A stretch of 38,999 bases of DNA from assembly GCA_027449865.1 (NCBI GenBank), contig DAIDKV010000090.1:1-38999 (forward strand). Reading direction: 5' to 3'. A model generated the notes under the pieces. That model was not told the origin of the DNA. It did no database searches and saw only the letters and a list, made by a program, of their open reading frames with translations. The position numbers were made by a program, and so were the translations under genes. Of the stretch, positions 1-38,999 are shown one piece after another (within the stretch, counting starts at the first letter, position 1; every line of letters begins with the position of its first letter). The stretch is from Planctomycetales bacterium. Its GTDB lineage: Bacteria > Planctomycetota > Planctomycetia > Isosphaerales > Isosphaeraceae.

Positions 1-1453
1 TCACGTAGCAGCCCGCCTTCTCGGCGAAGGTCGCCCCGGCCAGGACGACGTCGGCCTTGTGGGCCAGCGGCGTCACGGTCGTGTCCTGCACGACCAGGAA
101 CTTCACCGAGGACCGAAGCGTCTCCGACCGGGCCTCGTCGATCCAGGGATCGATCGCGTCGGAGGCGACATAAAGCCCCTGGAACTCGCCCGCGCCCGAG
201 CGCCTGACGAGTTCGTCGAAGCTGATGACGTTCTTCTGGAAGTGATCGAGGACGGCCTCGACGCCCCGGCGGTTCGGGCACTTCTCGGCGTGGATCGTGA
301 ACGGGCGAGGGACGACGAAGCTGGTGTCGCCGGTGCGTCCCTGGGTCTGGTCGGGCCGGAAGGTCTGGTCGGTCCCGGAGACCGGAACCGGCCCGATCGC
401 GAGGACGTTGGCCGGGTTCAGATCCTTGAGGTACTTCGCGAAGAGGTACGCCTCCTCCACCGTGAGGAACGGCGAGAGAACACCGGCGACCACTCCGCCC
501 CCGGCCGCGATCTCGCGGAGCCGGCGATCGACGGCCTTCACGGCCTCGTCCGCGGGGGCGGCCCGATGGTCCCCCTTCTCCAGCAGGTACATCGCCGAGA
601 TCAGGTTGGGATCGTTGGCGGCCTTGTAGCTGTAGCGTCCCTCGTCGCAGATCCAGAAATCGTTGACGTGTGGGTTGTGCCTCGGCTTGAACCGCCAGAG
701 GGCGCCTCGGTTCTCCTGGGCGCTGACGTTGCAGCCGGTCGAGCACCGGGTGCAAATCGTGTCGTGCCCCGAGAGGAACCAGACCCGCTGCTTGTGGAGG
801 AAATCCTTGTCGAGCAGGGCGCCGACGGGGCAGAGGTCAACCACGTTCGAGGCCAGCGGGTTATCGACCGACTGGCCGGGGAAGACGTCGATCTCGGCGT
901 GGTTGCCGCGCCTCATCACCTCGAGTTCGCCCGTCTGGGTGATCTCCCGGGTGAAGCGGACGCATCGCGTGCACATGATGCAGCGATCCTGGTTGAGCTG
1001 GATGTTCGCCGAGACATCCTTTTTCGGATTGACCAGCCGCTCCTCGACGAACCGGTGTTCGGACTGGCCGAAGTGGTAGCTGTAGTCTTGCAGCCCGCAC
1101 TCGCCGGCCTGGTCGCAGACCGGGCAGTCGAGCGGGTGGTTCAGGAGGAGGTACTCCATCACCATCCGCTGATGCTCCTGGACCTTCTCGCTATCGGTCA
1201 CGAGAACGGTCCCGTCCTTCGCCGGAGTCTGGCAGCCGGGGACCAGCTTGGGGAGCATCTTGATCTCCCCGGTCTTCGGATCCTTCGTGCCGACCTCCAC
1301 CTCGCACATCCGGCAGTTCGCCACCACCGAGAGCGCAGGGTGCCAGCAATAGTAAGGAACCTCGATCCCGACGCTCTTCGCCATCTGAATGGCGTTTAGC
1401 TTCTCCCCTTCGGGAATCGGGTACTCTTTGCCGTTGATCAGGATGGTCGCCAT
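1..1453 (-). CDS. nuoG: NADH-quinone oxidoreductase subunit G (partial, C-terminus beyond window)
   Basis: This is the large iron-sulfur subunit of the peripheral arm of respiratory complex I, which carries electrons from NuoF to NuoI. About 484 codons are present from the start MATILINGKEYPIPEGEK; the rest lies off the left edge. The visible domains are in the usual order. A 2Fe-2S ferredoxin domain has Cys36, Cys47, Cys50 and Cys74. The His/Cys-ligated cluster site has His106, Cys110, Cys113 and Cys119. A 4Fe-4S site has Cys158, Cys161, Cys164 and Cys208. The molybdopterin-like domain opens with Cys234, Cys237, Cys241 and Cys269. That last set matches the extra N7 cluster ligands, which many lineages have lost. 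It is the last nuo gene in view, 80 bp behind nuoF, and the operon probably continues with nuoH onward outside the window. Identity is secure; only the C-terminal half is unknown. Confidence 0.96.
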   Translation of the reverse strand, partial: MATILINGKEYPIPEGEKLNAIQMAKSVGIEVPYYCWHPALSVVANCRMCEVEVGTKDPKTGEIKMLPKLVPGCQTPAKDGTVLVTDSEKVQEHQRMVMEYLLLNHPLDCPVCDQAGECGLQDYSYHFGQSEHRFVEERLVNPKKDVSANIQLNQDRCIMCTRCVRFTREITQTGELEVMRRGNHAEIDVFPGQSVDNPLASNVVDLCPVGALLDKDFLHKQRVWFLSGHDTICTRCSTGCNVSAQENRGALWRFKPRHNPHVNDFWICDEGRYSYKAANDPNLISAMYLLEKGDHRAAPADEAVKAVDRRLREIAAGGGVVAGVLSPFLTVEEAYLFAKYLKDLNPANVLAIGPVPVSGTDQTFRPDQTQGRTGDTSFVVPRPFTIHAEKCPNRRGVEAVLDHFQKNVISFDELVRRSGAGEFQGLYVASDAIDPWIDEARSETLRSSVKFLVVQDTTVTPLAHKADVVLAGATFAEKAGCYV

Positions 1454-1533
1454 CGTCTTTGCGATTCCGCGGTCAAGGAGTGATCGGGGTCGGGTCCGGT
1501 GCCGGGTATTGGGGTTCGCGACAGGGCGAGTGA

Positions 1534-2949
1534 TCAGGCCGGCTCGGGCCTGGGGTTCCGCAGCGCCACGGCGCTAGCGGGGATGACAGTCGGGGGCAGA
1601 TCCGCGCGGGGAAGGCTGGTGCCGTCGCCGGCGCTGATGCCGTGGGCGATGTTCTCCTGGAGGGCCGTCACCCTCGCGCCGGGAGACTGGTGCGTTCGGA
1701 TGTAGTCTTCCAGTTCGCCCCGGTACTTGGCGATCGCGTTCTTGAACGGCCAGGCGGCTCCGTCGGCGAGGCCGCAGATGGTCGTCCCGGGGATGATCCC
1801 GAGATTGTCCGCCATGTTCTTGAGGATGTCCAGATCCTCGATCCGGCCGCCTCCGGATCGAATCCGCTTGATCATCTTGTACATCCAGCCGGTCCCTTCC
1901 CGGCAGGGCGTGCACTGGCCGCAGCTCTCGTGTGCGAAGAACCGGGCCGTGTTGTACAGATAATCGACGATGCTGGTCTGGTCGTCCATCACGGTGACGG
2001 CCGCCGTGCCCAGCCCGAGGCAGCCCGGGCCGCGAAGGCTCTCGAAGTCGAGCGGAACGTCCAGCTCGTCGGCCGAGAGCAGCCCCATGCTGATCCCGCC
2101 CGGAACGGCTCCCTTGGCCTTCCGACCTTTCCAGACGCCGCCGGCATGCTCGTCGATCAACTGGCGGGTGGTCACCCCCAGCGGAAGCTCGACGCAAACC
2201 TGCTTGTTCACGTGCCCGGAAACCGTGTACAGCTTCGGACCATAACTCTTCGGAACGCCGATCGACTTGAACCAGGAGGCGCCTCGCTCGATGATGTGCG
2301 GAACGCAGAGCAGCGTCTCGACGTTGTTCACAACCGTCGGCTTGCGGAAGGCTCCCTCGATCGCCGGGAACGGCGGCTTGATCCGGGGCCAGCCTCGCTT
2401 CCCTTCCAGGCTCTCGATCAGCCCGGTCTCCTCGCCGCAAATATACGCCCCGGCGCCTCGGTGCAGGTAGATCTCCAGATCAAACCCGCTCCCGTAGATG
2501 TTCTTACCCAGATGACCGGCCGCGCGAGCCTCGGCGATCGCTCGCTCCAGAATCCGGTAGGCGTTGATATATTCAAACCGCAAATAAATATAGGCGACCG
2601 ATGCCTTTGTGGCGAAGCAAGAGATAAGAATCCCCTCCAGGAACATGTGGGGATCTTTCTCCATGATGATCCGGTTGTTGAACGTGGCCGGCTCGCTTTC
2701 GTCGCCGTTGATGCACATGAACGTTTCCTTCCGATCCTTCGGAAGGAACGTCCATTTCAGTCCGGTGGGGAAGCCGGCGCCGCCTCGCCCGCGCAGCTCG
2801 GATTCCTTGACGGTGGCGACGATCGAATCGGGATCGCTGGCGAGGGCCTTTCGCGCGGCCTGATAGCCGCCGCGCGACTCGTAGACTCGGAGCGTATGGC
2901 TATCGGGCAGGCCCCAGTTGCGGGTCAGGACGGGTTCAAACGTGGCCAC
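1534..2949 (-). CDS. nuoF: NADH-quinone oxidoreductase subunit F
   Basis: This is the NADH- and FMN-binding subunit of complex I, where electrons enter. With the GTG start at 2949 the protein is 471 residues. The Gly-rich FMN/NADH motif GRGGAGFPTGLKW is at about 54-66. GAGAYICGEETGLIESLEG is at about 165-183. The 4Fe-4S N3 motif SCGQCTPCREGTGW has Cys343, Cys346 and Cys349, and a fourth ligand is in TTICGL near 392. An open frame extends 36 codons further to a GTG at 3057. I prefer 2949 because GGGAGG lies about ten bases upstream, because the product then starts ATFEPVLTRNWG like family members, and because the extension runs into an inverted repeat at 3041-3085. The last 45 or so residues are a Pro/Ala-rich tail beyond the usual NuoF end. 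Confidence 0.95.
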   Translation of the reverse strand: MATFEPVLTRNWGLPDSHTLRVYESRGGYQAARKALASDPDSIVATVKESELRGRGGAGFPTGLKWTFLPKDRKETFMCINGDESEPATFNNRIIMEKDPHMFLEGILISCFATKASVAYIYLRFEYINAYRILERAIAEARAAGHLGKNIYGSGFDLEIYLHRGAGAYICGEETGLIESLEGKRGWPRIKPPFPAIEGAFRKPTVVNNVETLLCVPHIIERGASWFKSIGVPKSYGPKLYTVSGHVNKQVCVELPLGVTTRQLIDEHAGGVWKGRKAKGAVPGGISMGLLSADELDVPLDFESLRGPGCLGLGTAAVTVMDDQTSIVDYLYNTARFFAHESCGQCTPCREGTGWMYKMIKRIRSGGGRIEDLDILKNMADNLGIIPGTTICGLADGAAWPFKNAIAKYRGELEDYIRTHQSPGARVTALQENIAHGISAGDGTSLPRADLPPTVIPASAVALRNPRPEPA

Positions 2950-3040
2950 GGCCTTCAGTCCTCCCGGTCGACTCGGATCGGTCTGGATCTTCCCTCGCGG
3001 GTCCGCCTTTCGGGGGCCCGGGGAGCGTTTCGTCTCGATC

Positions 3041-3085
3041 TCAGATTCCGAGGGCACGCGAGGGTGTCATCCATCCGGAATCTGA
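3041..3085. repeat. short inverted repeat between nuoE and nuoF
   Basis: Perfect 10-bp arms TCAGATTCCG (3041-3050) and CGGAATCTGA (3076-3085) are separated by 25 bp. The left arm lies inside the optional N-terminal extension of nuoF. It resembles the text-like intergenic repeats seen elsewhere in this window, for example 20844-20948, which also carries ATTCCGAATT-type words. A role as an mRNA hairpin between the two cistrons is possible but unproved. Confidence 0.5.
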
Positions 3086-3107
3086 AATCCTCACTCGGTC
3101 TACTCGC

Positions 3108-3626
3108 TCACGACGAGGTGACGACCTCGTCCTTCCGCCCGGCCTTCAGTTCGTCGAGCATCGCGTTGACGGTGGCCTCATCGAGCGGCCCGTAGACACG
3201 GCCGTCGTCGGCGAGGGCGGCTGGGGCGTGGTCGCAAATCCCCAGGCATTCAGCGAACTCGACGGTCAATTTGCCGTCGGGCGTGGTCTGGCCCGGCTCG
3301 ATCCCGAGTCGATGGCAAGCGTGCTCCAGCAACTCGTCACCGCCGCGGAGCATGCACGAGAGCGACCGGCAGACCCAGACGCGGACATCGCCGATGGGCG
3401 CCTGCGGGAAGAACCCGTAGAAGCTCATCGTGTCGTGGACCTCCGCCGGCGTGATCTCCAGCACCTCGGCGATCTCGGCCATCGCCCGGTACGGAACGCA
3501 CCGGAACCGTTCCTGCACCATGTGCAGCGCCGGCAGCGTCACCGCTCGCTTGCTCGGATAGCGCGGGAAGAGAGCACGGATTTCCTCCCTCATCGCCTCG
3601 CTCAGAAGCTTCGGTTCATTGGCCAT
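3108..3626 (-). CDS. nuoE: NADH-quinone oxidoreductase subunit E
   Basis: This is the 2Fe-2S thioredoxin-fold subunit of complex I that partners NuoF in the NADH dehydrogenase module. At 172 residues it is normal for the family. The four cluster ligands are in the expected arrangement: Cys86 and Cys91 in VCRSLSCML (C-x4-C), and Cys127 and Cys131 in AECLGICDHAP (C-x3-C). The helical N-terminal region has the typical ITPAEVHDTMSFYGFF segment at about 58-73. It lies 45 bp downstream of nuoD and upstream of nuoF on the same strand, so it is part of the same transcript. Nothing unusual was seen. Confidence 0.96.
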   Translation of the reverse strand: MANEPKLLSEAMREEIRALFPRYPSKRAVTLPALHMVQERFRCVPYRAMAEIAEVLEITPAEVHDTMSFYGFFPQAPIGDVRVWVCRSLSCMLRGGDELLEHACHRLGIEPGQTTPDGKLTVEFAECLGICDHAPAALADDGRVYGPLDEATVNAMLDELKAGRKDEVVTSS

Positions 3627-3671
3627 ACTTGATGATTTCCCGTCTCTCGGGGACCGGTCGGTGTCACCCTA

Positions 3672-4913
3672 TCAGCGATCTAGTTCCGCCGCGATGATAT
3701 TGAGGCTTCCCAGAACGGCGACGATATCGGCGATCAGGTGGTCCTTGATCAGCAGTGGGAAGACCGAGAAGTGGATGAACGAGGGGGGCCGGGTGCGGAC
3801 GCGCCAGCCGGACTGGGTCCCGTCGGTGACGAGATAGTAGCCCAGTTCGCCGTTGGGCGACTCGACCGCCGCGTACACTTCATCCACTGGGCTCTGGAGC
3901 CCTCGATTGGGCATGATCAGCTCGAAGTGCTGGATCAGACCTTCCATGCTGTTGTAAGCCGTCAGTTTGTCGGGCAGCGGGAACTTCTCGGCGATCGGGG
4001 CGTTCACCGGCCCGGACGGCAGCTTGCGGAGAGCCTGCTCGAGGATCCGATGGCTCTGACGAAGCTCCTCCATCCGGACGATGAATCGTGCCCAGCAGTC
4101 GCCCTCGGTCGTGTAAGGGACGTCGAAATCCAGCTCGGGATAGCAGAGATACGGCTCGTCCTTGCGAATGTCGTAAGTGACGCCGCTGGCCCTGGCGATT
4201 GGGCCGGAGCAGCTAAAGGCGAGCGCCTTTTCCTTCGTCAGCACGCCGATTCCACGCACCCGGTCGAGGAAGATCCGGTTGCGGAAGAGCAGCTTGGAGA
4301 CGTCGGCGTAGACCTTGGGGAAGGCGTCGAGAACCTTTCGGATCCGGTCGAGCACCCGCTCGTTGAAGTCGTAAAGGACGCCGCCGATCCGGAGATATCC
4401 CGGATGGAAGCGATATCCCGACATCTCCTCGTAGACGTCGTAAATCAGCTCGCGAAGATTGAACGAGTAAAGGAACGCGGTGAACGCCCCCAGGTCGAGC
4501 GCGGCGGCCCCGGTGCAGAGCAAATGGTCGCTCATTCGGGCCAGTTCCGAGATGATCACCCGGATGTACTGACACCTCGGCGTCAGCTCGACCTCGAGCA
4601 GCTTCTCGACCGCGTGAAACCACGCGACCTCGTTCATCGGCGGGCTGAGGTAATTTTTCCGATCGGCGATCGTGACGTACTGGTTGAACGTCAGATGCTC
4701 GCCCAGCTTTTCAAACCCCGAGTGCAGGTAGCCGATATCGGGCGTCGCCTTGACGATCCGCTCGCCGTCCAGTTCCAGGATCAGACGGAGCGTCGTGTGC
4801 GTGGCCGGGTGCTGCGGGCCAAAGTTCAGGGTCCAGGTCGCTCGCGTGGCGTCCTGTTCCTCAACCTCGAGATCGGTCTCGTCCAGTCCCATTCCCATCG
4901 CGGGGGCAGCCAT
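3672..4913 (-). CDS. nuoD: NADH-quinone oxidoreductase subunit D
   Basis: This is the 49-kDa-type subunit of complex I, related to the large subunit of NiFe hydrogenases. Together with NuoB it forms the quinone-binding pocket. The protein is 413 residues. The quinone-site loop NFGPQHPATHTTLRL has His35 and His39, and is followed by the DIGYLHSGFEKLGEHLTFNQ segment. The C-terminus IADIVAVLGSLNIIAAELDR is the characteristic family end. The start is supported by AAGGA a few bases before the ATG. NuoC and NuoD are separate genes here, not a NuoCD fusion, and are separated by 118 bp that hold an inverted-repeat element. Confidence 0.96.
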   Translation of the reverse strand: MAAPAMGMGLDETDLEVEEQDATRATWTLNFGPQHPATHTTLRLILELDGERIVKATPDIGYLHSGFEKLGEHLTFNQYVTIADRKNYLSPPMNEVAWFHAVEKLLEVELTPRCQYIRVIISELARMSDHLLCTGAAALDLGAFTAFLYSFNLRELIYDVYEEMSGYRFHPGYLRIGGVLYDFNERVLDRIRKVLDAFPKVYADVSKLLFRNRIFLDRVRGIGVLTKEKALAFSCSGPIARASGVTYDIRKDEPYLCYPELDFDVPYTTEGDCWARFIVRMEELRQSHRILEQALRKLPSGPVNAPIAEKFPLPDKLTAYNSMEGLIQHFELIMPNRGLQSPVDEVYAAVESPNGELGYYLVTDGTQSGWRVRTRPPSFIHFSVFPLLIKDHLIADIVAVLGSLNIIAAELDR

Positions 4914-4920
4914 CGTGTTT

Positions 4921-5030
4921 CCTTGTTATTTGTCATTGGTCATTGGTTATTGGTAATGGGCTTGACCGAGGTCCTCGGCCGATGGCCGGCGGACCGACGA
5001 ATTACCAAGAACAAAGAACCAAGAACAAAG
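4921..5030. repeat. imperfect inverted-repeat element between nuoC and nuoD
   Basis: The left part (4921-4957) is built from repeated TCATTGG/TTATTGG words and ends GGTAAT. The right part (5001-5030) is built from ACCAAGAACAAAGA words and begins ATTACCAAG. The two parts are roughly reverse complements. The block almost fills the nuoC-nuoD gap and has much lower GC than the genes around it. It looks like one family of the short palindromic intergenic repeats of planctomycetes. It would be transcribed inside the nuo mRNA. Confidence 0.5.
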
Positions 5031-5031
5031 C

Positions 5032-5574
5032 TCAGGTCTCGCCGCGGGTCAGTCTGGGGAAGTTGTGCCGCTCGCCGCGCCCTCGGAGCGGGTAATCTTT
5101 CCGGAGCGGGAACGCGGCGAATCCTTCGGGCATCAAGATCCGGCGAAGGTCGGGGTGACCTTCGAAGCGGATGCCGTACATGTCGAAGACCTCGCGTTCC
5201 ATCCAGTCGGCGCCCGGCCAGAGCGGGTAGGCCGAGGGGAGTGACGGATCCGGATCATCCACGCCGGCCTTGAGGATGATCCGTTCGCGCGTCGCCGAGT
5301 TCTTCAGAACGTAATGCACCTCGAACCGAGAGGCGCGGGCCGGGCCGGGATAACCGAGGTAGTCGGTTCCGCCCAGCTCGATCAGCCAGTCGAAGCCGCT
5401 CGCCTTCAGGGCCGAGAGAACCTCGAAAAGGCGTCCGGCGGGCACAAAAACCCGCAGGTTGTCGCCGAATCGCGAGGGGTTCACGTTCCCTTCGCCCAGC
5501 ACGCCGGCGATCACGGCGAGGGTCGCGGCCTGGGGATCGGCCTCGGTCGAGGACGGGGCGCCGGTGGTGCTCAT
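5032..5574 (-). CDS. nuoC: NADH-quinone oxidoreductase subunit C
   Basis: This is the 30-kDa-type subunit of complex I, a structural partner of NuoD in the peripheral arm. The product has 180 residues. The family signature WMEREVFDMYGIRFEGHPDL, followed by RRILMPEGF and PLRKDYPLRG, is at about 117-165 and is complete. The N-terminal domain with FVPAGRLFEVLSALKASGFD and HYVLKN is also recognisable. The ATG overlaps the nuoB stop codon (ATGA, 5571-5574), so translation is probably coupled to nuoB. A repeat-filled gap of 118 bp separates it from nuoD. Confidence 0.95.
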   Translation of the reverse strand: MSTTGAPSSTEADPQAATLAVIAGVLGEGNVNPSRFGDNLRVFVPAGRLFEVLSALKASGFDWLIELGGTDYLGYPGPARASRFEVHYVLKNSATRERIILKAGVDDPDPSLPSAYPLWPGADWMEREVFDMYGIRFEGHPDLRRILMPEGFAAFPLRKDYPLRGRGERHNFPRLTRGET

Positions 5575-6287
5575 CGGGACTCCTCGGGGCCAAGCTGGCC
5601 AGGTCCGCCAGGAATCCGATAGCCGAACCGGTCTTCATCGCCGCGTTCGAGAGACGTCGCGTAACCAATCGGAGCCCGGCGCTTCTCGTCGATGAACCGC
5701 TCGCGTTCCAGCAATTCGGGAAGCCCGTTCCGGCCGTTGAGCGTTCCGCCCTTCTGGATCTTTTCCTGCATGTCCATCAGCGACCGAAGAATCTGCTCGG
5801 GTCGGGGCGGGCAGCCGGGAATGTAGGCATCGATCGGGATGAACCGGTCCACGCCCTGCACCACGGCATAGGTGTCAAACACCCCGCCGGTCGACGCACA
5901 GGCTCCCATGCTGATCGACCACTTCGGCTCGGGCATCTGCATCCAGATCCGCTGAAGGACCGGAAGCATCTTCATCGTCACCCGTCCGGCGACGATCAGA
6001 AGGTCGCACTGCCGGGGGCTGAACCGCATCACCTCGGCGCCGAAGCGGGCGATGTCGAACCGGCTGGCGCCGACGGCCATCAACTCGATCCCGCAGCAGG
6101 CCGTCGCGAACGGCATCGGCCAGAGCGAGTATTTTCGGCAATAGTTGACGACCGCGTCGATGGTGGTGATCAGGGTGTTTTCGGGCATTTCCAGCTTGCC
6201 GGCCGGCTCGACCGACAACGAGGTCCCGACCCCGGGCGCCGGCCGACGCGGGACGGCTGTCGGGTCGCTTCCCACTCCTACCGCCAT
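5571..6287 (-). CDS. nuoB: NADH-quinone oxidoreductase subunit B
   Basis: This subunit of complex I holds cluster N2, the last iron-sulfur centre before quinone. Cys64 and Cys65 in ATACCGIELM, Cys130 in SMGACASTGG and Cys159 in YIPGCPPRPEQI are the four expected ligands. GRVTMKMLPVLQRIWMQMPEPKW lies between them. At 238 residues it is longer than many NuoB proteins: there are about 33 extra residues before MPENTLITTIDAVVNYC and a C-terminal tail after the cluster domain. The start at 6287 is supported by AAGGGGG eight bases upstream, within the end of nuoA, and by a 10-bp overlap with nuoA. A start at the internal Met34 remains possible. Confidence 0.95.
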   Translation of the reverse strand: MAVGVGSDPTAVPRRPAPGVGTSLSVEPAGKLEMPENTLITTIDAVVNYCRKYSLWPMPFATACCGIELMAVGASRFDIARFGAEVMRFSPRQCDLLIVAGRVTMKMLPVLQRIWMQMPEPKWSISMGACASTGGVFDTYAVVQGVDRFIPIDAYIPGCPPRPEQILRSLMDMQEKIQKGGTLNGRNGLPELLERERFIDEKRRAPIGYATSLERGDEDRFGYRIPGGPGQLGPEESR

Positions 6288-6706
6288 TCGAAGACCCCCT
6301 TCCGCCAGGCGTACGCAAACGCTCCGGCCAGGATCAGGATGAAAACAAAAATCTCCCAGAAGACCAGATCGCGGAACAGCGCCGGAATCCCCGCCAGATA
6401 CGCTCCCGTCGGCGCCACCGCGACATCAAGGCTCCACTGTCCAACCGCCCACGGGTAGAGGAACAGCAGCTCCACGTCGAACAGCAGGAAGACGATCGCA
6501 ACCAGATAGAACCGGACGTCGAACCGCTGGCGGGCGTCGCCGATCGGATCCATCCCCGACTCATACGGCATCTGCTTCACCCGCGTCGTCTTCTTCGGGT
6601 TCAGCAGCCAACTGGCGCTCAGGATGATCATGCTCGACCCGACGCCGATCGCGAGGATCAGGAACACGAAGATCGGCGTGTATTCCGTTCCCATCGGTCG
6701 TACCAC
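6278..6706 (-). CDS. nuoA: NADH-quinone oxidoreductase subunit A
   Basis: This small membrane subunit of complex I sits at the junction of the peripheral and membrane arms. At 142 residues it has three hydrophobic helices: IFVFLILAIGVGSSMIILSA, VRFYLVAIVFLLFDVELLFLYP, and FWEIFVFILILAGAFAYAW. The conserved loop PYESGMDPIGDARQRFDVRFY lies between the first two. It is the first gene of the operon, and the promoter at 6912-6939 lies about 200 nt upstream. The start could be Met1 or Met5 (MGTEYTPIF); both fit the frame and the difference is four residues. Confidence 0.94.
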   Translation of the reverse strand: MVRPMGTEYTPIFVFLILAIGVGSSMIILSASWLLNPKKTTRVKQMPYESGMDPIGDARQRFDVRFYLVAIVFLLFDVELLFLYPWAVGQWSLDVAVAPTGAYLAGIPALFRDLVFWEIFVFILILAGAFAYAWRKGVFEWR

Positions 6707-6726
6707 CTCGGGGGCCGTCGCCCGAC

Positions 6727-6746
6727 TTCGTGAATCGTTTCACGAA
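6727..6746 (-). promoter_or_regulatory. palindrome in the nuo leader, close to nuoA
   Basis: TTCGTGAA and TTCACGAA are perfect 8-bp arms with a 4-bp centre, ending 20 bp before the nuoA start. The position fits a hairpin in the mRNA leader or an operator for a dimeric repressor. An A8 tract follows at 6755-6762 on the plus strand. No known regulator site was recognised. Confidence 0.5.
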
Positions 6747-6792
6747 CTTGGGCCAAAAAAAAGCGGTCGCGGGCGCCGGGGGAATCCCGACG

Positions 6793-6813
6793 CGATCGGG
6801 ACGATCCCGATCG
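6793..6813 (-). promoter_or_regulatory. second palindrome in the nuo leader
   Basis: CGATCGGGA (6793-6801) and TCCCGATCG (6805-6813) are perfect 9-bp arms around CGA. It lies about 90 nt upstream of nuoA and about 95 nt downstream of the predicted transcription start. GATC-rich words are common in this genome, so chance cannot be excluded for this site alone. Confidence 0.4.
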
Positions 6814-6911
6814 GGTTATCTTCTTTGGATGCGGGAGGGCGGGCGAGTGGTCTCGCGTGGGTCGGTCAGGGCCATCGACTTGCGCCGGGCTTCTTTCCGA
6901 CCGCGAGCCTT

Positions 6912-6939
6912 ATTGTAAGGAACGGAAGTCGCGCGTCAA
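6912..6939 (-). promoter_or_regulatory. sigma-70 type promoter of the nuo operon
   Basis: On the minus strand TTGACG (6934-6939) and TACAAT (6912-6917) are separated by 16 bp. Five of six bases match the consensus in each hexamer. Transcription would start near 6905 and leave a leader of about 199 nt before nuoA, containing both palindromes. This is read from the sequence only. Confidence 0.6.
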
Positions 6940-6980
6940 CGATCTACTGATTTCTCTTCCGTTTGCGGGCTTCCTGGGGT

Positions 6981-7844
6981 TCAGGGGCGGTCGAGATTGG
7001 TGGTTGGGGACGATCGACGGGAGGGGGGTGCGGGGGCGAGTCCGCGCTCGGTGGGAGACGAAGGGCGAGCGCCGGGGCGGTCGTGGGCGCGGGACCGGTT
7101 CAAAACGTCTCTGGGTGAGGAGTTACGGCGAGAGACCGGCGGCGCCGCGTCGGAGCGGCCGGAGATGGTGGGGATGGGTGGTGGACCGAAGTCGTTGTCG
7201 GGTTCGGACCTGAGGCGACGAACGCGTTCGGAGCGGCCGGTGCCTTCGGAGGCGTCGAGGCTGGCCTCGGAATCGGCGATCCGGCGTGCGGTGGAGCCGC
7301 GGCTGGAGAGGCCGAGGGAGGTTTGTCGGCGTGCGGTCCGGTACTGGCGCCAGAGGCGGGCGCGGATCTCGGGGTCGCGTTCGGCGGAGTATTCGAAGTA
7401 GAAGTCGGAGATTTTGCGCTGCGATTGTTCGAAGGTTTCGGTGGTTCGGGCGTTGGGAGTGTATTGCCGGGGGGATCGGCCGCGGACCTGGTAGTCGGGA
7501 TCGACGGCCGATCGGTAGTAGGGCAGGCCGATGCTCGACCGGTCGCTGACGTTTCGCCCGGGGCCCTGAACGCCTCCGCCGCGGACGCCTTCGAGGTATT
7601 CATCGAACCGGTTCGCGCCTCGGATTCCTTCGCGGGAGTTGAGGGTTCCGCCGGAGATTCCGCCGCCGGGGCCGCCGTCGGGGGTGATGGGGTTGGCATA
7701 GGCGGTGTACTGGCTGTTGTAGGGCCAGAACGGGTCGGCGCTGAAACCGTTCTGGGCGTGGGCTCCGGCCGAGGCCGCCACGAAGACGACCGCCGCCGCC
7801 ACGATCGACGAACCGAGCCCGCCTGTGCTTCGCGACCTCGACAT
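6981..7844 (-). CDS. exported protein of unknown function
   Basis: I do not recognise this 287-residue protein. A clear signal peptide covers about residues 10-30 (SSIVAAAVVFVAASAGAHAQ), with cleavage likely after AHA. The mature part has a Gly-rich stretch (GGPGGGISGGTLNSREG). A central charged segment, TFEQSQRKISDFYFEYSAERDPEIRARLWRQYRTARR, is probably helical. The C-terminal 110 residues are Ser/Pro/Arg-rich and look disordered. The ATG at 7844 follows AGAGGGGG, so the start is well supported. It is transcribed in the same direction as nuoA but is 274 bp upstream of it, with the nuo promoter in between, so it is probably a separate unit. It is probably a periplasmic or envelope protein. 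Confidence 0.75.
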   Translation of the reverse strand: MSRSRSTGGLGSSIVAAAVVFVAASAGAHAQNGFSADPFWPYNSQYTAYANPITPDGGPGGGISGGTLNSREGIRGANRFDEYLEGVRGGGVQGPGRNVSDRSSIGLPYYRSAVDPDYQVRGRSPRQYTPNARTTETFEQSQRKISDFYFEYSAERDPEIRARLWRQYRTARRQTSLGLSSRGSTARRIADSEASLDASEGTGRSERVRRLRSEPDNDFGPPPIPTISGRSDAAPPVSRRNSSPRDVLNRSRAHDRPGARPSSPTERGLAPAPPSRRSSPTTNLDRP

Positions 7845-8178
7845 GACGTCCCCCTCTCGATTCTCGGCCGATCGCGGACGAATGCCCGACCCCGGACCAC
7901 TGATGGTGATCCCATCCCTGAGTAGGAAACGGCGCGCCAGTTGCGCGCACTTCCCTGACTATACCCGACGAAGATCGGCCGGGGCCATGGGTTCACGACG
8001 GTCGATCACAGAACAGGCCCCTCGGTTTCCGACGGTTGCGGCGGCTCTGTGGGTCGTTTGCGTGGGTCCGGCCGGTCCATAGGGGTCTTTCTGAGGGTAT
8101 CGTTGTGTGATATTGTGCGAGATCGACTGCTGTGAGTTCGTCTGTATTGTGTCTGGTTTGTGAGGATGGGGGGACGGG
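7845..8178. other. divergent intergenic region, weak plus-strand promoter
   Basis: This 334-bp gap separates two divergent genes. On the plus strand TCGACT (8123-8128) and TATTGT (8145-8150), 16 bp apart, form a weak promoter candidate for the gene at 8179. Several GTGTGATATTGTG-like words lie at 8103-8120. On the minus strand a lone TATAGT (7958-7963) lacks a matching upstream hexamer. No coding region or RNA gene was recognised. Confidence 0.3.
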
Positions 8179-8961
8179 ATGGGAGAGAGCGGCAAGGCAG
8201 TCCTGGCGTTGATGATGATCGTCGGGATGATCGGGAGCGTCATGGCCTGGATGACCGACGGGGCAACCTGGCCGGCGCTGACGGGGTTCCCTGCGCTGGC
8301 GGCCGGGTCGCTGGGCGTTCTGCTCTGGTCGTTGATGCGAAAGGATAAATATCCCGACCTGCTCCGACAGCGGTGCGGGGGCTACTTCGAACGGGACGGT
8401 TTCTGCTTCGCGATCGTGCCGGCGGCCGAGGAGGGCCAGGCCCGGCTCGATCTTTACTTTCAGAATCGGTTCGAGAATCCGTGCCAGGCGCAGGTCGTGA
8501 TTCGTCCGTCGCAGCAATTCTTCCTGAATCGGCGCCCGATCGAGATGCTGACAGTGGAGATCCTCTGCGAGGGCGCCGCTTTCGGGGTGGCGAGTGTTCC
8601 CTGGGCGGTCCCGGCGAAGTATCAGGGGAAGAAGCAATCGTTCGACATCGGCGCCGGGGTCGAGTATCCGGCCGGGCGAGGGGCGATGGTCCGCTATCGC
8701 GACGGGCTCCGCGTCGGCAAGGCGGGGAGCCGGCCATGGTCGGGGGTTCTGACGCTCTCGGGGGCAGTCGCCGGGATCGTCGTCCTGCATCAACCGGCCA
8801 AGATCCGGGTGCAGCTCCCGCGTGGGGTGGCTGAGGACGTGCCCGAGGACGCCACCATCCGGGTTGAAACCCTCTGGACGCCGGTCGAGATCCCCGAGAA
8901 GCCTGGTCGGGAGAAGTCTGGTGCCGGCGCGGTCAAACCGGCCGCCGATGCGGAGGTGTAG
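8179..8961 (+). CDS. membrane-anchored protein of unknown function
   Basis: The product is 260 residues and unrecognised. Two hydrophobic helices open the protein (about 7-24, AVLALMMIVGMIGSVMAW, and about 32-54, LTGFPALAAGSLGVLLWSL). They are followed by a soluble, probably beta-rich domain with RLDLYFQNRFENPCQAQVVIRPS and VTLW-type strands. Near residue 190 a further hydrophobic stretch, SGVLTLSGAVAGIVVL, occurs. The tail is charged. The start is an ATG after GGGGGGACGGG. It is the first gene after the divergent gap and is followed 149 bp later by the HEAT/STN-like gene on the same strand. No function is offered. Confidence 0.7.
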   Translation: MGESGKAVLALMMIVGMIGSVMAWMTDGATWPALTGFPALAAGSLGVLLWSLMRKDKYPDLLRQRCGGYFERDGFCFAIVPAAEEGQARLDLYFQNRFENPCQAQVVIRPSQQFFLNRRPIEMLTVEILCEGAAFGVASVPWAVPAKYQGKKQSFDIGAGVEYPAGRGAMVRYRDGLRVGKAGSRPWSGVLTLSGAVAGIVVLHQPAKIRVQLPRGVAEDVPEDATIRVETLWTPVEIPEKPGREKSGAGAVKPAADAEV

Positions 8962-9110
8962 GGCGCCGACCGGAATGGGCTGCCGAGTGGAATCCGCCCG
9001 GGGATCGGTTATGATGGGATGATTGCGGAGGCGGTCGTCCGGGGATTCCCATCGACACGACGCGACCGGGATGATCGCGACGGGTCCGGCGCCTGAGAGG
9101 GGTGGCGGTG

Positions 9111-10523
9111 ATGCTGGGTCTCAAGATCCTGATGGTCGCGATGCTCGGACAGATGCCCGACGATCGGGGCGGGCTCGATGAGATGGTCGCCCGGCTCGGA
9201 GCCAACCGATACTCCGACCGAGAAGCCGCCTCGAAGGTACTGGAGGGCCTCGGCCGGCCGGCCTTGCCCGTTCTGCGAGCGGCGCGTGAATCGCGTGACC
9301 CGGAGATTCGGACGCGCGCCTCGGGTCTCGTCCACCGGATCGAGGATGCTCTCCTGACCCAGGCCACTCGGGTCCGGCTGGACTTTCAGCGAGCCCCGCT
9401 GACCGACGTTGTCCGGTCGATTGGGCGTCAGGCCGGCTTTCAGGTCGTCCTTTACCCGGATAACCTGCGCAACTGGAAGGCGCAAAGGGTCACGCTTCGG
9501 CAATCGGGGACGGTCCCATTCTGGAAGGCCGTGGATCTGCTCTGCGAATCGGCCGGTTTGCAGGCGTTCCCCGAGCTGAACGGCGTCGACGGACCCCGAG
9601 AGCCGACATTTGCCCTGACCGACGCGACTGCCCGCCCCGCCTCGCCAAGTTTCGATCAGGGCCCATTTCGGGTGTACTTGCAGGGGATTCGGTACGAGAG
9701 CGACGTCCGCTTCGGCGCCTCCGGGATGCCGATGCGGGTGGTCCCGATGCCGAACCGGCCGGTCGTCCCGATGCCCGGTCCTGGTCCGATCGCGAAGCCC
9801 GGTCCCGCGGCTCGGAAGCACCTCACCCCGGTCACGAACGAGCAGTTCACCGCGCGGTTTCTGGTCGCCGCCGAACCCCGACTGTTCATCGGGCAGGCTG
9901 GATCGCTTCGGATCACCGAGGCCGTCGATAATCGGGGCCATTCGCTGGTTCCACCCGACGACGCCGGCGCCAGCAAACGGTTCGGGTTCTTCAGCACCAT
10001 GAACGGACCGGTCGTCCAGCTCCAGGCCCATCTGCGATACCCGGCCGAACCGGGTGAGTCCATCCGCCGGCTGCGCGGAGTCGTCCCGCTGACCATCTCG
10101 TCGCGAGGCCCCGACCCACTGGTCGTCCCGCTCGACGCCCCGAGCCTCGGCCGACGCTTCACCAACCCCGACGTCGAAATCACCCTCATCGCCGTTCGGA
10201 CCACCTCCAACACCGTCCCCCAGACCCAGATCGAACTCGCGATCCGCCCGAACCACCGCCCCGGCGCCGTCGATCCGGCCGAAGCCGGCCCCTTCGGCGA
10301 TGTCTACCGCCCCGATCTCCACCGCCAGCAACTCGAAATCGCCGACGCCCGTGGCCGGCTCGTCTCCTGGTTCCCCTCAAGCGTGGACTCCGAAAACGCC
10401 AGGATCACCCTCACCCTCCCCACCGCCTCCACCGCCAACTCACTCCGCGAACTCCGCTACTACACCCTCACCCGAACCACCCTCAATCTGGCCTTCGCAT
10501 TCACGGATATTCCTATGCCTTGA
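9111..10523 (+). CDS. HEAT/STN-like planctomycete protein, probably exported
   Basis: The product has 470 residues and unknown function. A short hydrophobic N-terminus (MLGLKILMVAMLGQ) is followed by a HEAT-like pair of helices (about 17-75), with RYSDREAASKVLEGLGRPALPVLRAARESRDPEIRTRA. Next comes a segment resembling the STN/secretin N domain (about 88-155): LDFQRAPLTDVVRSIGRQAGFQVVLYPDN, then VTLRQSGTVPFWKAVDLLCESAGL. The C-terminal 250 residues are beta-rich. This HEAT plus STN-like layout is familiar from planctomycete envelope proteins. The frame is open from a GTG at 9102. I prefer ATG 9111, or GTG 9108, because GAGAGGGG at 9095-9102 is too close to 9102. Codon usage becomes very C-rich towards the 3' end. 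Confidence 0.7.
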   Translation: MLGLKILMVAMLGQMPDDRGGLDEMVARLGANRYSDREAASKVLEGLGRPALPVLRAARESRDPEIRTRASGLVHRIEDALLTQATRVRLDFQRAPLTDVVRSIGRQAGFQVVLYPDNLRNWKAQRVTLRQSGTVPFWKAVDLLCESAGLQAFPELNGVDGPREPTFALTDATARPASPSFDQGPFRVYLQGIRYESDVRFGASGMPMRVVPMPNRPVVPMPGPGPIAKPGPAARKHLTPVTNEQFTARFLVAAEPRLFIGQAGSLRITEAVDNRGHSLVPPDDAGASKRFGFFSTMNGPVVQLQAHLRYPAEPGESIRRLRGVVPLTISSRGPDPLVVPLDAPSLGRRFTNPDVEITLIAVRTTSNTVPQTQIELAIRPNHRPGAVDPAEAGPFGDVYRPDLHRQQLEIADARGRLVSWFPSSVDSENARITLTLPTASTANSLRELRYYTLTRTTLNLAFAFTDIPMP

Positions 10524-10528
10524 GCGGG

Positions 10529-10811
10529 TTTTCAGTTTTCAGTTTTCAGTTTTCAGTTGTGGCCCACGGTAGATGTATAGTGTGGCCGATGTCGAAGGGA
10601 GATAAGGACTCACGACGATCGGCGGCCTGGATACGTCCTGAATGTCGTAAGTGCTGAAATCACATCGAGTTGCTCCCGGCTGATTGATTGCCCTACGCCA
10701 CCGCCCAGTTCAGACTGAAGAATGTTCCCAATCACAGGAAGCTTGTCCCAGGGTAGGCTCGAATGCCCGACGTCGCTGCCCACACGGAAAACGGAAAACT
10801 GAAAACTGAAA
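10529..10811. repeat. TTTTCAG repeat element with inverted arms
   Basis: Four exact tandem copies of the heptamer TTTTCAG (10529-10556) lie right behind the stop codon at 10523. About 230 bp later, 10786-10811 is the near reverse complement, built from GGAAAAC and TGAAAAC words. The enclosed DNA has no convincing gene. Between the arms I see only a lone TATAGT-like word near 10577. The whole looks like a short palindromic element of the kind scattered between planctomycete genes. Confidence 0.6.
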
Positions 10812-10831
10812 TCGGAAGCCCGAAAGCCAAA

Positions 10832-10860
10832 TTGACCCTTGCGCCCGGATTGATTACGAT
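10832..10860 (+). promoter_or_regulatory. promoter of ispG
   Basis: TTGACC (10832-10837) and TACGAT (10855-10860) are 17 bp apart. The predicted start near 10867 leaves a leader of about 65 nt before the ispG ATG. It lies just outside the right arm of the repeat element. Confidence 0.5.
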
Positions 10861-10932
10861 GATGGCATATGATTGGTGTAAGTCGAGCGTTTGAAAAGGC
10901 TTGATCCATCGGGCATCCAGGACGACGAACTG

Positions 10933-12102
10933 ATGGCGTACTCGACGACGATCCAGCGGCACAGGACGCGAGAGGTGGGGGTCGGGGACCACATTGTCGG
11001 CGGCGAGCAGCCGATCTGGGTCCAGTCGATGACGACGACCAACACCTTCGACGCCGAGGCAACGCTCGAACAGATCCACCGGCTGGAAGAGGCTGGCTGC
11101 GAGATCGTCCGGGTGACGGTGCCGAAGAAGGAGGACGTCGAGGGGGTCAAGCTGATCCGCGACCGGATCTCGATCCCGTTGATCGCCGACATTCACTTCG
11201 ACTACCGAATGGCGCTCGCCTGTCTCGACGCCGTGACCCCCTCGGGGCGACCGGCCGTCGACAAGATCCGGATCAACCCCGGCAACATCGGCGGCGAGGA
11301 GCGGTTCAAGGAGGTCGTCCGCAAGGCGAGGGATAAGGGCATCCCGATGCGGATCGGGGTCAACTCCGGGAGCCTGGAGAAGGACCTCATCGAGAAGTAC
11401 GGCTTCCCATGCCCCGAGGCGATGGTCGAGAGCGCGCTCCGGCACATTGAGACCGCCGAGGCGCTCGGCTACAAACTGATGATCGTCAGCCTGAAGGCCA
11501 GCCACGTTCCGACGGCCGTCGAGTGCTACACCCAGTACGCCGCCCAGTGCGATTATCCGACGCACGTCGGGATCACCGAGGCCGGCTCTCGCGAGTACGG
11601 GACGCTCAAGAGCGCCGCGGGGATCGGATCGATCCTGCTCCGGGGGATCGGCGACACGATCCGGGTCTCGCTGCTCGGCGATCCGGTCCCCGAGATTGCC
11701 GCCGGGTTCGACATCCTGCGCGCCTGCGACCGACGGGTCAATCGCCCTGAGGTCGTCGCCTGCCCGACCTGCGGCCGGCTCGACATCGACCTGGAGCGGA
11801 TCGTCGCCGAGGTCGAGGACAAGATGAAGGGGCTCAAAAATCCGATCCGGATCAGCATCCTCGGCTGTCTGGTGAACGGGTTTGGCGAGGCGAAGGAGGC
11901 CGACCTCGGCATCGCGGCCGGGTCGGGCAAGGGGGTCATCTTCAAGCGGGGCGTGCCGATCCGGCACGTCAAGGAACACGAGATGGTCCAGGCGCTCCTC
12001 GAAGAGGTCGAGCGCTTCGGCGAGGAGACCGCGCCCCTGGCGTCGTACATCGCCAAGGAGAAGCAGAAGCAGGAGCGGAAGACGCTGCCGGTGCTCTCGT
12101 GA
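10933..12102 (+). CDS. ispG: 4-hydroxy-3-methylbut-2-enyl diphosphate synthase (IspG)
   Basis: This enzyme of the MEP isoprenoid pathway reductively opens methylerythritol cyclodiphosphate, using a 4Fe-4S cluster. The 389-residue protein has the N-terminal TIM-barrel part: PIWVQSMTTTNTFDAEATLEQI, then GCEIVRVTVP, LIADIHFDYRMAL and KIRINPGNIG. The C-terminal cluster domain has ligands Cys277 and Cys280 in CPTCGR and Cys312 and Glu319 in GCLVNGFGE. It is the compact bacterial form without the inserted domain of plant or chlamydial enzymes. The frame is open 14 codons further upstream to a TTG, but MAYSTTIQRHRTREV is the family-like start. An unknown gene follows 24 bp later, probably on the same transcript. 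Confidence 0.97.
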   Translation: MAYSTTIQRHRTREVGVGDHIVGGEQPIWVQSMTTTNTFDAEATLEQIHRLEEAGCEIVRVTVPKKEDVEGVKLIRDRISIPLIADIHFDYRMALACLDAVTPSGRPAVDKIRINPGNIGGEERFKEVVRKARDKGIPMRIGVNSGSLEKDLIEKYGFPCPEAMVESALRHIETAEALGYKLMIVSLKASHVPTAVECYTQYAAQCDYPTHVGITEAGSREYGTLKSAAGIGSILLRGIGDTIRVSLLGDPVPEIAAGFDILRACDRRVNRPEVVACPTCGRLDIDLERIVAEVEDKMKGLKNPIRISILGCLVNGFGEAKEADLGIAAGSGKGVIFKRGVPIRHVKEHEMVQALLEEVERFGEETAPLASYIAKEKQKQERKTLPVLS

Positions 12103-12126
12103 GTCGCCTTTGATCGAGGGAGAATC

Positions 12127-12645
12127 ATGGATCGGCTCGATCTGCGGAAGGACTTCGCCGAGATCCTCGCCTACGTGGCGGATCGCGTTCGCACCTTCGA
12201 CCCGAAGAGCAACGACGGCCCCGGCAAGGGGAAGGGAAAGCTCGTCAAGTTCATCGAGGTCGGATACCAGTGCGACCAGTCGGGCTGGGTGGCCCTGATC
12301 TTCGACACCCGCCCAGACGCCGAACCCGACGGCGAATGGAACGCGCACATCGAGGGCAACACGCTCGACCGCCCGGACTGGCTGTCCGCCTTCGAGGGGC
12401 TTGAGGGCGGTCCGCTGGTCGTCGTCCTGCCCGACGGCAAGGAGCGCAAGCTGCGCAAGGGTAGCTTCGACAAGCTCACGACGATCCTCGGCGAGCTGCT
12501 GAGGGATGTCCTCCTGAAGGCGAAGGCCGACGGCATCCTCGCCCGCCTACCGAAGGCCCCCGGGTGCGAGGTGGGCGTCGAGGAGCACGACGGCGCCTAC
12601 GGCTGGCCGGTCTACGAGGAGCGGGGCCGGGAGAATCTCGCCTGA
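12127..12645 (+). CDS. conserved-looking protein of unknown function behind ispG
   Basis: The product has 172 residues and is acidic and soluble; no signal peptide or membrane segment is seen. The middle contains VKFIEVGYQCDQSGWVALIFDTRPDAEPDGEW and GGPLVVVLPDGKERKLRK. The C-terminal part includes LRDVLLKAKADGILARLPKAPGCEVGVEEHDGAYGWP. GAGGGAG lies six bases before the ATG, so the start is firm. The 24-bp spacing from ispG suggests co-transcription but says little about function. It is convergent with the Uma2-like gene. Confidence 0.7.
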   Translation: MDRLDLRKDFAEILAYVADRVRTFDPKSNDGPGKGKGKLVKFIEVGYQCDQSGWVALIFDTRPDAEPDGEWNAHIEGNTLDRPDWLSAFEGLEGGPLVVVLPDGKERKLRKGSFDKLTTILGELLRDVLLKAKADGILARLPKAPGCEVGVEEHDGAYGWPVYEERGRENLA

Positions 12646-12659
12646 CCCTCGCCGTCAGG
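12641..12659. terminator. small hairpin between convergent genes
   Basis: CCTGAC (12641-12646) and GTCAGG (12654-12659) form a 6-bp stem with a 7-nt loop, starting inside the stop region of the upstream gene. There is no T-tract, so if it ends transcription it does so weakly. It is the only structure in the 16-bp gap. Confidence 0.35.
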
Positions 12660-12661
12660 GA

Positions 12662-13282
12662 TCAATCCCGCTCGAAGAACCGGGCGACGGGGACGCGGAA
12701 GCCGGGCAGGTAGGGCTCGCCATCGAGTTCCTGCCGGGCGTTCAGCGTCTCCACCTGCGCGCCCGGCCGATGGACGGCCACAGTCTCGAAGTCGGGATCG
12801 ATGATCCAGACGACCGTGCCGACCTCGTGATACGTCCGGACGGTCTCGACGATGTCATCATGGGTATCGTTGGGCGAGAGGATCTCGGCGGCGAGAATCG
12901 GCGCGCCGTTGTAGATCTTTTCCGCGAGATCCGTCGCCGCGACCAGCTCAGCAGAGACGACGGCGGCATCGATACCAACGAGGGAATCGGCCGTCCCCTT
13001 CAACCGGAACCCGGCCTCGCCACAAACGATCGCCCCGCGCGGCCTGGGACGAGTCCGCCACCATTCGATCAGAGAGCCGGTCACATTGGCCTGGACCTGG
13101 CTGTGGAAGCGATTTCGGACGGTCATCCGCTCTTCTTCGTCGGAGTCGCCGGGGAACTCGCGCACAGTGCCGCGGATGAGTTCCCGGTGGATGCCGTCGT
13201 CGGGCAGGGTCAGGAATTCCTCGACCGACATCCGTTCGCCGTGGAGGCTCGTTCGGCTCGGCGCCTCGGTGGTCGTACTCAT
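12662..13282 (-). CDS. Uma2-family (DUF820) PD-(D/E)xK-fold protein, possibly inactive
   Basis: This 206-residue protein has the Uma2 layout: MSVEEFLTLPDDGIHRELIRGTVRE at the N-terminus, the central strand GIDAAVVSAEL, then ILAAEILSPNDTHDDIVETV and VVWIIDPDFETVAVHRPG. Family members are restriction-endonuclease-fold proteins of unclear biological role, common in cyanobacteria and planctomycetes. The acidic positions (Asp in GIDAAVV, Glu in AAEILSP) are present. The helix after LSPND normally carries a Lys before the Tyr-containing segment, but here it reads DDIVETVRTYHEVG with Thr at that place. The start at 13282 has AAGGA seven bases upstream; a longer frame to 13306 runs into an inverted repeat. 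Confidence 0.85.
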   Translation of the reverse strand: MSTTTEAPSRTSLHGERMSVEEFLTLPDDGIHRELIRGTVREFPGDSDEEERMTVRNRFHSQVQANVTGSLIEWWRTRPRPRGAIVCGEAGFRLKGTADSLVGIDAAVVSAELVAATDLAEKIYNGAPILAAEILSPNDTHDDIVETVRTYHEVGTVVWIIDPDFETVAVHRPGAQVETLNARQELDGEPYLPGFRVPVARFFERD

Positions 13283-13305
13283 CGTCTGGTCCTTGAAGAA
13301 TTCCA

Positions 13306-13406
13306 TTCACCACAGAGACACCGAGACACAGAGAAAATACCGAATAGGACCGATCGAAATCCTGGAATTTTGTTTGATCTCTGTGTCTCGGTGTCTCTGT
13401 GGTGAA
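13306..13406. repeat. perfect 29-bp inverted repeat (CACAGAGACAC family)
   Basis: The left arm 13306-13334 and right arm 13378-13406 are exact reverse complements over 29 bp, enclosing 43 bp. Each arm is itself made of repeated ACACAGAGA/ACACCGAGA words. The block fills the gap between the Uma2-like gene and the aldehyde dehydrogenase gene, both read leftward. It encodes nothing. This family of words (CACAGAGACACAGAG) is widespread in intergenic DNA of several environmental phyla; that is from general knowledge and was not searched here. Confidence 0.85.
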
Positions 13407-13414
13407 CTCACGTC

Positions 13415-14887
13415 TTATCCCTGCCGGAGGCCGACCGAGACGTACTTGGTTTCGAGGTAGGCGTCGAGGCCCTCGATCCCCAGCTCCCGGCCGAGGCCGG
13501 ATTCCTTCATCCCGCCGAACGGGCATTGCGGGGTCGCCGGGACGGGGTCGTTCAGGCCGATGATCCCGGCTTCGAGGCCCTCGGCCATTCGGGTGGCGAT
13601 GGTCAGATCGTTCGTGAAGACATACGCCGCCAGACCGTACGGTGTGTTATTCGCGGCGGCGATCACGTCGTCGAGCTTCGAGAAGTCGAGCAGCGGCATG
13701 ACCGGGGCGAACGGCTCCTCGGTCATTAGCCGCATCGAGCCGTTGACCTCGCGGACGACGGTCGGCTCGAACCAGTATCCCTTGTCGAACCGGCTCGACT
13801 TGCCGCCGCCGGTGAGAATTTGACCGCCCTTCGATCGGGCGTCCTCGATCAGCCCGGCCGTCTTTTCGAGGGCCCTCGGCTCGATCATCGGCCCGACCTG
13901 GATGCCGGCCTCCAGCCCGTTGCCGACCTTCAGGTTTTTCGTCAGTTCGACGGCCGCCTCGGTGAAGTCGCTGGCGATCTTCTCGTGGACGTAGAACCGC
14001 GAGGGAGCGATGCAGACCTGCCCGTTGTTCCGGAACTTGCCGATCACCGCCGCCTGGGCGACCTGCTGGACGTCGGCATCGGGGAAGACGATCAGCGGGG
14101 CGTGGCCGCCGAGTTCCAGGCTCAGGCGCTTGACCTGGTCGGCCGAGCGCCTGATGAGTTCCTTGCCGACCCGGGTCGAGCCGGTGAAGCTGATCTTGCG
14201 GACCGCCTGGTGCTCGAAGAGGGCATCGGCGAATTCGATGGCGTCGCCGATAACGAGGTTGGCAACGCCCGCCGGCAGGCCGGCGTCGGCCAGGCACTCG
14301 AACATCTGGATCAGGGTCAGCGGGGTCTGATCGGCGGGTCGGCTGACGATCGTGCATCCCACCGCGAGGGCAGGGGCGATCTTCCGGCTGGGGAGCGCCG
14401 CGGGGAAGTTCCAGGGCGTGATCGAGCCGACGACGCCGACCGGGTGCTTGATGGCGTAGTGTCGCTTGGTGACGTTGGCCGCGGGGATGATCCGGCCGTA
14501 GGCGCGCTTGCCTTCCTCGGCGAACCACTCGAAGGTGTCGGCGGCGTGGAGGACCTCGGCAGTCGCCTCGGGGAGCGGCTTGCCCTGCTCGGAGGTGAGC
14601 GTCCGGGCGATGGTCGCCGATCGCTCGCGCATCAGCTCGGCGGTTTTTTTGAGGATCTTCGCCCGGTCGTAGGCGGAGGCGGCCCGCCAGGCCGGGAACG
14701 CCTTCGCCGCGGCCTCGATCGCCCGGTCGGCGTCGGCCCGGGCGCCGAAGGCGACCTCCGCCAGCACCGACTCGTCGGCCGGGTTCACGACCGCATGCGT
14801 CCGGCCGTTCTGGGCGTCGGACCATTTTCCATCGATGTACATCCGAGTCTGCCGATCCGACGCAACCGCCGTGGACATCGCGCTCAT
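13415..14887 (-). CDS. NAD(P)-dependent aldehyde dehydrogenase, succinate-semialdehyde dehydrogenase-like
   Basis: This member of the aldehyde dehydrogenase superfamily would oxidise an aldehyde to its acid. The overall sequence is closest in style to succinate-semialdehyde dehydrogenases (GabD group): the start DRQTRMYIDGKWSDAQNGRTH, then TPWNFPAALPSRKIAPALAVG and FTGSTRVGKELIRR. The general base Glu258 in LELGGHAPLIVF and the nucleophile Cys292 in NNGQVCIAPSR are present. At 490 residues the length is normal. The position that is usually a cofactor-binding Lys in VKPA is Arg183 here (IVSRPADQTPLT). The start could be Met1 or Met4. The gene stands alone with no catabolic partner, so the substrate is not determined. 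Confidence 0.88.
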   Translation of the reverse strand: MSAMSTAVASDRQTRMYIDGKWSDAQNGRTHAVVNPADESVLAEVAFGARADADRAIEAAAKAFPAWRAASAYDRAKILKKTAELMRERSATIARTLTSEQGKPLPEATAEVLHAADTFEWFAEEGKRAYGRIIPAANVTKRHYAIKHPVGVVGSITPWNFPAALPSRKIAPALAVGCTIVSRPADQTPLTLIQMFECLADAGLPAGVANLVIGDAIEFADALFEHQAVRKISFTGSTRVGKELIRRSADQVKRLSLELGGHAPLIVFPDADVQQVAQAAVIGKFRNNGQVCIAPSRFYVHEKIASDFTEAAVELTKNLKVGNGLEAGIQVGPMIEPRALEKTAGLIEDARSKGGQILTGGGKSSRFDKGYWFEPTVVREVNGSMRLMTEEPFAPVMPLLDFSKLDDVIAAANNTPYGLAAYVFTNDLTIATRMAEGLEAGIIGLNDPVPATPQCPFGGMKESGLGRELGIEGLDAYLETKYVSVGLRQG

Positions 14888-15322
14888 CTCCCGTGCCGGC
14901 CAGCTTTCTTGCGTTTCACTCTTCCGGGAGCGCCAGCATAACCGCCCATACGTCGACCTTCAACTAGAGCGCTTGACGGTTGCATGGACGATGCCGGTGG
15001 GAGCGGACGCCTCATACCAACCCGACGCGCCAGCGAGGGTTCCGACACGAAGACCCTCGCTGGCGCGTCGGGTTGGTCTGAGACATCGGCCATTCAACGG
15101 TGACGCGCTCTCACCCGGAATCGCTCGACCGTTTCCGCGAGATGGCCTGCCTTGCCCGCATTTCCCGGAAGAGGGTCAGATCGTGCAAGCGCGAAAAACT
15201 TTGAGGAATCGGCTCAAGCCCCCGGGTTGTGCCGGCCGATGAAGACGGGCGATAGCGCGGAGGGCTCAGGGGAGGGTCCGTCCCGTCCCGGTCTTCCGGC
15301 TCCCTGGGATGGTGGGTGATCC
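14888..15322. other. 435-bp gap: repeat hairpin and leader of the PEP-CTERM gene
   Basis: The gap holds the inverted repeat at 15016-15077. Behind it is a stretch, 15180-15250, of the form GCGAAAAACTTTGAGG, then GGCTCAAGCCCCCGGG and GCCGGCCGATGAAGACGG. The stretch looks like a structured leader but matches no riboswitch class I can name. TTGTGC (15223-15228) with CGATAG about 17 bp on is at best a weak promoter. Small open frames over the repeat are products of the repeat and are not called. Confidence 0.35.
15016..15077. repeat. perfect 24-bp inverted repeat (ACCAACCCGACGCGCC family)
   Basis: The arms 15016-15039 and 15054-15077 are exact reverse complements over 24 bp with a 14-nt loop. 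Both strands could form a very stable hairpin. When translated, the arms give QPDAPAR and PSLARRVG strings, which appear in spurious small proteins called in planctomycete genomes. It therefore belongs to a dispersed repeat family rather than a local terminator. It lies between divergently transcribed genes, where a terminator is not expected. Confidence 0.85.
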
Positions 15323-15952
15323 ATGAAGGTTCTCCTGCGAGCGACGGTCGGCGGTCGGCGAGGGGTCGGGCTCGGGCTCGGGCTGGCGATCGCATGCATG
15401 GTGCTCGGGCTGGACGGCCGAGAAGCGTCGGCCGAGGCGATCCACCATCGAGTGGCGCAGCCGGCGGCGGTCGCGTTACGCGGGATGCCAGCGGCGGAAG
15501 TGCTGACGTTCCGGTCGTGGTCGCGATATCTGCTCGCCGGGCCGAGGGCCTGGTCGACGGTCGAGCATCCGTCGGTGACGCCCGCGGTTCGCTCGGCGAT
15601 CTGGGTGAGCGTCCGGACGAATCCCGGGCCGGCCGACCCGATGGTCAACTTCCTCCTCTGGAAGCAGAGCATCGACCCGACCCGGTTCGACCGATATCAC
15701 CCGCATCTTGCCCCCGCGCTCCGGCGGGTCGCGATGTCGAGGACATTGACACCGGCCGCGATCACCCCGGCGGGTCCGCCCTCAATCTGGGGAACCACCG
15801 GCGTCTCGACCACGCCGACCACGACCAGCACGACCACGAAGACCGCGCAGGACCGGCTTTATCCGCCGGCGGTTCCCGAACCCGGAATGATCCTGATCGC
15901 GGCCGGAATGACGGCCTGGTTCGTCCGCCGGTTCCACTTCCGCTCGCGATGA
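15323..15952 (+). CDS. PEP-CTERM sorting-domain protein of unknown function
   Basis: This secreted protein of 209 residues has both ends of the exosortase pathway. A signal peptide covers about 1-37 (VGLGLGLAIACMVLGLDGREASAEA). A C-terminal tripartite signal at about 184-209 has VPEPG, the hydrophobic stretch MILIAAGMTAWFV and the basic end RRFHFRSR. By family knowledge, such proteins are processed by an exosortase at the membrane and released or anchored on the surface. The middle has no recognised domain. A Thr-rich linker (TTGVSTTPTTTSTTTKT, about 160-176) precedes the sorting signal and could be glycosylated. No exosortase gene is in the window. The gene ends 140 bp before metG. Confidence 0.82.
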   Translation: MKVLLRATVGGRRGVGLGLGLAIACMVLGLDGREASAEAIHHRVAQPAAVALRGMPAAEVLTFRSWSRYLLAGPRAWSTVEHPSVTPAVRSAIWVSVRTNPGPADPMVNFLLWKQSIDPTRFDRYHPHLAPALRRVAMSRTLTPAAITPAGPPSIWGTTGVSTTPTTTSTTTKTAQDRLYPPAVPEPGMILIAAGMTAWFVRRFHFRSR

Positions 15953-16092
15953 AGCGGCGAGCGGGCCTCGACTCGTCCCGCGCTGGCGGGTTGTGGTAGA
16001 TTGAACCGATCGCGGCCCGGATGGGTCTGCAAGGTAGCGGCGGGCCCGGGTTCGCATCCAACCGGGCCGACCACGCGGGATCGAGGACGGGC

Positions 16093-17694
16093 ATGAGCGA
16101 CGCAGAGACGAAGCGCTATTATCTGACCACGGCGATCGACTACCCCAACAGCCGGCCGCACATCGGCACCGCGTTCGAGAAGATCGGCGCCGATGTTCAG
16201 GTACGGTTCCGCCGGATGGAGGGCGCCTCGGTCTTCTTCCTGATGGGGAACGACGAGAACACCATCAAGGTTCCCCAGCGCGCCCGCGAACTGAACCTCG
16301 AGCCGAAGGCTTATGTCGACCAGATGGCCGGTCAGTTCAAGGATGTCTGGCACGCGCTCGATATCTCGTTCAGCGACTTCATCCAGACGAGCGAGGAACG
16401 CCACCACGCCGGCTGCCGGAAGTTCATCCAGGCGGTGTACGACGCCGGAGACATTTACAAGGGAACATACTCTGGCCATTATTGCAACGGCTGCGAGGCG
16501 TTCAAGACCGAGAAGGAAGTCGCCGAGGGGGGCGGCAAATGTCCGAATCACCCGAACACGCCGCTGATCTGGGTTGAGGAAGATAATTACTACTTCCGCC
16601 TTTCAGCCTATCGCGACCGGTTGCTGGAACACTACCTCTCGCATCGCGACTTCATTCAGCCCGAGAGCCGACGCAACGAGGTGATGAGCCTGGTTGAGTC
16701 GGAATTGAAGGACGTCGCGATCACGCGCAAGGGTTTCGCGTGGGGGATCAAGACGCCGTTCGACCCGGACCAGACGATCTATGTCTGGTTTGATGCTCTG
16801 CTGAACTACATCACGGGGATCGGCTACGGGACGGATGAGGAGCGATTCCGCCAGTTGTGGCCGGCGGATGTTCACGTGATCGGCAAGGACATCACGCGGT
16901 TTCACTGTGCCCTCTGGCCGGCGATGCTGATGTCGGCCGGTTTGCCGCTGCCGCGGATGGTGTTCGGCCACGGGTTCGTCTACCGGAAGAACGAGGAGAC
17001 GGGCGAGGTCCAGAAGCTGAGCAAGAGCCTGGGCAACGTGGTCGAGCCGATGGACCTGGTCCAGCAGTTCTCGTCGGAGGCGTTCCGGTATTACTTCATG
17101 AGCCAGTGCCCGTTCGGCGGCGACGGCGAGTTCTCGTTCGAGCGGTTCGCGGCGGTGTATAACGCCGACCTTGCCAACAACCTCGGCAACCTCTACAGCC
17201 GAACCCTGACGATGTGCGCGAAGTACTTCGAGGGCCGGCTCGACGGAGGCTCGACCGTTGATGCGACTCAGTGGCGCAAGGGACTCGAATTCGAGCCGCT
17301 GATCGGATCGCTGCGCGAGCTGGTCGGGTCGTTCGAGTACAACCTGGCGTTGCAGCGGATCTGGCGCGAGGTGGTCGACGCGGCGAACCGCTACATCCAG
17401 GAGACGCAGCCGTTCAAGCTGGTGAAGACGGACGTCGAGGCCACCCGCGCGGTGCTGGTGAACCTGGCCGACTGGATCCGCGTCGCCGCGATTTTGATCA
17501 AGCCGTTCCTGCCTCGAACGGCGGAGACCTTCTACCGCGCCTTCAACTTCGAGGAGACGACGCCCTGGGAGTCGGTCGGATATGTCGATGCGCTGACGCC
17601 GCTGAACCAGCAGGGCCTGCACGTTACAGCTCCGCTGACCGAAGGCAAGCCGTCGCCGCTCTTCCCCAAGGTCGAGGTCGGGGCCCCGCGGTGA
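16093..17694 (+). CDS. metG: methionyl-tRNA synthetase
   Basis: This class I synthetase charges tRNA-Met with methionine. With the ATG at 16093 the protein is 533 residues. The HIGH-type motif is PHIGT (His23) after AIDYPNSR, and the KMSKS-type motif is KLSKS at 308-312. One zinc knuckle is visible, Cys131 and Cys134 in YCNGCEAF and Cys150 and His153 in KCPNHP. The anticodon-binding helical domain follows, with ADLANNLGNLYSRTLTM. It lacks the C-terminal tRNA-binding domain of longer bacterial enzymes. The frame is open 24 codons upstream, but the region before MSDAETKRYYLTTAID has no family-like sequence. A strong hairpin follows the gene. Confidence 0.96.
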   Translation: MSDAETKRYYLTTAIDYPNSRPHIGTAFEKIGADVQVRFRRMEGASVFFLMGNDENTIKVPQRARELNLEPKAYVDQMAGQFKDVWHALDISFSDFIQTSEERHHAGCRKFIQAVYDAGDIYKGTYSGHYCNGCEAFKTEKEVAEGGGKCPNHPNTPLIWVEEDNYYFRLSAYRDRLLEHYLSHRDFIQPESRRNEVMSLVESELKDVAITRKGFAWGIKTPFDPDQTIYVWFDALLNYITGIGYGTDEERFRQLWPADVHVIGKDITRFHCALWPAMLMSAGLPLPRMVFGHGFVYRKNEETGEVQKLSKSLGNVVEPMDLVQQFSSEAFRYYFMSQCPFGGDGEFSFERFAAVYNADLANNLGNLYSRTLTMCAKYFEGRLDGGSTVDATQWRKGLEFEPLIGSLRELVGSFEYNLALQRIWREVVDAANRYIQETQPFKLVKTDVEATRAVLVNLADWIRVAAILIKPFLPRTAETFYRAFNFEETTPWESVGYVDALTPLNQQGLHVTAPLTEGKPSPLFPKVEVGAPR

Positions 17695-17720
17695 TCGGGC
17701 CCGTCGGGAGAAATGACGAC

Positions 17721-17748
17721 GGCCCATCCCTCGTCGTGGGGATGGGCC
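17721..17748. terminator. strong hairpin between metG and the sedolisin gene
   Basis: GGCCCATCCC (17721-17730) and GGGATGGGCC (17739-17748) are perfect 10-bp arms with an 8-nt loop, followed on the plus strand by ATTTCGTT. It lies 26 bp after the metG stop and before the end of the oppositely transcribed sedolisin gene, so it can serve both transcripts. The T-run is short. Confidence 0.7.
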
Positions 17749-17776
17749 ATTTCGTTCGTCCACGCTCCGGCGCCAA

Positions 17777-19933
17777 TCAGGCGTGGGGCACCGAGTAGAA
17801 TTCGGGGCCCGAGGCCAAGGCGACCTCCATGCTCAGGAGGTCCGCGCCCGAGTTCACCAAGGCGTCGATCTCGGCGGTGGAAGGCCCGGAATCCCACTGG
17901 TATCGCTGGAGCAGGTCGGGGATGAAGGACATGAAGGGGCGATACTGCGAGATGTCGCCGTACATCGCCCGGACGGCGTCGGTCCGGAACTCGGCGGACG
18001 TGGCGAAGTCGTAGGCGACCTGGATCCGGGCGGCCTGGTTCCCGACGCCCCCGATCGAGTTGATGTAGTTGACCCACCCCGTGACCTCCGACGGAGTGAG
18101 GTCGCTTTCCTGGAACGAGCGGCCGAGCAGGCTCCTGTACAGCGCCATGACGTAATCGGAGCCGGCACCTGAGGGGCCTCCCGTCCCGCCGTTGTCGTTC
18201 AGGTACTCCTGCGAGCCGAGGAAGTTGCTCATGACGGTTTCCAGGGTCGCGCCGGCCGCCAGTTGCCCCGACCAGTATTCCAGGCCGCCGGAGTCGGCGG
18301 CGCGGTGCAGGAAGGTCCAGTAGAGGTTGGAGACGATGTCATTGTAGTGCTCGCCCGAGCGGACGATCGCCGTGGCGACGGCCGAGAGGTTGCTCCCCGG
18401 CTGTGGCGACTGCGGGCCCGGGATCCAGTTGGTGTCCGAGGGGAGCATCGACGAGAAGTAGGCCAGGCCGCCGGCGTCGGCTGGGCGAGTGAGGATGTCC
18501 TTGTAGAGCCCCTCGACGTAGAGTTGGTTCGGCGTCATCGAGCTGACGGCGACCATCGTGGGGACCGTCGCCGGCCCGAGCCAGTTGCGCTCGATCGAGA
18601 CGCCGAGAGAATAGGTTCCCGAGCCGCCGAGCGAGATGGTCCCGTAGACTTCGTACTGGCCGTTGCCCTGGTAGATGACCTCGCCGTAGTCGGACGCGTT
18701 CGGACCCGAGACGACGTCGCCGGTGAAGTCCTGGAAGGTGGCGACCTCGCCGGTGTAGGGGACTCCGGGGAGGATCTGGAGGCTTGTGTGCCCGGGGATG
18801 ACCTCCTGGGTCAGCCCGGCCACGACCCGGCTCGCGATCGGGGTTCCCGCGCCGTACACCGAGGAACCCGAGTAGCCGAGCAGGTTACTGCCGGGGATAT
18901 TGGTGTGGAAGTCGGCGCCCTGGGCGGACATGCTCTGGAGCAGGTTCCGCGTCGAGGCGGTGGTCAGCACGGGGAGGCCCGTCAGGGCCCGCCCCTGGTC
19001 GGCGATCGCGAGGATCCCCGCCCACGCCGGGGCGGCGAAGCTGGTCCCGCTCTCCATCCCCCAGCCCGAGGCGCCCGCGCCGAAGTCCCACGAGTCGTAG
19101 ACCGAGTCGTTGACCGCGTTGAATCCGACGTCCGGGCCCGACTTACCCGGATTGTACGGGTCGGGGCCGCCGCCGCTCTGATACCAAACGCTCTCGCCGA
19201 CGTAGTTCCCCGAGCCGTCGACCGTCAGCGAGGTCCCGCCGACCCCGATGACGTTCGTCGATGAGCCGGGATAGGTGAACGTGCCGTTGTCGCCCACCGA
19301 GGAGACGAAGGTCACGGCGCCGGTCAACTGGGAATCGTGGCTCGACTCCCCGGCGTAGCTCCCCCCGAAGCTCATCGAGACCACCGAGACCCCCGGCCGC
19401 GACGCGGCCCAGTCGGCGGCCGAGAACATCGGGACGGAGTCGTAGCTTCCGTTCGGGTAGACGTAGACCGGCACCTCGACGAGGAGGATGTTGGCCTGCG
19501 GGGCGACGGCGTGGGCCCACTCGACGTCCAGCGACGTCTCGATCGCCATGCCTGTCGTGGCGCTGGGCGCCGCGCTCGGGATCGTCGAGGGAGGCGCGCC
19601 GCTGGGCGTCACCACCTGGAGGTTCGGCCCGCCCTGGTTGAACAGGGGCAGGCCGTACCTCTGGCTGAAGGTGTTGGCATCGGGGACGATGTTGGGGTCG
19701 TTCAGCGGGTCGATGATCGCGATCGTCTGGCCCTGGCCCTGGCCTGGGATCGTCCCGTGGTCGAACCAGATCTGATTCAGGCCGTAAGCCTGCTGGATCT
19801 GGGCGGGCGTGAAGCCGGAGAGGACGACGCGCTCCTCGACCCGCTCCAGTGCCGGCCGGGTGGCGCGCCGGCGTCGATGCTGGCCGATGTCGATTCGGGA
19901 CCGCCGATTCCGCCTCGCGATGGAGAAGTTCAT
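17777..19933 (-). CDS. sedolisin (S53) family serine-carboxyl peptidase with C-terminal DUF4214 repeats
   Basis: This is a predicted secreted protease of 718 residues. The sedolisin triad is present: Glu132 and Asp136 in AIETSLDVEWAHAVAP, and Ser298 in SGTSFAAPAWAG. The oxyanion Asp215 is in SSVGDNG. No activation propeptide is seen. The N-terminus is Arg-rich, without a classical hydrophobic signal, and carries RPALERVEERVVLSG (about 26-40), the N-terminal motif of planctomycete extracellular proteins. After about residue 475 there are three DUF4214-type units (LYKDILTRPADAGGLAYF, LYWTFLHRAADSGGLEYW and LYRSLLGRSF). ATG 19933 is preferred over upstream starts because GAGGAG lies seven bases before it. 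The gene is divergent from the sigma factor gene, with 254 bp between. Confidence 0.88.
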   Translation of the reverse strand: MNFSIARRNRRSRIDIGQHRRRRATRPALERVEERVVLSGFTPAQIQQAYGLNQIWFDHGTIPGQGQGQTIAIIDPLNDPNIVPDANTFSQRYGLPLFNQGGPNLQVVTPSGAPPSTIPSAAPSATTGMAIETSLDVEWAHAVAPQANILLVEVPVYVYPNGSYDSVPMFSAADWAASRPGVSVVSMSFGGSYAGESSHDSQLTGAVTFVSSVGDNGTFTYPGSSTNVIGVGGTSLTVDGSGNYVGESVWYQSGGGPDPYNPGKSGPDVGFNAVNDSVYDSWDFGAGASGWGMESGTSFAAPAWAGILAIADQGRALTGLPVLTTASTRNLLQSMSAQGADFHTNIPGSNLLGYSGSSVYGAGTPIASRVVAGLTQEVIPGHTSLQILPGVPYTGEVATFQDFTGDVVSGPNASDYGEVIYQGNGQYEVYGTISLGGSGTYSLGVSIERNWLGPATVPTMVAVSSMTPNQLYVEGLYKDILTRPADAGGLAYFSSMLPSDTNWIPGPQSPQPGSNLSAVATAIVRSGEHYNDIVSNLYWTFLHRAADSGGLEYWSGQLAAGATLETVMSNFLGSQEYLNDNGGTGGPSGAGSDYVMALYRSLLGRSFQESDLTPSEVTGWVNYINSIGGVGNQAARIQVAYDFATSAEFRTDAVRAMYGDISQYRPFMSFIPDLLQRYQWDSGPSTAEIDALVNSGADLLSMEVALASGPEFYSVPHA

Positions 19934-20187
19934 GATCATGCTCCTCGGGGTCGATTCCTCGTTGTCATTTCGGGACGCTCGCATCTCGACGGCCCTGGCC
20001 CCTCGCGTCTTGAGGGCCCGGCCTACCCTGACGAGCGGGAGCCGACGCGATCGGGTACGAAAATAAACGATGGCCCGGAATCGCTTCCTACCGCCGACCT
20101 GGTCGGGATGGTAGGATAGAGATGTATCTGGCGGCTTGATCGGCGACCGCCCGGACCCGGCGGCGGCCCGGTCTTCGGGAGGTGACC

Positions 20188-20811
20188 ATGGCGGATGCCG
20201 GCGCGACGACGACCCGGATTCAGTCGCGGCTCGACCGCCTGCGGGCCGGCGACGATTCCGCGCGCGACGAATTGCTGACGGTCGCCTGCGAGCGGCTGGG
20301 GCGGCTGGCGAGGAAGATGCTCCGAAGCTATCCCGGCGTGGGGCGGTGGGAGCAGACCGACGACGTGCTACAGAACGCCACGATGCGGCTCTGCCGGGCC
20401 CTCGACCAGGTCAAGCCGGAGACGGTCCGGAGCTTCATCAACCTCGCGGCCGTGCAGATCCGCCGCGAGCTGATCGACCTGGCCCGGCACTATGACGGGC
20501 CGCAGGGCCAAGGCCGGCATCACGCCAGCCGGGCGGGTCGGGAAGGCGACGTCGCGTCGGCGCCCGGGCCGCCGGAGCGGGCCGACGAGACCGACGACCC
20601 TGCGCGGCTGGCGGGCTGGACCGAGTTCCACGAGCGGGCCGGCGCCCTGCCCGACCCCGAGCGCGAGGTCTTCGACCTGCTCTGGTATCAGGGTCTCTCC
20701 CAGGCCGAGGCCGCCGACCTGCTGGGGGTCACCGAGCGGGTGGTGAAGTACCGGTGGCGATCGGCCCGGCTCAGGCTCCACGAGCTGCTCGGCGGCCGGC
20801 TCCCCGGCTGA
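20188..20811 (+). CDS. ECF-type RNA polymerase sigma factor
   Basis: This sigma-70 family factor of 207 residues has only regions 2 and 4. Region 2 (about 12-95) includes RLDRLRAGDDSARDELLTVACERLGRLARKML and the DDVLQNATMRLCRAL helix. A Gly/Ala/Arg-rich linker follows (about 105-140). Region 4 (about 145-200) contains LPDPEREVFDLLWYQGLSQAEAADLLGVTERVVKYRWRSARLRL, the helix-turn-helix that reads the -35 element. The ATG at 20188 is preceded by GGGAGGTGA, a nearly ideal ribosome binding site. No anti-sigma factor gene is next to it. Instead a TPR-containing kinase gene follows 196 bp later, a pairing common in Isosphaeraceae and suggesting control by phosphorylation. A weak extended -10 (TGGTAGGAT, 20109-20117) lies upstream. 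Confidence 0.9.
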   Translation: MADAGATTTRIQSRLDRLRAGDDSARDELLTVACERLGRLARKMLRSYPGVGRWEQTDDVLQNATMRLCRALDQVKPETVRSFINLAAVQIRRELIDLARHYDGPQGQGRHHASRAGREGDVASAPGPPERADETDDPARLAGWTEFHERAGALPDPEREVFDLLWYQGLSQAEAADLLGVTERVVKYRWRSARLRLHELLGGRLPG

Positions 20812-20843
20812 GAGCTTGGGGAACCATCGATTCCAGAGAACGG

Positions 20844-20948
20844 ATTCCGAATTCCTGAAAAATGCAAATTCACAAGAATCATGGATTTGCGAATCGGTGG
20901 TGTCCGGAGGCGATTGAATAGGATGGTCGGAATCCGAAATTCGGAATT
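20844..20948. repeat. inverted repeat between sigma factor and kinase genes
   Basis: ATTCCGAATT (20844-20853) and AATTCGGAAT (20938-20947) are perfect 10-bp arms. Further GAATCCGAA and CGATCCGAATCC words lie around the right arm, so local foldbacks are also possible. The block is AT-rich compared with its neighbours and lies within the gap before the kinase gene. It shares words with the element at 3041-3085. Confidence 0.45.
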
Positions 20949-21007
20949 CTCGATCCGAATCCTTCAGACGCTCGGAGGGGCCCCCGACCCGCGAGGGGGC
21001 CACGCCC

Positions 21008-24000
21008 ATGGAGATCGAGACGCGCGTCGATGACCTGGTGGACCGCTGGGAGGAGCTCCGCGGCTGCGGCACGCCGATGACCGTCGAGGAGCTGTGCGCC
21101 GGCTGCCCCGATCTGATCGCCGAGGTCCGGCGCCGGGTCGACGCCCTCCGGGCGATGGATTCGGCCCTCGATACGCGGGTGGTGGGCCCGCCGCCCTTCG
21201 CCGCCGGCCGCGACGGGGCCGACTCCGATCCCGGCCCGCCCGAAGTGACGCGGGCGACGGCCGCCTATCGCGTCGGCGACCGCCACGACCGGGGCGGGCT
21301 GGGCGTCGTCTTCGTCGCCCACCAGGAGGAGCTGGACCGAAAGGTCGCCCTGAAGCGGATCCGGCCGGACAAGCTCCGCGACGCCTCGCGGCGCCGGTTC
21401 CTCCGCGAGGCCGCGATCACCGCCCGGCTCCAGCACCCCGGCATCGTCCCGATCTACGGCCTGGGCCAGGACGACGGCGGGCCGTTCTACACCATGCCGT
21501 TCATCGAGGGGCGGACGCTCCAGCAGGCGATCGCGGCCTTCCACGGCGACGAGCGGGTCCGCGGCGACCCCGGCCGCCGGGCCCTCGGGCTCCGCGGCCT
21601 GTTGCAGCCCTTCGTCACGATCTGCCAGACGATGGCCTATGCCCACGACCGGGGGGTCGTCCACCGCGACCTCAAGCCGTCGAACCTCATGCTCGGCCCC
21701 TACGGCGAGGCCCTGGTGATGGACTGGGGCCTGGCCCGACGGTTCGGCGACGACGGCGGGGAGAGCGGCGACGGCCCGTCGCCCGACCCCTCATCGGAGG
21801 AGGTCACGGCGACCGGCGAGATCCTGGGCACACCGCTCTACATGAGCCCGGAGCAGGCCCGGGGCGAGCCGGCCGGCCCCGCCAGTGATCTCTTCAGCCT
21901 GGGCCTGATCCTCTACGCGATCCTGACGGGCGGATCCCCCTTCGAGGGCGCGAGTCGTCGGGCCGCGATCGTGCCGCCGCGCCGCCGGGACCCGCGGCTG
22001 CCGCGCGCCCTGGAGGCCGTCTGCCTGAAGGCGATGGCGACGAGGCCCGAGGACCGCTATGCCTCGGCGCGCGACCTGGCCGACGACCTGACCCGATGGC
22101 TGGCCGACGAGCCGGTCTCGGCGTGGCGCGAGCCGGCCTCGGACCGGGCGCGGCGGTGGGCGCGTCGACACCGGACGGGCGTGGCCGCGGGGCTGGTGGC
22201 GCTGGTGACCCTGGCGATCGGGCTGGGCGCCGTGGCCGCCGTCCAGGTCCGGGCCAACGATCGCCTCCGGAGGGCCGGCGCCGAGACGACCCGGGCCCTG
22301 GCCGCGACCCGCGAGGCGCAGGCCCGGACGCTGGCGGCCCTGGCGGGGTCGGAGGAGTCGCGGCGGCAGGCCGAGGCCGTGAGCCGGTTCCTGGTCGAGG
22401 CGTTTCGCAGCCCCGACCCGTCGCGGATCGACCGGAACGTGAAGGTGGTCGACGTGCTCGACCGGGCCTGCTCGCGGCTCGACAAGGAATTCGCCGGGTC
22501 GCCGGCGACCCGAGGAATGCTCCTCCAGGCCCTGGGCCTGACCTACCACGGCCTGGGTCTCTACGACCGGGCCATCGGCCTGCACACCGGGGCGATCGCC
22601 GCGCGCGAGGCCGCGTTCGGCCCCGACCACCTCGATACGCTCGCGAGCCGCACCAACCTGGGCAACGCCCTCTGGGCGGCCGGCCGGATCAAGGAGGCGA
22701 TCGAGCAGCACCGGGCGACGCTCGAGAGGTACGAGGCCACTCTGGGCCCCGACCACCCCGACGCCCTCAAGTGCCGCGACGATCTGGCCCTCGCCTACCA
22801 CGACGCCGGCCGGATGGACGAGGCGATCGCGCAGCACGAGGCGGTCTTCCAGCGTCGCCTGGCCGTGCTGGGCGGCGGCCATCCCGATACGCTCCAGAGC
22901 ATGAACAACCTGGCCAACGCTTACAATCTGGTCGAACGGTGGGATCGGGCGATCCCGCTCTACGAGCAGGCGCTCGATCGAATGAAGGCCACGCTGGGCC
23001 CCGACCACCCCGAGACCCTCACCGTCCAAAACAACCTCGCCAACGCCTGCTTCTCCTCGGGCCGACTGGCGGACGCGCTGAAGTTGCGCGAGCAGACGCT
23101 CGATCAGCGCGCGGTCAAGCTGGGGCCCCACCACCCCGACACGGTCTTGAGCCGCGTCAATCTGGCCAATTCGTACTACTCCGCCGGCCGGCTGGACGAG
23201 GCGATCCCGCTCTTCGAGGAGGCCCTGGAGGAGTTCCAGGCCCAGCTCGGCCCCGACCACCGCTTCACGCTCACCACCCGCAACAATCTGGCCGTCGCCT
23301 ACCAGACGACCGGGCGGAACTCGCGGGCGATCGACCTGTACGAGGCGACGCTGGCCCGGATCCAGGCCAGGCTGGCCCCCGACCACCCCGACGCGCTCAT
23401 GAGCCGGATCAACCTGGCCAACGCCTACTACTCCGCCGGCCGGCTTTCCGAGTCGATGGATCTCCACAGGACGACCCTCGAGCGGGTCGAGGCCAAGCTC
23501 GGCCCCGATCACTCCTACGCCCTCGCGTGCCGCGAGTGCCTGGCCGTCGCCTGCGAGACGCTCGGCCGGTTCGGCGAGGCCGAAGTCCTGTATCGCGACG
23601 TGCTGACCCGACGCCGTAAGGCCCTGCCGCCCGGTAGCCCCCTCCTGGATTGGGACCTCGCCGCGCTCGGCTGGAACCTGCTGGTGCAGTCACGGTGGTC
23701 GGAGGCCGAGCCGATGCTGCGCGAGAGCCTGGCGATCCGGGCCAAGGCCGACCCCGACGGCTGGTCGCGATACGACGCGATGAGCCGGCTGGGCGAGGCG
23801 ATCCGGGGTCAGGGCCGGAATGCCGAGGCCGAGCCGATGATCGTCGGCGGTTACGAGGGGATGAAGGCGCGCGAGGGCCGGATCCCGTCGCAGAGTCAGT
23901 CCCAGGTCCGCCACGCGGCCGAGCGGCTGATCGGGCTCTACGAAGAATGGGGCCGGACCGAGCAGGCCGACGCCTGGAAGGCCCGGCTGGGGATGCGCGA

Positions 24001-24031
24001 CCTGCCCACCGACGTCTTCGCATCCCCATGA
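21008..24031 (+). CDS. transmembrane serine/threonine protein kinase with kinesin-light-chain-type TPRs
   Basis: This is a 1007-residue receptor-like kinase. The kinase domain spans about 87-365. It has a Gly loop (DRGGLGVVF), Lys116 in VALKRI, and the catalytic loop VVHRDLKPSN with Asp221. DWG is at 239-241 where most kinases have DFG. GTPLYMSPEQ closes the activation segment. One membrane helix lies at about 391-413 (GVAAGLVALVTLAIGLGAVAAVQV). Outside it, from about 500 to 870, are about eight TPR units of 42 residues with the consensus LGPDHPDTL, NNLANAYYSAGRLDEAI, which bind partner proteins. The N-terminal 85 residues include a small helical segment. It probably works with the sigma factor just upstream. 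Repeats are well conserved, suggesting recent duplication. Confidence 0.93.
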   Translation: MEIETRVDDLVDRWEELRGCGTPMTVEELCAGCPDLIAEVRRRVDALRAMDSALDTRVVGPPPFAAGRDGADSDPGPPEVTRATAAYRVGDRHDRGGLGVVFVAHQEELDRKVALKRIRPDKLRDASRRRFLREAAITARLQHPGIVPIYGLGQDDGGPFYTMPFIEGRTLQQAIAAFHGDERVRGDPGRRALGLRGLLQPFVTICQTMAYAHDRGVVHRDLKPSNLMLGPYGEALVMDWGLARRFGDDGGESGDGPSPDPSSEEVTATGEILGTPLYMSPEQARGEPAGPASDLFSLGLILYAILTGGSPFEGASRRAAIVPPRRRDPRLPRALEAVCLKAMATRPEDRYASARDLADDLTRWLADEPVSAWREPASDRARRWARRHRTGVAAGLVALVTLAIGLGAVAAVQVRANDRLRRAGAETTRALAATREAQARTLAALAGSEESRRQAEAVSRFLVEAFRSPDPSRIDRNVKVVDVLDRACSRLDKEFAGSPATRGMLLQALGLTYHGLGLYDRAIGLHTGAIAAREAAFGPDHLDTLASRTNLGNALWAAGRIKEAIEQHRATLERYEATLGPDHPDALKCRDDLALAYHDAGRMDEAIAQHEAVFQRRLAVLGGGHPDTLQSMNNLANAYNLVERWDRAIPLYEQALDRMKATLGPDHPETLTVQNNLANACFSSGRLADALKLREQTLDQRAVKLGPHHPDTVLSRVNLANSYYSAGRLDEAIPLFEEALEEFQAQLGPDHRFTLTTRNNLAVAYQTTGRNSRAIDLYEATLARIQARLAPDHPDALMSRINLANAYYSAGRLSESMDLHRTTLERVEAKLGPDHSYALACRECLAVACETLGRFGEAEVLYRDVLTRRRKALPPGSPLLDWDLAALGWNLLVQSRWSEAEPMLRESLAIRAKADPDGWSRYDAMSRLGEAIRGQGRNAEAEPMIVGGYEGMKAREGRIPSQSQSQVRHAAERLIGLYEEWGRTEQADAWKARLGMRDLPTDVFASP

Positions 24032-24450
24032 ACCAAGGACCCAATGCTTCAGACACCCCTGGGGAGAAGGGCCCCTTTTCGCCACCCGGACCCGCCTTTC
24101 CGCGCGAAAAACGGGCCTCGCAGGATGACCTCGGCCGCCGTTTCAATCAACGCAATCCGATCGAACCGCCAATCCCTATCCCATTCTCGGGCCGACGAGG
24201 AAAGTTCTTTTCCCGACATAAAAAAACTTGCGTCAAGAATTTCGAAAAATAAGATAAGTTCATTAAAGAAACTGAAAACCTGAAGCCTTGTGTGAGTAGA
24301 GGGACCGAAGAAGAGCGCCGATCTTTCGAAGGGTAGAGCGGAGAACATGATAACACGCGTGCAATTGTGTGAAATGGGTGATTCGTTCCAGGTGGATGGA
24401 CCGCTCGCCCATCGAGTGTTGTTGGCCTCGCCGGTCTGGTGGTGGGTCGG
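24032..24450. other. 419-bp convergent gap with an AT-rich island and a promoter-like pair
   Basis: The gap lies between the ends of the kinase gene and wecB. Its centre (about 24200-24300) is much richer in A and T than the rest of the window. On the plus strand TTGCGT (24228-24233) and TAAGAT (24250-24255) are 16 bp apart. On the minus strand CTTGACGCAAG followed by seven T (about 24220-24237) could be a weak terminator for wecB. No convincing open frame or RNA fold was recognised. Confidence 0.35.
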
Positions 24451-25581
24451 TCATCCGGCGGCCTGGAGGGCTGGCGGGATGTCGAGATGCCGCGCGATCG
24501 CGGCTGTGATCCGATCGGCGGCGCGGCCGTCGCCGTAGGGGCTGGCGCCTCGGGCCATCTCGCGATACGCGACCGGATCCGAGAGCAATCGCGCGGTCTC
24601 GGCGACGATCCCTAGCGGTTCGCAGCCGACCAGACGGGCCACGCCCGAGGCGATCGCCTCGGGCCGCTCGCTCTCGTCGCGGAGGACCAGCACCGGCTTC
24701 CCCAGCGCGGGGGCCTCTTCCTGCACGCCGCCCGAGTCGGTGAGGATCAGCGTCGATCGCTTCATCGCCGCCACAAACGAGCCGTAGGGCAGGGGGTCGC
24801 ACACGAGCACTCGATCGAGCCCGGCCATCGCCCCGCGCACGACCGGACCGATCGACGGATTCGGATGTACCGGCCAGAGGAATTGCACGTCGGGGAAGCG
24901 GTCGTGCAGCTCGGCGACCGCCCGGCAGATTCCTCGGATCGGCGCGCCGAAGTTCTCGCGACGGTGCGCCGTGATGAGCACCAGGCGGCGCGTCGGATCG
25001 AGTTCGACACCGATCGGCTCGTCGCGATCGGCAGCCAGAAAGAGGGCGTCGATCACCGTGTTGCCCGTGACGATGATCCAGTCGTCGGCGATTCCCTCTC
25101 GCAGGAGGTTGGCGCGGGCGTCGGCGGTCGGCGCGAAGTGAAGCGCGGCGAGGTGTCCGGCGAGGACGCGGTTGGCCTCCTCGGGGAAGGGTGCGTCGAG
25201 CCGGCCGGTGCGAAGTCCGGCCTCGACGTGCGCGAATGGGATTCGCGCGTAAAAACTTGCCAGGGCTGTCACAAAAACGGTTGTCGTGTCGCCCTGCGCG
25301 ATCACCAGGTCGGGCCGCTCGCCCTCGATCGCCGAGTGGACCGCCGGCAACATTCTCGCCGTGAGATCGACCAGCGATTGACCCGGGCGCATCAGGTCGA
25401 GATCGACGTTGGGCGCGATCGCGAAGAAATCGAGCATGGGGTCGACCAGCTCGCGATGCTGGGCCGTCATCAGCACTCGGCACCGAGCCCACGTCGATTC
25501 CTGCAAGGCCCGGACGACGGGCGCCATCTTGATCGCCTCGGGCCGGGTCCCGATCGCGCAGAGGATCGTGGCTCGACTCAT
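24451..25581 (-). CDS. wecB: UDP-N-acetylglucosamine 2-epimerase (non-hydrolysing)
   Basis: The enzyme interconverts UDP-GlcNAc and UDP-ManNAc in the cytoplasm, feeding ManNAc-type sugars to surface glycans. It has 376 residues, normal length. Family motifs are in order: the N-terminal GTRPEAIKMAPVVRAL, HVEAGLRTGRLDAPFPEEANR, IVTGNTVIDAL, LITAHRRENFG and the UDP-binding TDSGGVQEEAPALGKPVLVL followed by RDESERPEA. The start at 25581 (MSRATILCAIG) has GAGGA seven bases upstream; a longer frame starts seven codons earlier. It is divergent from the three acetyltransferase-like genes, and a good promoter lies in between. It could equally be named mnaA. Confidence 0.95.
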   Translation of the reverse strand: MSRATILCAIGTRPEAIKMAPVVRALQESTWARCRVLMTAQHRELVDPMLDFFAIAPNVDLDLMRPGQSLVDLTARMLPAVHSAIEGERPDLVIAQGDTTTVFVTALASFYARIPFAHVEAGLRTGRLDAPFPEEANRVLAGHLAALHFAPTADARANLLREGIADDWIIVTGNTVIDALFLAADRDEPIGVELDPTRRLVLITAHRRENFGAPIRGICRAVAELHDRFPDVQFLWPVHPNPSIGPVVRGAMAGLDRVLVCDPLPYGSFVAAMKRSTLILTDSGGVQEEAPALGKPVLVLRDESERPEAIASGVARLVGCEPLGIVAETARLLSDPVAYREMARGASPYGDGRAADRITAAIARHLDIPPALQAAG

Positions 25582-25701
25582 GAGGGCGTCCTCAAATGGC
25601 AAAGGGTCGCGGGCGATGAGATCGGAAGCTTCCGTCGATCAACGGGAGGCGCGGAGTGGCCGGTTCTCGGCGGCCGATCCGGTCGCGCGTTCGGGCGGGG
25701 T

Positions 25702-25730
25702 TGTATATCCCGAGTCGGCCCGCGGTGCAA
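25702..25730 (-). promoter_or_regulatory. promoter of wecB
   Basis: On the minus strand TTGCAC (25725-25730) and TATACA (25702-25707) are 17 bp apart. The start near 25695 would leave a leader of about 114 nt. No equally good pair was seen for the divergent acetyltransferase genes. Confidence 0.5.
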
Positions 25731-25857
25731 GCCGAGATTGTCGCGAGATCGACCGTGAACCGCTCGCGGAAGGGGGAATCTCTTCTTTTCGGTGGGCCGA
25801 GGATCTGTTAGAAGCGGTTCACCTTTCCCTTCATCGGACCCAGGCCGGGTGGATCGC

Positions 25858-27234
25858 ATGTCCAGAATCGCGGATCGTCGACACGATCGGCGTCGACCGA
25901 GCCGGATCTTTTCGCCCTCGGATGCCAGGCGGCAGCCGATCTCGGCTCCCGACGACCCGTCGCGAGGGATTCTGAGGACCGAGGTTTCCCGGTCGCTGGC
26001 GCGCGCGATCGCGATCGTGTTTGTCGGGGCGATCGCGGCGATCCCGATGGTTCAGGCGGCCGTCGAGCTGGCGCGCGACGGCCGGATTCAGGCGTTCGAT
26101 GTTTTCCGGGGCGTTCCGACACGTAGCCATCTCTCGCGGTTCGAGCGGGAGCTCACGCAACGTTCGATGGCCCGGCGGACGGTTCAGCCGGAGCTTCAGG
26201 CCGGGCTGACCGGCTACCTCGGCTTTGGGACGACTCGGGCGATTCCCGGCCTCGACGGCTGGTTGTTCTTCCGACCCGGTATCGACTGGGTCGCTGGACC
26301 GGGGCTGCTCGATCCCTTCTGGCAGGCTCGCCACGCCAGGGAAATGGCCGAGGCGGGCCTGGTTCGACCCGCTCCTGATCCGCTCGCCGCCATCCTCGCC
26401 TATCACGACGACTGCCGAAGAGCCGGTGTCCGGCTCGTGGTCGTTCCGGTGCCCGACAAGGTTTCCCTCGAGGCGCATCGACTCTCGCATCGCTTCGACG
26501 CGATGGGTCCTTACAAACCGCCCACAAATGTGGACTACCAGAAATTTGTCGATAAATTGCGTCTCTCGGGTGTGGATGTGCTTGACCCAACTCCCGAGAT
26601 GATCGACCCGCGCGGGCCCGATCGTTTCCTGAAGCACGATTCACACTGGACACCCGAATGGATGGGCGAGGTCGCCCGGACGGTGGCCGATCACCTGAAA
26701 ACGGTTCTGCCGGCCATCCCTGGCGAGGCCCGGTTGTGGCGGGTCGAGCCAACGCCCGCCTCTCGCCTCGGCGACGTCGCGCAGATGCTTCAACTCGGCG
26801 ACGACCAGACCCTTTATCCGCCGCAGACCGTGACGATCGATCGAGTGATCGACGCGGCCACTGGACGTCCATTCCGGCCGGTCGAGGGTGCGTCGATCGT
26901 TCTGCTGGGCGACAGCTTCAGCAACATTTACAGCACGCCGGATCTCGGCTGGGGCGACTCGGCTGGACTACCGGCGCAGCTTGCGCGGCGGCTCGGCCGC
27001 GATATCGACGTGATCGCCCGAAACGGCGCCGACGCCCAGGCGATCTGGGCCGAGCTGGCGCGACGGCCAGACCCGCTCAGCGGGAAGGTCGCGGTGGTCT
27101 GGGCGTTCGCCGATCGCAAGCTCACGCGGGGGAACTGGGGCGCGGTCCTGGTCGGGCCGGGTCGTCGGAAGGCGACCGACGGTAAGCCCGGGATCGATCG
27201 CCATCGACCGACGATGGAGGAGGTGACCCGATGA
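25858..27234 (+). CDS. AlgX/AlgJ-like SGNH-fold O-acetyltransferase, copy 1
   Basis: This is a predicted membrane-anchored periplasmic protein of 458 residues. A basic N-terminus is followed by one helix (about 49-70, LARAIAIVFVGAIAAIPMVQAA), then an SGNH-like domain. It shows GLDGWLFFRPG at about 138, the DxHW motif DSHW at 261-264 with catalytic Asp and His, and the nucleophile motif LLGDSFSN with Ser353. In alginate systems such proteins pass acetyl groups to the exported polymer. The MBOAT partner that supplies acetyl is not in the window. The frame is open to a GTG at 25792, but ATG 25858 starts the family-like sequence. The next gene overlaps it by four bases, so translation is coupled. 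Confidence 0.85.
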   Translation: MSRIADRRHDRRRPSRIFSPSDARRQPISAPDDPSRGILRTEVSRSLARAIAIVFVGAIAAIPMVQAAVELARDGRIQAFDVFRGVPTRSHLSRFERELTQRSMARRTVQPELQAGLTGYLGFGTTRAIPGLDGWLFFRPGIDWVAGPGLLDPFWQARHAREMAEAGLVRPAPDPLAAILAYHDDCRRAGVRLVVVPVPDKVSLEAHRLSHRFDAMGPYKPPTNVDYQKFVDKLRLSGVDVLDPTPEMIDPRGPDRFLKHDSHWTPEWMGEVARTVADHLKTVLPAIPGEARLWRVEPTPASRLGDVAQMLQLGDDQTLYPPQTVTIDRVIDAATGRPFRPVEGASIVLLGDSFSNIYSTPDLGWGDSAGLPAQLARRLGRDIDVIARNGADAQAIWAELARRPDPLSGKVAVVWAFADRKLTRGNWGAVLVGPGRRKATDGKPGIDRHRPTMEEVTR

Positions 27235-28487
27235 CCGTCCGGGGACGCGTGAGGATCGCGCTGGTGATCGGGCTGGGCCTGCTCGCGGCGGCCGTGGCCC
27301 TGCGTCGAGCGAGCCACGGTTCGGCACCAGGGCGGAAGCCGCCTCGGCCCGCGTTGAAGAAGGTGGCAAGCCGCCCGCCGAAGATGTCGCCCGCGCCCCC
27401 CGTCCTCGATCCGGAGGCCGCGCGACAGGCTCGTGCCGAGTCGATCCGTCGCTCGATCGAGGAACTGCGCGACGAGTGCCGCCAGGCCGCCGCCGGCGAC
27501 TGGGACCGCTGGACGGACAGCGTCGAGCCGGCCCGCGCGGAACTCCGGGTCAAGATCGAGGCATGCCGACCTCTTCACCCCGAGGCCACGGGCGACTTCG
27601 AGGGAAGGTCGGCCGTGCTCGAAGGGAAGGACGGCTTTCCGCTGTTCGAACCGGCGCCTCAGGTGTACCTGAACCACATCCTGGAGCCGCACAAGGTTGA
27701 ATCCGCATTTGATCACGGTCGATCGGTGATCGCCGCGACGCGATGGCTCCGAGAGCGGGGGATCGACGTTCTCTTTGTGACGGTTCCGAAGATGACCGAG
27801 GTGTATCCGGAGCACTTTCTCGATCACGTGCCCGCCGATGGAGTGCTTGCGCCGCAGATCCGTCGGGTTGTGCTGGAGCTGCTGGAAGCTGATGTGGAGG
27901 CGATCGATTTGCTCCACGACCTGCGCCGCGAGCGAGACACTGGAGACGGTCCGCTTTACCAGCCCGCCGATCCCCACTGGACGCCCCGGGCGCAGGCGAT
28001 CGCGGCGCGTCGGATCGCCGAGCGGATGCTCCGCTATGATTTCGTCGCGAGGGCGCAGGCGCGGCCGCCGACGTGCCTGTGGGGGCCGTCGCCTTACCGG
28101 CCGGCGAGCGAGGGCGCGGCCTTCGGTGCGCTCCATCCCGACCAGCAGCGCCGGGCGATCGAGGCCCAGCCGAAGATGGCTCCGTTTCCGAGAGACTGCA
28201 CCGGTTCGCTTTACGACGACGAGGCGCCGGTGGTCTGCATCGGCGACAGTTACAACGCCGGGTTCACGGACCACCTGGCGCGCGAGCTGAACGTGCCGGT
28301 ACGGAACCTCTCGGGAGGCGGCTTCACGACGCAGAGGTTTCGCGATTTCCTGCGAGATCCGGGGCTCTTGCGTGGGGCACGCGTGGTGGTCTGGACGGTC
28401 TGCTACACGAACCTGGAAGGCCCCTGGACCCTGCCGCGTCCGATCGCGGGGCCGCCGCGAGGACCGGTCGAGGAGCCGGCGAAATGA
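27231..28487 (+). CDS. AlgX/AlgJ-like SGNH-fold O-acetyltransferase, copy 2
   Basis: The product is 418 residues, with one N-terminal helix (about 8-24, IALVIGLGLLAAAVALR) that anchors it in the membrane or serves as an uncleaved signal. The catalytic elements are ADPHW (Asp247, His249) and CIGDSYNAGF (Ser340). VPKMTEVYPEHFLD at about 184 is another shared segment. It differs clearly from copy 1 but is closely similar along its whole length to copy 3, including GDWDRW, FEGRS, LFEPAPQVYL and PADPHW. The ATG overlaps the copy 1 stop (ATGA) and follows a strong AGGAGGTGA site. It probably acetylates the same glycan at another position or in another step; the substrate is not known. Confidence 0.85.
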   Translation: MTVRGRVRIALVIGLGLLAAAVALRRASHGSAPGRKPPRPALKKVASRPPKMSPAPPVLDPEAARQARAESIRRSIEELRDECRQAAAGDWDRWTDSVEPARAELRVKIEACRPLHPEATGDFEGRSAVLEGKDGFPLFEPAPQVYLNHILEPHKVESAFDHGRSVIAATRWLRERGIDVLFVTVPKMTEVYPEHFLDHVPADGVLAPQIRRVVLELLEADVEAIDLLHDLRRERDTGDGPLYQPADPHWTPRAQAIAARRIAERMLRYDFVARAQARPPTCLWGPSPYRPASEGAAFGALHPDQQRRAIEAQPKMAPFPRDCTGSLYDDEAPVVCIGDSYNAGFTDHLARELNVPVRNLSGGGFTTQRFRDFLRDPGLLRGARVVVWTVCYTNLEGPWTLPRPIAGPPRGPVEEPAK

Positions 28488-29695
28488 GCGATCGGAATCG
28501 ATCGAGGGTCGGCCTGATGGTCGGGATCTGCCTGGCCCTGGCGGTGGGATTCTGGCTCCGATCGGGGCCTGGCTTTGGGTCGGCCTCGCATCGAAGGCAG
28601 GCGAGTCTCGCCCGTCGGGCACTGGCGAGGCATTCCGTGGCGACCAGGCCCGCTGCGGTGGCCGAGGCCCGCGCCGCCGCCATCCGCGAGACGATGGCGA
28701 GCCTCCTCGACGAATGCGCGAAGGCTGCCGGCGGCGACTGGGATCGTTGGTCGGCTCAGCTTGCCCCGATGCGCGCCGGGCTCGCCGCGAGGGTCCAGGC
28801 CGCCCAGCCCTTCAACCCGAAGGCCACCGGCTCGTTCGAGGGGCGCTCGATCGTTCTGGCCGGGAGAGGTGATTTTCCCCTCTTCGAGCCAGCGCCCGAT
28901 GTTTATCTGATGCACGTCCTGCGCCCGGCTTCGCTCGATCCGCTTCGTGAGTCGCGGCCCGTGACGGCCGCCGCTCGATGGCTCGAGCGCAAGGGGATCG
29001 ATCTGATCTTCGTCCCGGTTCCGAAGATGACCGAGGCCCATCCCGAGCCTTTTGTCGAGCCCTGCCCGCCCGATCGGATGATCGCTCCTCATATCCGCCG
29101 CGCGCTCTTCGAACTGCTTGAAGACGATGTCGAGGTGGTCGACGTCTTGCCGGCGTTCCTCCGCGAGCGCGATCCCGGGGCCGAGCCGCTGTATCAGCCG
29201 GCCGATCCGCACTGGGCACCCCGAGGCCAGGCGATCGCGGCGCGGATGGTCGCCGATCGACTGGCGCGCTACGACTTCGTCGCCCGCGCGAGGGAGTCAC
29301 CCCGGTTTTGCGAGTGGGCGACCGCGCCGTATTTGAAGGTCGAGGATGGTACCGCCTTCCCCGCGCTGAATCCCGAGCAGCAGCGTCTCGCCCGCGCCGC
29401 GCAACCGAAGACGCAACCCTCCGCGAACCGATGCACCCGGCCGATTCACGACGCGACCTCGCCGGTGGTCTGCATTGGCGACAGCTACAACGCCGGCTTT
29501 ATCGAGCTTCTGGCCCGCGAGATCAACCTTCCCGTTCACAACCTGACTGGCGGCGGGAACACGTCGCACGCCTTCAAGGGGATGGTTCGCGACCCCTCGC
29601 TGCTGGAGCACGCGAGGGTGGTCGTCTGGCTCCTCTGCGATTCGAGCCTGAAGGGGCCCTGGCCGATGCCGCCCTCGGTGAGGAACGGTCAGTGA
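28484..29695 (+). CDS. AlgX/AlgJ-like SGNH-fold O-acetyltransferase, copy 3
   Basis: This 403-residue paralogue of copy 2 has the N-terminal helix VGLMVGICLALAVGFWLR (about 9-26), ADPHW with Asp241 and His243, and CIGDSYNAGF with Ser334. VPKMTEAHPEPFVE and the C-terminal NLTGGGNTSHAFKGM follow copy 2. The ATG at 28484 overlaps the copy 2 stop by four bases and GAGGAG lies about nine bases upstream. The same frame is open far upstream inside copy 2, but that part is a shadow. The gene ends tail to tail with the glycosyltransferase gene, overlapping it by 7 bp. The tandem pair looks like a duplication, with both copies retaining the catalytic residues. Confidence 0.85.
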   Translation: MSDRNRSRVGLMVGICLALAVGFWLRSGPGFGSASHRRQASLARRALARHSVATRPAAVAEARAAAIRETMASLLDECAKAAGGDWDRWSAQLAPMRAGLAARVQAAQPFNPKATGSFEGRSIVLAGRGDFPLFEPAPDVYLMHVLRPASLDPLRESRPVTAAARWLERKGIDLIFVPVPKMTEAHPEPFVEPCPPDRMIAPHIRRALFELLEDDVEVVDVLPAFLRERDPGAEPLYQPADPHWAPRGQAIAARMVADRLARYDFVARARESPRFCEWATAPYLKVEDGTAFPALNPEQQRLARAAQPKTQPSANRCTRPIHDATSPVVCIGDSYNAGFIELLAREINLPVHNLTGGGNTSHAFKGMVRDPSLLEHARVVVWLLCDSSLKGPWPMPPSVRNGQ

Positions 29696-31182
29696 CTCAG
29701 TCCGGCGAAGGCGAGGAGTTCGTCGATCCGAGCGGCGGCGGCCTCGACCGAGTAGCGGGCGCGAACACTCGCGCGACCCTGGCTCGAGAGCCGCTCCCAG
29801 AGATCGCGCGAGTGGTTCAGCTCGATCACGGCATCGGCGAACGCGGCGGGATCGGCGGCGATGAGGGCGTCCTGGCGGTGGACCAGATCCATCCCCTCGG
29901 CCCCGAGAGTGCTGACGACCGTCGGCAGGCCATGCGCCATGCTCAGGTTGACCTTCCCCTTCACGCCCGCTCCGAATCGGAGCGGCGCCACGGCGACCCG
30001 AGACCGCGCCAGGATCGGGTCGAGATCGGGGACGTAGCCGAGCACGCGGACGTTCGGTCCCTCGATGGCGAGGATCGCCTCGGGTGCGTGCGGCCCGACG
30101 ACGCGGAGGATCATCCCAGGCGATCGCTCGAGGATTTTCGGCAGGATCTCGGCGACGAACCAGAGGACCGCGTCGACGTTCGGCGCGTGTCGGAATCCGC
30201 CGATGAAGACCATCCCGTCGCGATCTTCCCATCCGGGCGGATCGATGGGAGGGATGTCGACAATCGTCGGTAAAACGCGGACATCGGCGCCTGGGCAGGC
30301 GTCGAGCAGGACCTGGCGCTCGACCTCGCTGACGACGATCGTGGCATCGCAGCGTCGGACGAGAGCCAGTTCCTGGAGCTTCCGCCGTCGAGCGTCCCAG
30401 ATCCGATCGCGATTTCCGGCCAGCCGAGCGGCCCGCCACTCGCGAAGGTAGTGCAGGTCGACGGTGTCAAAAACCACCCGGGCGTCTGGGGCCCCGGATC
30501 GGATGAGCGGGAGGTAGCGCGCGGCCACACCCGGCCGCGAGAGGATGGCCAGGTCGAGCCCGCCGTGGATCTCACGGAGGTATTGTTGCAGAGACCGGCC
30601 GAGCGCTTCGCCGATCAGCTCGACCCCCATTTGACGCAGGTTGTCGAGGTAGCGAGGAGAGGCCGACGCGATGTCGGGCAGGAAGGTCAGGTGATGGCCG
30701 CGACCCCGAATGGCCCGGAGGATCTCGACCATCCGGAGCGAGCCGGCGTCGAGGTCGGGAGTGGGGACGTCGTGATCGGCGATCAGGATTCGGCCGGCGT
30801 TTGGTGGCGTGATGATCTGGAGTGCGGGAACCGTTATCCGCGCTAACGGGGCGGGTGGATCGGCGACGGCTTGACGCTCTCGCGAGCGGACGAATTTCAG
30901 GGCCGCGGCGAGGGCGGCTCGGCGACGACTCCCGATGGGGGCGAAGCTCCGCGAGGCGCGATCGATCGCGGCACCGATCCGCCAGGCGGGCGAGGCGGCC
31001 TGCTCGGCGTGCGAGGCGGCCAGCGATTCCAGGTGGGCCACCCGCTGGCGGGCGTCGCGCAGGGCGAGGGTCAGGGCGTGGACCCGTCCGGAAAGCACCG
31101 CGACGCGATCGCCGGTCGCGGGCTCGATCGTGGCGGTGATGTGGGGCCTGGGCGATCTCGAGGTTCGATCGCGATCGGACAT
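29689..31182 (-). CDS. GT-B fold glycosyltransferase (GT4-like)
   Basis: This 497-residue protein has an N-terminal helical, probably coiled-coil part (about 25-80, with LSGRVHALTLALRDARQRVAHLESLAASHAEQ) that is typical of glycan-assembly transferases. The GT-B core follows. The N-lobe starts RILIADHDVPTPDLDAGSLRMVEILRAI and includes VVFDTVDLHYLREWRAARL. The C-lobe has MVFIGGFRHAPNVDAVLWFV and the donor site PLRFGAGVKGKVNLSMAHGLPTVVS followed by GAEGM. It would add a sugar from a nucleotide donor to a growing surface glycan; the donor cannot be read. The start MSDRDRTSRS has GGAG nine bases upstream. It follows rfbC by 75 bp on the same strand and probably shares its promoter. Confidence 0.88.
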   Translation of the reverse strand: MSDRDRTSRSPRPHITATIEPATGDRVAVLSGRVHALTLALRDARQRVAHLESLAASHAEQAASPAWRIGAAIDRASRSFAPIGSRRRAALAAALKFVRSRERQAVADPPAPLARITVPALQIITPPNAGRILIADHDVPTPDLDAGSLRMVEILRAIRGRGHHLTFLPDIASASPRYLDNLRQMGVELIGEALGRSLQQYLREIHGGLDLAILSRPGVAARYLPLIRSGAPDARVVFDTVDLHYLREWRAARLAGNRDRIWDARRRKLQELALVRRCDATIVVSEVERQVLLDACPGADVRVLPTIVDIPPIDPPGWEDRDGMVFIGGFRHAPNVDAVLWFVAEILPKILERSPGMILRVVGPHAPEAILAIEGPNVRVLGYVPDLDPILARSRVAVAPLRFGAGVKGKVNLSMAHGLPTVVSTLGAEGMDLVHRQDALIAADPAAFADAVIELNHSRDLWERLSSQGRASVRARYSVEAAAARIDELLAFAGLSH

Positions 31183-31257
31183 CCGCGGGGCTCCGTCCGG
31201 CCATCCTGAATCAGGCGGCCTTGATGCTGGCCGCTTCCACAAAAAAGGGCGGACACC

Positions 31258-31893
31258 TCAACGGATCGTCTGACCGAAAAGGAAGTGCGACGAGCGAGGG
31301 TCTTGCGACCAGGTGGCGAGGTCGGGGGCGTCGCGATCCTTTGGGCTGACCAGCGGATTGGAGGCCGCGAGACGGTGGAAGGTTTCGGCCAGCTCAGGAT
31401 CGCAGAGCGACCAGTCGAGGTCGGGCGCGAACGGCGAGAGGCCCGCCTCGGTTTTGGGGTTGTACTCGCCAGAGCAAAGGTACTCGACCAGCGTGTCCTC
31501 GGTGAGCAGCATTCCGTGGGCGAAGCCGGGCGGGATCCAGATCCATTGCGCGTGGTCGTCATCGGGACGCGAGGGGAGGTCGTGGGCGATGATCTGGCCG
31601 TAGGTCGGCGAGCCCTGGCGGATGTCCAGAATCAGGTCGATCAGCCGCCCGGTCACCGCGCGGACGAGCTTTCCCTGGTAAGGATCCCACTGAAAGTGCA
31701 GGCCGCGGATCGTCCCCGCGCGTGAGAAGCTCTCGTTCATCTGGCGGAAATCGATACCGCGGAGGAGGTCAAGGCCCTCGAAATCACTGACGCGGTAGTG
31801 CTCGGTGAAGTAGCCGCGATGGTCCCGGAATCGGGCGAAGCGGATCACCGCGACCTCGGGAAATGCCAGCGGGATCACATCCACAATCTTCAT
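31258..31893 (-). CDS. rfbC: dTDP-4-dehydrorhamnose 3,5-epimerase family protein
   Basis: This cupin-fold sugar epimerase is of the RmlC type. In the rhamnose pathway it converts dTDP-4-keto-6-deoxyglucose to the rhamnose precursor. The 211-residue protein has the family elements FRDHRGYFTEHYR, QMNESFSRAGTIRGLHFQ with the catalytic His, GRLIDLILDIRQGSPTYGQ, QWIWIPPGFAHGM and VEYLCSGEYNPKTEAGL. The start at 31893 (MKIVDVIPLAF) has GGAGG seven bases upstream. A good promoter lies 55-83 bp upstream. No rfbA, rfbB or rfbD is present in the window. It may therefore serve a related 4-keto sugar, and the gene symbol is a family assignment. Confidence 0.88.
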   Translation of the reverse strand: MKIVDVIPLAFPEVAVIRFARFRDHRGYFTEHYRVSDFEGLDLLRGIDFRQMNESFSRAGTIRGLHFQWDPYQGKLVRAVTGRLIDLILDIRQGSPTYGQIIAHDLPSRPDDDHAQWIWIPPGFAHGMLLTEDTLVEYLCSGEYNPKTEAGLSPFAPDLDWSLCDPELAETFHRLAASNPLVSPKDRDAPDLATWSQDPRSSHFLFGQTIR

Positions 31894-31947
31894 CGCCTCG
31901 CCTCCTCGCCGATCTTCAGACGCCCCCTTGCCTGGGCGCATCCGATC

Positions 31948-31976
31948 GCTCTACGACAATCAGGCCAGGCTGTCAA
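31948..31976 (-). promoter_or_regulatory. promoter of the rfbC-glycosyltransferase unit
   Basis: On the minus strand TTGACA (31971-31976), a perfect consensus hexamer, is 17 bp from TAGAGC (31948-31953). The start near 31941 leaves a leader of about 48 nt. Confidence 0.55.
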
Positions 31977-32166
31977 GGCGAGGCATCACGAGGGCGCGGA
32001 CCGCCAGACCGGGCACCCGCCCTCCCCGAACGAGCGCCGAACCAACGAACCCGGATTCGCCTCCATTTGCCCGGGCGATCCGGTACGCCTAGAATGTTCG
32101 GAGATCCTTTCGATCGATTCTCTCGCGAGGCCAGGCGGGCGCGACCCCTACCATGTCCCAGATCGG

Positions 32167-32175
32167 TGCTATAAT
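32167..32175 (+). promoter_or_regulatory. extended -10 promoter before the beta-helix gene
   Basis: TGCTATAAT is a perfect -10 with the TG extension. No good -35 is found 16-18 bp upstream, as expected for extended -10 promoters. The leader would be about 120 nt. The remaining part of the 407-bp divergent gap (31894-32300) shows nothing further apart from the rfbC promoter. Confidence 0.4.
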
Positions 32176-32300
32176 AGCATGCGCGGGACGCCGACGTCCG
32201 TCGGGGTGGGGATCCTCCGCTCCGTGACTCTTGATCCCGGCCCATCGCCTTGGCATGTCCAGCCACCCATCGATGATCATCCAGGGGAGAAGACGCGACG

Positions 32301-33815
32301 ATGTCTTATTCTGTCTCGCCCGTAGTGGCTCTCGCGCGTCGTGGTTTCGGCGAACGACCGAACGAGGCGGTCTGTCGGCGGAACAAGCGGCTGAGGCCGG
32401 GAGCCGAGGCGCTGGAGGTGCGCGAGTGCCCATCGGGAGTGGGTGCGGCGCCTGGCCTGGCCGAGTCGGCCCATGCGATCCGAGTGGCGGAAGTGGAGGC
32501 GAGGCAAGTTCGGGTCGAGATCCGGCACGAGGCGATGCTGGCTCGCCACGCCCGGCTCGCCGAGATTCGGCATGAGGGGTTGCTGGCGCGTCGGCATCCG
32601 AAGCGGCCGGTCAAGGGGGCGCCGTCAACGATTTACGTGGCGCCTCGCGGTCGGATCAGCCCGGTGGCTGGGAAGAACGCGGCGCATCCTTTGGGGAGCC
32701 TTGCCGTGGCCTTGAAGCGGGCGAAGAACGGCTCGACGATCGTTCTGGCGCCGGGGACGTACACGCAGGCGGTCGGCCTGATGGGCAAGAGCGGGATCAC
32801 GATCGTCGGCGCCGCGAACGGGTCGAGCGTGCTGGCGGGCGCGGGGGCGTTTGCGCTGAAGGTGTATTCGTCGAGCGGGATCACGCTTCAGAACCTGACG
32901 ATCCAGGCGCCGAGCGGGAGTGGACTGGCGGTCTTCGGGTCGTCGGTGAACCTGGTGAACGTGAATGCGACGGGCAACCAGTCGGGCGGGGCGGTGATTA
33001 GCGGTGGTGGGAGTGTGAATGCGACCGGCTCGCATTTCGACGCCTCGCAGGCGGGCGACGGGATGGACGTGCAGAACGGAACGGCGACGGTCAACGGCTG
33101 CACCTTCAACGGGAACGCGGGGTCGTCGGGCGGGACAGGACTTTCGGTTGAGAATGGCTCTCAGGTGACGATCGTGAATTCGGAGTTCGTCGGCAACACG
33201 AACGCGAACCTGGTGGCCTACAACCAGGCGCAGGTCACGGCGACGGGGAGCACCTTCAGCGGGAGCCACCAGGGAGACGGCGCGCTCTTCTCGGGCCAGG
33301 TGAATGTGAACCTCTCCGGCGACACGTTCTCCGGGAACGGGTTGGTGCGCGGGTATGCGTCGGGGTTCAACGGGATCGAGTTCTTGCACTACACGGGCGC
33401 GGGGTCGGTGACGGGGAGCACGTTCGCGAACAACACGGCGAATGGGATTTTCGTCGGCGGATCGTCGCAGACACTCAGCGTGACCGGGAACACGTTCTCG
33501 GGGAACCTGGTCGGCCTGAACATGGACGGGAGCGTCGGGGCGGCTCTGGCCGTGATCCAGGGGAACACGTTCACGACAACGGCGAATTCTGGCGATCAGG
33601 GGCTCGTCGCCGATGGGAGCAATGTGAACGCGACGATCGGCGGGACAGGCAATCAGGCGAACACATTCGCGAACTATGCCTATCAGCGTTCGATCCTGCA
33701 ATACAACTCCAGCGGGACGAGTACCGTCGGGTGCCCCGTTTTGACGATCCAGGGGAACGTCTACACGATCAACGGCGTGTTCGAGGATTCGTCGCAGGCG
33801 ATCTTGCCCTGCTGA
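32301..33815 (+). CDS. parallel beta-helix surface protein with planctomycete N-terminal motif
   Basis: This 504-residue protein is probably exported. The N-terminus is basic and has LRPGAEALEVRECPSG (about 32-47), similar to the LExxExR motif of planctomycete extracellular proteins; no classical signal helix is seen. A charged helical stretch follows (about 62-95). From about 108 it reads STIYVAPRGRISPVAGKNAAHPLGSLAVALKRAKNGSTIVLAPGTYTQ, the usual opening of right-handed beta-helix (DUF1565-like) proteins. About 15 coils rich in Asn, Gly, Ser and Thr follow, with GNTFSGN-type turns. Such folds bind or cleave polysaccharides, but no catalytic residues of a known lyase were identified. The start has GGGGAGAAG upstream. 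Confidence 0.82.
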   Translation: MSYSVSPVVALARRGFGERPNEAVCRRNKRLRPGAEALEVRECPSGVGAAPGLAESAHAIRVAEVEARQVRVEIRHEAMLARHARLAEIRHEGLLARRHPKRPVKGAPSTIYVAPRGRISPVAGKNAAHPLGSLAVALKRAKNGSTIVLAPGTYTQAVGLMGKSGITIVGAANGSSVLAGAGAFALKVYSSSGITLQNLTIQAPSGSGLAVFGSSVNLVNVNATGNQSGGAVISGGGSVNATGSHFDASQAGDGMDVQNGTATVNGCTFNGNAGSSGGTGLSVENGSQVTIVNSEFVGNTNANLVAYNQAQVTATGSTFSGSHQGDGALFSGQVNVNLSGDTFSGNGLVRGYASGFNGIEFLHYTGAGSVTGSTFANNTANGIFVGGSSQTLSVTGNTFSGNLVGLNMDGSVGAALAVIQGNTFTTTANSGDQGLVADGSNVNATIGGTGNQANTFANYAYQRSILQYNSSGTSTVGCPVLTIQGNVYTINGVFEDSSQAILPC

Positions 33816-33847
33816 GAGCCTTCCGGTCGCTGTCTTTTCGGGAACCT

Positions 33848-33900
33848 GGTGTCTCGATGGATCCTTCGTCTCCTGATGGGATGGGGACCATCGAGGCACC
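33848..33900. terminator. hairpin between convergent beta-helix and HlyD genes
   Basis: GGTGTCTCGATGG (33848-33860) and CCATCGAGGCACC (33888-33900) pair with one mismatch over 13 bp and a 27-nt loop. A second GGTGTCTCCGAGG word lies near 33939. It lies in the 139-bp convergent gap and could end both transcripts, though there is no T-tract. It could also belong to a repeat family. Confidence 0.4.
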
Positions 33901-33954
33901 GAGTCATGGAGCGAAGACGGGTTTGTTTCGAACCCGGTGTCTCCGAGGTGAGAA

Positions 33955-35988
33955 TCAGGCGGAGGGCGTGGGTTCCGACAGGACGGAGGGATCGGCGATG
34001 ATTCGGATGCCGGGCTCAAGGCCGCTGATGACCTCGACGAAGGTCGGGTCGCTCAGGCCGAGTTCGATGCGTCGCCATTCCCAGGACGGACCCTGGTCGT
34101 TTTTGCCGCGGCCGAGATCAACGGCGACATACGCCTTGCCGCCGACCCATTTGATGGCGTCGATGGGAACGCGGGTGACCTGCTCGCGGCGCTCGACCTG
34201 GATGATCACCTCGGCGCTGAGGCCGGGACGAAGGTCGGAGAAGCCCTCGACGATTTCGACGTTGGCGTAGTAGATCCGAACGTCGGAGCCCATGAGCGGG
34301 ATGGCGATCGGGGTGACCTCGCCGACGATACCCTTGAGCGGGCGGTCGGGGTAGGCGTCGACCAGTACGAGAACGGATTGTCCTTCACGAACGAGCGGGA
34401 ATTTCGACTCGTTGATCCGGGCGCGGACTCGCATCCGCCTTGGGTCGGGGAGATTGAACAGCGGCTGGTTTTCTCGGACCGTGACGCCCTCGTCGATGAC
34501 GTCGGTGACGCGGCCCCAGGCGTTGCTCTGGTTCGCGTAGACGACGATGCCGTCGCCGGGGGCGCGGATGGTGCAGTGTTCGAGGTTTTTCTGGATGCGT
34601 TTGAGTCGCTGGTCCTCGAGCGTGAAGGCGGCCTCCTGGGTGAGCAGGTCGGCCTTGATCGCCTGGACGTTGGCCTCGAGCGACTTGATGATCTTCGGCC
34701 CGGTGTACTTGGTGAGCCGCTCGAGCATACCGTTGGCCTCGCGGAGCGCGATCTCGGTTTGCTGGAGCGAGAGGCGGTCGGCATTGGCCTGGGATCTTGC
34801 CCGGTAGCCAAGTTCCTCCATCTCACCCGACCACTTGGCGTTGGCGGCCGCGCGGTCGCGGGCGACCTGGCACGACTCGATATACTGGCGGATCAGCGAG
34901 AGGTCCTGCGGGTAGATCCCGTCGCGATACTCGCGCAGGGTGATCTCGGCGACCTCGAGCATCGACTGGGCCTGGTCGACATAGGCTTTTGCCTGAAGGT
35001 GCCGGATCTTCTGGGTTCGCTCCTCTTCCTCGTAGGCCGATCGATCGAGCTGGGCGACGATGTCGCCGGCGTGGACCTCGGCTCCCTCGGGCTTGATGGT
35101 GACGATCCGGGTTGAGCCGGGTTTCTCCTCCTCCATCCCGCCGCGACCACCGCCGCGACCACCCCGGCCGCCGCCCTTGCTGCTGCCACCCTTGCCCTGC
35201 GAGCCCGACTTGCCACTGCTCGACTGGCTACTGCTCGATGAGCTTCCCTGCGCGCCCGAGGCGCTGGAGCGGGCGGGTGTGTAGGGCGTGACGGCGTAGC
35301 TGAAGCTGCGCAGAGTCGGCTTCGAGAGGGCTCCGCTGGCACTGGCGTCCGTCGACGAGCTGGATGAAGACGCGGAGGAGCTGGAGGAACCGGAGGAACC
35401 CGACGACGAGCCGGACGACGAGCCCGAGGAGCCGCTCTTCGACGCCGCCGATGAGCCCGACGACGAGGCCGAGCCCGACGTCTTCGACGCTGTCGAGGAC
35501 GAGCCGGAGGTTCCCGACGACTTCGAGGCGGCCGACGATCCGGACTTCGCCGTCGAGCCGCCGGACTTTTTGGTGGAGGACTTGCTCTTGCTGGTGCCGG
35601 AGGTCGAGCCGCCCGAGGTCTGGCCCGAGGCGTTGCCGCCCTGGCCCGACGACGAGCCGGAGCCGGACTTGCCGCTGGTGGCCTGGCTGCCGCCGACCGT
35701 ACCGACGAGCGCCTCGACCTCGCAGCGCATCGTCGTGTTGTTCGAGCTTTCGATGGTCCCGTTCTCGACGACGAAGAGGTCCACATCTCCGCGATCGACC
35801 TCGACGAGCCGATATCGGGGCCGATCGGCGGCGAGGAGCATGGGGGGCCGGTATCCGGCGGACCAGGCCACGCCCGCGGCGGCCACCGCGGCGAGGGCCG
35901 CCACGATCTTCACGGCGGCCCAGGGGCTACGGCCCGGCTTCGGAAGATCGATCGGCGTGAACCCGGCCTTGTCCACTTCTGGAAGCAT
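33955..35988 (-). CDS. HlyD/RND-type membrane fusion protein with a large Ser/Gly-rich insert
   Basis: This is a periplasmic adaptor-type protein of 677 residues. One helix (about 24-46) anchors the N-terminus. The first half of the barrel-sandwich domain ends at about 99 (FVVENGTIESSNNTTMRCEVEALVGTVGG). Then comes about 190 residues (100-289) of almost only Ser, Gly, Ala, Lys and Thr, broken only by KPTLRSFSYAVTPYTPAR (about 223-240). The domain resumes with STRIVTIKPEGAEVHAGDIVAQLD. A coiled-coil hairpin follows (about 317-480), then the second barrel half (CTIRAPGDGIVVYANQ) and the beta-barrel and proximal domains. No ABC or RND partner gene is adjacent. The start at 35988 is chosen because the promoter lies within the upstream open frame. 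Confidence 0.87.
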   Translation of the reverse strand: MLPEVDKAGFTPIDLPKPGRSPWAAVKIVAALAAVAAAGVAWSAGYRPPMLLAADRPRYRLVEVDRGDVDLFVVENGTIESSNNTTMRCEVEALVGTVGGSQATSGKSGSGSSSGQGGNASGQTSGGSTSGTSKSKSSTKKSGGSTAKSGSSAASKSSGTSGSSSTASKTSGSASSSGSSAASKSGSSGSSSGSSSGSSGSSSSSASSSSSSTDASASGALSKPTLRSFSYAVTPYTPARSSASGAQGSSSSSSQSSSGKSGSQGKGGSSKGGGRGGRGGGRGGMEEEKPGSTRIVTIKPEGAEVHAGDIVAQLDRSAYEEEERTQKIRHLQAKAYVDQAQSMLEVAEITLREYRDGIYPQDLSLIRQYIESCQVARDRAAANAKWSGEMEELGYRARSQANADRLSLQQTEIALREANGMLERLTKYTGPKIIKSLEANVQAIKADLLTQEAAFTLEDQRLKRIQKNLEHCTIRAPGDGIVVYANQSNAWGRVTDVIDEGVTVRENQPLFNLPDPRRMRVRARINESKFPLVREGQSVLVLVDAYPDRPLKGIVGEVTPIAIPLMGSDVRIYYANVEIVEGFSDLRPGLSAEVIIQVERREQVTRVPIDAIKWVGGKAYVAVDLGRGKNDQGPSWEWRRIELGLSDPTFVEVISGLEPGIRIIADPSVLSEPTPSA

Positions 35989-36138
35989 GACGGTCCCCGC
36001 GCCTCGCCCGGCGCCGTAGCGATCGCCCCCCACCCGCGCCGAGACGACGGCGCCGGTGCTGGGGCCGGTTTTCCCCTGGAATTCGGAGTTGGTCCCGGAT
36101 CGGATTGGGTCGAGGCGGGCCGATCCCGCCATTCGACT

Positions 36139-36168
36139 ATTATCGACCGGCGGCCAAGGAAGGGTCAA
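36139..36168 (-). promoter_or_regulatory. promoter of the HlyD-type gene
   Basis: On the minus strand TTGACC (36163-36168) and GATAAT (36139-36144) are 18 bp apart. The start near 36132 leaves a leader of about 144 nt and argues against longer versions of the protein. Confidence 0.55.
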
Positions 36169-36284
36169 TCGCCAGCCGGGTCCGGCTTCTGGGTCGAGCC
36201 GATCACCGAGGGCGCTGGCGCCCGCCGTCCCCTCTGAGGAAATCAGCGTCAAACCCGTCGCCAGGGCGCCCGATTCCCTGGCAT

Positions 36285-36313
36285 TTGAAGCTCTGTCGCC
36301 GATTTGGTAGCCT
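36285..36313 (+). promoter_or_regulatory. possible promoter of sodA
   Basis: TTGAAG (36285-36290) and TAGCCT (36308-36313) are 17 bp apart. The -10 is a weak match. The start near 36320 would place the repeats at 36355-36395 in the leader. The gap 35989-36446 contains this, the HlyD promoter and the repeats, with no gene seen. Confidence 0.3.
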
Positions 36314-36354
36314 GACCCGGACGCAACCGTCCGAGGCACCACCCCGGGTGCTTT

Positions 36355-36395
36355 GGATTCGATCGATCGGACCGACGGTCCGGATTCGATCGAAT
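36355..36395 (+). promoter_or_regulatory. direct repeat and palindromes in the sodA leader
   Basis: GGATTCGATCGA occurs exactly twice, at 36355-36366 and 36382-36393, a period of 27 bp. Between them CGGACC and GGTCCG (36368-36382) form a 6-bp hairpin. The second copy continues to the perfect palindrome ATTCGATCGAAT (36384-36395). The block ends about 51 bp before the sodA start. It may bind a regulator; no known site was recognised. Confidence 0.4.
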
Positions 36396-36446
36396 CGAGC
36401 GACCCGGACCGCCCGGCCGCGCTTCCCCAACCCCGAGGACGAGATC

Positions 36447-37055
36447 ATGGCGGAATTCACCCTGCCCCCGCTCCCCTACGACCACGCCGCCCTCGAGCCG
36501 CACATCGACGCGAGGACGATGGAAATCCATCATACGAAGCATCATCAGGCGTATGTGACCAATCTCAACAACGCCCTGAAGGATCATCCGAACCACCAGG
36601 GCAAGACGCTTGAGGAGTTGCTGTCGAACCTCGATGCGCTGCCGGAGTCGATTCGGACGGCTGTCCGGAATAATGGGGGTGGTCACGCCAACCACTCGAT
36701 GTTCTGGAAGATCATGAAGCCGGGCGGCGGCGGCGAGCCGACCGGGGCGCTGGCGAAAGCCATCGAGACCGACCTTGGCGGCTTCGCCGCGTTCAAGGAA
36801 GCCTTTAACAAGGCGGCGACCACCCGGTTTGGCTCCGGATGGGCCTGGCTCGTCGTCGGCAAGGACGGCAAGCTCGCCGTGACCTCGATGCCCAATCAGG
36901 ATAATCCGATCATGGAGGGCCTCAAGCCCATCATGGGTCTCGACGTGTGGGAGCACGCCTATTATCTCCACTATCAGAACCGCCGGCCCGACTACATCAA
37001 CGCCTGGTGGAATACCCTGAACTGGGAGGAGATCGGGCAGCGGTTCGCTTCCTGA
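36447..37055 (+). CDS. sodA: superoxide dismutase, Mn/Fe family
   Basis: The enzyme removes superoxide. The 202-residue protein has all four metal ligands: His28 in MEIHHTKHH, His83 in GHANHSMFW, and Asp166 and His170 in [10 protein letters not shown]. Gly-rich NNGGGHANH and Gln151 in MPNQDNP are features usual for the Mn-type rather than the Fe-type; this is an inference and a cambialistic enzyme is possible. No signal peptide is seen, so it is cytoplasmic. The ATG at 36447 ([16 protein letters not shown]) has CGAGGAC about nine bases upstream. The frame stays open over 300 bp upstream, but without family-like sequence. It is a single gene and probably has its own promoter. Confidence 0.96.
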
Positions 37056-37069
37056 TCCGGATCAGTGAC

Positions 37070-37139
37070 TGACTTCAGGTTCCTGGGAATGGGGTCGCCA
37101 CAACGGATCCACGACCCGATGGCCAGGAACCTGGGGTCA
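37070..37139. terminator. inverted repeat after sodA
   Basis: The arms 37070-37086 and 37123-37139 pair at 15 of 17 positions (core CAGGTTCCTGG against CCAGGAACCTG) around 36 nt. It lies 15 bp after the sodA stop. No T-tract follows, so it may be a processing hairpin or repeat element rather than a classic terminator. Confidence 0.4.
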
Positions 37140-37146
37140 GAATACC

Positions 37147-37174
37147 TTGACCGGCCATCCACATTCGGTATGAT
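37147..37174 (+). promoter_or_regulatory. promoter of the lipoprotein-like gene
   Basis: TTGACC (37147-37152) and TATGAT (37169-37174) are 16 bp apart, both five of six to consensus. The start near 37181 gives a leader of about 200 nt before 37381. The rest of the 325-bp gap (37056-37380) shows only the inverted repeat behind sodA. Confidence 0.55.
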
Positions 37175-37380
37175 CCGTCCGCCTCGGGAGGGTTCTCAAG
37201 CCCGCCTGGAGGCCGGTTCCCATCTCGCGTCCCCGCGACTTCACCTCGATCGGATCGGGAAGTCTGGCAGAGTCGAACGATTGTCTTCCGCGCGGATCGG
37301 CGGCGGCCGGTAACCGGCCGTCGAAATGGATACTGTTCGAAGAGAAAAGACGAGACGGGCCTGGGGAACGAGGAGAATTC

Positions 37381-37818
37381 ATGATGTCGATGGAACGACA
37401 CAGAGGCGTCCTGGCGGCCGGGATGCTGGCGATGGCGATGGGGATGGTGGCGGGTGGTTCGGGCTGCCGGACACCCCGGAGCGAGGTTCCGCCCGGACCG
37501 CGGTACTCGACGACCGGCGACCCGTCGGCGGCCGGGTTCAACTCCGAACCGCGCGGCATGAGCGCCCTGAATCCTTATGGAGCGGCGAATCAGACGCTCA
37601 GCAATTCGGGGATGGCCGGCGGGATTCCGGGGATGCCCTCGCCAGGAATTGGCGGTCCGGTCCCGGGTGCGACCCCGGACGGCATGCCGCCCGCCTCGAC
37701 CGGGATGCCGGGCCTCTCCGGCTCGTCGTACGGCACGCCCGCGCCTGGCGGCTCGTCGCCCGGAATGCCCATGCCCACCGGCGGCTCCTATGGCCCGCCC
37801 GGCACCTCCGGCCGCTAA
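37381..37818 (+). CDS. small Gly/Pro-rich lipoprotein candidate
   Basis: This unrecognised protein has 145 residues. The N-terminus has a basic start and a hydrophobic segment (LAAGMLAMAMGMVAGG), followed by GSGC with Cys29. That resembles a lipobox but has Gly in place of the preferred aliphatic residue, so lipidation is likely and not certain. From about 70 the rest is Gly, Pro, Ser and Met, with PGMPSPG- and GMPGLSG-like words, probably disordered. GAGGAG lies five bases before the first ATG; the second ATG is next to it. The leader is about 200 nt. The function is unknown; a surface-exposed, low-complexity tail is the main feature. Confidence 0.65.
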   Translation: MMSMERHRGVLAAGMLAMAMGMVAGGSGCRTPRSEVPPGPRYSTTGDPSAAGFNSEPRGMSALNPYGAANQTLSNSGMAGGIPGMPSPGIGGPVPGATPDGMPPASTGMPGLSGSSYGTPAPGGSSPGMPMPTGGSYGPPGTSGR

Positions 37819-37831
37819 AAGCCTGGCTCAA

Positions 37832-37966
37832 GGAGGAACCACGAAAAACACGGAGGACACCAAAGAAAATCCCCCGGCGCCGCCCAGGATTCCTCGATCT
37901 GTCCCCAGGGCTACGGGTTAAGCCGCGGTCTCCTGTCGTGCCCTTCGTGTGTTTCGTGGTTTCTCC
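37832..37966. repeat. imperfect 30-bp inverted repeat (CCACGAAAAACACG family)
   Basis: The arms 37832-37861 and 37937-37966 match as reverse complements at 25 of 30 positions. The words CCACGAAA, ACACG and AGGACAC recur in each arm. It fills the gap between the lipoprotein-like gene and the pseudouridine synthase gene and enters the open frame upstream of the latter. Confidence 0.7.
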
Positions 37967-37993
37967 GGATCTTCCCACCGAACGAGCGGTCCT

Positions 37994-38728
37994 GTGGAAT
38001 CGGCATCCCTGGTGATCCTGCATGAGGACGCGGACTGTCTCGCCGTGGTCAAGCCGGCCGGACAGTTCCCGATCGGGACCTGGGCCCCGCCCGGGGAATG
38101 CACGCTCGAGCAGGACGTGCGCCGGCATCTCGCCCCCGACGATCCGGCCGGCGTTTATCTCGGGATCGTCCACCGGCTCGACCGGCCGACCTCGGGTGTT
38201 TTGATCTGGGCGAAGACGCCCCGAGCGGCGCGCAGGCTATCGCTGCAATTCGAGCGTCGGGAAGCGCTCAAGGAATACTGGGCCCTTGTTGAAGCTGGAG
38301 CGGGGATCCCGCCGACCGGCGTTGACGAGGTGAACTGGTCCGACTGGCTAACCCGCCCGGGAAAAGACGGCCTGGTCCGCCTCGCCGAACCCGGGACGCC
38401 GGGCGCGCGGCAGGCGGTCACGCGGGTGCGTCGCGAGCCTGCGAGCGGCCTGCCGCCCGGTCTCGCCTGGCTTCGGCTCCGGCCCGAGACGGGTCGCACG
38501 CATCAGCTTCGAGCCCAGTGCGCCGCGCGTGAAGGTCCGATCGTGGGCGATGCCGCTTATGGCTCGACGCGAACCTTCGAGAGGCCCGAGGCCATCGCGC
38601 TCCACGCCCGATGGCTCCAGGTCCGGCATCCGACGCTCCAGCAGCCGATGGAACTGGTCGCCCCGCTGCCGGTGGCCTGGCACGCCTATGGTGTCGGCAT
38701 CGGCCTCGGGTCGGACGGCCGGGCCTGA
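37994..38728 (+). CDS. RluA-family pseudouridine synthase
   Basis: This enzyme isomerises uridine to pseudouridine in an RNA. The 244-residue protein (from the GTG at 37994) has the RluA catalytic motif GIVHRLDRPTSGVLIWAK with Asp63, and the second motif RLRPETGRTHQLRAQC. No S4 domain is present, as in the short RluA/TruC-like members. Which RNA and position it modifies cannot be told. The frame is open to 37949, but that part is the arm of an inverted repeat, so a start at 37994 or the next GTG at 38012 is likelier. No strong ribosome site precedes either. The REP-like block begins about 60 bp after the stop. Confidence 0.88.
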   Translation: MESASLVILHEDADCLAVVKPAGQFPIGTWAPPGECTLEQDVRRHLAPDDPAGVYLGIVHRLDRPTSGVLIWAKTPRAARRLSLQFERREALKEYWALVEAGAGIPPTGVDEVNWSDWLTRPGKDGLVRLAEPGTPGARQAVTRVRREPASGLPPGLAWLRLRPETGRTHQLRAQCAAREGPIVGDAAYGSTRTFERPEAIALHARWLQVRHPTLQQPMELVAPLPVAWHAYGVGIGLGSDGRA

Positions 38729-38789
38729 GAGCCAGGTGGAGCGCGGTGGACACGTCGGGATTCCGAGGCCCGAATCCCGCGGACGATGG

Positions 38790-38999
38790 GGCAGGAGCCA
38801 GTTCCAGACAGCGACCGGGCGAAGCGGAAGGTGTCGCGAAGATCGCCGGCTGGAGCCGGCTCCTACAAGGTTTTCGACCGGGCGAAGCGGAAGGTGCCGC
38901 GTGGATCGCCGGCTGGAGCCGGCCCGAACAGCCGGCGAACGATTGGCCGATAGGCAAGGACCGGTGTAATGGCCCGTGTAGGAGCCAGCTCCAGCTGGC
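38790..38999. repeat. REP-like repeat cluster, cut by the window edge
   Basis: Two direct repeats of 49 bp (38812-38860 and 38875-38923, period 63, three differences) each end with the palindrome-like GCCGGCTGGAGCCGGC. A relative in the opposite orientation, GTAGGAGCCAGCTCCAGCTGGC-like, lies at 38977-38999, and a partial one at 38791-38805. The words match a dispersed GGAGCCGGCTCC family common in planctomycetes. The block continues off the right edge. Confidence 0.75.

Follow-up and report, generated by a model that had tools for sequence, protein, structure and literature searches.

The adaptor gene in the window, which is the whole stretch of 38,999 nucleotides of planctomycete DNA analysed here, carries a long low-complexity insert in its lipoyl domain, and within this insert lies a peptide of 18 residues (the island) that is present in all 44 genes that are readable through the insert region. 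The gene is on the minus strand (33958..35988), with its ATG at 35988 and its stop codon at 33955-33957, and encodes a protein of 677 aa, which is best explained as a MacA/HlyD-type periplasmic adaptor anchored in the inner membrane. The Pfam families HlyD_3 (38.2 bits; cut-off 22.2) and HlyD_D23 (35.9; cut-off 30) both match above their cut-offs, NCBIfam RND_mfp scores 81.3, below its own cut-off of 94.9, and the best solved relatives of the family core, from a core-profile search, include E. coli MacA (9qgy, E 2.7e-18).

From the N-terminus, a short segment is followed by a probable single membrane helix at residues about 25-45 (35854..35916, minus strand), a hydrophobic stretch that appears as a helix at 23-43 in a structure prediction of very low confidence (two-sequence input, mean pLDDT 38.9, pTM 0.23). 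The homologue alignment then places a conserved left anchor, RCEVEALVGTVGG, at residues 88-100 (35689..35727, minus strand), which is the first lipoyl strand. The insert covers residues 99-284 (35137..35694, minus strand), the last two Gly of the left anchor being counted in both, and a conserved right anchor, EEEKPGSTRIVTIKPEG, at residues 286-302 (35083..35133, minus strand) is the next lipoyl strand, after which comes the ordinary remainder of an adaptor. Within the insert, the left linker (residues 101-222, 35323..35688), the island KPTLRSFSYAVTPYTPAR (residues 223-240, 35269..35322) and the right linker (residues 241-284, 35137..35268), which is Gly/Arg-rich at its end, follow one another on the same strand.

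Nature of the insert

A sequence-only reading of the window had described a Ser/Gly/Ala/Lys-rich insert in the lipoyl domain of an adaptor, with a single non-repetitive island, and both features are confirmed. The insert is 186 residues long, 88 % of them S, G, A, T or K (S79, G42, A17, T13 and K13, 164 out of 186). It splits the lipoyl (barrel-sandwich) domain, as had been proposed, interrupting the first half-motif before the hairpin, and alignment with insertless relatives, to which both flanks align, places the split at the turn between the first two strands. The bounds first given, residues 100-289, run too far at the end, where they take in MEEEK; most relatives conserve its EK, which leads to the following strand, and the insert ends at residue 284.

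Several draft-genome contigs terminate in the insert region, as would suit an assembly or sequencing artefact, but that explanation is refuted by genomes of one to five contigs in which the insert is in open frame (G009, G012, G020, G024, G029, and G037) and by L001, an independent MAG of a sister species (89 % identical overall) that has the same insert and island. Neither an assembly error nor a local expansion explains the insert, since L001 carries it and the island profile matches in 43 of the order's 45 genomes; the insert is absent from homologues outside the order, but within the order its position is conserved. DNA repeat expansion was likewise rejected. The six Ser codons are mixed in the insert and the longest single-codon run in the left linker is three, therefore the insert is not a DNA microsatellite; a tandem-repeat finder reports short, mostly imperfect arrays within it, with periods of 12-45 bases. 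Nor is there a general genomic taste for Ser/Gly stretches within the 21 neighbourhoods compared, where stretches of at least 60 aa with at least 85 % G/S/A/T/K occur in 17 of the 307 ORFs tested, each of them a copy of this adaptor; at this threshold the adaptors of L042, L043, L046, and L056 were unflagged.

Draft contigs often break off in the Gly/Ser linkers (L019, L026, L031, L114, L117, L120, and L139), therefore the adaptor gene is easily truncated or missed in annotations.

Conservation of the island and drift of the linkers

The island follows the pattern [KR]-P-x-[IL]-R-S-F-[ST]-Y-x-V-x-x-[HY]-x-P-L-[RK]. In the 43 island proteins analysed as one set (the 44th, from G016, was analysed apart), P2, S6, and F7 are identical throughout, as are the classes I/L/V4 and H/Y14, with V/I11 in 42, R5 in 40, and Y9 in 36. 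Its conservation is close to that of the core, with a mean pair identity of 0.576 against 0.511, and of the 351 windows of 18 columns in the core, 82 equal or exceed the island in conservation.

The surrounding linkers vary greatly. Six of the 43 proteins have no left anchor and were left out of the total-length and left-linker counts, and L138 is outside the insert-length and linker counts. In the other 37 proteins, the one in the window included, the insert between the anchors is 99-247 aa long, with a left linker of 60-195 aa; the right linker, measured in all 43, is 21-67 aa. Left linkers range from 3 to 52 % Ser, 10 to 59 % Gly, and 1 to 40 % Ala, and in none of the 37 do Asp and Glu together exceed 4 %. 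In L034 the linker is shorter and its composition more ordinary, and the island is kept. Between the window and L001, dN and dS are 0.19 and 0.73 in the left linker, 0.06 and 0.45 in the island, where there is one amino-acid change, and 0.045 and 0.37 in the core.

A conserved short peptide within unconserved linkers, which is what is asked of a short linear docking motif, was thus found, and a conserved island with drifting linkers is the pattern that would be given by a functional peptide on tethers. The island was also considered as a motif shared among several proteins, and this was dropped, other matches being at chance level only. There is none above chance in the adaptor's own genome or in the order, where the next match has an E of 0.014; elsewhere in the genome of the window, the only other match is at E=1.05.

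Distribution and origin

All 45 genomes of the order belong to the family of the window. The island profile, at E<=1e-5, finds 45 places that represent 44 genes, since G001 has two genes and the two places in G022 are overlapping contig ends. The two genomes without a match, G239 and G038, are 77 % and 83 % complete, respectively. Full insert-clade core-profile scores (at least 469 bits) were obtained in 42 of the 45 genomes, G016 and G038 having fragments and G239 paralogues only; the G038 copy starts within the hairpin, at the end of a contig, and the part that should precede it was not located. A protein search with the family matched in 41 out of 41 genomes, a count that would include paralogues.

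Across the phylum, the island profile matched in two of 392 genomes (G000 and G013), both from the family of the window; no more than 22 candidates were scored in each genome, and this search could therefore have passed over a weak relative. Adaptors outside the order gave 21 matches at E<=1e-60 in 20 of 198 other genomes; none has the island, and in all 21 the insertion point is taken up by a short turn.

A tree of 95 cores puts every one of the 43 insert-bearing rows on a single branch (SH-aLRT 100, length 0.73). The remaining 52 rows comprise 16 MacA-like operon paralogues, 16 other paralogues, and 20 outside relatives; the tree is rooted at its midpoint and its deeper forks are partly open. 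L025, which carries the island, is placed inside the insert clade. By the pattern test, the island is present in none of the 16 MacA-like operon paralogues, and the insert is absent from the copies of these that were read (G000 and G031). The 16 other adaptor paralogues also lack the island. Most of them carry a short extension at the lipoyl turn where the insert lies, G/S/A-rich in one of them, and many are in tandem pairs. As these short extensions are island-free, it is the turn that tolerates growth and the island that is special to the insert clade. Tandem adaptor pairs with short lipoyl-turn extensions were observed for G000:C199 (L125) and in L128-L132, and in L125 and L128 the next gene encodes a DUF4190-like protein (a weak match, below cut-off).

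Hairpin tip

The hairpin tip of an adaptor is its contact point with the outer-membrane channel, and in the insert clade this tip is altered. In the window, the tip region KWSGEMEELGYRARSQ is at residues 385-400 (34789..34836, minus strand) and includes Arg396. The residue before the canonical tip Ser is Arg in 38 of the 43 insert-clade proteins, Val or Ile in all 16 operon paralogues, and Arg in three of the 20 outside-order relatives. The TolC-binding RLS motif at the hairpin tip is published as RxxxLxxxxxxS (PMC3391258). With the register placed by eye against MacA/AcrA sequences, the insert clade departs from this motif, having at its positions W (43 out of 43), M/V/L/A/Q/T, and A/S/T (42 out of 43). 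The operon paralogues are also without the RLS Arg (W in 15 of 16), yet the Ser is kept in 15 of 16.

Three proteins with a changed island Arg5, all on rather long branches, are also without the tip Arg. This co-variation is only suggestive, since three of 55 comparable core columns co-vary with the island Arg5 as the tip Arg does. The tip change and the insert are on the same single branch, therefore their link may be coincidence. About twenty insert-clade-specific residues are spread through the core. On the hairpin, residues 373 (window 34870-34872), 369, 421, and 424 are found only in the insert clade, and such residues include a Cys that 91 % of the 43 clade rows carry and all 52 other rows lack.

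Gene neighbourhood

The adaptor gene is an orphan. Its neighbours encode a right-handed beta-helix protein, a superoxide dismutase, and an RluA-type pseudouridine synthase, and there is no transporter adjoining it, as the sequence-only reading had noted for the window and as also holds almost everywhere among 20 related loci. When the neighbours at these 20 loci were scanned within two ORFs on each side, one transporter was found, an MFS protein in L059; the scan took representatives of the ORFs, and seven of 20 in the two scan sets had no Pfam family. That MFS_3 gene (L059:10840-12264) is on the same strand as, and next but one upstream of, the most divergent orthologue, with a 100-aa ORF between them. 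Recurrent neighbours in the 20 homologous stretches include SOD, an M10-like peptidase, an AXE1/S9-like hydrolase, a ThiE-type enzyme, and others, and N-acetylmuramoyl-L-alanine amidase genes are nearby in some loci (L040 and L053).

Transport genes are present at a greater distance. A MacA-like paralogue is within the same stretch (up to 20 kb) in 14 of the 20 loci, as is an OEP-like gene cluster, and ABC ATPase and MacB/FtsX clusters are present in 13 each; the names of these operon clusters come from Pfam matches to one ATPase, one permease, and a set of six OEP-like proteins, of which five have OEP above cut-off and one has no Pfam family. In the genome of the window, the OEP-adaptor-ABC-FtsX operon is on another contig, and its outer-membrane protein has no Pfam family at E<=0.001.

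Elsewhere in the window, a glycosyltransferase (29692-31242) resembles TIGR03087 of PEP-CTERM/XrtA systems, below the cut-off of that family, and a small ORF (37381-37818), readable in L001 too, has a lipobox-like start, judged by eye, and a Gly/Pro/Met/Ser-rich tail. A perfect heptamer repeat, GTTTTCA, is present in 4.4 copies at 10528-10558.

Possible functions of the insert

The explanation that we favour, although it falls somewhat short of an even chance, is that the island is a docking peptide, carried between two disordered tethers, which would recruit or clamp a putative envelope partner in trans. One turn of the lipoyl domain would have become a disordered loop, roughly 100-250 residues long, with one conserved 18-residue peptide. 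The linkers, which their composition suggests are disordered, would be flexible and nearly acid-free tethers, the exact sequence of which would be hardly important. The island would be the working part, probably forming a beta-strand (P, S, and F are fixed; R, F, Y, and V are spaced two apart) that may dock onto an envelope partner, recruiting or clamping it. The likeliest partners would be other components of an export complex whose genes lie elsewhere, for example the TolC-like protein or the MacB-like permease of the nearby operon. Counting against docking there, the MacA-like paralogue of that operon already looks like the operon's own adaptor. From the topology of lipoyl domains, the opened turn should be on the same side as the hairpin, from where it could reach the channel, and the tethers have the length to reach other parts besides the channel.

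The island could equally bind to the adaptor itself, as a strand or strap that would pack on its own lipoyl or beta-barrel domain or on a neighbouring protomer of a presumed ring, with the linkers merely spanning the distance. The alternating conserved R, F, Y, and V suggest an extended strand, the phylum and order searches found the island with no protein but this adaptor, and the clade-specific residues across the core are consistent with such packing. However, linkers of up to 195 aa exceed the length that this would require, and we consider this explanation rather unlikely.

It is also conceivable, although quite unlikely, that a duplicated efflux adaptor has been turned into a free-standing envelope connector, in which disordered docking arms would capture a channel or transporter by fly-casting, or a brush of arms would gate its own conduit, replacing the tip-to-tip hairpin contact that was altered on the same branch.

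Another very unlikely explanation, which presumes that the adaptor forms a ring like that of MacA, is that its loops reach into the channel at the lipoyl gating ring, where they would serve as a flexible gate or substrate trap. In its favour, the loop emerges from the lipoyl domain, where the gating ring of MacA-type adaptors sits according to a review (PMC8277102).

There is likewise little probability that the insert is a wall or surface arm, an acid-poor Ser/Lys/Gly-rich tether that would bind an envelope polymer or be glycosylated, the island being accessory only. The left linkers are almost without D/E and the amidase genes at the L040 and L053 loci would suit such a role, but Ser varies from 3 to 52 % and the linker of L034 is shorter and more ordinary, yet the island is constant. 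The sequence-only reading had suggested that the insert is perhaps modified; modification of Ser in particular is an unlikely conserved function, the Ser content not being conserved across the 37 proteins, and nothing is directly in favour of the cell-wall bridging that it had also suggested. Of its interpretation, the split lipoyl domain and the lack of an adjacent transporter are supported, as is the conserved position that it had named as a check, and these two functions are not supported. Neutral low-complexity expansion at a permissive turn, for which the short extensions of the other paralogues (one of them G/S/A-rich) could be cited, is extremely unlikely; it is refuted for the island, which is conserved about like the core and is missing from no copy readable there, and is possible for the length of the linkers.

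Periplasmic adaptors are usually seen as rigid modular tubes. If the docking explanation is true, a conserved peptide on a long floppy tether from the lipoyl domain would be another way of recruiting envelope partners, and the island, as an 18-residue bait, would give access to the export machinery of planctomycetes, about which little is known. A low-complexity stretch, easily taken for noise, can conceal a conserved peptide.

Comparison with known systems

The macA gene sits beside an ABC transporter gene, and to our knowledge MacA has no insert at this lipoyl turn. MacA-type adaptors (E. coli MacA, PDB 9qgy, 5nik, and 3fpp) are built in the same sequence, from first lipoyl half through hairpin and second half to barrel; in contrast to MacA, the adaptor gene in the window has no adjoining transporter gene and its product differs at the hairpin tip. 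Within the order, the MacA-like operon paralogue (G000:C60) has the same architecture and a core that is 35 % identical over residues 291-670, but it lacks the island and, in the copies read, the insert, has a Val/Ile tip, and is in a transporter operon. The other adaptor paralogues (G000:C199) have the same fold by profile, with a far shorter extension at the same turn and no island.

Among the matches listed in the open-licence literature, there is no published account of such an adaptor insert. BesA, which has no hairpin, and EmrA, in which the hairpin is long and a loop of the barrel disordered, show that adaptors gain and lose parts modularly, and the available parts of their descriptions make no mention of a lipoyl-turn insert with a conserved peptide (PMC3807786; PMC4158417). 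The adaptor in the window is of a known kind, and what appears to be new is a lineage-wide insert with an unexpectedly conserved peptide.
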